DNA from: Morinoia aosen
Lineage: Eukaryota; Arthropoda; Malacostraca; Amphipoda; Talitridae
Direction: 5' to 3'
DNA: 64,000 nucleotides
Assembly: GCA_030386875.1 (NCBI GenBank)
Contig: CM059557.1
Location: forward strand, 59,598,514-59,662,513
Program-made: the position numbers and the translations under genes
Notes under the pieces: generated by a model
What the model was told of the DNA's origin: nothing
Databases searched by the model: none
What the model saw: the letters and a program-made list of their open reading frames with translations, nothing else
Shown here: piece by piece, positions 1 to 64,000 of the stretch
How the letters are laid out: each line of letters begins with the position of its first letter
Position numbering within the stretch: the stretch's first letter is position 1

Positions 1-1
1 A

Positions 2-274
2 CATTTCAACCAAGTTTTCACTAAAGAACGAGTAATTATTGAGCGATGTTTTGGGCAACTTGAGAAACTTTTTCCTATGCTGGCAGGTGTTGTTCGTGTT
101 GCAACAAAACAAGTTCCAAAAATTATTGTAACATGTGTTGTTTTACACAACATTTCAAAGTATTTACATGATAACCTGCCAGAAGAAAGAAATCCTGAGC
201 CTATTGTTAATGAAGAAATTGAAGAACATCGTGTAGAAACAGATGCTGTACAACGACAATTTGGTCGTACATAG
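2..274 (+). pseudogene. PIF/Harbinger transposase, C-terminal fragment
   Basis: The frame is already open at base 2 and runs to a TAG at 272-274, so the window cuts the gene and the N-terminal part lies outside it. The start carries the family signature around the last catalytic glutamate (IIERCFGQLEKLFP), followed by a conserved stretch ending in VVLHNISKYL. This is the end of the DDE_Tnp_4 nuclease domain of HARBI1-like transposases, which cut and paste PIF/Harbinger DNA transposons. The tail is short and acidic (EEIEEHRVE). An AATAAA-like signal follows the stop at about 320. No break is visible in this portion, but without the upstream part I cannot say whether the gene is intact. A domesticated HARBI1-like gene is possible, though a transposon copy is more likely in this context. 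Confidence 0.8.
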
Positions 275-2283
275 AAGTTAGTCACTTGCATTTAGACACC
301 TGAAACATACAGAGAACTTTAATAAAAAGAATGGTGTGTTCAGATATAGATCTTTATGTTCCTACGAATACAAGCTAGGGCTTTTGACGCTTTCTTTTTC
401 CCGAAGAATATTCTACTTTGCTCTCTTTTATCACGAAGCAAATAGCAAATTGTTATGCATACCACATATAATGAATATTCTATTTTCTACTAATGATTTG
501 CTTTTTCCTACTTTTGGAAGAAGATAGAATATTCTATTTTTATACATTCCAGCCATTATTCATTATCTTATCGCCAGAGCAACTGAAAACAATCGGTACT
601 GACGAAGCATCATACCTGTATGTCATATATGACAGGGGAAGGGGGACTATTTCCCGTGAGAAACTAAAAGGTGAAACATTTGTGATGAAATTTATAACAT
701 TCATTACTTCTTGTGTTAGCGTCCAGTTTTCTTTATCGTCGATGAAAGTATCGAGGTTCCTTTACTTTGCACTTTACGACCAAAATAGTATGGTATTAAA
801 CGAGAAGGAAGTGGCTAGTAAATTTACTGATATGAGCACATCAAGTTTTCGACTGAATTTGTAAAATTAAATTAATCGAATTGAATTGGCGTCAATGTGC
901 ATAAAAAGCATCTTACAGAACGATTCAGCACTTGAATACTTTAATTTAATTCTTGTTATAATGAACAAGTTAAAGTACTTTTATTCACTTTTTAAGTTAA
1001 TAAAATACTTTTATTCACCTAAAAAGAATGGGTTAATTGTTCGAATGAACTACATATTTATAATATAAACTAAAGAGATTTGCATTGTAAACAATACATC
1101 GTGACATACGAACGATACATTGTGACACGGTAGAATCGAAGTAACTGTGCTCCTATTTGATATAAATCATATAATATGTGTCGTTTAAGACGTTTGAGAC
1201 GTTTAAGTGTACAATAAAACATAGAGTATTTTAATCCACCATTAAATGATACTTCAATGGCAAAGTGCACACCATAATAAATGTTTGTACTACAATTATG
1301 TCACGCAGCGACGCGTGGCAGCTGTTGAAGTGGGCGTGGTTTTTGGTGACGTTTACTAGCCATGCACGTATTCAGACTCACTCACGCACACAGAGTGGAG
1401 CAACTTTAACGTGAGTGCAGCCCGGGCAAGCGCTGTTGTGCACCTCCGTCATTAATTAAACCTTTTTTTCATTCTTTTCTCTTAAATTTTGGTTTTAACG
1501 ATGCCGTTATTTAATCCTTTTGATAATTTATAGTTATGCATATTTGTGTTCCGGCCCAATCCAGTTAATAGTTCTAGTACCACCCGAAAGAGGGCCTTCA
1601 GGGTTTGCCCTAATGGCGTTGAAACCTTAAAACCTAAACCATGCCCAAGGGGTCTTAGGGCCATTTAACCTTAACCGTGCCTTAGAGCCATTCAAGTGCT
1701 TAAGTGGATAAGGGCAATTTAGAACCCTAATAATTGCATGCCTACACTGGACTGGCATCTCTTAATAATTTCCTCTTGAAACCCTAAAAGCCAAAGGTTT
1801 TTTTCTGCGCAAAATGGAGTGAGTACGTGACGAATGTTGCACCATAAAAGAAAATAATGAAGTGTGAACTAATCGCCGACTTCCTTGAACTAAAATTGTA
1901 CACTCATCCTAGGGAAGAATCAATCGTCAAATAATACCCCAGCTGCTGCATCTGCGTCTGTTACTGGCTCTTTTAGATGTCACCGTCTTCTCAAGAACCG
2001 TGAAAAAATAAAGTTTAATCCTTCAATTTCGTTCTCTTTGGTAAGAGTTTCGCTTTGAAATCTAATGTTTATTCTGTTATTATAATTTCAATACTAAATA
2101 AAACAAAGTTAATTAGAAGTTCGTTAATCTAGTGGTAGTTTTCTCTTTCAGTTGTGTTGGTACGCTCGAGCTCGAGTTTGTTTGTTCTCATTTCCTATTT
2201 TCTTAGAGAACTGCGACACGCCTCATTGCCGAAGAATATTTCTAATAAACTAACTCAGGTTCTATGTTCGTTATTCTCATCTT
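275..2283. other. Non-coding, no recognised gene
   Basis: AT-rich sequence whose short open frames show no recognisable domain, biased composition or splice context. The stretch 1590-1790 is rich in short CCTTAGGG/CCTAA-like words but has no regular period. Confidence 0.4.
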
Positions 2284-2294
2284 GTTCCAACAAG

Positions 2295-2385
2295 GGAGGC
2301 CTTTTACTTACTTAGAGTCCTCCTTTTGCTTACTTAGGGGCCTCCGAGAGGCCATTTACTTACTTAGGGTCCTCTAAGACCTTAA
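2295..2385. repeat. Degenerate short repeat around TTTACTTACTTAGG
   Basis: About three imperfect copies of a unit containing ACTTACTTAG followed by GTCCTCC or GGCCTCC. A second small repeat with GGCGTCCTCCTGTACGATT lies at about 2728-2785. Neither has any visible coding role. Confidence 0.5.
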
Positions 2386-3053
2386 TTGCTTAACGTAGAA
2401 TTAGGTAGAATTGGGTAGAATTAATTATTTTAAGTTTGACATGAAGATCTTCGAGATTCCACCTTTACTATGAATCCTTTTTCTCCGCCTGAAATTTGTC
2501 TAAAGAAAGTAACTCACTTAGGAGATATTCCTTGGGTGAGCCTTTTTAAGTTGTTAAATATTTCTTGATATCCTGAATTCAATTATACAGAGTGATATAA
2601 AAAACAGGAACTTTTTAACAATCCAATAAAACCAGGAGTTATGGAAGAAAAATATTTCATTCTCTGTAATTGAAACTCTAAAACATGCGATTTCGGAAAC
2701 TGTGATGGAATTTTTTTAATTACGTCTCGTCCTCCTGTACGATTGGTTGGCGTCCTCCTGGTTGGCGTCCTCCTGTACGATTGTACTCGTATTCTTGAAA
2801 TCTGCTGTTGAGAATCCCCATTGACCGCTACCACATCTCAGCTGGGGTACTGTGAATTTTATCATGATTTCTCTGTTTTAACTCATCCAGAGTTCTCGGT
2901 CGAGTCGTGCCCTCTTTACTTTTGATTCTCGCACAGCCTCAATTCGGCTACCCTGTTAAAAGCCCTTCACACTAGAAGCCGTGAAATAATAGCGACATCG
3001 CACAACAAGTCCTGTGTTATTCCTTCCATCATATTCGTTCAATTGTATTAGCT

Positions 3054-3318
3054 GTCGTAGTTCTCAAACGCATCTTAGCTGTCAGAGTTCTCAAACGCAT
3101 CTTAGCTGTCAGAGTTCTCAAACGCATCTTAGCTGTCATTGTTCTCAAGCGCATCTTAGCTGTCATAGTTCTCAAACACATCTTAGCTGTCAGAGTTCTC
3201 AAACGTATCTTAGCTGCCAGAGTTCTCAAACGCATCTTAGCTGTCAGAGTTCTCAAACGCATCTTAGCTGTCAGAGTTCTCAAACGCATCTTAGCTGTCA
3301 GAGTTCTCAAAGGCATCA
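3054..3318. repeat. 27-bp minisatellite, about 9.8 copies
   Basis: Nine full units and one partial unit of a 27-bp repeat whose core is TTCTCAAACGCATCTTAGCT. Units differ at only a few positions, for example a variant fourth unit. Because 27 is a multiple of three, the array is open on both strands: it reads as a nine-residue repeat (SSQTHLSCQ) on plus and as a basic MRLRTLTAK repeat on minus. I see no flanking gene structure, so I read it as a satellite array rather than a gene. Confidence 0.93.
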
Positions 3319-3991
3319 TTGAAATAAAACGCAAGATGATCATAGACTCGCAGCACGCCAATACTCGAGAAAAGAAATACAATTATAAGTCGGATAACAC
3401 AGTAGATATGCAAAACTTTTATTCATTATACAGCCGAACTTCGTACAGCTCATTAGTACGCATTCCTAAATGCTCATTCACTCGAGTCCTGCCTGCGACA
3501 TTAGGCTGGCAATAGAGCGATCCCTCGTTGTTGCTGTTGGTCGGTTGCGAGACCGACCACAATAACTGAATTTCCCCGAGGTAGGGACAACATTTTTACC
3601 GTACTTATTTAACATGTATTTGAATGTTTAAAACCCTCCCAGTACTGTATACAACCGACTTTTTACGGTACACTACTCTATTGATAACGAGGACTTCTGT
3701 TAAGCAATAACATTTCAGAAATGATGAAGATGACTTTTACTGCGCAGCCGAGGATTGTATTTTACGCGAAAACTCCGCGAAATACTTTCCTGTACATATT
3801 TTAGGTACCCGCGAAGTTGTGAATCCGCGATTGTCGAACCGTGAAATAGCGAGGAGACACTGTAATACGCTTGTCAAAAAACAGGGTGTGGAAAGCGAAC
3901 TTCTATACTTCATACTGAAAAAAATCAAAAATAATAAAAATGTTCTTTTATTTATTTTTTCAAGCAAAAGTTACACATTTGAAGCTGTGGT
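3319..3991. other. Non-coding, nothing recognised
   Basis: The small open frames on both strands at 3737-4025 overlap one another and show no domain. Confidence 0.4.
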
Positions 3992-4516
3992 TTACACAGT
4001 TTTAAAAATCAAATCGCTTAAATGACGCCAACCATTATTGAAACACCAGGTGAACCGAATTCTGCTGTTTCTCATCCCTCTCTCCATCCTATTGATGGGT
4101 ATGTTGACCATTTCTTCTTGAATTTTTGTTTTTAGGTCTTTCAGAGTTGGTGGGCGGTCACTATAGACACGAGATTTAAAATATCCCCACAAAAAAGAAA
4201 TCACATATCGGGAATCGGGAGGACGCGCCGGCCACTCTAAATCGCCTCTCAGTGAGTTGCGCCCTGAGAAGCGATTTCGAGACACAGTCATCGATGCCCG
4301 TCTTTTTTCTACAGAGAACCAGTTTGCCAGAACATTATCACCCACGAAAGAGTAGATTTTTGGTCCGGGACGGGTTCCAAAGGCGCAATATTGAAACGAT
4401 TTTGGAAAACGCGCAAAGTTGAAACCACCAAACTGCCATTTGGAAAATAGGCCTTTACGGCAAAAGCACGCTGCCCGTTCTTCCAACGCATGATGGTAAC
4501 TGAACCACAGAGTCAC
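3992..4516 (-). pseudogene. Internally deleted mariner/IS630-type transposase
   Basis: Two pieces of one transposase lie side by side on the minus strand. The N-terminal piece, in the frame spanning 4309-4491, matches the helix-turn-helix start of a common arthropod mariner-like family: WKNGQRAFAVKAYF, then RFNIAPLEPVPDQKS, then WV..F..TGS. The C-terminal piece, in the frame of 3992-4300, starts near LRGDLEWPARPPDS and includes FFLWGYxKSRVY-like and GWRHLSDLIF motifs typical of the end of the catalytic domain. The middle of the protein, with the first two catalytic aspartates, is missing, and the two pieces are out of frame. The family normally has about 350 residues. This is a dead deletion derivative. 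Confidence 0.75.
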
Positions 4517-6710
4517 GCAACTTAATCATGTCTTAATGATCCCCTCCATCGAACGAGACCACGCCCACCAACTTGGGGATCCTGTAAGTTTCAGAGCACT
4601 CACTTCAATACAGGAAGTTAACTTGCCGCAGCCCGTACTTTATTTCCGCGTGCAAAAATCATCGTAAACTCTCATATGCTTACCACTCGCTGATTCCCTT
4701 TTAGGTTGCTAATCGTGGGTTCTAATTTTTCTCCCTTACGCAACATCAAATGAATTGTTTGGCAAGACTCTAGAAGTTAGAATCTTAGCAGCCCCAAATT
4801 CTCACCTCACATTATGGATAAAATCCCACAGTTGTACATTTCAATATTTTAGACTTGTTTCAAATAATTTTGAAATAATCAGCTATCATTAAAATATTCT
4901 TAGGCTACTTTTCATGTCAACCACTTACTCCACCCACGAGGTTGCTGATTTTCTTCAGCAATGCTGCCTTAGTATCAATATTTCTGTTGTTTGAAGTGTC
5001 CAAAAAATATCCGCATTACCAATCGAAACGAAATTTTTTTTCCATGTTATGATCAAAATTTAAAATTTCCTCCTAGATCCCAGCATACATCTCACACATG
5101 ACTTAAGGAAATAACACATTTTCTAATTTCCTTGAACAATTTCAAAATACATTTTTGTTTCACAGAAAATTATTTTTCATCGACATATTGATGTTATAAT
5201 CAATTTTCCACTTTTGTGACTCTATTAATTTACTTCAAATACCTTAAAAACGCTGATTTTTCCCTTCGTTTGCCAGGGTTTTAACCTACACGACTGACTT
5301 TCAACCCCTTGCGAGCCGATGTTCATCTTTTCCAGCTGGGGTTGCTGAACCGATTTCCTTAAATTTTCATCGTAATTATTGCTTCTTCTAACGTAAGGTG
5401 GTTCACTTCAACCCTCGTGATTCCCACCCCCTGTACATCAATCACTGCCAACAATTTGCACGCTTCTCTCCTACTTCTGTCCTGCTTCTTAACTCTACTT
5501 TCTGTCCTGCTACTTGGTTTTAAAAATTTGAGTAAACATGCTTCAAGTGTTTTTGAGGTACTTATTTAGATTTCAACGGTCTTCCCAAGAGTTTGCAATA
5601 TTAAACAAAACATCAGAACATCTTCATCTAACTTTTCACCTCTGAATAAAATGAAAAAACAATGTCGTACAATCCATTCATCAAATTCATCGGAAATGAA
5701 CTATTTTTCTTTTATTTTTTCTTTTCGTTCAACTTAGTGTTTCTTTGTTTCATAATCTTTGTCTCTCAAATGCGCCGGTAATCTCCCATTTTGAAAAAAA
5801 TCTTCGTTTGAATGCAGAATAAGTTTGGATTTTTAACGACTGTATTCTCCCAAAGATAAGCAATTAGCAGATGTTAGTTAATAAATTAATACTATCATTG
5901 TACGATTAAAATCGTTGAAATATAGGCGAATCAACGCAAATATTTATTCATCTGTTCAGTTTTCGTGTTGCACCACGTTTCAGTAGACCTTCACGATAAT
6001 TTTTCTCGTTTCTCGTTCTGGAAAAATTTTGTACCGGCATTATTTGAGGACAAAGTTCAAAAATTAATTGCGTGGGGAAAGCATGCCTTCTCTAGACACG
6101 GTTGTTTCAAAGTGCTCGTTGATATGAAAAGTTAGTTTCAAATTTCCTCCCTTCATTTCTCTACATTGCTAGCTCGTTTATCAAACGTCAGTTTAGATGC
6201 GTACGTGATTACCTGGGTGTGTCGTTTAGCTAGTGAGTATTGCGCTTTTTTTATTAGAGTGAGCGCAAAATAGCTAATCCTGTGACATCAATTTCAACTC
6301 CGATAGCTGCTTTTAAACATCATCTAGCTGTACTTTTTTTTTAATAAACACGTAAGTAAATATGTGAATTTTTTAAAATAAAATATAATTATGAAACTTC
6401 GAATATTGGAGGAAATGCGATTTATGTGTGCATTGCCAATTTTTTAAGTTTAAATGTTTCCGTAGCTCGCTGAACTTTTCGTGCTCTGTTCACAATTCTT
6501 GCCTCTAAAATCTAACAACTTTCAAATAAAAAATATTTCTCTGTAAATTGTACGCTCAAAATTAACTGACACTTTATAGTTATCAGACATTCGATTACAA
6601 ATCATTAGTATTATTACAAGCTATTAATTTCGTTGTACAAATCCAAACGTACGTTCACCATACTTTCAACAATATTGGTTACTATTGCAGGATTGCTGAG
6701 CTTACTTCAA
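4517..6710. other. Non-coding, nothing recognised
   Basis: AT-rich sequence with pyrimidine-rich patches (for example 5380-5520) and no open frame of interest on either strand. Confidence 0.4.
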
Positions 6711-7400
6711 TCACTATTATAAAAGGAGCCGCGTCCGTCCGTCCCTCCGTCCGTCCGTGTGACCCCCTCTGGATTATGGTATCCAGAATACGCAATCGGC
6801 ATATTTTTACAAATAGAAATTTTCTTTGGAGCTTTCTCTGTTGAAATTCATCATGTCGCTTTGATATTTTTAATTGATAATGCAAAAAGAAATGTTTTAA
6901 ATTCGTTTGAACAGTATCTGGTTACCACTTAATAATAAAGCCCAAGATTTTGGAACTTGAGTTATTGTTTTCGAAATTGTGATTTTCTTGAAAAGCTCCG
7001 AAGAGATAATAAACTACATTACAAAATAAAATTCCGGCAAAAAAGGCCACCAAGGGAAGAGTGTGTTCAACCGCAAGAGTAAATTAGCAAGACTTCGACA
7101 AAAAGAAAAACGCCGAAGACGATCGGATGAACAACGCGAAATAGCAAGACGAAGCAATGCTGCTCGCCAACGAGAAGCTTGAGTGAAATTGACATATGAC
7201 CGGCGCGTGGAAATTCTACGGAATAAGGCAGAGCAACACCGAGTAGCTAGAGAGAGCTTAACACATGAAAGAAGCGAGGAAATTTTTCGGCATAACGCTG
7301 GACAACATCGACTTGCATAAGCGAATTTAACTCAAGAAAGAAGGAATGAATTTCTTCAGATTAATGCCGATCAGCACGTGTGAACTAGAGAAAATAAAAA
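6711..7400 (+). mobile_element. Helitron-like 5' end with STPR repeats (copy A)
   Basis: The copy begins TCACTATTATAAAAGGAGC. TC followed by an ATTATAAA motif is typical of arthropod Helitron 5' ends. Short CCGTCCGTCC repeats follow. From about 7060 a broken reading frame encodes a basic arginine-rich stretch (KRRRRSDEQ, ARRSNAARQREA) and then 23-residue repeats of the type AEQHRVARES..ERSEEIFRHN. This resembles the STPR (score-and-three peptide repeat) found in some DNA-binding proteins and at the N terminus of Helitron-like proteins. In-frame stops interrupt the repeats. No Rep/helicase domain and no clear 3' end were found, so this is a fragment. Copy B lies inverted at 8348-9196. Confidence 0.65.
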
Positions 7401-8155
7401 TGATGTTCCACAAGGCGTTCATGTAAATTTTCTCCGCCTTCCTTTGTTAGCGGTATTTACAAGCTTTTAAACATATACTAACCAAGAAAATACGTCATTT
7501 GTTATACCCTGAGTATTTTATTCCACCGCTAAGAGGGCTAGTAAAATACCTAAACCGTTGTCAGTATTAATTAAAGACCATTATGTTAAAAATCTTAAAA
7601 ACTCGATGTTGTAATCACTTTGATATACCAAATTCACTGAAAATAAACGTTTTCTACCTTAGTGCTTAACAAGGGAAATTTACCAGCCTCCAATAACAGA
7701 GTCCTCCTCTGTCGCGCCTAACAAACACAATACAGCCCTCACACAATTTTTCCATACGATATTTCACAGAGGAGGCTTTTCATTCCTACTCAAGTTTACC
7801 GATAAAGCTGCTAAAATATTTTGTTCTAAAATTAGAAGTACTCAAAATTGGTTTATTCTTTTTCTTTCAATTTCGCACTGTTATCTTTCAGGCTATACTA
7901 CCAGCCAAATTATTACTCTAATTTTAAAACAGGATCTCCATAAAGTGGTGGTGCAATTTAAAATTACTGTAGCATTGAAACTATACTTGATAGTCACAAT
8001 CTGTAAACTGAATTAAACAATGTACTGTATCTGGCTTACGTGTGGTTAGTTGATATTTTGTCAAAAAAAATGGTATTTTATTAAAGGCTTTGAATCTTGT
8101 CTACCAAAACAACTTATGTCCCCAAGGCTTCAAAGGAAGAGATGGTCCAATTTGA
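7401..8155. other. Spacer between the inverted Helitron-like copies
   Basis: AT-rich sequence with no recognised coding content until the mariner-type fragment that starts near 8156. Confidence 0.4.
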
Positions 8156-8347
8156 TGGCCTCCACGGTCCCCATATTTGACTCCTTTAGATTATTTTTTA
8201 ATGTGTCATGTGAAAACAAGAGTGTACGCAACGAGACCGCGTTCGTTGAGAAACTTGAAAGGTAAAATAACTTCTGTACTCTCAGACATTACTGCTCGCC
8301 AACTAGCAAATGTATCATGTGATTTGTCGAACATTATTATACACTAG
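8156..8347 (+). pseudogene. Mariner/IS630-type transposase, C-terminal fragment
   Basis: An open stretch of 63 codons ends in TAG. It begins WPPRSPYLTPLDYFL, the motif around the third catalytic aspartate of the DD41D-like and mariner-like families. It continues with VKTRVYATRPRSLRNL and ends ITARQLANVS..LSNIIIH. An in-frame TGA directly precedes the tryptophan, and the sequence just upstream still reads GRDGPI, so the copy is 5'-truncated and broken. It lies against the end of the inverted Helitron-like copy B. Confidence 0.7.
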
Positions 8348-9196
8348 TGCACACGTGCAGGACAGCTTTAATCGGAAGAATTTCATCCCTTCTTTATCGA
8401 GTTAAATTCGCTTGTGCAAGTCGGTGCTTTTCGGTATTAGTCTTAAGAATTTCATCCCTTCCCTCTTGAGTTCTTGAGAATTTCATCCCTTCTCCCCTCA
8501 TGCCACTCGATGTTGTCCAGCGTTATGCCGAAGAATTTTCCTCGTTTCTTTCATGCGTTAAGCTCATTCTAGTTACTCGGTGTTACTGTACATCATTTCG
8601 TAAAATTTCCAGACGCCGTTCAAGGGTCAATTTAACTCTAGCTTCTCGTTGGCGAGCAGCATTGCTTCGTCTTGCCATTTCGTGTTGTTCATCCGATCGT
8701 CTTCGGCGTTTTTCATGCTGTCGAAATCTTGCTATTGCTCTCTTGCGGTTGGACACATTTCTATCCATGGTGGCCTCTTTTGGCAGAATTTTATTCTGAA
8801 ATGTCGTCAATTATCTCTTCGAAGCTTTTCAAGAAAATCAAAATTTCGAAAACGATAACTCAAGTTCCAAAATCTTGGGCTTTATACTAAGTGGTAGCCA
8901 GGTTACTGGTCAAACGAATTTAAAACATTTTTTTTCATTATCAATAAAAAATATCAAAGCAACATGATGAATTTCAGCAGAGAAAGCTCCAAAGAAAATT
9001 TCTATTTGTAAAAATATGCCGATTGCGTATTCTGGATACCATAATCCAAGTGAAAGGGAATTGAATCGCCATAGAAAAATAATGCAGTAGAATAATTTCT
9101 TGTATTTCTTAAGCTTTATCCTTGTTGCTATCAAAGCTATCGATTAGAAGAGGGGGTCACACGGATGGATGGACGCGGCTACTTTGATAATAGTGA
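8348..9196 (-). mobile_element. Helitron-like 5' end with STPR repeats (copy B, inverted)
   Basis: Read on the minus strand, this copy starts TCACTATTATCAAAGTAGCC and matches copy A over most of its length. The shared parts include the block around ATGGTATCCAGAATACGC and the arginine-rich coding start. It carries about 110 extra bp after the first 50 bp that copy A lacks. A methionine at 8768 opens a frame to 8583 (60 codons) containing KRRRRSDEQHEMARRSNAAR and LTLERRLEILRND. A TAA then interrupts the 23-residue repeats, whose remnants, including HRLAQANLT, can be followed to about 8350. It is a fragment with no Rep or helicase part. Confidence 0.65.
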
Positions 9197-11845
9197 TTTT
9201 TGACGTGCCGTGTTCACTCGGCCTCATCAACTCCCGAGAGATTGATTTTTTTATTTCTTACGGCTTTTTTTCATTTTGCCTTCTTTCTTATTTAAAATAA
9301 AAGGGGTGGGCTAGTGAAGTTAAAAATCGTGCAACCCTATGCATAGCTAATCATGGCGAATATGTAGGAATTTAAGAAATCTGGAATAAATGAATTTTAA
9401 AGTCTAATTTTTCTTGTTTCTAATACCTTTTACAAATTGTTTTTATCTTGTATTGCTTTAAAGCTACAGAAATTTCAATTGCTCCACGACTTTATGGACA
9501 CCCTATATATCAAAATTTTATTACCCGTGCAGTACTTCTTTGTATAAATCATAATTCCTACACACTTTTAATTTTTATCCCTCAGGGAGAAAAAACTATT
9601 CAATTTATAGGATTTGTATTCCAAAGTGAAAATGTGAGGTTCCGAGCAGAAAGATATGTAGGCCTTTTTTTTATTGAAATAGAATAAGTATTTTGCTTTG
9701 TTCGGGAACATCTTTTTCCCGTTCACTGCTGTCCTGTTTTTTAGCCCTTCTAAATTTCATCTTCAATTTTTATCTTGCTTCATAACCTTCCTCCTCAACT
9801 TATAGCTTCTATGCGCTGAGTATCATGTGTGGTGACACACTTTGTGCACAAATTCCGCGTTCCCTTTAGTCCAAGCTAAATGGTGCCTTCTTCTTCCTCT
9901 CTTTGAATATCTTTGCTCTGGTTAGGGATGCTGAAACTAACTTATTATTGTATAATATAATCTTCATTTTTTTCAATATAATTCCATTAGATGCTAATCG
10001 TTGTAATTTAAATACGTGCATTTTAACCCGCGCGATGGTGACCCGTATCACTGATACACTCAACAATCTCAATCTTCCAATTGTTCATAGAAAAAAAATT
10101 CATTAGTTCCAAAAAAATAGTACATCAAAACAGATAAGTACACGACGGCTAAAAAAACTCTATAAATTTGTTGATTTATTTGTTTGGTTGGTGGGTTATC
10201 AATGTCCACGGTTTGTTTTCAAAAATGTAGCATCCAGCCCTCAGCAAAAACATAAAGCAAAATTCAAAAGTCCAGCACCGTGCATTGTGGATACGATCTG
10301 CTTCAGACGCCCATTTTACGAAAAATGTATAAGCTTATAAACCTCTGGTAAGCTCGGATTTTTGCAGGGTTCTAGGAGTCCACTTTTTGCTTTCAGTGAG
10401 GTAAAATTCAGCATCTTGTTTAAAACAATAAGATTGAACCAAAGAGTTAACATTATGTACATCAAGGTACCCCAGAGACTGCCGAAAAAAACACTCCCAG
10501 TTCAGCTTCACAGCATGCACGCAGTCTATAGTAAACTGACTCCCGTCTTCAGTTATTCGTCGGGAAAGTTTTCTCCACAAAGAAAATCGAAATCCAATCA
10601 GTCTAAATGAACAGTCAATTGCGTCTCTGTTTAGAGACTCGAGTGTTTGTGCGTGTGCAAGTATGACGTAAGACAACGCCAAATTTAGTGCAAGAGCAAC
10701 GATAAAATCTTTTAAATTAGAAATTATTGTGTTTCAAAGGCTTTAAAAATGTAGTGCTGGGCTTTAGTATCAACCTAATAAGTCCATTTTTATAAAAATA
10801 GAAAAATAGCAATATTGCTAGTAACGATAAGGTAAGCCTCACAGTGTTTTCAAACTAGCTTTGCTATGTTTTAATTGAAATGAGTGAAGAATTGTATGTG
10901 ATTAGAGATACAACATTGTTGATAAATGTCCTCATAAAAATGAAAGAGGTAAATGAAAACATTTTTTCAAAATCTTGCAACTGTAAGAAAATCAGGATCC
11001 AATCCATAAAATGATGAATGATATTACGGATTCCCAGTAACGAAATCTAAACAATTCGAACGTTGGTTAAAAAATAGTTTGAAAATTCTGTTTTGTCCAT
11101 TAGTGAAACATACTTTATTCGGTTAAAAATGTTCACATGAACACATATTTCTATGAACAAAATTGCATCTGCGTTTTTTCGTTAAAAGTTACCAGAAGCT
11201 TTCAAGTTCTAATGAGGTTGAACTAAGAGAGTACGAAGTTCGGACGGTTGCCTCAGAATTCGAGTGGGATCGATTTCTCATGCATGTTGGCACGAGGACT
11301 TGAACTCGAGCAGCGGCTTGCAGCAGCGAGTAGATTTAGCGGTTCTATCAATCATTGTCGTATGAGCGTGAACAACAAACATTTCTTTATTAAGGGCTGA
11401 ATGCCTAATGAGTGTAAAGCTCATCCCATTATAGACGAGTAAATAATCCTGTGTGCTCTGAGTTGACCAAATTTTTAGCACATAACAGATCCAACGCTCA
11501 TGCTTGAGCATCCTAATTCCGTTCTGTCACGAGCTTTTTTCATGTACAGTTCGTGAAACATTGGTGATTCTGTAAATTTCTTCGCAGTTAAGGTCGTCTA
11601 CTCATATTTTTTTGGGCGTGTCACCTAGTTTTAAACTTCAGTAATATTTTTTAAATTTGCAAATACATGGACGTTAATTTCAACTTACATAATTGTGAAT
11701 TTTTAATTTAGATCGCGTCGTACGAGCGGTTAAAATTTTTCCAAACTTAAAAACTTTTAAATACTAAATGGATTTGCAATATCTCTTTACTATTTCTCAA
11801 AACCAGACTTTTCTTTGCCCCATCTTTGCCGGTTCTCAACCAAGG
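9197..11845. other. Non-coding, no recognised gene
   Basis: Open frames of 60-115 codons occur on both strands (for example at 9448-9687 plus and 10335-10682 minus). They mostly overlap antisense frames and show no motif I recognise. They are left unannotated. Confidence 0.35.
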
Positions 11846-13060
11846 GTTGGCGTTAAAAAATCCACCAAAAAAAAACTAAAAAAGAAAAAAACACCAGTCT
11901 AGTGTTTTTTAATTCAGGCACATGTGAATGCACAAACCTGAAAGAAAAGTACAATGTAGGCTTTATTGTTTTTCCTTCATTCACTCCATTTCCAAACATA
12001 ATATATTGAATCGAATTTTAACCTTAATTACTTCGTATGGGTAGTACAACACATTTTGTACCATCATGTGGAAGCAGTGGTCAAAAATTTCGGAAGAGCA
12101 GGATCCCCACACAAATAATTTCGGAAGGAGCCATGCATTAATTGTCAGCAATCTTTTTATTCTTTTTGTTCTTTTACTTAAAACGGCAACTGAAACTGGC
12201 CCCCAGCTTAACATTTTGGGGTGGGCATGGCCCCCGTGGCTCCCGTGTGCTGCGCTGCTGTGTGGAAGTCCTCTCTTGTCAGGCCTTACTTGCATCACCT
12301 TAGTGATCAGCGTTTGGCCTCAAATGTTTGAATATTTTAAGGAGCATTTGAGCTTTCTTGTCCCGAAACCTATACCAAACATTACCACTGCCACAGGCAG
12401 TGCAGACTGGCGAGATGGTACTTCTGGCAGTATATATCATCAGCGTTGGCCTTAAAAATCCCACCCAAAATAAAAACACAAAAAAACATCAGTCTAGTGG
12501 GTTTTTCAAAATTTAACTCACATTTGAACGCACAAATCTGTAAGAAAGGCACAATACATGTTTTATTGTTTTTCTTTTATTGACTCCATTTTCAAACTAA
12601 ACATATTGAATCTAATTTGAACCTTAATTACTTCCTTTGGGTTGTACCACACAATTTTTACCATCATGTGGAAGTCTCTCTTGGCAGTGGTAGGTCTTCA
12701 TTGCATTATCTTGGAGATCAGCAGTTGGCCTTAAGTATTTGAATATTTTAACACGTGCTTACAGTACGGCCCACCGATGGGTCGTGCTCCAGTTCTTCCT
12801 GCTGCGATACAACCCACCGATGGGTCGTTTAAAATTTTTAAAACAACCTTTTGTAGTTAATGTTGTTTATTGGACCCAGTTAATGTTTGGTATTAATAAA
12901 ATCGCTAACAAATTTTGGCTTTAAATTTGAGTTGAATATTGAACTTCAGGTTAACTGATCGCAGTCAACGTATTAAGGAGCATTGCAACTTTCCCTGCTC
13001 CAAACCTATACCAAACACTGTCTAGACAATGCCGGCTGCCGGTAGGGTCTGGCAGTGTTC
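11846..13060. repeat. Direct duplication of about 600 bp
   Basis: Unit 1 (about 11846-12440) and unit 2 (about 12443-13060) align from GTTGGCxTTAAAAATCC through a block containing TTTATTGTTTTTC and CCATCATGTGGAAG to CCAAACCTATACCAAACA. Sequence divergence is clearly visible, so the duplication is old. Unit 1 contains a later MITE insertion at 12075-12260. Unit 2 has a separate insertion of roughly 210 bp (about 12757-12965) bounded by TTA, which includes two copies of CCCACCGATGGGTCGT. Confidence 0.8.
12075..12260. mobile_element. hAT-type MITE, 186 bp, with 8-bp TSD
   Basis: The insertion begins CAGTGGTCAAAAATTTCGG and is flanked by a perfect 8-bp duplication TGTGGAAG (12067-12074 and 12261-12268). 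The second unit of the surrounding duplication shows the uninterrupted site, CATGTGGAAGTCTCTC. It shares internal sequence, for example AAAACGGC and GGCATGGCCCCCGTGGC, with a copy at 26948-27132. Eight-bp target duplications and CAGTGG ends point to the hAT superfamily. It is non-autonomous, with no transposase. Confidence 0.85.
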
Positions 13061-15195
13061 ATCCAGGTCGCTCTACAGTACAGAACTTGCGGAACTCTTT
13101 ATTTTCCATCACATTAGAATTCACATTTGAACTAAAGAAAAGTTTTCCTAGTTGAACATCTATTTTTTTTGGCTTTTTGAGAAGTGCAATTGAACTCAAA
13201 AGTCCTTCTCCATTTTACTTGTGGTGGTGCAGTTGACATCACTGTGGTTGGTGCTGATTCAGAAGAAAAGGATAATGTAAACTGGAAACTAGTGGGCCTG
13301 AATAGTTAATACAGATGCCGAGTCTGCAGTATTATGTTACACTTGACGACACTAACAGCAAGACTGAGAGAGCCTGAAAATCAAAAATTTAACTGCTGCT
13401 TTACAAGCACACACGCAAATCATTAATTTATGCATAAAAAATTACTTATGAGTAGAATTAAGGAGACCGTTATCCGATAAAAGGAACAAAAAACAATGCA
13501 ATCTAATGATACCCAACAAAACATAATAAAATCCAATAAAACCAAAAAAAAAACCAATAAAACCCACTAAAGCCCCCCCAAAAAGCAGGAGGGCTGTTTT
13601 TTATAACTCAGGTGTTTTCCAGCCCTGTTCTCAACTCACATGATACGTCTGTTTGGTCCATTCCGGAGTCAGGAGCGTGGTAGCATGGTCAGGAGCCAAT
13701 GCTTCCTCCTCTTCAGCAACTGCTTAAGCTCTGGAATTGAAACCGTCCTCAGAATAACCTGGGAGGAAATATTTCAACAAATACTGCATGATGTAGTGGA
13801 GAATTTTCAAAGCAGACTCGAGTTTGTGATTCGGCTGAGAGAGCGACATGCGAGTATTGAATAATAGTTTCGTATTTTTCAGATGAATGTCCTGTTATAA
13901 AGTTGTTTTGAAGTTTTGAAAACAAAGTTTTGAAGAACAGAATGAATGTTTTGGTCGCTTAAGATTTCGTACACTCTCTTCTGGAATAAAGCAGAAATCT
14001 CCAAACTCAGTTGAGAGCAAACTCGTTGAGAGGGTTAAGTTCAAACTATCGCGAGTAATGATACAGAAACTGGCCTCCTACTCATGATTTTGACTAATTT
14101 CTGCAGAATTGCACTTTCCATCAACACCATTTTCTGTCCCTCCTTGAAATTTAATTACAATTTTTTCATCCCTTCCTTCCTGACGGATTCCTTGACTCAA
14201 CGCTACGCTTTGCAATAATTGGTCAGGGAAAAAAATTCTATACCCCACACTGCGACTTTATCCCAACACGGTTGGTTGCGCGTGTTTTTGAGTTCAGATG
14301 GTTGCCTGTCACAAAATCTAAATATCTCACGAGGAGCTTTTCAGATGTTTTTTTTTCTTTTTCAAAATCGCCAACTCAATCGATTTTTGCTGGAAAGATA
14401 GCTTATCAGATAACTGTTGTTATATGCGTCTAAACATTTTCCGATGTGTTCATAACAACACTGCTTGTCAGCATGCAAGTGTATGGTCAAATAACTCATA
14501 ATGTAAATTTGTCGTTAGGGTACCTTTTAAATCAAATGAAAAAAAGGCAACAGAAGAGCAGATGATATTTTTTGTGAATACTTTCCATTAGAGGTAGAGT
14601 AGTAAATACTGAGTACACAAAAACCTGCTTATTCACGCTGCACTTGTTTGCACGTTTTTCCAATTCACGTAAACTTTTTTTTACGACAGCCGATGCTATT
14701 TCACGCAAACCTTTTGCAGAGCACGCGAGCACTCACAAAATTCCCAATAATCTACGAGCCATCATTCTTAACGCAAACAATCGATAAGCCAGAACAGAGG
14801 GGAAGGATTTATAAACGTTGTGCATAATCATTGTGACACAGTCGCAAGTGGAAGCCCCTTTACCGATGTAGCTAACCCACGTCCTGTTTTTTACTGACCA
14901 AAATCCTGAAGTTTGAGTACTTAACTAAAAAAAACACATCTCAGGCGCATCACATTTGCCTGATCACGATGCAACAGAAATATTTTCGATAAGAAAACGA
15001 AGAAAATTCCATGCATATATTTGCCTATGAATATACAGTATAATAGATATAATTCGTTTCCTCAAAAAAATGTAAATGAACCATCGGAGAGTTCACGGTG
15101 ACTTAATTTCATTATAACCTGATGAATCACTAAGAAACGTCATTGAAACTAAAAAATCATGAGTAAAATATTTATCCCTGCTAAGAAACAAAATA
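13061..15195. other. Non-coding, downstream of the GH7 gene
   Basis: AT-rich sequence with a poly-C/A-rich patch near 13540-13590. No convincing coding sequence was seen. Confidence 0.4.
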
Positions 15196-16682
15196 TTATA
15201 TTGTTGATCCAATCGTTCCAATTTTAATGTCAGAGAAAGTCAGAAATGCATCTCGATTATTTACGTGATTATCTTCCGGGTTGCCAGCGTCGATTGGGCA
15301 GGGACCGCGGTAAACACCGGGGACGCTAGGATCTCCGTCAGCAGGAAATAAACTGTCCAGCCACTGCATGTAGGTAGTGGAGTCCTCCCATAAGGCAAAA
15401 ACCATCACCATTCCCTTTTGCAGCGCGGCATCCATCGCAGCTAATCCGCCTTGTTCCGCAAAATCATTGAATTCTCCAAACAAGGTTTTGTATGCTTCAC
15501 AGAACTCGTCGCTTGTAGAGTCGTAATCTTCGTCGTATCCCCAGTTAGCAACCGGGTTTGGGATCTCAACTCCGTTTTGATACCAAATTCGTCTGATTTC
15601 AACTAAGGCTCCTGTGTCAGTACCATCGTCGGTGACAAACTGAGTGACTACAGTGAACGGTAGATTGGTGTCTACGGTAAACGTTTCGTTGTACCCAAAA
15701 AACAGGCGATTATTCTGACGAGCAGGGTTGTTCTCACAGCCAGCTTTATCACATACTCCGTTGAAGGAGTCGTCGTCGTCTCCACACTCGACGTCAGTGC
15801 AGACATAATACCCATCAGTAGTGCAGCCATGAGTGGTATAGCTGCATGCCCATCTGTGAAAAGGAAATATAATGTATGAAAATAACCGCAAATAATTTTG
15901 GTAAAATAAAACTTTATCGTTATCTCTCATCAGTGCCAATTACATGTTCGTATGCTCCCATTATCAATCGTTATAAAACATTTGTACCTATTGGTTTCGA
16001 AAATGTCCATTTCAGTGCAGCAAATGCCGTAGTCACTGGTACCGTCCATGTTGACTTGCCCATTGGAGAGCTTTAGATAATGAATGCATTGGCCGTCGCA
16101 ATATCCGGTGCCATACTTCGCTCCAGCACTATTGCTGCTTGGATACCGAGCCATACCGCCATCTTCATCTATCTGGTTGAGGGTTAGAGCTCCATTCATG
16201 CCACAAGCCAAAGTTGACACATCGGCAGTTACAGATAATTCACGGTTCTTCAGGAAAAAAAGTCTATATTTGTCATCATCGCCAATGAGGAATATTCTCG
16301 GTCCAATAATGTATCCCCAATCTGTTTCTGTATAGTAATTCAATCTAAGTGTGCTGCCTGATGTGAAAATTCCAAAACCGTTATTGTACTCATCTTCTGT
16401 GATACCATCAACGGCGCAGTTCTGAGCACAAGTTACGCCGTCAGGACACAAAACTGGATCCCAGCCTTCAGATGTCTGGCAGTATACGGAACTGTCAGCT
16501 ACAGAATAAAATCGACGGTAGTCTCCATCCAACACAACGCCAGTGTTCTCGATTTGACACCCGGTTTCATCACATGACTGGATGGGCAAAGGAGGATGAA
16601 ATTCTGGGGTCAGTTGACCAGCTTGTTGACAGTTACCTATTGCTGCCAAAGTGCACACTACAGAAAATAACACGTATCTCAT
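15196..16682 (-). CDS. GH7 cellobiohydrolase-like secreted enzyme, two exons
   Basis: Exon 1 is 16682-15988 and exon 2 is 15853-15196. A 134-bp intron with donor AG|GTACAA and acceptor TTTTCACAG lies between them, and the product is 450 residues. I chose the ATG at 16682 because it opens a signal peptide (MRYVLFSVVCTLAAIGNC), after which the mature chain begins QQAGQLTPE, as in GH7 enzymes. The GH7 catalytic motif ExDxxE is present as CCTEMDIFETNR, with Glu224 as nucleophile, Asp226, and Glu229 as acid/base. Trp-Glu-Ala-Asn of the usual motif is replaced by Phe-Glu-Thr-Asn. Other landmarks are YGTGYCDGQC, CDKAGCENNP and the C-terminal FSDIKIGTIGST. Cysteines are plentiful, as in the family. 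There is no linker or CBM1, and the length fits a lone catalytic domain. Family enzymes processively release cellobiose from cellulose chain ends. The loop before the catalytic motif is shorter than in fungal enzymes. The gene is intact. Confidence 0.93.
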
Positions 16683-16730
16683 TTTGCAAGACTTAGTACA
16701 CCAATGGTAGCAGAGAGATGAACAAGGTCT

Positions 16731-16737
16731 CTTTATA
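16731..16737 (-). promoter_or_regulatory. TATA box of the GH7 gene
   Basis: TATAAAG on the minus strand lies about 50 bp upstream of the ATG at 16682. Initiation about 30 bp downstream would leave a 5' UTR of only about 20-25 bp. This placement supports the chosen start. The upstream in-frame extension of the open frame to 16919 is therefore probably not coding. Confidence 0.6.
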
Positions 16738-16759
16738 GAGTAACTGGTCACCACTATCA

Positions 16760-19138
16760 ATACATCTGCATGAGTTCTCACTGTTGATAGTAAAATACGA
16801 TGTGATCTGTGTTCTAACGCATTAGAGAATCGTTCGCTAGGGTTCGTCATGTCACTCCTTATCCAAGCTCGTAAAATATTACTCGTGAAATATTTTAGAA
16901 AGATTAATTTTGAACGCATTTCTTCGTTTCGTCACGTAAGACTTCATTGATATTATAAAAAATCGTTAAATAATGTATACTAACTATGTTGAGTCATGGG
17001 ATTAACTAATGATTCTACCAAAATTCAACTTTTTAAAGTAGTAACACATAGGTTCATACTCTTTTCTTGATCACCGCATGAGCTGAAGGATATGACTTAG
17101 TTGTAAAGAGACTTGCCTGATTCTCAAGTTCATAACAAGTAATGCTGTGCGTGAGAGTTGTTTTTTTGCTTATCGCTTCTGTTTGTATACACAACACTGA
17201 GGTAGTTATCACAAGTACTTCACTTCCTTAGCTCAAAAGGAAAAAGCGATGGAGATACAGTGAGAAACCCGAGAAGTAATAACATTTTTTTCCCGTGAAG
17301 CACTATATCGAAGATAAAATAAATTTCTGTGGTGAAATAGAGAGTTCAGTTAGTATGATAATATAGTACAAACAATTCATTTTATGCTTCTTAAAAGGAT
17401 TAAAACTCGCTTTAACTTCAACAAATGAATGGTATACCTGTTTATATTTTCAGAACTCCTACCTAAGTATTTTGTGGGAATGTTTTTTTGCACAAACATT
17501 AATGAGTGTGATTGAGTGTTTTCTTTTAAATATTTCCTAAAGTTTTGATTTATCAATTTAGGAAATATTTCTTGAGCAAGTTAACGAGCGTTAAATTCTG
17601 GGTACGTTTGACTGGTATTGAACGACTTCACATATATTACGATGTAATATGCTCTTAAAAGTAACAAACGGTCGTCCGTTTTTCGGCGAAATCTTGAGTT
17701 ATAAAAATTAGGCACTAGAGCACACCGCATACGAATTTGAATTAACTGACATATCTTACGACGCATTTAGCAGCAATTCACTTCTTCGTAAGCCTTTTTA
17801 CCGCCGTTTTCCCGTCAACACGAAAGAATTTTTAACTCGAGCACTCTACAACTGCCTTTGAAGAGCAAAATTATTATTATTATTGTAATTGTTTAACCAC
17901 CGTTACCACTAACAAGTGATCCGCACAGTGAGTCGCAGTAGCATATTACATTTCAAGCACATTTGAAGAGCAAGAACATCTTCAAAATATCGTTTCGAGG
18001 CTGATGGTAAACTCAATGAACTCAGCACATTAGCGATTGGGATATCCAACTAATTACCGCACACAATGCGCATCTATATATTTTTAACTAGTTCTGAAAG
18101 CTTCAGAACAAGCGGATTTATCGTAATTTTTGCGCAGTTATGACGAATATCTTTACCGAATATTTGTAACATCTGGGAAAAAAATACATGATCAAATACA
18201 GAGATAGTGTCATAACAGGGAAAGTAAAACACCTGAGCAACAGTTATTTTAGTAGAATCGAGGTTACATGTCGGCAGGGGTTTATCTGAAGATAACGGAG
18301 ATGTAAGCCCACGTTGAAAAGGTTTATCTTGGTTCTCCAACACTTCTTTTGGTTGCAGTCACAGAGGATAGAGAAGCTCTCGCAAAATAACTTTTAGACC
18401 TCATAATATCGAATTCAAAAAAACGTTGTGAAATATTTATAAAACTAATGAAGTTTCTAATTCGTTCCTGTTCGTAATTGAGAGTCTGCTCCTACTGATG
18501 AATGTAAAGGAAATTACGGTGATCCAAATTATTTAATTAAGACTATGAGCGTGAAACTTTAACTTTTGTATTTAGAATTAAGTAATGTGATTGCAAGAAA
18601 CATTTATTGGGACAGTTACACTATTTTAACTACAGTGACGTATAAATAGAAGTGGAAACCATTAATGATGTCTTAAACTGTTTCAAATGTCACGCTCTTC
18701 CATTACATTTATTCTCAAGTTAAAATCCTTATTTTCAAAATTTACGGTAGGATTTATACAATTAGAAGGGTCCCTGTCTCTTGAGCTCGAAACCGTCAAT
18801 ATTTGCGCTCTGTGATCCCTCTTCGTGAACTGCAAAGTGCGAGTTAACTTCTATTACACAAATCATTCCTTGATAGCATGCTTGTCGTTTACTAGTACTG
18901 ATCTGGTCTTTTTTGTGGCAAATGACAAGAGTAACGAACTATATCTTGTCTTTAATTTACTGCTAAATTGAAGGTAAATGGTCAATTATGCTCGCTATAC
19001 TTCATTTCCAAGTTACTGCTGAGTTGAACGAAAAGGTTACTATGCTTGCCAAGGAAAATGGCTGAGTGTGATGCATTTGCATCCATTTTACAGCTATGTC
19101 AGAAGAAAAGGGCCAATTACTCTGGTTACTTTACACTA
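16760..19138. other. Non-coding between the GH7 gene and a DD41D transposon
   Basis: Nothing recognised. There is a short ATT repeat near 17868-17885. Confidence 0.4.
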
Positions 19139-19140
19139 TA

Positions 19141-20798
19141 AAGGGTGTCCGACACTTTTGTTGCCAAACTTTAACATAAGGTAGCGATCGTCGAAATGAA
19201 CACTTTTTATTCTATTAAGGAATGGTCTAAAATGTTTAGTTAAAGAGTTACAAGGACTTGAAGTTGGACAGTTTACTGTTATTAAAAATAATTCGTACAC
19301 TCTCTTGCGGAAACGAATCCAAGGCGGTAAACTGCAGCACATCAATTAATGGCAAGGATACGAAATGAGAAGTTAGGCAGGTATGTGAAACATTCATTAT
19401 TATCAATTAACATTAACTTTTTAATGTTGTGATAAGAAAAAGCATTTTCGACAGTAATTATTATGAGCACAACACGTAAACTAGGTTACATGTTTACAAA
19501 AATTGTTCAAAATGCCGCCCATTTGTTTCGATGCAGGCGTTCAAACGCCTCTCGAGTGCTTGGCGGACGCGAGCAAAGACACCAGGAGTTTCACGAATCA
19601 TTTCCGAAGCTTCAACAATCCTACCCATCAGGTCCTCTTCGGATTGAATCGGTGTTTCATTCACTAAACGTTTCATATGCCCCCAGAAAAAGTAATCTAG
19701 GGGTGTAATATCAGGAGATCTTGGTGGCCACACGAAGGGACCACCACGGCCTATCCAGCGATTGGGATATCGGGCATCCAATAATTGCCTAACAGCAACC
19801 GCAAAGTGTGCAGGAGCACCCTCATGTTGAAAATACATTCCTCTAATGTCAGCTAAAGGTACATTTTCCAGTAGTTCTGGCAATACTTCATTAAGAAAAA
19901 TGTAATAGGTACGTCCATTTAGTCTCTCTGGTAAGATGTATATGGCCCAATCAGATGGTCGCCCAGAATTCCTGCCCAAACATTTACGGCGAATCTAACC
20001 TGATGTCGACATTGTCTTGTAACATGTGGATTGTTGCCAGACCACATGTGCAGGTTATGGAGACTAAGTATTCCTTCTCGAGTAAATGACGCTTCATCTG
20101 TGAATAAGACTCGTGATGGGAAACAAGGTTGTTGATCTGTTTTCTGTTGAAACCACCTCGCAAATTCAACACGATCGACTTTCGAAACCTCCACCGTGCA
20201 ATTCCTGCACACGCTGAAAGTGAAATGGATGTTGACCACTGTTATGTAGTACTTGCCACACAGTAGTTTTGCTTAAATGTAAAGCACGTGCACAAGAACG
20301 AGTGCTTGAAGTAGGATTGTTTCGAAAATATTCTAAGACATCTTCCACTTTGCCTGGATCTGCTACTCTCCTTTGGCGTCTTCCTTCAGGTCGTGGTCTG
20401 TGAAATGTTCCGTATTCACGTAATTTCCGGTGTATGGCTGTGAATGTTTGACGCGATGGAACATGTCTGTTAGGATGCCTTTCTGCGTAAATTCGAACAG
20501 CCTCCCTAGAATTTCCATTTGCTGCACCATACACTAGGTGCATATTCGCTAATTCAGCATTGGATACTCCCTCCATTGCTGGTGATACATTTGCAGCCGA
20601 AGAAGTACTAACGGTAAACAAACTAATCTTTGTTGTTGATGTCGAGGAGCACTCAGAATATCGGATGAAAAGTAACTTCACGTACTTATAACTTTTTAAC
20701 TAAGCATTTTAGACCATACCTTAATAGAATAAAATGTGTAAATTTCGAAGATCACTACCTTATGTTAAAGTTTGGCAACAAAAGTGTCGGACACCCTG
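19141..20798. mobile_element. DD41D Tc1/mariner-type transposon, complete, 1.66 kb
   Basis: Terminal inverted repeats of about 130 bp run inward from 19141 and 20798, starting (A/C)AGGGTGTCCGACACTTTTG, with scattered mismatches. TA lies at both outer edges (19139-19140 and 20799-20800), as expected for Tc1/mariner target duplications. The element encodes one transposase on the minus strand, which is frameshifted. Confidence 0.9.
19494..20576 (-). pseudogene. DD41D transposase, two frameshifts
   Basis: The likely start is the methionine at 20576, which opens MEGVSNAELANMHLVYGAA, an N-terminal DUF4817-type helix-turn-helix seen in arthropod transposases of this group. The catalytic domain follows: first aspartate in LFTDEASF, second position in FQHEGAPAHF, third aspartate in WPPRSPDITPLDYFFWG. 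Forty-one residues separate the second and third catalytic positions. The reading frame changes near 20170-20240 and again near 19925-19980, so no full protein is made. The second catalytic aspartate is replaced by glutamate (QHEGAPAH instead of QHDGAPAH), which should also damage activity. The protein ends ERRLNACIETNGRHFEQFL, close to the family's usual end. Confidence 0.88.
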
Positions 20799-20800
20799 TA

Positions 20801-22539
20801 TTAAATTTACAGCTAAATGAGAAAAACAACTGAAAGCTTAAGTTGAAATAGTTTTCTTCTCTATGGTTTGAGAGCTGTAAATATTCGATTTCAGTTTCAG
20901 AGTAAAAAAATGCATCAGCCTTTCATAAATAACTCAGTGTAGGATAAGAATTTTTTCTGAATAATAAACCTGAATTTTTTAAATTTATGAAACTGTATCT
21001 GTAAAAATGTACTGCAGTTTCTGTTCGGAGTAACCGGCTTAATCAGACTGTTGATTAAGCGCAATTAATTTTTAATTCATAATAGTTATTCTTTTTCTTT
21101 TAGCATACTGTCCTACTCGACGCGTTTGTCGATCTTTAACTTCCATAAGAAAATACTAAAGATAGATTTTTTCACGGTGGAAAAATTTTCTCGAATCTTC
21201 TCAGCAGCTTTGCATAAATGAACCACAAGATCTGCTGATGATGTCAAGGGAATAAAGGTCGGATTCATTAAATTTTTCTTTCACATTTGCGAACATAGCT
21301 GATGGCTGTGCAGGACTTGTTCACATACGCTTCTGTGCAGCGCGATTACGACGCAGGCTTCAGCGGAGTACTCTTCTGAATCTCCGGTGTACAACGATGT
21401 GCGAATATATTTTGTGACCGAGCGAACAATATTGACGAACTTTCACTTCGAATCATAATTTCAACAACTTCGATGAAAGTGACAAGCAGTCCTGCTCTCT
21501 GACTTAAAAATGAAACTTTCCACCTCAAGTATAGGGTTGTTGATTGAAGTTCCTATACTACTTGTCTTCATATTTTAGCAGTGAAATATCTCCCTTAGCA
21601 TTTTTCAGACTTCTGATTATAATTTGAGAGTTTAACAGAATATTTTTTAATTTCACTAATTACATCTTAAATGGATAAATCTAAAGAGGACTTGCATTAG
21701 CACATCTTAGCCCTCCAGTGATATGGTGCGGCACAAAATGTGCGTAGAACTGTGATCCAGAACGTGCTTCTCACAAAAATTCTGGGCAATAGTATCTCGT
21801 CAAGTCCTTCAACATATATGCGCTTATTAATTATTTAAGAAGCCTTCGGAACTCGTGTGTCATGTTACAGATGTTTCGTTTTGAACTTTTTTGTTTTTCT
21901 GTTCTAAAGTATTTTAAACCTTAAAACGCATTTGTTAAAAACAACTATATTAAGTTCATTATTTAGCTATAGTTCGCATACTGGCAGAAATCTGGAGATT
22001 AAATGCAAGCTTCGTGTCTGTATCATGTTTCAGTTGTCCGAATATTTAGATCACATGGTTTCAGAAAAGCTGCATTACAGTTCCTACTAGATAGATTGCT
22101 ATCATTGGTCAATGCTAATCCTGTGAAGCTCTATAACAAGTAAGAGATGCGTTGCTTGCATCTAGCGTATATGGTGCATCTTTGCGGAGGTGTATTGCTG
22201 TGATTAAAATCATGTACGAGAGTGGAACATTATAAGTATGAATAACTCTACTACATCAAAGAATAACTCAGCAACATCATGAGAAAAAGGCCTTCAGAAT
22301 GCAAACCATTTAGATTGTTTTCTTCTAATTAATAGAAATCATGATCGACCGAAACGAGAATACTTACAACACAATTTCCAATGGACTGATTTAATCATGT
22401 TCTGAATTTGCCTTACTTTCCACAAAGAAATTTAAAGCGCTTGCAAGTGCGATTTCAATGTCTCCAAAACTGGAAAAATTTCGTTCAAGGAAAAAATAGC
22501 GCCAGGAATCAGAAGGCAGCATGCGGCGTCCAGCAGTCC
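20801..22539. other. Non-coding, downstream of the receptor gene
   Basis: AT-rich sequence. The only open frames are short and have no recognisable content. Confidence 0.4.
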
Positions 22540-25500
22540 TCACGAGCTGTTCTGGGTGCTGGCGTTGAACTGCATCAGCAGCACCACCCACGCCACGCAC
22601 GAGTTCAGCGCCTGTCGGAACACCGTCCGCGTTGTATTCGAAAATAAAATAAATAAAGAAAGTTTCTTCATAGCTTCCCGTGTGCATTTTATTCTCCCTC
22701 CGCTTAAGTTTGAAGAAAAATTTACTCTCTTCTGACCTGACATGTTGGACTGTTTTTAAAGAGTATTAAATAATGGATTCAACGCTAGGAAAGGGTTACT
22801 TTTAGCCTTTGACTTGTTGAAATTCTCATATTTTTTATGTTTTGTATTTTACCTCTTCGGTCCCAAGAATTTGAACTTCACAAGATTCGATTTCCACCAT
22901 ATGAGAAGAATTCTCTCTTTTGTTAGTGACATACTTTCGAGATGACCATAAAAAATGAAAAGAAACATACATCTCTATTGATTGTTTTCCTCGCAGGGCT
23001 ACGGGAGCGATGTGCAAGCTCAATGAGTTGAAGGTTTTCTTATGTAATATCTTCTGCTGATTCTATTATCATATGATGAGCTGCTTTTGCTTAGGAGAAA
23101 ATACCGCGGTTGTAGAGACCGGACTTGAAACAGAAGGAACTTTCTTGTCCATTGAGTGATTCTTGAGCCTCGCGTCGGGTCAGTCAGAATTATTCGAGTA
23201 TGTCTCATCATTCACCTTTTGAAACACAAATACAACGGATTCATCCATAAAGTAAAATAAAACACTTGTTTTTAAAGAGCAGCAAAGAGCGTAGTTCTAG
23301 CGCCCGTAGGTGCTCGAATGGTGTGCAACGCAGAAATACAATTTAGCGATTTCGTATGGAAGCTCAGTGCGCAAAAAATCGTGAGAACCGTGTTAAATGT
23401 GGAGTTATTTTTCATGAATTACTGACCAGCTTTGGATGCATAACGTATAAGTCTTGATGTTTTTTTAGTCTTTTTTCCATCACAGGGAACTGTTCAGTAT
23501 TATTGTTGCTCGAATCTTATTTCAACGTCATCTCGATTGTAACCATTTATACACCTTGTCGTTAAAGGAAACCCGATTGAAAGAAAGGTCCTTCTAATTT
23601 TCCTTCCCGAAGCTGTGATACCGTGAATGATGTCCGCTTATGTTTTTTACTGTTCGTCGTTATTGGTTGAGGTTTGTATTTCTTAATTTTGGTTGGTCAA
23701 ATAGCATATTTAATTAATTTTGTTATCACTGCAGTTTTCTTTCTTCGATCGTTCCTCTTCTGCAATTGAAACTATTTCAATACTTCGGAGGCATGAATTG
23801 CTTCGAGAACATATTTTTCTAACGAAAATTACGTTTCCAACATATGCATAATCTACACCCTGACATTCGCACCTAATATAGGTGAACAGCGAATTAGGAA
23901 AAGGTGCAAAGTTGCGGTGGCAAGTGACTCACCGTTACCAGGGACCGCCGCCGCAGAGAGTACGCTTCTCCGATGCTGAACTCCGCCATTGCGTCCAGCT
24001 GCGACAGCAAGCGTTGTGACTGCAACAAGTATGAATTATTTCAGTATATAAGCTCGTTTCGCTTGTGACTGCGTTTCACTTTGAGATGGTGAGCACAACA
24101 AATGTTTACACTCACCGATACTTTCTCGTCAGTGCTCCACCTTACGCTCATTTTTGCGATGTCTCCACGAATGCTCTTCACCTGAAATCATTTAGAAAAT
24201 ATTGTTACATGCATGGTCTGAGGCAGTTTAGTTTGAAAAAATCTGTCACGAAATCTAATTATATGCTCGAGCTACATTCTCCAGCCCAATACATTCTCCA
24301 GTCCAAAAGAAAGAAAAATTTACACGCCATCCTTTGTCTTTAACATGAGACAACCGAACGAAATGTACAAGTCAAATAAAAAATGCATGAATAACTCCTT
24401 CAGGGTTACAAAAAATAAAGATAGAGATGTTCACTCGAACTTCTTCGTCAACTTTTATTTTCGTGGCTGTAGATGTACAGTATGTAGAATGCAAACCTAT
24501 TTCTTATACTGTATGTCAAACGAAGGCTCAAGTCTACACTATACTGCTAACATAGTTATAAAAAATAAATAATATTTTTTCATTTTTGGTAAAAATTTCA
24601 ATTCGAAAATTTATAGGGAATAATGCATTTATAATAATAGTCCAATGTTTAGAAGACTTGTTTTACAAATTTTTCTAATCGGCTTTTCATCCTTAATTCA
24701 TGTTTTGAACGTCTTTATTCCAGAGAAAATGCATTCGGCAGGACTCTTCAGGGCTTCTGAGATGCAAAATTGACTACATTTTCCAAAATCTTTTTAACAG
24801 TGGCCACTTGTTCTAGAGTATTTTATGACGAAATGCACTTGAATTTTTTATTTGATTAAGAATGCATTGCAGGTATGTTTGAAAATGGTAAATATAAGCG
24901 ATAAAGAGCTGTTTTACTGTTGTTTCAAGATGTTTTTTCCTGTTGTACCGGATCATCTCGTCAATCTCGTCACAGTTGCAGCAGGGGCCAAAATCACAAT
25001 GTTAACAATAGTCGGACATTGATGTATCCGGTGAAAAAGAGCAGGAGCGTTTAAATTCAGATGAAAGCAAGTTAGTTTAACGAATGTCACAAGAAACATT
25101 TAACCTGACTGCGTGATGAACTTGAAGGAAAAGGGCCTGAGGAATTGGGTGCCAACGAAAAAAACATGTAACATGAAATTACGACGAAATCAGGAGGTAC
25201 AAGGTCAATATTCCAAGGACCTTGAGTTTTTGTTATTAAGGATTGGGAAAGTTTTATGAAGCCTAATGAACACATTTTATTTTCACCATCCTTCAGCATT
25301 ATGGACGCATCATCATCTTAGGGAGACGGAAACTTCACGAAACATCGATACATTCAGAATTGCCCATAATGTGAAAGCAGAAGTGTATGGGACTCTTCAC
25401 TCCAGAGGGATATGGGTCAGCAACACTTTTTTAGCCGTGGCATGACATCACTTGATTCTCTTGTGGTCTTCTTCATTTCAGCCACCAATAGTTTTTTATT

Positions 25501-28500
25501 TTTTTAATGGTACACGTCGGTTGAAACTTGAAAGTAGCTCGCTGGGTATGAGTGAAGACCTGATTACATTGAATGTTCCCGCATTTTTTTAATTTGCGGC
25601 TACCAAACACTGATGTGACGTGCTCAAGAGAACATGTGTGTCTCATAACTTCTTTACCAACACTGTGAGATTTGGCTCACCACCGACTGCAGAAAATTAA
25701 TACAAAATTAGAAGTGATTTCTTTGCAATACCTCGAATTATCATGGGCAAACTAAAAAAAGGATGTAGCTGCTATATGGTAAAAAATGTTTTAATAATTT
25801 TTCAAATTGGACGTCTTCCTCGTGATAATGCATACTGATTCAAAAACTCGCGTTCAAATGTTTTTCAAGAAACTGTACAGAAATTTTGTACCTTTTATTC
25901 AGAGCATTTTATTCTCTAAGAACCAACCTCGTCAATAAAATTTTGTCCCGAGTTGAAGGAGATCCACAAGAAGGCAATGCTGGGCAGCATGAAGATGACA
26001 CTCCCAGGTATTTCATTAGAAACGATGAGCATGTTGAAATAGATGGCCACGAGAAGGATGGAAGAGATCGTTTGAAGTGTGATACTGGCGCTGAATACCT
26101 TTAGCATGTCAGTTTTCCTTTCATCAATCTGTTGAAGTGATGAAATCCCAATTTTTCAAATGTAAATTGCGTTCTTAGGTGCCATTTTCATTAAAATTTC
26201 AATGTATGCGCAATCCCAACCCCCATGCGCGTCACCAAATATGCCGCTAAAGGTGCTGCTTAGACGTGGTAGGGAAAGTCGGAGACGTTTTCTTAGGTGT
26301 TTACTTCGAGGAGGTGACGAGAACGATTAGCGACAGGGCTAAGATGCCCACTGCTTATAAAAACTCCGACGCGCAGGAGGTTGGGATTGCGCATACATCA
26401 AAATCTCTTTCAGCTGTTACGTTATAGGGAAATTTCATGGAATTTTTAATTTTGAGGATAATTGCAACTATCGGTATTTCAGAATAAAAGAAGCCTCGAA
26501 TCCTGTTTTCTCAGGAGCTCTCAAAATGCTAAAAATATTTATACATGGTCCAGAAACCGGACATAAGATAAATCTGTAAGGTATGTTAGAGCTTAGCAGA
26601 CAGAGTGGGATTGCTCAATAAACTGAAGAATTAAAAAGAATCTCTCAGGTCTTTGTTTTGGTGGGATTCAGGATACAATGAATATAAAATGATTAGGAAT
26701 AGGAATAATTAAATGTTATTCTTCTGAAGAAAGTAAAAGAAAATTACACAACGCAAGATATGTTCCTTTTATAAAAAATTCATTTGAAGTTGAGATAATA
26801 ATTTTAAATGTAATTGATATATTTTACTATTTGCTGTTTTGACTACGGTAACAAGATTTCAGTAGACCAAGTAGTTTCACGTCACGTTGTGAAGTTTATA
26901 CACACCGCTACTTCTTCTTAAACGTTTTCAGTGAAGTAGAGTATATCCAGTGGCGCAGCCAGTTGAAAATTTCGGGGGGGACCAGGATCCATGACAAATG
27001 ATTTCGGGTGAAGCAGACATTATTTATGAGCAATCATCTTATTCTTTTACATAAAACGGCGACTGAAAATGGCCCATAGCTCAACACTGCGAGGGGGCAT
27101 GGCCCCCGTGGCCCACCCTGGCTGCTCTACTGAGTATATCCATACACAAATTCAGGCAAACTCAGATGAAAAGTAGTCATGTAAGGGTAGTCGTGTTCAT
27201 TCTATGAGGAGCTGTGCAGCACACAGGAAAGCCACGCTCAATAAATATAAAGTTCACAATGATGTCGAGTAAGCTGTTGACACAGTCTCGGTTTTCTAAA
27301 TACATTCACCGTAACAAGCGGCATCTTTACGTTAAATGTGTGAAAACATTACCACGAGTCCGCAGCAGTACTTGCGGCCTACGTGCCTAATTTTACTCTT
27401 CACTGTTTTCTCCTAAAAATTTTGTTTATCAGTATGTAGAAGCATTGAAGTATTAGAAGCGAGGAGTGATGGTGTTCAAGGCTCTCTACGAATCGTTTGT
27501 GTTGGCGGACTATTGCGAAGGGAGTCGAGTTCTCTTACCTCTTCTTCTGCTTTATTTCAACATACATATTCTTCCATAGTATTATATTTTAGGTTAGTCT
27601 CTCTGGGAAGCGAGAATAGGATGTGCTTTTATTTTTGAAGCTGACGATCATACATATGAGCAGAACACAAATTTCAAATAGCCAGTTTCTGGAATTCAAA
27701 ATTTCGGAATTTTCAAATTCAGTTTCGCAGCATGTGCAATATTATTCCGCCATAATAATTTGTTAAACTTAAATCGGTCTCCGGCGTTATTACTAGTTCA
27801 CTGTCTAAAACTTTCAACTCAAATCCTATTTCGTTGTTGCGACGACCAGCCACGAGATTCAGATAGGAATCGGCTGCTCTCGTAACAAGATACAAGAAAT
27901 AAAACTTTTATCTTTAGCGTAAGATAGAACTGAGGTTTACCAAGCTTATTCTTTAATTTAACACTTTAACTGCGATGGATTAAAACGAAGTTCAATATTC
28001 AATTCAAATATGAAGTCAATAAATTATTGTAGTAAGCCATTTTGAAAAAAAAACATTATTAATTGGATCGTACCCTTATTTAACTTTCATTAAGTACTTA
28101 TATAAATCGAGTTAGTGATTACAGATTGGTCAGCAGCATTATGAAGATCCCCGCAGTGACCACCTTTAAATTGCAGGGAACGTGTTATTAAGCACAATTG
28201 CAGCTTAGCACGCCGTCATCTCGCCTTTAACTTTGATACATGACGCATCAAGATGGAGTTAGCCAGCCAAGCAAGCTATATTTTAGATAAGAAAGACGAT
28301 ACAGTTAGTTCAGGGTACCGATCCCTGGTCGAGGACAGGTTGAATTGTGAGCGTCACAAATTACTTAGATAGACTCAGATAGAAAATGTTAAGGGTTATT
28401 TTGAATGATTCAATCTTCTCTTTAATTGAACATGAGAAATTACGCAAGATGAGAAGTTAAGGATGAACTTGATTGGACTTTGTCCCGTAATTCAAATGAT

Positions 28501-31500
28501 GTTTATTAAAGTCTGACTCTATGAACGTATCAATTGAGGGTTAACATTAAAGGTGAAGTACGGGTATCAAGAGTTCTATCGTTAAATTCGTTGATTAAAA
28601 CCACATCTATCAGACACTATAAAATTCGAGATCGGTTTAAGACAGAGCTCAAGAACGAGTAAGAGGTCTCGAGTTTCTTGGTAAGCAAAACAACCGATTC
28701 GTTAGCGCGCACACGTTCGATATGACAGTCAATATTTTTTGTCCGTATTTCAATTAAGTAACATTTTGTCAATAAATGTGAGTTAAAACAGCAGCATAAG
28801 TAGCCTTCATACGAATTACTTGGTCACCTTTCTATCCAATTTAAAAACGTAGAAAAATAAACATATATGTAAAATTTCTGATATTTACTTGTACTTGAAA
28901 GTTTAGGGTAAAAATGAGCAAATGAAGAAAGGTCCTCGGGACAGAAAGCCCTAGCTGCGATGCTCTGTAAAAATTTGGATGTCTTTCCTATTTGCTACAC
29001 GACTCGATGCCATGGGCTGTACTCATCCGTGAACACAATGTCCTGAGCCCAGCCTGGTCCTGAAACCATAATGCTGCTGACAATGGCGGTTATTTTTTGA
29101 ACCTCGCGTGAAAAAATGTTCGAATTTATTTATATTAAACACGCTTTCAAATATCATGACTGACTCGAAATTTTGATCGAAATTTCCCTAAGCATCTCCA
29201 AGTTCTGGTCTACGTAGCTTAGCTATAAATAGCCCAGCAAGTCGAACTACTAAGTTCCTGTTATGCGCTCTCAATTAATCAGTCAATCCATAGGTAAACT
29301 TATGAAGTGATTTTGTATGATACGGTCGACCTTCAAAACGCAAGTCTATTTTATTTTTCTTCACTGTAGAAATAACTTTGCAAAAGTTTCTGTTTGTGCG
29401 TGAAACAACGCTATGTTCAAATCAATTCGTTTTATTAGTTCACGCACTATAATTACGAATCAGTCTCTCGAGCAAGGGTGTAAATTATCACTTTGATATT
29501 TAGGTTTAAAATTTACCTTAGATTTAAACTAAAACAGTAAATTAATATTGAATTTCAAGATGTTTTTTGGTCCTTTATTGAGGCTTGACAGATTTCGACC
29601 ACGTTATTCTGGGATTTTTACTCAAAAATGGTAACCTGCATGAATGAAGCGTTGATTAGAACGTTGGTATCCTGCACTACAATTTCTCCATTTTCTTCCA
29701 CATTCACTACGTACATTTAGGTATTCTTTCCGAATGTAGGAATTTTTCTGACTTATGTTATTTCCAAAGATATTATGATAATTCTTGAGGCATTGTTAAA
29801 ATAGTTCTCATTGCATGTAGTTAAGAAAACATTGCATCGTGCGAGCTTGTGTTACTTAGAACTGTTATCTGCTTCGAAAATGCTCTTACTTAACATGAAA
29901 GCAGCAGGCAGTTTTACAAGCGTGTTCACTCTAGTGCCATGCATTGCTTCTGCATTTAGGAACAAGTCTGTGACTGTGCATGCATTGGTACGTCTTATGT
30001 TTACGTAGTTTGACATTACAAGGCGTGCCTGATACTTGGAGGAGTAATTCTAAGAAGAAAGGTTATAAATATTAATCTTGAAATGAAAAATTCTACCTTA
30101 CTAGCTGCCAACATCGGAATTTTGAAAAGTCACAAAATTTTTTGGTGTTTGGTAGAGAATGCATAACATTTCATCACAACGGGTGCTCTAAATAATATGA
30201 GCTACTTTCATTTAAAGAGTTTCCATCAAAAGTTTTCTGATTATCGCACTGTTTTCAACTTTGAGGCCGCACCCATTGTTGAGAAATTAAATCAGATGGT
30301 AGAGGTTTGTGTCTGATTCCCAAAAAAGTACGCTGAAGCGCAGACTAACTTTTTCCTCTTAAGTCATCAGATATGCTAAAGATATTCTTGAATAGTAGAT
30401 ATTCATATACACCAAATTCGTACTCCAAATCCTTTGTGCTAAATTTAACACAAGGCCCCACACAACAGTCTGATTAAAAAAAGTTATCAGTCGAGAGTTT
30501 GTTGTCTTCTTAATGATGCGATTTGGACACGATATTTGACTAATGCATGAAGTGTTTGTGACCCTTCAAATCAGAGTACACATAAACGACCTGTAACTGG
30601 GTCCTGAAAAATTCACAGACATCTTCTCCGCATTTAAAACATGTTCTGTAAAATTCACAGAGGCTGCAACATCTAAAGCCGAGTTGCATGAATTTTAATA
30701 CCCCATTGCTTAGGAACAACAGAAATAGCATTGTCGTTTAACAGTTTAGTTCTACTAAAATACTTAAGAAAGACAGCTGTTGATTATCAAATCTAGGCTC
30801 ATGATAATTGATGCTTTACACTTGTGAGGAAAACGCAATATGTTGCGAATTACCTAGACATGATGAAAAACTAAAATTAGATTTTGGGCGTATAAAAATT
30901 CATTTATCTTGATTCTTTAAAAAATAGAGGACAAATTCAAACTAGACTTCCATTCATACTTCTATTAATGAATGACTACCAATTGGTCTATGATTATAGA
31001 TAAAATCGGAAAATATATCACAGATGCAGCGAATCGTTGTTACCTTCATTTACCGTTAGGTGAAATTTTAACATTTTAGTAAAACACGTAGCTCTACAAA
31101 AAGCGTACTGAATCGACGGATCAGAAATAAGGGAATGTATCTCACCCATTAACAGAATTCAAACCATATGAAAACCATAGTACTTCTCTACAGCATGGCG
31201 GATTTAAGTCTCTGTTTCCACACCTATTCGTGGAAAGAGATGCAGTCAAGGCCTTTTCAACACTTACGTTACCACAGCATGAAAGATCTGACAACGTGAA
31301 TAACCTGTCCACTCATGGGCATGGCAACACAACTATGAATCTGTCACTTCTCTTGAGAGACAATGAGCGTACCGGTGCTTGCGCATGAAAATTGAAGCCC
31401 ATGAACGTGACTGCTATTTCTACTTTATTTTGACTCCGGTGCCATGCGTAATCAGCGTCGTGACGGCATGCATTGGACTCGGGTTTTCACCCTGGACTAA

Positions 31501-32263
31501 TCACACGACTCGTTCTTGCTGCCATTTTTCACTATATCCTACACTATCGTACAGGAAAATATTCATTAGGGCTGGCAACACAGTTACAGACTCTTACTGT
31601 GTGTAGAAATTCTGCCATGTCTTCCAAAATCCTGCAAGTCTCCTTCGGAAGAACCTGAGTGCTGCTCCTGTCCTCCTGAAGCTTGGCCTTCATTTCACAG
31701 AATCCATCATTTAAAAGTTTCATTAGCGACACGACAACAAATCGAAACAACGTGAGAGCAAAAGTGAAGCTTCCCATGAGAAAAATTTGCGCTATAAGGA
31801 GCAGGAACTGAATCCATCGTGGGATTTCCTCTTCAAAGTTGTCCTGGAGAATAACAACCAGGCCAAGAATGGTTATCGCAGCAACCACCATTGAAGGCCA
31901 CTGCTGCTGGAACGCTTTCCGGACGTTTTTTGTTGACATGCAGTAGCTGTGGGCCTGAATATGAAAGTAAAAAAGCTTGGCAATATTTTTGCTGTGTGAG
32001 AAGAGGATAATCCCACTCATTACGTTTCCAGTATAATTTACCGCTAACATGCACGTGACCGCAAGGCGACCAAGCTGACTAAAATTCGAATAAGCGTCAT
32101 ATGGTAAAATTGTCCCGCAATACGAGAAGATGCCTATTGATCGAATTGCGATCCCGTACAAAAACCAAAAAGGTAAAAATTTTTGTTTTTTATTAATATC
32201 ATGGTAAAGTACACCACAAATTTTCAAAGTCCAAACTGGCAACGTTATTAAGCCAAATTTCAT
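22540..32263 (-). CDS. Gustatory receptor (7tm_7 family), four exons
   Basis: Exons on minus are 32263-31598, 26128-25928, 24019-23933 and 22611-22540. All three introns fall in phase 0, giving 341 residues. Exon 1 begins MKFGLITLPVW and encodes four hydrophobic segments at about residues 30-55, 66-92, 125-146 and 152-180. It ends at donor ACA|GTAAGA. Exon 2 (acceptor TTCAACAG, weak donor GAG|GTTGGT) holds membrane segments 5 and 6. Exon 3 (acceptor TTGTTGCAG, donor ACG|GTGAGT) carries FSIGEAYSLRRRSL. Exon 4 encodes segment 7 and the family signature near the C terminus, AWVVLLMQF, where insect receptors usually have TYLVxLLQF. This family forms ligand-gated cation channels in chemosensory neuron membranes. 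At 341 residues it is slightly short. The usual TY of the signature is AW here. No stop or frameshift was found in the exons. The small C-terminal exons are typical of the family. Exon 1 is certain; the joins are inferred. Confidence 0.82.
22612..23932 (-). other. Receptor intron 3
   Basis: 1.3 kb of AT-rich sequence between exon 3 and exon 4, with nothing else recognised. Confidence 0.6.
24020..25927 (-). other. Receptor intron 2
   Basis: 1.9 kb. Short frames at 24065-24572 on the plus strand have no recognisable content. Confidence 0.6.
26203..26397. mobile_element. Small palindromic-ended MITE in receptor intron 1
   Basis: The ends are inverted copies of about 30 bp starting TGTATGCGCAATCCCAACC. 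TCAA is found directly outside both ends (26199-26202 and 26398-26401), suggesting a 4-bp target duplication. It has no coding capacity. The element sits about 75 bp from exon 2, upstream of its acceptor. The superfamily is uncertain. Confidence 0.75.
26948..27132. mobile_element. hAT-type MITE, 185 bp, with 8-bp TSD
   Basis: The ends are inverted (CAGTGGCGCAGCCAG against CAGTAGAGCAGCCAG), flanked by a perfect 8-bp duplication AGTATATC (26940-26947 and 27133-27140). It is related in length and internal sequence to the MITE at 12075-12260. It lies in intron 1 of the receptor gene. Confidence 0.88.
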
Positions 32264-34960
32264 TGTGGGTAATTAGTTATCTGCAAAGAAGTAATAAATT
32301 AGAACTTACATAGTAAAGTCACTGAATAACGTACGCAGAACGGAAATACACTCTCAAGATCAACAGCAGATTGAGTGTATCTCTTTTGCATATCAAATTA
32401 ACATTAAAAAATATAGAGAAGAACCCCTTGATTTGACGTTTCCAATCGATCAAATTTCAACGCAATCAGGTTGCAGATGAAAAGAAAGAAGTTGGACTCC
32501 ATCAAGTAACTACATATCTTTATAGAGCCTACACCCTACATAACAGAGCAAAGTGGCTTCATTTGATCGATTAAGAGAGATTCTTATCACTAAATTCAAC
32601 AACAGATTAATTCTGGAGAATCAACGCACAGGAAAAAGAGAAACGCCCATGTTATATGTATCGTCCAAATGTCTCCGGCACAATTACGGCCTAAATGTTG
32701 GTAGGCCTTAGTAGAGAAAATGTTTTCAAAAACGGGCTGGTAACGAGTTTACCATGAGAGGAGAGAGCTTTGAGCCCATTGTCTATTTGCTCGTAAGTTT
32801 TACCAATGCATGTAAAAAAAAATTCAGCAACTATTTGAATAACAATCGTAATTCATGACGGTTAAATCGACTGGAAAATTTGAGCAGAGTAAGACGTTAA
32901 TTACTCTCTATAGCAGCACATTAGTGTGCATAGATTCTACGTCATAGATATGTATAAAATATTATTAATATGCAAACAGTTCCTAAATCGCAGACAAATT
33001 ACTACGAGTTGTCTATGAAATATGCCCACTTTTAGAAAGGTGTTAGTAAAAGCACTCTATTAGAGCATAGTTTATGGCTAAGGGTATTATAAACAGATTA
33101 AAAGGTCGTATCTGTTCATCAGAGTAATGAATTTCAGATAGACCACATAAACTCCCAAATTGAAATCTTGATGAAAAACAAATTTTGTAGAATTTATCGG
33201 TCAAAAATCCTTCAATACTTGCCTTTTTAAAATGTATAGGTGGATTTATTTTGTAGTTTTCGAAACGAATGCAATAAATAATGTACATTTCGACAACGTT
33301 TCTTCTCTTTATCAAGTGGAAATCAGGATAATTCTAACTCAAATGCAATAGAAAATTTAGTCTTTCCTCATTTTACACCCACGAAGAAAACTTCAACAAA
33401 GTTGGTGTTTGCTATAGCGGGAGAGGGACTCGAGGTTATTTGCCTGCACCATGACTGCGACTAACATGTTCTGTTGTTCTGTGACCATCACAAAGAACTC
33501 GGTCGGTTAATTAAGCCTAAGTGCTATACCAATGCGTTCAGCTGAATCGATTAATAAGAGAAGATCATCTGTACGTCTGTAGAGTACCAATCAAACGGGT
33601 GAGGAACGTGAGGTTCTCTTTCTGAGATTTTGTGATATTACTCTCGAGAAATATAAGACAAAACATCAACATTTACATTTTAATTCACTATACAATGAGA
33701 AAACGCTGATCTGTTGAGCCTTCTTGGTGTTAACAGACCATTTAAGCATATACTTCCCAACTAGCGTATTTCTATTCATAATCGAGATAAAATTACCAGG
33801 TTACTTTTCACTTAGAGTCTCATGAAAGCTGTTTCATCCGTTGGGATAATATGCCGCGTTTCTATCTTCACACTACACTGGACTCCTGCGAGGAACACTT
33901 CCTACTGAAAGAGAAGGTAATTCCAACTGAGCTCGAGACTTATTATATGAAAAAGCGACTTATAATACTGAATTCTCTATTTGCAATGCAGTCCATTAAG
34001 AATGATTCTGTTTGATGAAAACGGTAATATAAAATTTAATTCAATTGTTTGAGTAAATAAGCCACCTTTTACTTCCATTTACCCAGCCAACACAACATGG
34101 AACGTTTCTTTTATTCGCATGCGAAGGTGAAGCGCTTTAGCAAACGTAGAAACAATTGGTTTATTCCATTGAATACCTAAAATGTATCAATTGACCGAAA
34201 TGGTAACGACATGATGGGCTTTTAACATTTATTGTAACGTTCTAAGCATGATCAAAATTTGAACCAAGTAAAATAGTAACTACACGCCTAGACATTTGCC
34301 CCCATTCCTGCAAAAGAAGCAAACCCCAGTTTTAGAGATTAATGAATTTATTCGCTCCTAAGAACCAGCTGTTGATACAACGATCATTATTTCTCAACAC
34401 GTGTTCAAAATTAATGGTAAATTTTTCATATGATCTTCGGTGCTGTCTTTTCGAGACTTTCATTCGTGAACGGCTATCAAACTTGTGGATCGTTTCAGAA
34501 CTAACAAACAACGCCTGACATGAAAAATAGGTTGATTATTTCTGAGATTAGGGAATGATTCAGTCTAAATTTATATGGGGTAAACAATCGGCCCTAAAAG
34601 TCATTGAGAAACGAAATAATATTTGGGCTAGTTCGGCCGTCCTTCCTACAGAATATTGACGCTCGTTTGTTATGTTTACCCTAACCACACACTCAGCGTT
34701 CTTTGTCGACGTTGCTTCAACAAACAGGTGTGCATGTTAATATAACCGACGTGCTACGTCGATTGTAACCGATTATGTGGAATGACTGAAATTCAAGGAG
34801 AATTATTTCCTCTCTTCATTTCATTATTTTTCCGAATTGGTTTATTTGAACTTGTTTGGAGCCTGTACGATAACTGCACCATAATTCTGTTTCTCCGGAA
34901 TGTAACTTATTTATTGTAACTCAACTTTTTTCGCACAACTCGCTTTCTAGAGAACATAGG
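32264..34960. other. Non-coding upstream of the receptor gene
   Basis: AT-rich sequence. No recognised gene or repeat. No convincing TATA box could be fixed for the receptor. Confidence 0.4.
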
Positions 34961-34964
34961 ACAT

Positions 34965-35105
34965 ACGTATATATATAAATATGTGTATTAGTGTGTGCAT
35001 GAGTGTGTATGTGTGCGTATGCAAACATGAATGTCTATGTATCAGTGTACACATGCACACGTTCGCACATTCATATACGAGCATGTACATGCAGTATATA
35101 TGTTT
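34965..35105. repeat. Degenerate TG/CA-rich low-complexity tract
   Basis: Interrupted runs of TATA, TGTG and CACA dinucleotides. The open frames over it are a by-product of composition. A similar tract lies at about 51205-51265. Confidence 0.6.
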
Positions 35106-35660
35106 CTATTTCTATTTTTGCGTAAAAAGCCAAACCTCAAGACACATTACATTTTACCTAAAGCTCTGCGATCAGTTAACACTGAACCAAATTCCAGAAA
35201 TAAACAAATAGATTGCGCTTGCTTAATGATTCATAAATCGATCTATCACGGCCCCGAAGGGCATTCTGTGAATAGAAGAAATTAAAAGTATAAACATACA
35301 AATGAAATAAAGCACTCGTGCAAAAATTATCTCTATATTTGTATGCCGAACAAGACATGCATTTCATTTTTAAGTGTAAGCTTGTTTAAGCATTTCTATA
35401 TGCGATGTTCTTTATAAATTACTTCGTGACTAACCTTTTCTCAATACTTGATTGTCATTTACGATGGTGTTTCAACCTGCTCCGGTATAGCGTTTTTTGT
35501 CTTTTTCTTACTTCGATAATCTCAACTAATAACTTGGGAGTTTCGAAGAATTCTTTAGTAGTTTTCGAATTATTTATAAGTTGTTAGCCATCTCTTGGAA
35601 TATAAAATATCCAAGAGATGATATTTTTAATTTCTCATTCAACTACCCCTTGACAGAGTT

Positions 35661-35866
35661 AGACTATTAGCACGCCACGTATGGTTTGTCTATTAGTATG
35701 CCTCGTATATTCTGTCTATTAATATGCCTCATATGGTCTATCTATTCGTACACCTCTGATTATTTGTCTATTAGTACACCTCGTATAGTTTGTCTATTAT
35801 TATGCCTCGTATGGCTTATCTATTTGTACACCTCGGATGGTTTGTCAATTAGTACTCCTCGTATGG
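35661..35866. repeat. 26-bp tandem repeat, about 8 imperfect copies
   Basis: The unit is close to TGTCTATTAGTATGCCTCGTATGG(TT), with several substitutions per copy. The plus-strand open frame across it shows a 26-residue period, that is three units, which is a consequence of the repeat length rather than evidence of a gene. Confidence 0.85.
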
Positions 35867-36319
35867 AACTTTTGTTTTAGGACGTCTTATATTAAGAAAT
35901 TTTTAAAAGCCAATATGTTGGCATGTATCTCATGTGGCAACTTGGAAAATAAACGTTTTTTTTTCTTTCACTAGCCGTTGTGATGGATGTAGATCTAAAA
36001 CAATTTCACGCAAGTGTATAACTTACAGTACATTCAGTAAATTTTTGACCAGGGTTTTAAACACAAAAGAAATTGAAGAACCACAGTGCTCAGTGAGCAA
36101 GATTGAAAAGAATCCACCCCACAACTTAAAGGGCGAGCTACCCGAACGAATACCGAATTGCAAGTGGACATCCTATGCGTGTACCAATCTCCGCGTTCAG
36201 GACTTTGGCGCGATCTTACTTAGCTACGTACGATTTGATTCTGCGTCATTTTCTTATATAATTAGCATTATCATTTATATTTCTTTAAATTATGCTGATG
36301 TTCTCATTGGTTCCATATA

Positions 36320-38190
36320 CAGGGTGTTTTTTTTTTACTTTGAACAAACTTCGAACTTAGGTACAAAAACTCAAAATAAATCGATTTTCATGAATGACAA
36401 AATGTCCAAAACTCTTTAGTTGTCGAGTTATAGTTACTTGAAGAATATTAGAACTTCAAGTGGGATTGCACGCGCGCACCATTTTTAGCGCTACCTTTGA
36501 TAGTTAAAGAGGTTTTTGGGCCCCACTAATGTAGTATTTTTGTAATTTCACAATGAAATTTGCGTGTACACGTTTTACAAATATGAATAAATTATCCTAA
36601 ATGAGTAATTATCAATTATTATCATGTAAGCTAACCATTAATCAGTAAGCATTGCAGGACACAGGTAAAAAACATAATCAATACAAACTTTAATGTAAGA
36701 ACTTTAACGCAAGAACAAACTTGAATACAGTTTTATTACAACAGTTACTCGAAATGGCCTCCATGATCTTCAACACATTTACGACATCTAACAGCCAGTG
36801 AGCGCCTTACAGATTGAAACACGCCAGGCATTTCCGTAATACAACCAGCTGAGTCCATAATGCGTCCAACCAGATCCTGTTCCGATTCAACAGGAGTGGC
36901 ATACACGAGGTCCTTCATGGTTCCCCACAAGAAGAAATCCAGTGACGTCAAATCAGGTGACCTAGCTGGCCATGCTACAGGAGCACCTCTGCCAATCCAT
37001 CGGTTTTGAAATTGGTTATTAAGGAACAGGCGTGTTTCACGAAAGTAATGTGCTGGCGCTCCGTCATGCTGGAACCACATTCGCCTGCGTGTCTCCAAGG
37101 GCACGTCCTCCAGTAGTCCAGGCAAAACTTCGCGTAGGAAGGTGGTGTACGTAGGTCCCGTGAGAGGAGAAGGTAATAGGTACGGACCAATTAAATTATT
37201 GCCAATAATGCCTGCCCACACGTTGACACTAAATCTGTGCTGGTGACTATTAGGCTGAATAACATGAGGGTTATTTCCAGCCCAGTGATGATTATTGTGA
37301 CGGTTGAAAACCCCATCACGACAGAAATAAGCTTCATCTGTGAAGAGAATAAGTTTTGAGAACCCGCGATTCATTCTTTCTTGTTGCATTAACCACTGGC
37401 AAAACAGCATACGAGGTTCAAAATCACCTGGCATGAGCCCTTGCACTTTTTGGAAATGGTACGGATGTAATTGCTGACGATGTAGTGCCCTCCACACAGT
37501 AGTATGGTTTCGCAAGCCAAGACGTTGAGCAGCTGCACGAGTGCTGGTTCGTGGATGTTGCTCAAAGTATTCCACAATTCTATCCTACTGTGGATGATGG
37601 CCGCGCCCAGAATTCCCTCTGTTAACGTTGAAGCTGCCGGTGTCACGCAATCTCGTATGCAGAGTAGCAAAATACCGGAAATGAGGCACTTCGTGCCTAG
37701 GAAACCTTTCTCTGTACATCCTCAGAGCGAGCCTACCATTTCCGCCTGCAGCTCCATAAATCAAATGCATGTCTGCCTTCTCAGCATTGGTAAATCTTTC
37801 CATGGTCACAGTGCAACGGCGTGTCAACAAATGGCGAACTGATACTGCAACACGTGCGTTCATGTAATGTAGATTGTTAATAATAAATTTTATTTCATTA
37901 TTTCAGTCTCACATTGCATCTTGAAATCTTGTCGTTGATTACATGGAATGGATAACCCATAATGAAATGAGAAAAAATGCTTTAATTGTACTCGACAATC
38001 TCGAAAACTAACAACTTTAAATAACAATTGGTGTGCGGCCCAGTTATAACATGCACTTCAAAACATGCTTTGCGACGCCATAACTCGAAAACTAATGAGT
38101 TTTGGACATTTTGTTATTCATGAAAATCGATTTATTTTGAGTTTTTTTTACCTAAGTTCGAAGTTCGTTCAAAGTAAAAAAAACATCCTG
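36320..38190. mobile_element. DD41D Tc1/mariner-type transposon, 1.87 kb
   Basis: Inverted ends of about 110 bp start CAGGGTGT and CAGGATGT. They share GACAAAATGTCCAAAACTC-like and ATCGATTTTCATGAAT-like blocks. TA lies outside both ends (36318-36319 and 38191-38192). It encodes one minus-strand transposase. The ends differ from those of the 19141-20798 element, so the two belong to different families of the same group. Confidence 0.9.
36745..37803 (-). pseudogene. DD41D transposase, near-intact, one in-frame stop
   Basis: The start at 37803 opens MERFTNAEKADMHLIYGAA, the DUF4817-type helix-turn-helix region. The catalytic domain contains LFTDEAYF (first Asp), FQHDGAPAHY (second Asp) and WPARSPDLTSLDFFLWG (third Asp). 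Forty-one residues lie between the last two, so this is a DD41D triad with all three residues present. The chain ends CRKCVEDHGGHFE and would be about 352 residues long, the usual length. A single TAG at 37585-37587, about 72 codons in, interrupts an otherwise continuous frame. No frameshift is seen. The alternative upstream ATG at 37863 adds 20 residues without resemblance to the family. Confidence 0.9.
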
Positions 38191-38410
38191 TATAAGACAA
38201 TACCAAAAACTTAAAGAAACACCGCACATCGCAAAAATGTTTTCTAATGAATTTCTATATAAAATTACGTTCAATATAAACATTTAAATTTTTAACAGCA
38301 TAACCTTTCTAGGATTCAACAGCCGGCAATCTCTTTTGCATTTCCCCGATAGTTCCCGAAAGTAAGCTAAAGGGAGCATCCCACTTCACTTTATTTCTGC
38401 CTGAAGTATG

Positions 38411-38990
38411 TACATCAAGATTATTGACGGTGTCTTCGCGCAACTATAGCTTGACATAGTGCCACACCTTCTCGGCTGGCCTCAGGTTCTGTGACGGCAG
38501 GCCAATCCAAACATGAAATGCTATGCTCCCAGAAGAATCTCCTGACATTGTAAGCTGAAACAGTATATGGGAGTTTATCATGCATAAAAATGGGATTCTC
38601 TTTCAAATTATCTTCAAAATAGGACACAAAATATTCAGCTAGCATATCAATGTATTCGGTCAAATTAATTCAACCTTGCAGTCGAAAGAAAGGCCCTGGA
38701 CCATGAGCACTGATTACTCCCCATGCATTGACAGTACCTCTACCTCTATGAAGTGTCGAAGCTAAACACCTTGGATAAAGTTTCTCGCCTCTCATCACCG
38801 TGCCTCTCATCCATCGAATATATTGTCTACCGTCGTTGCCTTGCCTATAGAATTTGCTTTCTTCGCTAGAAAGCACACTCTGCCAGTATGATGCGTCTAA
38901 GTCTTCATGACTTCCGTCAAATTCTCCTATAAGCTTTCTCTTCTTCACCGATTTCAGCGGTTTGTGTCTGCAGTACAATCGCTCAACTTT
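38411..38990 (-). pseudogene. Decayed Tc1-like transposase, catalytic part
   Basis: The minus strand reads through a DDE_3-type catalytic domain: YWQSVLSSEESKFYRQGNDGR, then AWGVISAHGPGPFFRL, then NPIFMHDKLPYTVS. A glutamate replaces the usual first aspartate (FSDESKF in relatives). An in-frame TGA lies at 38670-38672. After LDWP near 38495 the frame shifts, and the end of the domain continues in another frame as QNLRPAEKVWHYVK. The N-terminal DNA-binding part is absent. Confidence 0.75.
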
Positions 38991-39157
38991 AATTCATACA
39001 ATTTATTCTTAATTATTGAGACGGAGCACTTTTCAACAAGGTCACACCTTTTTCGCACCTGAGGAGCAGCTTTAAATCTGTTTCTGAGGCTCCAGACCTT
39101 AAAGCGCTATCTTCCCTGAAAGAAGTAGCTCTTTTTTTTATGTTAACCTAACCTAAT

Positions 39158-39778
39158 GGTAGGCGCACACTTGTCCGCACCGTATGTACGGTACGCATCG
39201 GACTCATCGGATTGTTTTTGGGGTCTGCGCACATTGGTCAGCATCGTACGGACGGCACGCATCGGACTCGTCGGATTTTCTGCGCACGATGTCGGCATTG
39301 GACCATCCACCATCCGCAGTTCTGAAGATGAGCTCTCTCTGGAAGGACATAATCCATATCTTTGTAGTGAATAAAGTTGTGAAAATGTTGAACAGTGATA
39401 GTGAAGAGGAAGAAATTGTAGTGGTTAGCTGTTTGCTGGCAGAAGCAGAGGAACAGAAAGTTAAAAAAAGGAAAACATGGATTTACAACATAAACAGAAA
39501 AAAGCTGGAATTTGGATAATTTCATTTAGTATTCCCTGATTTGGTGAAAGATGATGTAAAATTTTTTTGTTACTTTCGCATGACTTATTCAAAATTCTGT
39601 CAACTTCTCAACAATTTGGAAATGTATATAGCGAAGGAAAATACTCCATTCCGCATTCCAGTCAGCCCTAAAAAAGGCTTGCAGTTTGCTTAAGCCTAGG
39701 ATGCAAGAAAATTTATGGACATTTTTGTTTATTTTGTTATCTTGGACAAAATTGAAAATAAATGTATCATTCTACATC
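39158..39778 (+). mobile_element. PIF/Harbinger remnant, left part
   Basis: The segment starts with GGTAGGCGCAC, which occurs inverted at 49952-49962 beyond the Gypsy insertion. This suggests both are ends of one element that the Gypsy split. Near the left end are repeats with CGCATCGGACTCxTCGGATT (two copies, at about 39191 and 39257). A transposase start follows. No clear 3-bp TSD was found, so the outer limits are tentative. Confidence 0.55.
39385..39693 (+). pseudogene. PIF/Harbinger transposase, N-terminal fragment
   Basis: The ATG at 39385 opens MLNSDSEEEEIVVVSCLLAE, an acidic start typical of HARBI1-like transposases. It is followed by KRKTWIYNINRKKLEFG, then an in-frame TAA (39517-39519). 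The same frame continues with FHLVFPDLVKDDVKFF, CYFRMTYSKFCQLLNN and NTPFRIPVSP. This region normally leads into the DDE domain, but the match stops at about 39680 and TAA follows at 39691. The catalytic domain is missing. The fragment is interrupted downstream by the Gypsy LTR at 39779. Confidence 0.78.
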
Positions 39779-39998
39779 TGTGCCGTCGCGGTTGCGCACT
39801 TTCTCTGTACACATGTTCGTATGTACGGTAATGCTCCGCCTGGGCGCGGTCTTGCAGTAGTGCGGATGCTTACTCAGCAAATTGATAGTATAAAATAGCG
39901 TGCGCGGCTTGTGGAGTCGCATTTGGTGTCCTGTCTCTACGTCAAGTACACGTTGAAGTCTACTCGTCTACTTACTACCCACCCCAAGATACGGCATA
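39779..39998 (+). repeat. 5' LTR of the Gypsy element
   Basis: Starts TGTGCCGTCGCGG and ends near ACGGCATA(C). A TATA box (TATAAAA) lies at 39889-39895. The right boundary is uncertain by 2-3 bp because the flanks share TAC. Confidence 0.92.
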
Positions 39999-39999
39999 C

Positions 40000-40016
40000 T
40001 GGTGGCAGTTAGTACG
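40000..40016 (+). promoter_or_regulatory. Primer binding site
   Basis: TGGTGGCAGTTAGTACG lies directly after the LTR. TGG matches the CCA end of a tRNA. Which tRNA was not determined. Confidence 0.6.
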
Positions 40017-40198
40017 TACCCACGACGTGAAATTATACTTGGTACTTGTGCTGTGATTTGGATGGAGCGAGTACGGTGATTGAAGATATCGGGAATTTCC
40101 GCCTGGTTTATCGACGACGATTTGAAGATCGCGTGTCTACGGAGGTTAGTGGAAGTTCTACGTGTGGCGGTCTACGCTCGACGCTCGACGACTGTGCT

Positions 40199-40423
40199 AT
40201 GGAGAATACTGCGGCAACGGGAAGAGAAATTGAAGAAGCACCGCAAGTATATAATAACGTTTTTAGATTTATAGTGAAACGTATCCCTGAAGAAGCTATG
40301 CTGAATTCTTATAATTTGGATTTGCATATACCCGTGGGTGTGCCCTACAAAGCGCGTGTCGAACTGGAACAGGAAGGAGATCACTGCGTTATGAAATTGT
40401 GCGTAAATTTCCATCGGAAATAG
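40199..40423 (+). CDS. Small ORF in the Gypsy leader (74 aa), unknown function
   Basis: The ATG at 40199 opens 74 codons, beginning MENTAATGREIEEAPQVYNN and ending in CVNFHRK. The frame is open further upstream, but only without an ATG. Composition looks protein-like: alternating hydrophobic and charged residues in VFRFIVKRIPEE and KARVELEQEGDHCVMKLCV suggest beta strands. It has no transmembrane segment and no motif I recognise. It lies about 900 bp upstream of gag, in a leader where no gene is expected. It could be an accessory protein, a first exon of a spliced product, or a chance frame. Confidence 0.4.
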   Translation: MENTAATGREIEEAPQVYNNVFRFIVKRIPEEAMLNSYNLDLHIPVGVPYKARVELEQEGDHCVMKLCVNFHRK

Positions 40424-41314
40424 TGACGTGATCGTTCGACAGTTGTATGCATAAGTAGCTGAGTTCAGAACAATTCTACGAACTGTGGCAGTGTCTGTTT
40501 CTACGAGAACAATTGTGTACTGTGTATGTGATAGGAAATTACATACCGAACAGTGTTGTTTCAAATTTCTCCTGGAGCTGTGTTAACGTAATTAATACGT
40601 ATACATAAACAGTGGGCTGTGCATTTACGCGCAGTGTGGAACCGTGAACATACGTAAACACTCCAAGAAGTGTTCGTGCTCCCATCGCTACTCCGCTGTG
40701 TGTCAGCACTGCGTGTACGACCTTGAATCTCGTCAGCCGTGCCTGTGCCTGTGCTACGCAGACGACCTTGAGACAGGCTGTGCGGCAACTGCTGTTGCTG
40801 TTCCTGGGCAGTCTACCTGATCGACCTTGCCGACAGCTGTGGCGACTCCCTGCCTGCAGGAGCTACTCTGCAGTGGCTGCGTTGCTGATTCCCAGTTGAG
40901 TGTTCTGTAACTATATTGTTATTGTTTGGGATTGTTAGATATTTTTCCGTGACTTCGTCAGTTTTTATTTTGTTGCTTTTTGTTGTTTCAAAAATTGTTG
41001 GGATAGATACCATTGAATTCGTGTAAAGAGTTTCCCTGTTTCGTAATTGGATTAGGTTCGTTTGTAGGTCGAAAAAAAAACAGTTTTCAGTACTGCTATT
41101 TTAGTTATTATTAATGAAGTTCTAATCGTGTGCTTTATCAATTTTAGTGACGTGAGTTTTTAGCGTTCTGTTATGTGATTATTTTTTTGCGAGGTAATAT
41201 TTTTAGGGTTCTGCAGTGTTATTTTTTTTTGTGGCGTTGGAATCTTGCGTTGGACCGTGGCATTATTCATTTTTTTTAGCATTGTGCGACAAACTTGTTT
41301 TCTTGTTGCGATAA
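40424..41314 (+). other. Gypsy untranslated leader
   Basis: Non-coding leader between the small ORF and gag. It contains several short upstream ATGs and is T-rich towards its end. Confidence 0.6.
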
Positions 41315-42757
41315 ATGATGGGAGACTCTGATTCAGAACCTGAATTTATCCGTTCTACGGATACAACTACTAGTAGCGGCAGGGTTTCTGTTCCAGCATT
41401 TAGTGGTACGTTACCTGGTACGTGCGCACATACTCCATCAAGTGTGTTTATGTCTGGACCACAGACCACGACGGTAATCACGACCACTGTTAGTACGCAG
41501 ACTGTGTCGTTCAGTACGCCAAGTGTTACTACAATGACGTCCTCTAGTGGACCGATGACGGGTGGTAGTGTAACAACAACTTTACAAAGGGGCAGTACTA
41601 TACTGTCCAGTGCAGAGCTACCTCTTTTTCGGGGCCGTCAGAGGGTCAGTGACCCGATTTTTTGTGAAACAAAGAGTTTTAGGACGCATGTCGCAAACTT
41701 AAAATCATACATGTGCTTGTTGCCCGACGTCACTTCCGATGACGCCAAAAAAGAGTTACTCGTGCGAAGCGCACACAAAAGTGTTGGCGATTTTAATGGA
41801 GTAGTCACGAAATTAGTAAACCCTGATGTTCATTATTCCTTCGATCAGGTTATCGAAATTTTAGATGATATCTACGTGTCTAAGGGGGAGCGTTCAGTTC
41901 ATGCCTTAGCGTGCGATTTAAATCAGTTACGGTTGTTACGTAATGAAGGGCTGGCAGCCCAATTGGTTATGGCAATATCGAAAATAAGAAATTTGAGTGA
42001 CCACATTCTAAATAGTACAGAAGTAGCATTACAAAGACATCCATTTGTCATTGCTAGCACGAACACAAACGAATTAAAAAAATTCTCTGGTGACTTATTA
42101 GTTTTCAGTCTTGCTATCGCCATTCTCGGTCCTCTTTTAGAAGAGAACTTTTGTAAAAAAATCTTCGCGAGGCCGTTCAATACCTCTGAAGAGTTGTTAG
42201 CTCGTCTCGTTTCCGCTGTGCGTAATAATCCTGAGGGTAGAGAAATAATTGCGCGCAAAAACAATACCCAGTCCACGTATCAAACCAGAGAGACTTACCT
42301 TGCGGTTGTACCTGAAGAGAGTGAGTGGGACGAGAAGGACTCGTTTCCCGAAGTTTACTATGCATCTCAGAACAACAACCGAAGTTTTCGAGGTCGGAGG
42401 CCATTTTTCAGAAGCAATTGGAGACCTGCTCGAATTCAAAGGGGGAGACAATATTCATATTTTGGAGATCGACCTTTAGGTTCTTTGGAGTGCCACGAGG
42501 CTCAGGTAGTTAACCCACAACAGAGTAGTAAAGATAAATCTAAATCGTTTTGTTCACTGTGCAATACCGCAGGTCATGTTCAAAGTATGTGCACGAGTAA
42601 AAGAGGCCAAAGCAAATCAAATTTCCGCGGTCATGCTTGCTACACTTGTGGCAAGACGGGCCATTTTGCACGTGAATGTCTTTCGCGTGGTCGTAGTAGA
42701 GGACGAGGTGAAGCGTACTACGCTGCATCTTGCGAGGGTGAAGATTTTTTAGAGTAG
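41315..42757 (+). CDS. gag: Gypsy Gag polyprotein (480 aa)
   Basis: A structural protein that packages the element's RNA. It starts at the ATG at 41315. The ATG three bases earlier in the run ATGATGG is out of frame or not used by the open frame. A Ser/Thr-rich N-terminal 100 residues precedes a helical capsid-like region (about 105-310). A basic, arginine-rich stretch follows (RGRRPFFRSNWRPARIQRGR). Two CX2CX4HX4C zinc knuckles, FCSLCNTAGHVQSMC and CYTCGKTGHFAREC, lie near residues 409 and 440. The frame ends at TAG 42755-42757, four bases after a slippery heptamer. No break was found. Confidence 0.9.
   Translation: MMGDSDSEPEFIRSTDTTTSSGRVSVPAFSGTLPGTCAHTPSSVFMSGPQTTTVITTTVSTQTVSFSTPSVTTMTSSSGPMTGGSVTTTLQRGSTILSSAELPLFRGRQRVSDPIFCETKSFRTHVANLKSYMCLLPDVTSDDAKKELLVRSAHKSVGDFNGVVTKLVNPDVHYSFDQVIEILDDIYVSKGERSVHALACDLNQLRLLRNEGLAAQLVMAISKIRNLSDHILNSTEVALQRHPFVIASTNTNELKKFSGDLLVFSLAIAILGPLLEENFCKKIFARPFNTSEELLARLVSAVRNNPEGREIIARKNNTQSTYQTRETYLAVVPEESEWDEKDSFPEVYYASQNNNRSFRGRRPFFRSNWRPARIQRGRQYSYFGDRPLGSLECHEAQVVNPQQSSKDKSKSFCSLCNTAGHVQSMCTSKRGQSKSNFRGHACYTCGKTGHFARECLSRGRSRGRGEAYYAASCEGEDFLE
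42745..42751 (+). promoter_or_regulatory. -1 ribosomal frameshift site at the gag end
   Basis: TTTTTTA sits in the gag frame as T TTT TTA, a canonical X_XXY_YYZ slippery heptamer, directly before GAG TAG. Slipping back one base continues into the pol frame, which is open across this point through to the protease. This explains why pol has no ATG of its own near its start. A downstream stimulatory RNA structure was not established. Confidence 0.8.
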
Positions 42758-44559
42758 ACGGAGCAAGATCGGAAAATTTAAAGTGTCTTGGACTAGAGAA
42801 GGAGTTGCCAGTGCCCGGGGTTGCAGCTACTATCCCCGTCACCAAAAATGTGGTGTTGAAACCAGATACTATTATAAAGTCGACTGCTGTGGTGGATCCG
42901 CTTTTCCTGTGTAAAAATAAATTCGAATTACTAGGTGAACAAGAACTTGATGTAGGTGCAAATTCTGAACTACCTGTAGAAGTTTGTTTGTCAGCGACGA
43001 TAATGAAAGAAGGTCGTTTAAGGAAAGAAAGCGATGGTTTATTTTCATTACGGCGTTCTAAGAAGCCTACAATTATATTACGTAATGATAACAAATTGAT
43101 GAGCGCTCTAATCGACAGCGGTAGCGACAGATGTTTAGTGAGTTACCGGAATTTAAAAGGTATAAACGAGCGAATTAAGCCTAGTGCTTTGAGTATCCGG
43201 GGCGTAAATTCCAAAAGCCAGGTATCAGGAGAACTCGATCTTTGTATCACGCTGCCTAATAGTAAGGAAATCAATACCAGCGCTTTGATTTTGAAAGATG
43301 GCGAATTTAAATATGATGTAATCCTCGGTAGGGATATTCTACAAGATGCGGTGATTAATTTCAAAGAAGGATTCATTGTTCTCGACGGCGTAAAAGTACC
43401 GTTTCATGATGTGCAGGAATTGCACGAGCAAAGTAGGAAGGAGATATTTTTGAATACCGTAAGTAATCCAGAATGTCTAATGGCTGACATGCTTGCGAAT
43501 AGGAGGAAAATAAGAAAATATCTGCTGAAGCAGAGAGAATCAAAAATTGCGAGCCAGGAAAGTGGCGATAAAAATGGTCTAGAGATAAATACTGCAGAAG
43601 AGAGGGGTACCCCAGGCCCAACGGCAGGGCGAGAAAATAATGGGAAAGTAAAAAATAAACAGCATGCGAAGAAAATAAGTGAAACTAAGGAACATGCGAG
43701 AGGTTTAAAATATAGTAAAAAACGAGAAATAGTTGTTCATTGTGGAGCAGTGGAAATGCCCAGAAATTGTTTACGTGTTATTAATGGGTATGTCAAAAAG
43801 GCTAAGCCCGGAAGGTATATTATGAATAAGACAATTCTCGCGAATGGTATTTATGTCGCCGAATCAGTTGTGGATATCAAGTCAAATGGGTTTGTCCCTG
43901 TAATGCTTTTGAACGTCTCGGAGGACGTGGTATATATGAGCGACAATACGATGTTAAGTACGATTGAAGAAATTGACGACATGGAAATTGAACACGAGAT
44001 TTACATGTCTACCGTGCACGAAGCTGTGCGAGATGCAAATTTGTGCGATGCCCAAGATAATGCGGATCTACCCGAAGTCGACAGTGTTAATGGTGGAAGT
44101 TTCAATGCCATCTCTGGTAAAGACGTTGGGTTAGTATCTGTAGAAACGAGGCATTGTGGTAACGATAATCGTGTTGATGAAGTGGGAATTAATGCACACA
44201 AAGATGTTGTACCAGAAGGAGGTAGTAACGAGAGACGTCCTCTGACGTGTGACGATGTAAATTGTGAAAATGATGATGCTAAACCATTACTGATGAATTT
44301 ATTAAACAATTTTAGAGACGTAATTACTCTCGAAGGCGAAAATATTGCAGTCACGAATGTCATGCGACATGCTATTGAATTAAAACCTGATGCTCCAGTA
44401 CTTAACATCCCTCCATATCGAATTCCACATAAGTATCAAAACGAATTGTTGCAAGCCAATAAACAAATGTTGAATCAAGGAATAATTGAACCATCGAGCT
44501 CTGAATACAATTTTCCTTTAATTGTTGTTAAAAAAAGTCGGGCGAGATACGTCCCGTGA
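42752..44559 (+). CDS. pol: Gypsy pol, first part: protease and start of RT
   Basis: Expressed by -1 frameshifting from gag. The frame runs openly from the gag overlap to TGA at 44557-44559. An aspartic protease active site, ALIDSGSD, lies about 100 residues in (near 43114), followed by a retropepsin-like VILGRDIL. A long lysine-rich and acidic linker of about 300 residues separates it from the start of reverse transcriptase (IPPYRIP, then SSSEYNFPLIVVKK) at about 44400-44530. After the run of seven A at 44530-44536 the frame is wrong, and it stops within ten codons. RT continues one frame back. The long linker between protease and RT is unusual. Confidence 0.88.
44530..44536 (+). other. A7 run with frame break inside RT
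   Basis: The upstream pol frame reads AAA AAA AGT here. The conserved RT sequence continues only in the -1 frame. In the upstream frame the preceding base is T, so this is not a full X_XXY_YYZ heptamer. A one-base loss from the A run, or an assembly error, is more likely than programmed shifting. Confidence 0.7.
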
Positions 44560-47075
44560 TTGATTTCCGCGAACTCAATAAAATAATTATCAAGGAATGT
44601 TATCCCATTCCACGCATCGACGAAGTACTTTACTCTCTAGGTGGTAATAGCATTTTTTCAAGTCTCGACCTCCGCTCTGCCTTTCATCAGGTCGAGTTGG
44701 AAGAAAAATGCCGTAAATTCACCGCGTTCAGTATGGGTTACGAGAAATTTCAGTTCAAGAGGTTGCCATTCGGGTTATCCTCGAGTCCATCAGTGTTCCA
44801 AAGAATCATTTCTTCTGTTCTTACAAATATCATCGGTAAATTATGTTTTGTGTTCCTTGATGATATACTAGTATTTTCCAAATCCATGAACCAACATCTG
44901 AAAGATTTACAGAGTGTTTTTGAGAAGCTACGTGGTGGAAATTTATCACTTAAACTTGAAAAATGCCATTTCCTAAAAAGCTCAATTGAATATCTTGGAC
45001 ACATCGTATCGGCAGACGGAATTCGATGCAAAGAATCAGAGAAGCTTCAAAAATTTCCGATTCCAAAAAATGTGAAGGAATTGCAAAGTTTTTTAGGTGT
45101 AGCAAACTACTTTAGGTCGCATATCCCAATGTTTGGTTCAATTTCATATCCACTTTATCAGTTATTACGAAAAAACGTTGAATTTATCTGGACGCCTGAA
45201 TGTCAGAAAGCTTTTGAGAAAATTAAATCTGTTTTGACATCAGATACCGTTTTACGGCATCCTGATTTCAGTAAGCCCTTCCATGTATTTACTGATGCAT
45301 CTAATTTTGGTATCGGTGCGGTACTTTTGCAACACGATAATGACTCAAATAAATCTATGAAGGCTGTTGCTTACTACAGTAAAAGTCTCAACTCAACACA
45401 AAAGCGCTATTCAACGACGAAAAAAGAGTTCTTCGCCATTGTAAGCGCGCTGAAAGCTTTTAAATATCTCATTCTTGGATATCCGATCTATCTCTACACT
45501 GATCACAAACCGTTACAGCCCTTGTTTTTCAAAAAGCTTCCTGACGATTCGGCTATGTCTCGATGGTGTCTAACAGTTCAATCCTTCGAACCCGTAGTAA
45601 AATATTTCCCCGGGAAACAGAATCTAATTGCAGATTGCCTAAGTAGATTACCCCAGCATTTAACTATTTCTGATCTTGAAGAATGCTCAGAGTTCGATGA
45701 GGTTGACGCCTTCGCAGTAACTACACGCCGTGGTGCACTGACCGCCGACGTAGACGATACAGACGCGACGCCGTCTAATCTAGTGGCGCCAGAGGCGACT
45801 GAAAAACCCCGACTGACTGACTACGTACCTCAGTTAAAAGACGTATCATGGACTTTAGACGAATTTCGAGATGAGCAACAACTAGACCCATTCTGTTCTG
45901 AGGTTAAGGACGCATTACTATCTAGTAGACAATCTACGATCCCTGACTTACAAAAATACTTAATTCTGAACGACATACTTTATAGACGACGACAAATAGA
46001 CTCAAGGGAAAGTACTATTCTCACTTCGGTTACACCGACATCGCTAATGAGCAAGGCGGTGCTCAGTATACATTCCTTATATCATACTGATGCCACGCAT
46101 ACGTTGTTTAAATTTAAGTTGCGTTATTTTCATTTATTAGAGAAGAGTATCATACGTAAATTTGTCAAAATGTGTGATGTATGTAAAATTCTTAAAGCCA
46201 GCAGTACTGTACCTATTAAAATTTTAGACGCTCCCATCGCTAAAGAACCGTTCGAGGTGGTATCAATGGACTTTCTTGGTCCTCTACCTGTCCCAGATCA
46301 GCAGAATAAATATATTCTAATTTTAATTGATTTATTTTCGCGTTACTGTAAGCTTTACGCGACAGCAGATCGATTAGCAGATACAGTTGTCTCTTGTCTG
46401 GACAGCTGCTTCTCAACCTTTGGCTATCCTAAAACACTTCTAAGTGACCAAGCTCTTGAATTTAAGTCTGCGGCAGTTAAAAAATTCTCTCAAATTCATT
46501 GTATTGCGAAAAAAGAGGTCCTCCCTTGGAGTCCTCACAGTAACGCTATTGTTGAACGTAATAATCGCAAAATTACGAATTTATTAAAATTATATATTAA
46601 CTCTTTAGCGCATACTGAATGGGATCAGTGTCTCAACAGCACAGAGAACGCGATAAACAATAGTTTAAATACAACATTGGGGGATACACCCTCGTTCATT
46701 GTTTTCAATCGCGATACGTGTCCGAGCTTTAGCGCCGTAACTTTCGAACCTAATTACAGTCACGACACAAACGTGGATATAATAAGGTTTCGAGCTCAGG
46801 AAGCTGCCCGCATTGTTGAAAACGTTAGAGCTACAATAATAAATAAAACCAGTGAAAGAACCATGTATCACAACCTTCGACGCAAAAATAAAAATTTTGA
46901 ACTCAATGACCGTGTATTGTTGCGCAATCACATGCGGAAAAACAAACTAGATCTTGCCTGGAATGGGCCGGGTATTATCACAAAAATTAACCGAAATTAC
47001 GTAGAAATCAAAATTGGCAATAAAACATTCAGGAGTAATAAAAATCATGTACTACCTTTACGTAAAAAGTGTTGA
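44556..47075 (+). CDS. pol: Gypsy pol, second part: RT, RNase H, integrase
   Basis: The start coordinate is only where an alternative codon opens the frame. The true protein enters from upstream. RT: VIDFRELNK, then SLDLRSAFHQ (first Asp, residue 38), and the catalytic FLDD at residues 100-103, where Tyr-X-Asp-Asp is usual. RNase H: FTDASNFGIGAVL near 245, KKEFFAIVSAL and YTDHKPL. Integrase: an H/C zinc region near 510-545, with MCDVC clear; catalytic Asp in SMDFLGPLP (about 571), Asp in LSDQALEF (about 630) and Glu in NAIVERNN (about 666). Thirty-five residues lie between the last two, a proper DDX35E core. It replicates and integrates the element. No stop occurs before TGA at 47075. Confidence 0.92.
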   Translation: MIDFRELNKIIIKECYPIPRIDEVLYSLGGNSIFSSLDLRSAFHQVELEEKCRKFTAFSMGYEKFQFKRLPFGLSSSPSVFQRIISSVLTNIIGKLCFVFLDDILVFSKSMNQHLKDLQSVFEKLRGGNLSLKLEKCHFLKSSIEYLGHIVSADGIRCKESEKLQKFPIPKNVKELQSFLGVANYFRSHIPMFGSISYPLYQLLRKNVEFIWTPECQKAFEKIKSVLTSDTVLRHPDFSKPFHVFTDASNFGIGAVLLQHDNDSNKSMKAVAYYSKSLNSTQKRYSTTKKEFFAIVSALKAFKYLILGYPIYLYTDHKPLQPLFFKKLPDDSAMSRWCLTVQSFEPVVKYFPGKQNLIADCLSRLPQHLTISDLEECSEFDEVDAFAVTTRRGALTADVDDTDATPSNLVAPEATEKPRLTDYVPQLKDVSWTLDEFRDEQQLDPFCSEVKDALLSSRQSTIPDLQKYLILNDILYRRRQIDSRESTILTSVTPTSLMSKAVLSIHSLYHTDATHTLFKFKLRYFHLLEKSIIRKFVKMCDVCKILKASSTVPIKILDAPIAKEPFEVVSMDFLGPLPVPDQQNKYILILIDLFSRYCKLYATADRLADTVVSCLDSCFSTFGYPKTLLSDQALEFKSAAVKKFSQIHCIAKKEVLPWSPHSNAIVERNNRKITNLLKLYINSLAHTEWDQCLNSTENAINNSLNTTLGDTPSFIVFNRDTCPSFSAVTFEPNYSHDTNVDIIRFRAQEAARIVENVRATIINKTSERTMYHNLRRKNKNFELNDRVLLRNHMRKNKLDLAWNGPGIITKINRNYVEIKIGNKTFRSNKNHVLPLRKKC

Positions 47076-49712
47076 ATGAAAACTATGCGACTTACGACTG
47101 ACGATGTTACTATGTCCACATAATTCTATTGTGTGATTCTTGTTTCGATGTTAATTTTACGTATATTTTTACTTGGAACTTTCCTTATATAACCTTATGT
47201 ATTTACCTTATATTTGCGTTTCGTTTTTGGTGTACCGTAGTTTTTACGTGCGTGATTGAGTCTGTACACATTTCATTTTACCACCAAAGTTTACATCTGC
47301 CCGAGAGCCTTGCACGGTTCAATAACCTCCTGTGTTTACAAACGCGGCCCCTCATTGCTGTGGGAGCGAAGCCTGGCTCCCGAGTTGTTTTGGAGCGCCG
47401 TCGTCAGATTTGTTTTGCAATTAGGTGTGCAGCTGTCGAAGCCGTGTGGGATCTGCTGCGTGCAGATATGCTGTTTGTTCCTTTCATTGCAGCTGTCACC
47501 AACTGTCACCATTGGTTTCTTTCATTAATTTGACGTAATAATAACTGATTCAAATTTTTTTTTATGTGGCCATGCTAATTGAACTGTATTTGTTTCAATT
47601 TCAGACCGAGAACGCTACCGTTCCTGTCTTCCACGATGGGAAATAGGATGACCCATGTGTCGGTGGAGGCACTCACAAATGCCCTGGAGCAACATCAGGG
47701 AAGGGTGTCAAACGATTGGGTCAAGGCGAATGCACTCGTCGACATCCTACCCGATCGAGTAACTGATTTAGGTATTCTTCTTCTCTTTCCCTTAACTTTG
47801 GGATTAGGGGTTTCCTTCTTCTATCTTCGTCGTGAAATAAATTTACTGGCGGATCGCCTTCGCGCCGAGGATGCGTTACTCCGACGCCAGCAGCTAAGGT
47901 CGAGCAATGCTGACCAACCGCTGCGTCACCTGCAAGCAAATAGCGAAGTTTAGGTGTCAGTGAAGCATGGGCGGAAGTTCATTTTTTTTACGTGTCGCCA
48001 ATTAGGCGCTATTAGTTCTCATGCATTGTAAACGGATGTAGTATTATTTACTTTTAACATATACCTCAGGAATTAGTTATAAGGTTTTCTTATACCCTTC
48101 GAATTTTAGCGATGATGCTCAAAATGATATCATATTCACGTACACGAAAATGTATAAATTGGTTTCCGATCACAGTAGATAATTTCATGCGATAAATTTT
48201 GTCAACAAATTTTCAGTGGCAATGCGTTGTAATTAACTTATGCGTATTTCTTATTATCCTTAACGAATGCATTGTTCTAAATTGCATTATTTCTTACTTA
48301 TGTTTGAGTGATTATAATTTGGTTGTTGTTTCAACGATGCGATTTTCCATTTTCGTTTTCTTCATGTTTAGTAATTGACCTGTATAACGTGCAACAATGT
48401 TTACGGAAATTGCGACTTCATGGCGACTGTTGATGAACCTAAAATACGTGTATTCTAGCGTTGTTTACCTAAAGAAAATATTTTTCATTATCTTCATGCG
48501 TAATGTGTGCACCCTTGTCTTCAATTTTTGCGGGAATCAGATACTTTTTTTTACGAATTTCCTTAATTTTGTTTCCGATGATGCCTACATGTTTTGCGGA
48601 TGAGGCTGTACGTTAATACGTGATATTTTTTTTTTATCTTACGTCCTACATTTCCGGTAGTATTATCCTTTTGGTGGTACGCTGATAGTGTCATCTTGCG
48701 TTGTTGATAATCCTTGGAAAACGTGTTTTGTTTTTGGATGCTCAGTTATTTTTTCTCTTTGATGTGTTTGATATTGATTTTTCACTTGTTCGGATCGACG
48801 TTCAAGAATATACAATGTTCAAGTATACTGTATGTATTCTTTCAATTTCGTTAACTTAGACTTATTTCTACGTAAATGACGATGATTTAAACTGATGGTA
48901 GTTCCGACAAACATTTTCATGCGCGTATATATGTAAAAATTTTTTTACAAGAGCTATTGTATTACCTACGTTTCATGGCAGGTTCGATATAATTGTACGC
49001 GGTGTATCCGTGCGGTGTTTCTTTATTTTGTGGGTTGGTTGATAAATAAAATAAAATTTGTTTTCCAGTTAATTGGTCAATAGTGAATTTTTTTTACTAA
49101 CCTTTTATTACGATGTAACTTCACCTAATGTCAGCGAGTATTGTTCGTGATGTTCATTTTCTACGTTGACGTTTACCGTGTTTGTTTTCATATATACCTT
49201 ACGTGTTTTTGAGCGGAAAGTAAGTTAAATCCTGGTTGCTAATACCGTGGAGTTTTTTTTTCTTATTCTTGATTGATTGTTTCTAGTTTTGTGGAAGGCA
49301 TATTTGCCCTTGCGATTTTTCTCACCTATACTTCGACGCGTTTTATTGTTCTTTAGTGAATAGTTTCTGTTGCCAGAAAAACTTTTATTGTATTTGGATC
49401 TTGTACTGTTCGTGTGCCCCATATTGTTTCATTTTTTTTGCATTCCGTATGTGTATTTGAGCAGCGGCTCTTACCATGTTCTTTTGGTGGTGGGGGTATT
49501 GGTGATTTTACTTTGCGATGCCTTGTCGAATTTACCTTGATGCATTTGCTTTTACTGTTACTGGTAGTTGTTTTGCCACAAAAGAGTAATTTTCATATTG
49601 GGTTTACTAACTAGGCTGCCTTCAGCTACCTATGTTGATTTTTTAAGTTACGATCCTTAACTTGATTGTTTTCTTTTGTGATTGGTAATAAACCAGGCGT
49701 GGGGGGAAGGTG
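47076..49712 (+). other. Gypsy 3' internal region
   Basis: 2.6 kb between pol and the 3' LTR, mostly AT-rich and T-rich, containing one small ORF (47636-47953). It ends in a purine-rich tract with GGGGGGAAGG directly before the LTR. Confidence 0.6.
47605..47953 (+). CDS. Gypsy downstream ORF: small single-pass membrane protein
   Basis: The first ATG is at 47636 and the frame runs 105 codons to TAG. A good splice acceptor, TTTCAATTTCAG, ends at 47604, so this may be the last exon of a spliced subgenomic RNA. The frame is open between it and the ATG. Residues 45-64 (LGILLLFPLTLGLGVSFFYL) form one transmembrane segment. Charged, heptad-like residues 65-86 (RREINLLADRLRAEDALL) follow, suggesting a cytosolic amphipathic helix or coiled coil. 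The position downstream of pol is where envelope genes lie in env-bearing Gypsy elements. The protein is far too short for an envelope glycoprotein and has no cysteines. It may be a remnant tail of one, or a distinct small membrane protein. I do not recognise it. Confidence 0.5.
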
Positions 49713-49932
49713 TGTGCCGTCGCGGTTGCGCACTTTCTCTGTACACATGTTCGTATGTACGGTAATGCTCCGCCTGGGCGCGGTCTTGCAGTAGTGCGGA
49801 TGCTTACTCAGCAAATTGATAGTATAAAATAGCGTGCGCGGCTTGTGGAGTCGCATTTGGTGTCCTGTCTCTACGTCAAGTACACGTTGAAGTCTACTCG
49901 TCTACTTACTACCCACCCCAAGATACGGCATA
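49713..49932 (+). repeat. 3' LTR of the Gypsy element
   Basis: No difference from the 5' LTR was found by reading all 220 bp. TATA box at 49823-49829. Followed by CATC, the target duplication. Confidence 0.92.
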
Positions 49933-50137
49933 CATCTTCAAGGTAAGTAAGGTGCGCCTACCTTTTTATAGAACTAAATGATATAGAATTAAACGATATT
50001 ATATCGACGATGCTACGATGGGGTCACACATTTGCCGGCAAGTGCCGTACGAGGCCATCCGCATCGTTCGTATACGCATCGGATTGAATGCTCTTTCGGG
50101 GATCCTCGTCGGCATATCCGATGTCCGATGCGTACGT
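49933..50137. repeat. Right part of the Harbinger remnant and GCATCGGA-rich block
   Basis: It contains the inverted end GTGCGCCTACC (49952-49962). About 60 bp further it has a block with CGCATCGGATTG and TCCGATGCGTACG, resembling the repeats at 39190-39270. It probably belongs to the same or a related PIF/Harbinger element. Confidence 0.4.
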
Positions 50138-51031
50138 TCTATTTTCGTTAATGATTTCCCTCCAATGCCTTCTAACACACGGATCTCAATGTATGCAGAT
50201 GACGTTCAAATTGCAATAACAAGTTCTGTATCGGAAATACCACAGACGCAAATTAAAGCGGAAACTATACTGACTAGCCTGAAATCATGGTACGACCGAA
50301 ATGGTCTCAAATTAAACCCTAATAAAACACAATGCATTATTTTCGGATCGAATGATGCCATTAAAAAAACTTCAGATCTTACTTTCACAGTTGGAAATGA
50401 TAAAATTAATGCATCAGAAAAAGTTAAAAACCTTGGTATCTGGTTCGATAGCAACATGTCCTTCAAATCTCACGTTGAGACTACTTGCAACAAAATCTAC
50501 GAAACTTTAATGTTTTTTCATCGTATAAAAATTATGCTAGACGAAAAATCCAGATTATTAGCTATTCAATCCCTTGTTTTATCGCGCATTGACTACTGCA
50601 GCCTAGTATGGGGAGACTTTCCTCAATACCTTCAAAGGGATTTACAAAAATGCGTAAACTGCGCAGCCAAGGTGGTATGCAACGGTAATTTCAAAAGAAG
50701 CGATCACGTAACCCCTCTCCTTAATAAACTCGGCTGGATTCTTATTCAAGAAAGGCTCCTCATGCAGAGGGCCCAATACGTATTCTCCTCGTTATATCTT
50801 CCTCAGAGCAATGCTGAGATAGTGCGTTTCCATCTACCCACTGTAACCAACCAAAAGCCTTACAGAAACAATATTGTCTTAGTCAACTATCGTTCATCTC
50901 ACATAGGGCACAAGGCTCTGTCAATATCAGGTGCCCTACTGTAGAACAAACTTCCCCTGAGTATTAAAATCCCTCAAAGACCGAGAGAATTTAAAGCCAA
51001 AATAACTCGTCATCTTATGTCTCAAAAATAA
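50138..51031 (+). pseudogene. 5'-truncated non-LTR retrotransposon, RT C-terminal half
   Basis: The similarity begins at about 50138 (VNDFPPMPSNTRISMYADD) with the reverse transcriptase active site YADD. It continues with NPNKTQCIIFGS and KNLGIWFDSNMSFKSHV, then LVLSRIDYCSLVWGDFP. This order is characteristic of the C-terminal RT and thumb of Jockey/CR1-like LINEs. A TAG at 50942-50944 stands where relatives usually have Trp in LWN.LP. The same frame then runs 28 more codons (KLPLSIKIPQRPREFKAKI) to TAA at 51029-51031. The endonuclease and the first half of RT are missing, as expected for 5' truncation during target-primed insertion. The upstream part of the open frame (50018-50137) is unrelated sequence. 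Confidence 0.85.
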
Positions 51032-54000
51032 TTCTTAGTTTCAGAACATACTGACTAAGTATTGACGAATCTCATTTGCCTGGTATCTCCATTGCTGAAT
51101 AATCTCCCTTGCTCATTGTTTTATGATTCAAGACATTACACAACAGTTTTTAGGTATGCGTTGGTATTATGATCGCCTATACGCTGGGATTTGCAAACAT
51201 GCTTACTTGTATATGTGTGTACGTATATGGGTGTGCATGTGTGCACAATACACCTGTGTGCACTGGAGTAGCAGCTGGTATATAAACTATAAATACCAGA
51301 CTTTCTTCATTCTAACACAACCCAACACATCATTTCATTTTATTATTGTAAGGCAATCCAAAGCTTAAATGTCTTGTACATGTAAAATATGGTACCTCTG
51401 TATATTTATCAATTGCAGGCATTTTGCGCCATATTTTAAAGATAATGTGGTTTTTTTCCTAATATGACACCCTTATAGGACATTCATGTTTCTTTCTTCG
51501 TCACGTCCACAAATGCTCTTGGTAGGCTAGTGTAGTGCAAATTATCATATCATCTCTTACGCTCTAGAGTATATTATAACAACATTGCGTAGCGCAGCGC
51601 AGGCACAGATCATATACTAATGTAAGTGTTCTGTGGCGCAGAGGAGGTGGAGGAGGAGAGCTTAGCCGGCCATGGTAGCTCGCAGGTCCATCAGTAAGGT
51701 GTGAAGGCCGTTACGATGGTCAGGTCGTAACTCCCTAATGGCGCACGAATAATCGGTTGATGAAGAAATTAATAACCGTGCAGTCCAACAGACACAACGC
51801 ACCATTTCACTGGTGTATGCTGCAAACACTCGACACAGAATTAATAGTTATAGGGCACAAAGAACACTTCAGTTGTTAAAGTTCAGCTGCCGGTGCAAGT
51901 TAGAGTCGTAAACAGAGGCTCGAAGTGAATCCGCTAGTGAATCAGGGGAATCTGCTTCTGTACCCCGAGAATGCTCGAAGGTGAGCAGCCGCGGCTGATT
52001 CTTATACTTCGTCTTAGAAAAGGTCAGCGCCATAAATTTTAAATTGATAATTGAATTTGAAAAATAAAAGAAGTTAAAGTTATTGAATTAAAGTGAATTG
52101 CAGAGTTTGTTTTTAACTTTAGTGAATTTTCTTCAGGTCTCTTATAATTACAATTACATGTATCATCAAATGTAGATTAAGCAACATTAATAGTACATTG
52201 CCCTTAGTAATTTCGTTTCGACTAGTGACATGGATATTTCAATACTCATGTGTGTGCATCATTCAATTGTATTTACTCTAAGATATTTTAAAAACCATTA
52301 TGTACTAACTTTTTTGTACCATCTTTATTGGAAATAAACTGTTTTTTTCTTTTTTTAACACACCTCGACAACGCCAACAGCGTGCCCTGCGTTAGAGCAC
52401 AAGGAAAGTCTCTTGGGCAGCAGGAAAGCTCTCATCTACTTTATTTCACATTTTCACAGTCACAAACTTTCTCTGAGCTCACGTCATCCACTAAGTAATA
52501 CCGATGACCCCAACTCAGCTGTCTCTACTCTCAGCCCTTCTTTTTAACGCATTCGAAGCCAGTCAACGAAGCCGGCGTAGTCACCACTTAAAGTTCACTC
52601 AACGCATTAGTCGTCAACAGAGGTTCTCATCCCCCTTTACGTCGTACCGCCTACACTACTGTTTCCATACACTAGGAACACAGTAAGGTGGATGTTCACC
52701 TCCATTTTTTCGTGACTCAGAAAACTCATGCGACTCAAAATTATTGGGCTTAGTACCGCCACAATTTGCAGTCTTAAACCCCATATAAACCATTCTTTAT
52801 TGTTGTCATTGTCCTGTCGGGTCCTCACTTACCATCATTAGTGAACACAGTCGTTTTCATCACTCGACCATTTGTTAACTGTTGCAGAAATTACTGGGAG
52901 ACATGGGAAAAATTTACTTGAGGAACCTTACTTCACTTTGAGTAAGGCATTTTATTTCTTACCATATTTTCCGAATCACTTCTTTCATTTGTGTTGTTAG
53001 GCCGTAAAACATTTGTAAATTTCAAAAAGTTGTGCGTATTTTCCTGAATTCATGTCTTAGGCTTTTGTTTTAGAGAAAGTGAAGGTTCCAAACTAATGTA
53101 TACGTAACAGCGAGTTCAACTTCTCTTATTACATTCATACATTCATTCAATAGCTGAATGTTTACATTATGCTTGAAAAATATTTACTCAATTTCTTCAT
53201 TAAATACCAGTATTATAAATTGTGCAGTGTTTTAAAAAAAAAAATTCGGTCTAATATTAATACAACTAACGCATATTTTCTTGTACACTGTTTTTTGCGA
53301 ATTCCTTATAACTAGAGCTAAGACAAAATGACAGGTACCTCTGTTGATCAGGTGCCCATTTCAAACGTCTGGGTTGTTTGGGTTAACTATGGCTAAGTTC
53401 CGCCAACTGACGGCCAGGATATCGCCAATAATATCCTTCCTAGGTTGGACGGGCTGCCAGAGCTAGGGGAGCACAGAGTGAAGCACTGCACGTACTGTCG
53501 CCGAAGTCTTTTAATATAGAGTTTCGAGGAGCGCTACGTCCGCATGATTGGCACGAGTAAGCATGTCCTTTCCTCATTATAATAGAACCTACCAATACGT
53601 TTTTTTTACTTAGTGAAAACCAGGGGTGAGAACAAAGTTATCTCTAAATTTCGCATAGTTTTTCATATTTGTGTTTTTAATATTTTTGCATCATTAGGAG
53701 TGAAATCACAGAGAGCCCATAATTTTTTAATTATTCAGACAAAAAGGTTACTTCCGCTTCAGCTGCTTACTTGCTTCTTTTTTGCATCTGAATATTTAAC
53801 TTTGCAAATTGAACTTCACTATTTATGAGTGCTTAATTGTTTCACGTAGATAAGTGCTACACATACGTCGAATATTAAAGTAAGCTCGGTGTAACTAATT
53901 ATATTGCTATATAGCGATTTTTATTTCAGTCATTTTTGTTATAAAAGCTTACAATGCCGGGCATCTAGCAGTCAACCTCTCGAAATCCTCAATGTTGAAT

Positions 54001-54153
54001 CTAATTCGAAATTATTGTATTGAAATTTTCTGTCGTTCGGCACTTTGATTTTGCAGACAAAACAAGAGGAATAAGTAGGAGAAGTAGTCACTTCATACTT
54101 TGACATAAACTCAGCAGGGGATTCGTTACGTTTGCTACTTAATCTGAATACCC
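51032..54153. other. Non-coding, nothing recognised
   Basis: Its first part may include the LINE 3' UTR. There is a TG-rich tract at about 51205-51265 and a short poly-A/T patch near 53230. No gene was recognised. Confidence 0.4.
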
Positions 54154-54156
54154 TAA

Positions 54157-55419
54157 AGGCCATTTTTACACGTGCGGAGTTTTCACCGACAGTTGACTAC
54201 TCGTGTTCACATCAGAGTAATTGCGTGCGCAACTGCAGCCGATGCTTTTACACGTAGTTACCGCTTGTAGTCAACGCTGTTAATGTAGCGAAGGGAGCAG
54301 CTACAATATAGACCAACTCTTGGTTGCCACAGATCTATTTTTCAAGAGCTAAGTACTGATGAGAGATTATTCTGAAAGAATATATGGCTTTAAGAACCTA
54401 TGTTTCAGCAGCTTCTCCACAAAGTGACTGAAAAATTTAGAAATGATGAGAAACTCCGTCCCACCAGGAGCTAGATTGGGAAACTACGTTACCGGAAAAA
54501 TCTGTCAAAAAGCTGAGAAGATCGTCAACCACAGTTTTGGAAGAACACGTCGTCAGTTCCAGAACAAAATTTGTTATTTTCTTCAAGACCATATTTTCAG
54601 TTTTAAAGTTTGAATTTTAGATTTTATTGCTTTCACATTATAATTTCAGAGACTGTCAGAAATTTTCCAATACGCCATCACCTCTAAAGTTTATATTTTT
54701 ATTTTTTTCTAATTTAGTATTCAATAATTTAATCATGAAGAGTATTTGCACATTACGATTAATATCACAACATCATCTCCTGAGAACACCATTGTGTATA
54801 CTCGACAATAACTGCACGTATGACACTACCGCGCACCTTCTCCACAAAAAAGTGACTGAAAAAATTCGGCAATGATGAGAAACTCCATCCCACCAGGAGC
54901 TAGATTGTGAAGCTAAGTTACCGCAAGCATCTTTCAAAAAACAGAGAAGAGAAGATCGTCAACACATCGTCAGTACCAGAACCAAATTTTTTATTTACTT
55001 CACGACCATATTTTCATTTCTGTAGTTTGAATTTTAGATTTTACTGCTTTCACTGTATAAATTGGAAGACTTAAAAAATTTCACAATGCGTATAATCTCT
55101 AGATTGTATTTTTATAGTCTTCCAATTTAGAATTCAATATACAAGGAGAGTATTTATTCATCGCGATTGCTATCCCAACATCATCTCCAGCGAACACCAT
55201 CGTGTATACTCGACAATAATTGCCCGCAATGCACTCGCCGCCTCATCACAGGCAAGCTAGCAGCTGCAGTCAACAGGATCAAAACATGCTTGATCGCCAC
55301 GGTTGACTACTGCCCGATCGTGAGTAGTCAAAAAGTGGGCGGGGCGTTAAGCAAATGGGCGGTGTTCAGTTCACGTGTAGTCAACTGTCGGTGAAAACTC
55401 CGCACGTGTAAAATGGCCT
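54157..55419. mobile_element. TIR element with TAA target duplication, 1.26 kb
   Basis: Inverted ends of about 45 bp start AGGCCATTTTTACACGTGCG and AGGCCATTTTACACGTGCGG, flanked by TAA on both sides (54154-54156 and 55420-55422). A 3-bp TWA duplication fits PIF/Harbinger-type elements. There is no transposase. The interior is two diverged direct copies of about 410 bp (about 54411-54835 and 54838-55245), each with CACCAGGAGCTAGATTG and GTGTATACTCGACAATAA. Confidence 0.85.
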
Positions 55420-55422
55420 TAA

Positions 55423-57350
55423 GGCGTAGTCCAATATATGTAGTTGCTCGCAAGAGCGAAAATGGTATCTGAAAAAAAGGTTCCAGCAGTATGGTCTTGG
55501 GTCGGCAGCGGCCATCTTGAACAGGGAAGGGGAAACGTTTCGGATTGTGAGAGTTGGATGTTTTTTAATGAATCACTATATTTTTCATGCTTTTACCATT
55601 AAATATTCTATCTTGATTTTTAATAATAATATGTCAAGCATTTTGATCATCATGACATCGCTATGAAAAAAGTCAACGAATAACTTCGCTCTGATTGACT
55701 GATTTGAGTGTTTTGAAACCCTACTGGCTCACATTGGCAGTAAGTTGAAACCCTATTGGCTCACACTGGCAGTATTGGCAGTGACTCCCACATCTCCAGA
55801 GACACGCTCCAAGACGATGGAATAGTTATGACGTTGTTACGAGACGCTTTCCCCTTTCTAATTTGCATTGAAAGGTATCTCAGATTAAAGGAAAGGTACA
55901 CCTCCAAGCAAACATGCAAATGATAATCCAATTTGCACAAGTGAAATTCAAACACAGCATTATCATGACTATGCACCACAAAGAGCCTGCAAAATAAGTT
56001 AAAATTATTATGGGTACTTACCAAGTTCGGGGAATAGACAGACTTACATCTGTATGACACATTTTTCTTATGAGTTTTTCTTTGTTCTTGAGTAACGACT
56101 TGTTCTCTAAATATGCTTGGAACATAACGCGATTGAAAAACTTACGAACATATACTCACAAATTATTTCAAGTTACACGATCGGTATGCAAAGAACACAG
56201 AATTACAAATTGGTAAACCTGAATTGTGATCTTCTCAAGTCCTAAAATTGGCCCGCCAATTTACTTCTCTCGATTACAAATGTTAGCTATTGAACTATGA
56301 AATTTAAGGACTGCAGACTTTAAACAAGTTGATTACAGTACGCGTTAACACGAAAGACGAACACATTTTGAAAACCCTGCACACAATGATTGCATACTAT
56401 AATCAATGTTTTTAACTCTCTAAGCCCACGTTTTGATACTCATTCTGTTCATTTTTATTCTATCAGTTTTCGATTTGAACCACGAGAAGACACATTTTCC
56501 GACTGATATTTCCCTCGCAACGACGACGGTAGCACAGCAGGAAATTGAAGGAACGAGATACACCCTCCACCTGTAAGCAAGAAAACATTCTATTTTCTAT
56601 TCCCATATTACTTTTCAGTGTTCATTTATGTATATTTTAAATTTTTTCTATTATGAAATATTCTAGACAGTATGTTTTTATCATAGAGAAACTTTTCAAA
56701 TAATTCAAAGTGACATTTGTTCAGATAATTTTATCTAACTCACCGAATCCATGTCAGCATTCTTGATTTTCTGCCAATTATTCATTTGATACGTCGTGAT
56801 ATTTAAGCACGTCATGACGTATCTTGTATGAAAAATGTTCACACAAGTTAACCAAGGTTTAAATATTTTCTTTGTTTTCTTGTATTCAATATCCTTTAAC
56901 ACATTTCATTGAAGGTGACCGTATTTACCTATACATATGAACACTACAAATGCCCTTATTGATAATTATTTAAATTGAAATGTTTTATTTCAATAACATC
57001 AATAAATTACGCTGACGGTGCTTCTGCTTGCGACGTATCTGCTCACAGCGTTATACATTTTTTATGAAAGCATTCTGGCCTACACTTTTTAACGAAACTC
57101 TTAAGCTATCGGATACACTTCCTTTCCAAGAGGTTTCGCGTAAGGAATCCATACATTTTTAAAGTTTTTCAACCAGCTAACTGTTTTTGAAAGCCTAGCT
57201 GGCACCCTCCGAAGGTACCTCTAAATTAGCCGGAAAAATAGGGTAATTTCTATACTATGATACGTACAATCTTTAAATTAGTACCAAATTAAAACTCGTG
57301 ACGAGCACAACATTTTTATGTACGGTCCCGTGGCCCCTTAATGGTCAACC
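55423..57350. other. Non-coding, nothing recognised
   Basis: A short local repeat (GAAACCCTAxTGGCTCACA, 55718-55770) is the only structure seen. Confidence 0.4.
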
Positions 57351-57411
57351 GATTTTCTCGATAAGTCTCATTTTTTGTGCCGATTCTAATTTCTAAACTA
57401 TTACTCGGACG

Positions 57412-58105
57412 CAAAGCTGGGCGTTATCGCGATAAATTATCGCGATATTTTAACGCGATAACGATTTCGGATTATCGGTTATCCGATAATTTTTTTTCCC
57501 GAGTTAACGATTTATCGGTATCGCCGATACTTATGGTTCCAAACTATCGATAATCGATAATTTCAGTTTTTCCCGCTGGGATTCGACATGACGGGGTGGG
57601 ACGAGTTCGGAACAGGAACTATACGTGTAGGATGTACGTGTTATGGTGTAATAAGGTTGGCCTCTTTTGTGGCCTTTTTGATCAAAAGTGTGGCCTCATG
57701 TGGACTGGGACATCTAGCTGGCAACCCTGTGGGTGAGACCGTGACGACACGTATTCAGTCCGTATTTAGCTCCTCTGATCGTTGGATGTACATTCAAGTC
57801 CGTCTTGTTTAAGGTCAAACTTACATTATATTAATTCATTGATAATATGAGTGATATAGAAGAACTTAGTGATAGAGATAGGGAGGTAACCAGTGGCCCT
57901 AGTGGAGCTAGACTAGCTTCACTAGGGCCATTTTTGTGGTATTATTGATGTTGGCGACTTGGCGTATAATTCTAGTGTACCAATATCGTTATCGCATGTA
58001 TCAGAATTTTGGATTTATCGATTTATCGGTTATCGCCGATAAGGTTTTCGTTATCGATTTATTGGTTATCGCGATAACGTTTTTTCATTATCGTGCCCAC
58101 CACTG
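57412..58105. mobile_element. hAT-type MITE, 694 bp, with perfect 8-bp TSD
   Basis: It is flanked by CTCGGACG on both sides (57404-57411 and 58106-58113). The ends are CAAAGCTGGGCGTTATCGCG and, inverted, CAGTGGTGGGCACGATAATG. Both subterminal regions are packed with ATCGATAA/TTATCGCGATAA palindromes. The 74-codon open frame inside has no transposase similarity. Confidence 0.92.
57894..57930. other. Long hairpin inside the hAT-type MITE
   Basis: Two 18-bp arms (TGGCCCTAGTGGAGCTAG and its inverted partner) are separated by a single A, with one mismatch. No T-run or promoter motif next to it gives it an obvious function. Confidence 0.85.
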
Positions 58106-58615
58106 CTCGGACGAACTTCAAAATGGTTTCAATTTAGACATCAAATCATTCTCCACGTCGACATGTATAATAAAAATCTCGTACGCTTCCTTAGGAGGCA
58201 GGAATGAAGGTTCCCATACCACCTCAATCGCATGGCGATTTTCTCGACAAGTCTCATTTTGCAGTGATTCTAATTTCTAAACTATTACACATATAAAATT
58301 CAAATTGCTTTCAATTTAAATATCAAATCGTTTTTTCACGCCGACTTGTATAATAAATGTATGTACAACGCTCTGTCGCACCAAAGTATGTAGGTGGTTT
58401 CTTTCAATGTAAGTAGGTGCATCTAACATTATTATTTTTATTTTAAACTCGGCTTTTACCTCCTGCAATCGGTCAGGGGGAAGACGCCTAACTTTAGGTG
58501 AAAGTTTAAGGAATGCAGGCGCATTCGCACTAACGGATGTGTTATTGGCGGGAGCCATCTTAGGTATTTCGCCGGTTTAAATTGGTGTTTCGTACATGGA
58601 CATTTTTGCTTTAGT

Positions 58616-58812
58616 GCTTCAGTAGCAATGGTGCTGCAGCAGCAATGGAAATTGCGAAGGTTATTAGCTTCATTAGCAATGGAAATAATCCTAGAAGATC
58701 TCCTATGGTTTGCTTCAATAGCAATGGAAATGCATGAAGAGTTTTGTAAAAGGTGGCTTCAGTAGCAATGGAAACACATGAAAAATTTGTTAGGATAGGC
58801 TGCAGTAGCAAT
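58616..58812. repeat. Irregular repeats of GCTTCAGTAGCAATGGAAA
   Basis: Six to seven copies of a 15-19 bp motif (CTTCAGTAGCAATGG and variants) are spaced 25-55 bp apart with unrelated spacers. Confidence 0.75.
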
Positions 58813-59780
58813 GACTTATTATTAAGGAAGAGTTTAGAGAGGAAATACTATGTTTGACTACTGAGAACTGAACTAGAGAAAAGAAAAGAATGGAAGGAAC
58901 ACTACCTCCTCCAAGGATCAACATGCAACAGCTGCAAACAGCCTCGACATGCGCTCAAAAACCTCCAAATGATATGGCTGTGGCAATTTAATTGTTTGAT
59001 TATTTATCTAACTCTGGGGTTTACCAGTTTAAAGTTCTTGTTTTTGCTGGTTAAAGGTTGAGAATTTGGTTGATTTTGTATCGAACAAAGTTTGGCGTTC
59101 CGTGATAAGGCAGGGTCACCAGACGCCTGGGAAGGCATCAATATTGGATGGGATGAATTGATATGGCCGCTTACTCAGAAGGAGTGGGTCCGGACGCAGT
59201 ATTTCAAGCGTCTAATAATCAAACAGGCAATAATAAAAACCACAATACAACCATCACTTGGGGAGAATGAGAGAATAGACTGTCTCGCCTTTTTATTAAG
59301 TGGAGGTTGAAGGCTGACGTGTAGGGGCTTGATGCTTGGTTCGTGAGACGTTCTTGGGAAGAGTCCGAGGCGGTTGAAGAATTTCAGACGATGCGTTCAG
59401 CTCAGGCTTGTGGAAGCGTGTACTGGAATGTGAAGTTCAGGATGGTGTAAAGTGTGGAAGGTACCGACGCTAAGTGGGAAAGCTGAACGGTTGGATAAAT
59501 TCAGTAAGAATGGGGGGCTCTCGACCCAATGGTCTCAACTGGAGATTTCTAGAGGCTTAGCTGCAGGGATGCAGGCCTTCCTGTTTAGTAAGTTTGGAGA
59601 GGAGGAGGCGGAGGAGGCAATCTCCTTCTAATCTTAATGCAGGGTGCCTGCAATTAAGAGGTTAGGGTTTGGCTCCATAACGTGTTTGTGAGTATAAGGG
59701 AATGTGTGGTCCAGTAGATCCTATAAGGGAACATCGAGCTGGATTAATTTCCACGATAACGAGCCTATTCATACACATGT
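58813..59780. other. Non-coding, nothing recognised
   Basis: A GGAGG-rich stretch near 59590-59620. The 72-codon frame at 59092-59310 has no recognisable content. Confidence 0.4.
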
Positions 59781-59954
59781 GCAAGACTGCTGCAGTCTGC
59801 TGCTTACAAGAAGAACAATGGCAGAAGTCTAGTGCTAAGGTCAGTCCGCAGCTCTAGCGCCCGAGTTGCAAGACTGCTGCAGTCTGCTGCTTACAAGAAG
59901 AACAATGGCAGAAGTCTAGTGCTAAGGTCAGTCCGCAGCTCTAGCGCCCGAGTT
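59781..59954. repeat. Perfect tandem duplication, 2 x 87 bp
   Basis: Units 59781-59867 and 59868-59954 are identical. They start GCAAGACTGCTGCAGTCTGC and end CTAGCGCCCGAGTT. Identity indicates a recent duplication or an assembly artefact. Confidence 0.9.
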
Positions 59955-61195
59955 GCAGCCTGAATCATCTTAACACCCAGAACCGGTGTTCAAGACCAAC
60001 TGGTCATAAGCTCTATCTTGATATCACAAGCAGTAACACAACTGAGTATGTAATCTAAATGAACTAACAGCTAGAAGTAAAATAGCTACAGCACTGAGGT
60101 AATTCAATAATGTACCAAAAGTAAATATGAGAAATGGTGAAGCCTCTATTCTCTATAATTCAGATGAGCAAGAATTGCTTCTAGGCGCAGCAAAATTACA
60201 TATAAAAAGGAGTAACATATAAAAAGACACAACAGTAAAAACAAACTAAAGATGGAAACAAAGTTACAGTGATTTAGCAAAGGCTAGCAAACGCTCAATT
60301 AAATTCAGGGAAACACACACACATATTGAACTTACTCATAAATGATCTTTGTGGACAGCAGAGTGTCTTAAAACACTATGCTCAGCACTGATAAAATATC
60401 TAAGGAGCTAATGCCAACATCTTAATAATATTGAGAGCACAATAAAGATTCATCGGAGACTAGCAAATACAAAAGGGAAAACAATGACAAAGATGGTGCA
60501 GTGAGCTTGAAGCTTGTGCCTAACTAACACCGATACAGAGAAAACATATAGCGAATGTTCTTAAGTTAATCACAAAAAATGAGCTCTCACTACACAGACA
60601 AGTTAATATAATGTAGTCTAGACACAATAAAACACTTAACATTAAACACTTGTTACTTACATATGCCCCCTCTGGGGCCCAAGCACTACACTCAGGAGAA
60701 TCTCTTACGTGAATGACGACTCTGCCTGGAAAGCTGGCTTTATATACGCTGTGTACCGGAAGAACGTTTCCGGAACGAATGAACTTGCGGTATGGTTCTA
60801 CGTGAAAACGCTGTTCTTTCTTGTCGAAGTATTTCTTTGGTCAAATTTTAATAGATTTAGGGGTAATGTTGAATGACAATAGTAATCTAAAATTTTAAGA
60901 ATGATTGCGTTAACTTTACTTAATTTTAGAAGATGGTTTTAATAATTTATGAAATTTAGAATGAAGTGCGGCTGTGGGCGTTCACTACAGCTACCCCTCC
61001 CCCCCCCCCCCCCCCCCACCCCTCCCCCACTAAGGAGACCGAAAGGTCTGGTAACAGTGAAGCTGTTACCTGTAAAATGCAAGCAAGAATTACGAGGGAA
61101 AGATCCCAAAAGAAAGCTTTGACCGAGGAAAATAGTGGAAAACTGATAGAACGAAGTGCACCACCCAAAGTCTGCGCGTAACGGGCCGGCAGACG
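59955..61195. other. Non-coding with a 19-nt C run
   Basis: AT-rich sequence with a homopolymer C run at 60999-61017 in a C-rich patch that ends near 61028. The open frames over it are compositional. Confidence 0.5.
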
Positions 61196-61197
61196 AC

Positions 61198-61468
61198 TAG
61201 TTATTGAAATTTCGGTAAGTAAAGCGAGAAACTTGGAGTTTATATATTGTCAGTAACACACAGCAGGACACAGTAAGTTTACATCACGAACAAAAGCGGG
61301 GGAGTGGGCTCCAGCCAAGCCTGAGAACCATGAGCTCAGTTCCATGAGAACCATGAGCTCAGTTCTCAACGTAGAGTACTGTTTAAACACATTCTAACAC
61401 AAGAGCACTGTAACATTATCAGTATTATACACAAATACATTCAAGGTGCTACAATAAAGGTTTCAACA
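61198..61468 (-). repeat. Probable Copia 3' LTR
   Basis: On minus, a purine tract GAGAAGGAG (61469-61477) is followed by TGTTGAAACC, a typical Copia LTR start. A TATATAAA box lies near 61240. The far end is not defined, because the other LTR is outside the window. It contains a 23-bp direct repeat, GAGAACCATGAGCTCAGTTC, at 61322-61367. Confidence 0.55.
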
Positions 61469-61477
61469 CTCCTTCTC

Positions 61478-61729
61478 ACATTGAATGTGTGTCAGATGAG
61501 ACCATTCCTAACTTCGTTTTAATAGGTTTTTTGTCATTAAGACACTCTACAAGAGACCATACTTTGTTTTGATTTATAGGCTCCATCTCATTCTCCATAG
61601 CTGTCTCCCATAGTTTTGCTTCTGGTCTACTGAGTGCTTCTTGAACACAAGATGCTATATCAAGCTCATTTTTCATTAAAAACACCCATTCACCAAACCT
61701 ATCAGGAGCCCGTCGATACCTGGCTGATT
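61478..61729 (-). pseudogene. Copia pol, start of RT, truncated
   Basis: On minus, RRAPDRFGEWVF is followed by the conserved Copia RT start (ALSRPEAKLWETAMENEME, then NKVWSLVECLNDKKPI). The similarity ends after KPIKTK, and the purine tract follows within about 40 bp. Most of RT and all of RNase H are therefore deleted. The upstream side is cut by the TIR insertion at 61730. Confidence 0.8.
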
Positions 61730-62779
61730 CCCAGGTAGCAAAATTTATTGACCTAATATTGAGCCAATATACAGTCTCAATATTGACTGGATATTCAAAA
61801 TAAACATTGGGGCAATACCTTATTTTGGAAAATTTGGTTGATATTAGAAAAATATATTGGCCCAATAACAATATTATCATCAACCCAATATCAACTAAAT
61901 ATTGTGTCAATATTGACTTGAAAATGAAGTGTTCCCTTCAATAACGTTGGCTTAATACTCAATTCCTGATAGGTTAATATTTGTAAAACAAATGGCCCCG
62001 AAAATGATAATTTCACCAACCCAATGCTAAGTTTTATGTCTCTATAGACTTCATATAGAGGTGTTCCTTAGAAAAACCTTGGCATGTAAGGCCTGGAGGT
62101 ATTGCTGCTCTAGCAACCAAGTCTCAATTGCGGCGAGAGAAGCAACGGCTTTAGTTACAAACTCGTTCTTCTCCTGAATTTTCTAATGAGCAACCATTAT
62201 TTATACTTTTCCACTTTCCTCATTGAAAATTTTACATTTACACGTATTAGTATTACTGAATACAAATGGACTAGAACTGAGTTTGAGGGGCAACTAAGGT
62301 AGGGCACTACAGGCCCAATACTTATTTTCTGACATCAAGTGGATATTGGTAGAATATATTGTCCCAATAAAAATTCATTTTTAACCCAGTATCAGCTAAT
62401 TACTGTGTCACTATTGACTTGATATTGAGGTGTTTCCTTGAGCAAATTACTCCGTATTATTGGCGTACAATATCAACCCAATATTTGGGCAATAGTAATT
62501 TATATTTTAACAAATTTTATTAAATTGCGAGGTTTTTAATTATTATGAGATAGTTTCCACTTATATGAATATCGTACATATATATATACACTGTTAGTTC
62601 AATATTAGAAATGAAACTATTTACTACATTGTCCCAATAACAAGTTGAAATCATAAATAAATATATATTTTTTCGATATTGTCTTGTTATTAGCCTGATA
62701 TTGTAATCCAAGATTCCAATATCAGGTCAATAAAAAATTATCAACCCAATATTGGCCTAATAATTTCTTGCTACCTGGG
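61730..62779. mobile_element. TIR element inserted in the Copia copy, 1.05 kb
   Basis: The ends are CCCAGGTAGCAA (61730-61741) and its inverse TTGCTACCTGGG (62768-62779). They interrupt Copia pol between integrase and RT. The interior is AT-rich and full of CAATATTGGGTTGATAT-like words in both orientations. It has no transposase. A 5-bp target duplication (CAACC/CAGCC on minus, one mismatch) is possible but not clear. Superfamily unknown. Confidence 0.75.
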
Positions 62780-63700
62780 TTGTCTAGACTCCACTCCCTC
62801 CATCCCAGCCTCTGACTGTTCATGCTCCGCCTCTTCCTCAGAGTCTTCTGGTTCTGGTTCTTGAGGAAGAAGAGTAGAAGTACCATCATTTACTTCTGAA
62901 GGCTCCTTCTCAATTGGCATCTGCTGAGATTCATTGAACATAACGTCTCTACTTAAAAATATCCTTTTGCTGCTTATGTCATACAGACGATATCCTTTGG
63001 ATCCACCTCCATATCCTACAAGAACACACGGTTTAGATTTTGGATCAAGTTTTTCCCTCTCATCTTTGGGGACATGAGCGTACGCACTGCAGCCAAAAGT
63101 TCTGAGGTGCTGTACATTGGGCTTGTGTCCATTAAGGGCTTGATAAGGAGTCATATCATTCAATGCACTAGCACGGCTCCTATTTTTGACATACACGGCA
63201 GTTGATATAGCTTCACCCCAGAATAATTTTGGTAACTTTGAACCAGACAGCATAGCTCTGACAGAGTCAAGGAGAGTTCTATTCATTCTTTCTGCAACTC
63301 CATTTTGTTCAGGTGTCTTAGGCGCAGTTTTTTCATGGATAATTCCTTCCCTTTTTAGGAATTGTTCAAAGTCATTAGAGATGTATTCCCCACCGTTATC
63401 GGAGCGCAGAATTTTAATTTTGTGATCATAGTGATTTTCTACCAGAGATTTGAACTCCTGAAACACTTTAAAAACATCACTCTTGTGTTTGATAATGTAC
63501 ACCCAAGCATATCTGGAGTGGTCATCTATGAAGGTTACAAAATACCTTCCACTCCCAAGTGATATGGGATTAAGCTTGCCACACACATCACTGTGAATTA
63601 GTTCTAAGGGCCGGCGTTCCCTTTTGTGATTTGTTTTGGGGAACGGAAGCCTATGATTTTTACCATCACAACAGTTTTCACAAAAAAATGTCATCTCCAC
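62771..63700 (-). pseudogene. pol: Copia integrase region
   Basis: On minus: CENCCDGKNHRLPF completes the zinc region. The catalytic core follows, with Asp in IHSDVCGKL, Asp in LRSDNGGEY and Glu in PEQNGVAERMNRT. Thirty-five residues lie between the last two. The conserved tail LRTFGCSAYAHVP, FVGY-like LVGYGGGSKGYRLYD and an acidic linker follow. Within this part the frame is intact. It inserts element cDNA in active copies. Upstream, it is joined by a frameshift near 63690 to the pre-integrase domain. Downstream, it is cut by the TIR insertion. Confidence 0.9.
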
Positions 63701-64000
63701 TCACAGAACAACTAAAACCTTTAACAAGATTCTTAGTGGCTAATTTCTTAATATTATTAAATCCTAGATGACACAATCGTTTATGCCACAGAATTTCATC
63801 AGAGGAAACGTTCATGCATTTAGCAGCTGAATTAAGGGTGCAATTAAATTTATACAATTTTCCTACTTTACTGCCTAAGGCAATTAGTTTGTGGTCTTTA
63901 TTTACAATCTTACATGAGCTTTCGTCAAAGTAAACTAAGTTTCCACTTTCTGTAATCTAAGGCACAGATAGTAAATTGTAGGCTAAGCCAGGTACAAACA
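63695..64000 (-). pseudogene. Copia pre-integrase domain, partial at window edge
   Basis: The minus strand reads VPGLAYNLLSVP, a stop (TAG), then GSKVGKLYKFNC and LWHKRLCHLGFNNIKKLA, the GAG-pre-integrase domain with its H..H zinc ligands. The frame then shifts before the integrase part at 63700. Gag and protease lie outside the window. Confidence 0.8.

Follow-up and report, generated by a model that had tools for sequence, protein, structure and literature searches.

A GH7 gene without loop B2 in a crustacean genome with 21 GH7 loci: a predicted open-cleft beta-1,4-glucanase

Many fungi rely chiefly on GH7 enzymes to degrade cellulose, and it is an open engineering question how the loops of these enzymes control processivity. 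A stretch of 64,000 nucleotides (hereafter, the window), located at 59.6 Mb of contig C2 in an assembly of 1.99 Gb and 29 contigs, carries a GH7 gene that a first-pass annotation had named a cellobiohydrolase, with the suspicion that changes in the catalytic motif and in the loop before it alter the substrate tunnel. Because the host is a crustacean and GH7 is already known in crustaceans, the presence of such a gene is unsurprising; the question is which kind of GH7 enzyme it encodes. We predict from the sequence, with a probability of roughly 60%, that the gene encodes a functional, secreted digestive GH7 hydrolase, an open-cleft and weakly processive beta-1,4-glucanase. The features of the locus are as follows.

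15196-16682, minus strand: intact GH7 gene with two exons, 450 aa plus stop
15988-16682, minus strand: exon 1, with the ATG at 16682 (splice model and PF00840 match)
16682-16629, minus strand: signal peptide, a hydrophobic leader judged by eye; the mature protein starts QQAG
15854-15987, minus strand: phase-2 GT-AG intron of 134 nt, GTACAA...TTCACAG (splice model)
15196-15853, minus strand: exon 2, ending at the TAA stop (splice model)
15996-16013, minus strand: catalytic motif E224-M-D226-I-F228-E229, corresponding to E212, D214, W216 and E217 of T. reesei Cel7A
16037-16038, minus strand: point of the missing loop B2, between residues 215 and 216, with 11 residues fewer than in T. reesei Cel7A (alignment with 10 PDB GH7 sequences)
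16732-16737, minus strand: TATA box TATAAA, at -55 from the start codon (motif check upstream of GH7 copies)

The window protein matches PF00840 (Glyco_hydro_7) with an E value of 5.1e-144 and 480.7 bits (cut-off 27), from residue 22 to 449 of 450 and from position 2 to 434 of the 435 in the profile, which excludes a chance resemblance to GH7. No other Pfam family was found in the protein at E 0.01, and a phmmer search against PDB returned 40 distinct sequences, the best with E 5.7e-115. Read unspliced, the frame meets a stop inside the intron, the 3' end of which is rich in pyrimidines. Thus, several elements of the first-pass annotation are borne out: the intact GH7 gene with one spliceosomal intron, the complete ExDxxE motif (E224, D226 and E229), and the replacement of the fungal Trp and Ala by Phe and Thr (Phe228 and Thr230 for Trp216 and Ala218 of T. 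reesei Cel7A). The leader, MRYVLFSVVCTLAAIGNC, is followed by QQAG, with the mature start set by alignment to PDB GH7 chains beginning at Q1; the best-matching of these chains start with the same glutamine. For both the window protein and LqCel7B, a GH7 cellobiohydrolase of the crustacean Limnoria quadripunctata (PDB 4gwa), the pI was returned as 4.05, very acidic, a value that may be the floor of the program used, as we take 4.05 to be its lower limit. The close TATA box, also pointed out earlier, has counterparts elsewhere in the family: TATA[AT]A occurs within 160 nt upstream in 6 of the 13 GH7 copies checked, the window's included, and always at -50 to -57, so that this spacing recurs in 5 further copies; it is absent from the same 160 nt in the remaining 7.

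A search of the genome with PF00840 gave 46 matches, mainly half-genes split at the intron, and spliced models were then built. We identified 21 GH7 loci in three subfamilies, A, B and C: 17 are clustered on contig C24 (59.498-59.784 Mb), two lie at 75.62 and 81.85 Mb of the same contig, one at 47.80 Mb of C23, and the window gene on C2. An additional short GH7 fragment adjoins L014. The models run from ATG to stop at 16 of the 21 loci, the first exon is unsettled in L013 and L016, and three loci (L015, L027 and L028) are broken, with L015 split over several frames. L027, on C24, and L028, on C23, encode nearly identical proteins and carry the same insertion of about 3 kb, flanked by the 8-bp repeat GTCTCGAG; the copying between chromosomes evidently took place after the break. 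The insertion has hAT-like ends, and the 8-bp repeat is its target-site repeat.

Subfamily A comprises the window gene, L009-L012 and, as the sister of the other A copies, L026 (support 96/93, 90/92 and 83/86 in three trees), and subfamily B comprises L013, L014, L016 and L017. Subfamily C consists of 8 genes of canonical form, namely L025 and seven that give only two different proteins (L018 and L022 as stand-ins); the three aligned C copies are 64-72% identical to LqCel7B, with 690 bits for L018. In all 20 spliced models, those of the window gene and of every other locus except L015, the main intron interrupts the same codon in phase 2, which favours the interpretation of A, B and C as paralogues. 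Subfamily B has an extra intron, of phase 0 and nearer the 5' end of the gene, as read in L014 and L017.

That this is a real nuclear animal gene, as the first-pass annotation had it, is upheld by the 20 further GH7 loci, the common phase-2 intron and the position on the crustacean side of the best trees. A transposon of the DUF4817/DDE type with two ORFs (19494-20681, minus strand) sits 2.8 kb upstream of the gene and is repeated genome-wide: 40 of its 1968 candidates were scored, and all 40, on many contigs, are 90-100% identical. The proximity of such a dispersed element implies that the gene is nuclear and animal, and the at least 39 further copies of the element, 90-96% identical, point to a fairly recent burst. 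Contamination or a chimeric contig is ruled out by the 20 further loci on two other contigs, the shared intron and the genome-wide transposon nearby. One scan each of viral and of genome contigs, a weak search with a five-protein alignment and two short patterns per scan, gave no microbial or viral relatives.

The shortened loop before the catalytic motif, correctly noticed in the first-pass annotation, is loop B2, with 5 residues compared with 16 in T. reesei Cel7A; the roof that this loop forms over subsite -4 in GH7 cellobiohydrolases is missing from the window protein. We aligned 10 A/B proteins, three C copies and 10 PDB sequences, namely those of five fungal cellobiohydrolases (CBHs), three fungal endoglucanases (EGs), Limnoria and Daphnia. 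Loop B2 has 5 residues in all 10 A/B proteins, 14-16 in the 10 sequences that bear it (the three C copies, Limnoria, Daphnia and the five fungal CBHs) and 2 in the three fungal EGs. According to the available excerpt of PMC4157447, B2 is an insertion of 13-15 residues that CBHs have and EGs lack, so that the suspicion of an altered tunnel was well placed.

Both entrance tryptophans of the window protein are also replaced, W38 (subsite -4) by Tyr and W40 (-7) by Arg, and W367 (-2) and W376 (+1) are retained, leaving incomplete the four-Trp platform of a processive CBH. Across the family, W38 is lost in all 10 A/B proteins and W40 in all six of subfamily A, L026 included, with W40 kept in B; W367 and W376 are present in all 10, and subfamily A retains the catalytic Glu, Asp and Glu. 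Further changes in the window gene relative to T. reesei Cel7A are Y51Q, Y145T, W216F, A218T, R251S, D259A and Y371T. Position 145 varies in subfamily B as well; L018, of subfamily C, retains all of the residues changed in the window gene, W38 and W40 included. Tyr145 and Arg251 presumably lie close to the nucleophile and to the product site, and we take R251 and D259 to be subsite residues at +1/+2. R394 is present, and of the 20 cysteine positions of T. reesei Cel7A, 18 are occupied by cysteine, with only 4 and 72 missing, as in L018; the cysteines of nine of the ten disulfides of that fungal enzyme are thereby retained. Because the window gene lacks two features of a processive CBH, the B2 loop and the tryptophans of subsites -4 and -7, the name cellobiohydrolase is doubtful and we do not retain it; the CBH-like genes of this genome are those of subfamily C.

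However, the window gene is not a typical endoglucanase either, as B2 is the only one missing of the four loops (B2, B3, B4 and A4) that are all absent or short in GH7 endoglucanases. Over spans of our own choice, B3, B4 and A4 have 13, 12 and 13 residues compared with 15, 11 and 13 in T. reesei Cel7A, and because these loops, absent or shortened in the three aligned fungal EGs, remain, the cleft is probably only partly opened. At 18 diagnostic sites, defined as columns fixed differently in the five fungal CBHs and the three fungal EGs (two of which are close relatives), the window gene has the CBH state at 5, the EG state at 2 and some other state at 11, and the three scored C copies are CBH-like at 16-18. 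A simple fungal-type endoglucanase label is ruled out by the EG-like state at only 2 of the 18 sites. By these residues, subfamilies A and B lie between or beside the fungal CBH and EG types.

Comparison with individual known enzymes gives a similarly mixed picture. LqCel7B shares the family, the catalytic triad and the acidity with the window protein, to which it is 46% identical, but keeps B2, W38 and W40. The protein of PDB 4xnn, which we take to be Daphnia pulex GH7, shares its side of the best trees with the window protein, to which it is 44% identical, but differs in having a canonical B2 and canonical Trp platforms. The fungal endoglucanase T. reesei Cel7B (EG I; PDB 1eg1) resembles the window gene in the lack of B2, the Tyr at position 38 and a non-Trp residue beside the acid/base Glu. 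In EG I, however, B3, B4 and A4 are missing as well and W40 is present, whereas the window gene has these loops and has lost W40. T. reesei Cel7A (CBH I; PDB 1cel), 42% identical, has in common with the window gene the triad, W367, W376, R394 and most loops, but its B2, W38, W40, Y145 and R251 are gone in the latter.

We propose that loss of the B2 lid over subsite -4, together with the platforms at -4 and -7, would replace the roofed tunnel with an open cleft, in which beta-1,4-glucan chains could be cut internally by double-displacement (retaining) hydrolysis. Such a cleft would be expected to favour internal attack and quick release and to work best on amorphous or soluble glucan, with substrate preference the least certain step. 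The subfamily C copies would perform the processive work, and the window enzyme might be one half of an in-house endo/exo pair that complements GH9, another expanded, multi-copy cellulase family with 52 exon matches on contig C6, in clusters at 4.12, 25.03, 28.19-28.23, 31.48-31.62 and 62.96 Mb. No match to the LPMO model PF03067, the control for which was positive in 1 of 14 genomes (Lactococcus) and which AA15 may escape, was found in the genome. In T. reesei Cel7A, according to the sections available of the review PMC10394125, deletions in B2 made the enzyme less active on crystalline and more active on amorphous cellulose, and altering the -7 position at the tunnel entrance reduced its activity on a crystalline substrate.

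The residues of the window gene also bear on its substrate. With 5 CBH-like, 2 EG-like and 11 other sites, the gene is not simply EG-like and the substrate could differ. Thus, A and B might act on a different beta-glucan (mixed-linkage, xyloglucan, xylan or algal glucan) or on soluble oligosaccharides, as would also fit the replaced subsite residues at -7, -4 and +1/+2 and the diet of talitrids studied elsewhere, which eat brown macroalgae and paper (PMC9803094, in the portion available). However, the window gene retains the Trp residues of subsites -2 and +1 and a catalytic centre as typically found in enzymes that cleave beta-1,4-glucan, and we consider such a switch unlikely, although it fares best among the alternatives.

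Next in plausibility, and also unlikely, is a still processive cellobiohydrolase with an altered tunnel, in which B3, A1, B4 and A4 roof the path and other aromatic residues stand in for the lost tryptophans. The near-CBH length of B3, B4 and A4 and the presence of W367, W376 and R394 are compatible with this, and fungal GH7 CBHs reportedly show 40-80% endo-initiation, which makes the border between CBH and EG soft (PMC5766984, as far as the excerpt goes). Furthermore, point mutations in B2 and at Trp38 of T. reesei Cel7A raised the activity on crystalline cellulose (PMC10394125, same sections), so that milder changes of this kind alone do not seem to end CBH action. In the window gene, however, B2 and both entrance tryptophans are lost together, and the canonical CBH role is already held by the 8 C copies, the three scored ones of which keep nearly all the CBH-diagnostic residues.

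The origin of the loop-less subfamilies was addressed with trees of 13 of the 20 spliced copies (L018, L022, L025 and all unbroken A and B) and the 10 PDB sequences, without oomycete or protist GH7 rows. A and B form one clade with 100/100 support in all three trees, including that with the loop columns dropped, and C is the sister of LqCel7B (98/95 with all columns; 94/94 and 85/84 in the two further trees). If the tree is rooted on the fungi, this grouping of C with Limnoria implies, at that support, that the split between A+B and C predates that between isopods and amphipods. Support for the split between crustacean and fungal sides is 82/98 (all columns), 90/99 (loop columns dropped) and 99/98 (the long-branched fungal EGs also left out). 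The best trees of crustacean and fungal members give the gene the animal affinity expected for it, but the data are also compatible with a tree joining A+B to the three fungal EGs (p-AU 0.25 for all columns and 0.10 with loop columns dropped). This tree, and the EMDILE motif that four A copies (L009-L012) share with T. reesei EG I, would suit a separate acquisition of A and B from an endoglucanase-type GH7, with a fungal Cel7B-like donor, in place of descent by loop loss from a crustacean CBH. Such an acquisition is improbable, given that the best trees join A+B with C, Limnoria and Daphnia, that A, B and C share the phase-2 intron at the same codon, and that EG-diagnostic residues are few.

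As for history, we tentatively suggest that in a crustacean lineage a GH7 CBH gave rise by duplication to a third kind of GH7, which lost B2 and the chain-entry tryptophans and kept the other loops. A division of labour like that of Cel7A and Cel7B might then have been rebuilt convergently at the same loop, with changes at the product and substrate sites that occur in neither fungal type.

The nearest paralogue of the window gene is L010 (80% amino acid identity), with a dN of 0.125, a dS of 1.26 and a dN/dS of 0.10 (Nei-Gojobori), which at this synonymous divergence indicates that selection keeps the window protein; most other paralogue pairs are at or near synonymous-site saturation. DNA similarity between the window and the 4 kb around L010 is limited to 15184-16685, the gene and a few flanking bases, and this, with the dS of 1.26, suggests that the two genes parted long ago. 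The window gene has the longer branch (0.156, compared with 0.085 for L010) and 23 derived residues by parsimony, compared with 17. The idea that it is an intact-looking duplicate on its way out, with reduced or no activity, is very improbable: the longer branch, the changes at Tyr145, Trp216 and Arg251 and the three members already broken lean that way, but the open frame, the good splice sites, the TATA spacing seen in 5 other copies and the low dN/dS argue against it.

As far as the passages available go, publications on crustacean GH7 count 318 genes across 126 crustacean data sets (PMC6011409) and 3 in the genome of Parhyale (PMC5111886), and record homologues of LqCel7B from amphipods, the talitrid Trinorchestia among them (PMC9803094). 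These passages make no mention of loop-less forms or of a tandem cluster, both of which are present in this genome. In Limnoria gut fluid, GH7 and GH9 account for over half of the soluble GHs, as stated in an excerpt of PMC6277391, and by our own reading the GH7A primers printed there translate to the B2-loop-like PNAGTGD and to IWEANSM, so that GH7A appears canonical, like GH7B (LqCel7B). We found no report of an animal or crustacean GH7 without B2 in the literature on GH7 and cellulases, a search that covered the openly accessible portions of papers. What is new here are the 21 GH7 loci in three subfamilies and the coexistence of a loop-less subfamily with canonical copies in one genome. Paralogues with and without B2 and the entrance tryptophans in a single animal offer a ready comparison of the role of each element. 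Furthermore, a diversified cellulase kit of the animal's own, with GH7 in three subfamilies and multi-copy GH9, would suggest less reliance on gut microbes for the digestion of cellulose.

The mitochondrial copy on contig C29 has the gene order ND2-ND3-COX1-COX2-ATP6-COX3-ND5-ND4-ND4L-CYTB-ND6-ND1, with COX1 identified by Pfam and the others read by eye from the translations. Between ND2 and ND3, an interval of 69 nt folds with what was read by eye as the anticodon TAA of tRNA-Leu(UUR); ARAGORN found no tRNA in the mitochondrial stretches, this interval included. Talitrid amphipods have trnL2 between nad2 and nad3 (PMC7687600), nad3 and nad6 are translocated in Platorchestia (PMC7799624), and the rearrangement of CYTB and ND6 is known from other amphipods too (PMC13061750, in the part available). 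The gene order points most likely to a talitrid amphipod or a close relative. What is probably the mitochondrial control region, ahead of ND2 (L034:2591-6726), consists of a long series of nearly identical repeats spaced about 161 or 209 bp from each other. Several mitochondrial-type COX1 copies lie on contigs C26, C28 and C29. On contig C27 (55-72 Mb), several COX1 matches lie in long open frames without TGA codons and are bacteria-like; bacterial sequence appears to have been joined into this contig, which concerns the assembly and not the window.

Additional elements were observed in the window itself. An ORF of 239 aa (31544-32263, minus strand) with several hydrophobic stretches looks, by eye, like an arthropod chemoreceptor and has six relatives at 22-29% identity on C2 and C11. 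It gave no credible Pfam match (best E 0.061), and a 7tm_6 search of the genome returned 0 matches, a weak result, as the controls gave none either. The ORF had suggested an insect host, a reading set aside chiefly in view of the talitrid-like order of the mitochondrial genes. At 62771-63700 (minus strand), we identified an integrase with an SH3-like domain, presumably of the kind typical of copia-type elements. An LTR retrotransposon with three ORFs, of the Gypsy type by reading, occupies 41315-47075 (plus strand) and encodes a zinc knuckle, an aspartyl protease, a reverse transcriptase, an RNase H and an integrase. Finally, a tandem array at 3048-3317 consists of ten copies of a 27-bp unit with 93% matches.
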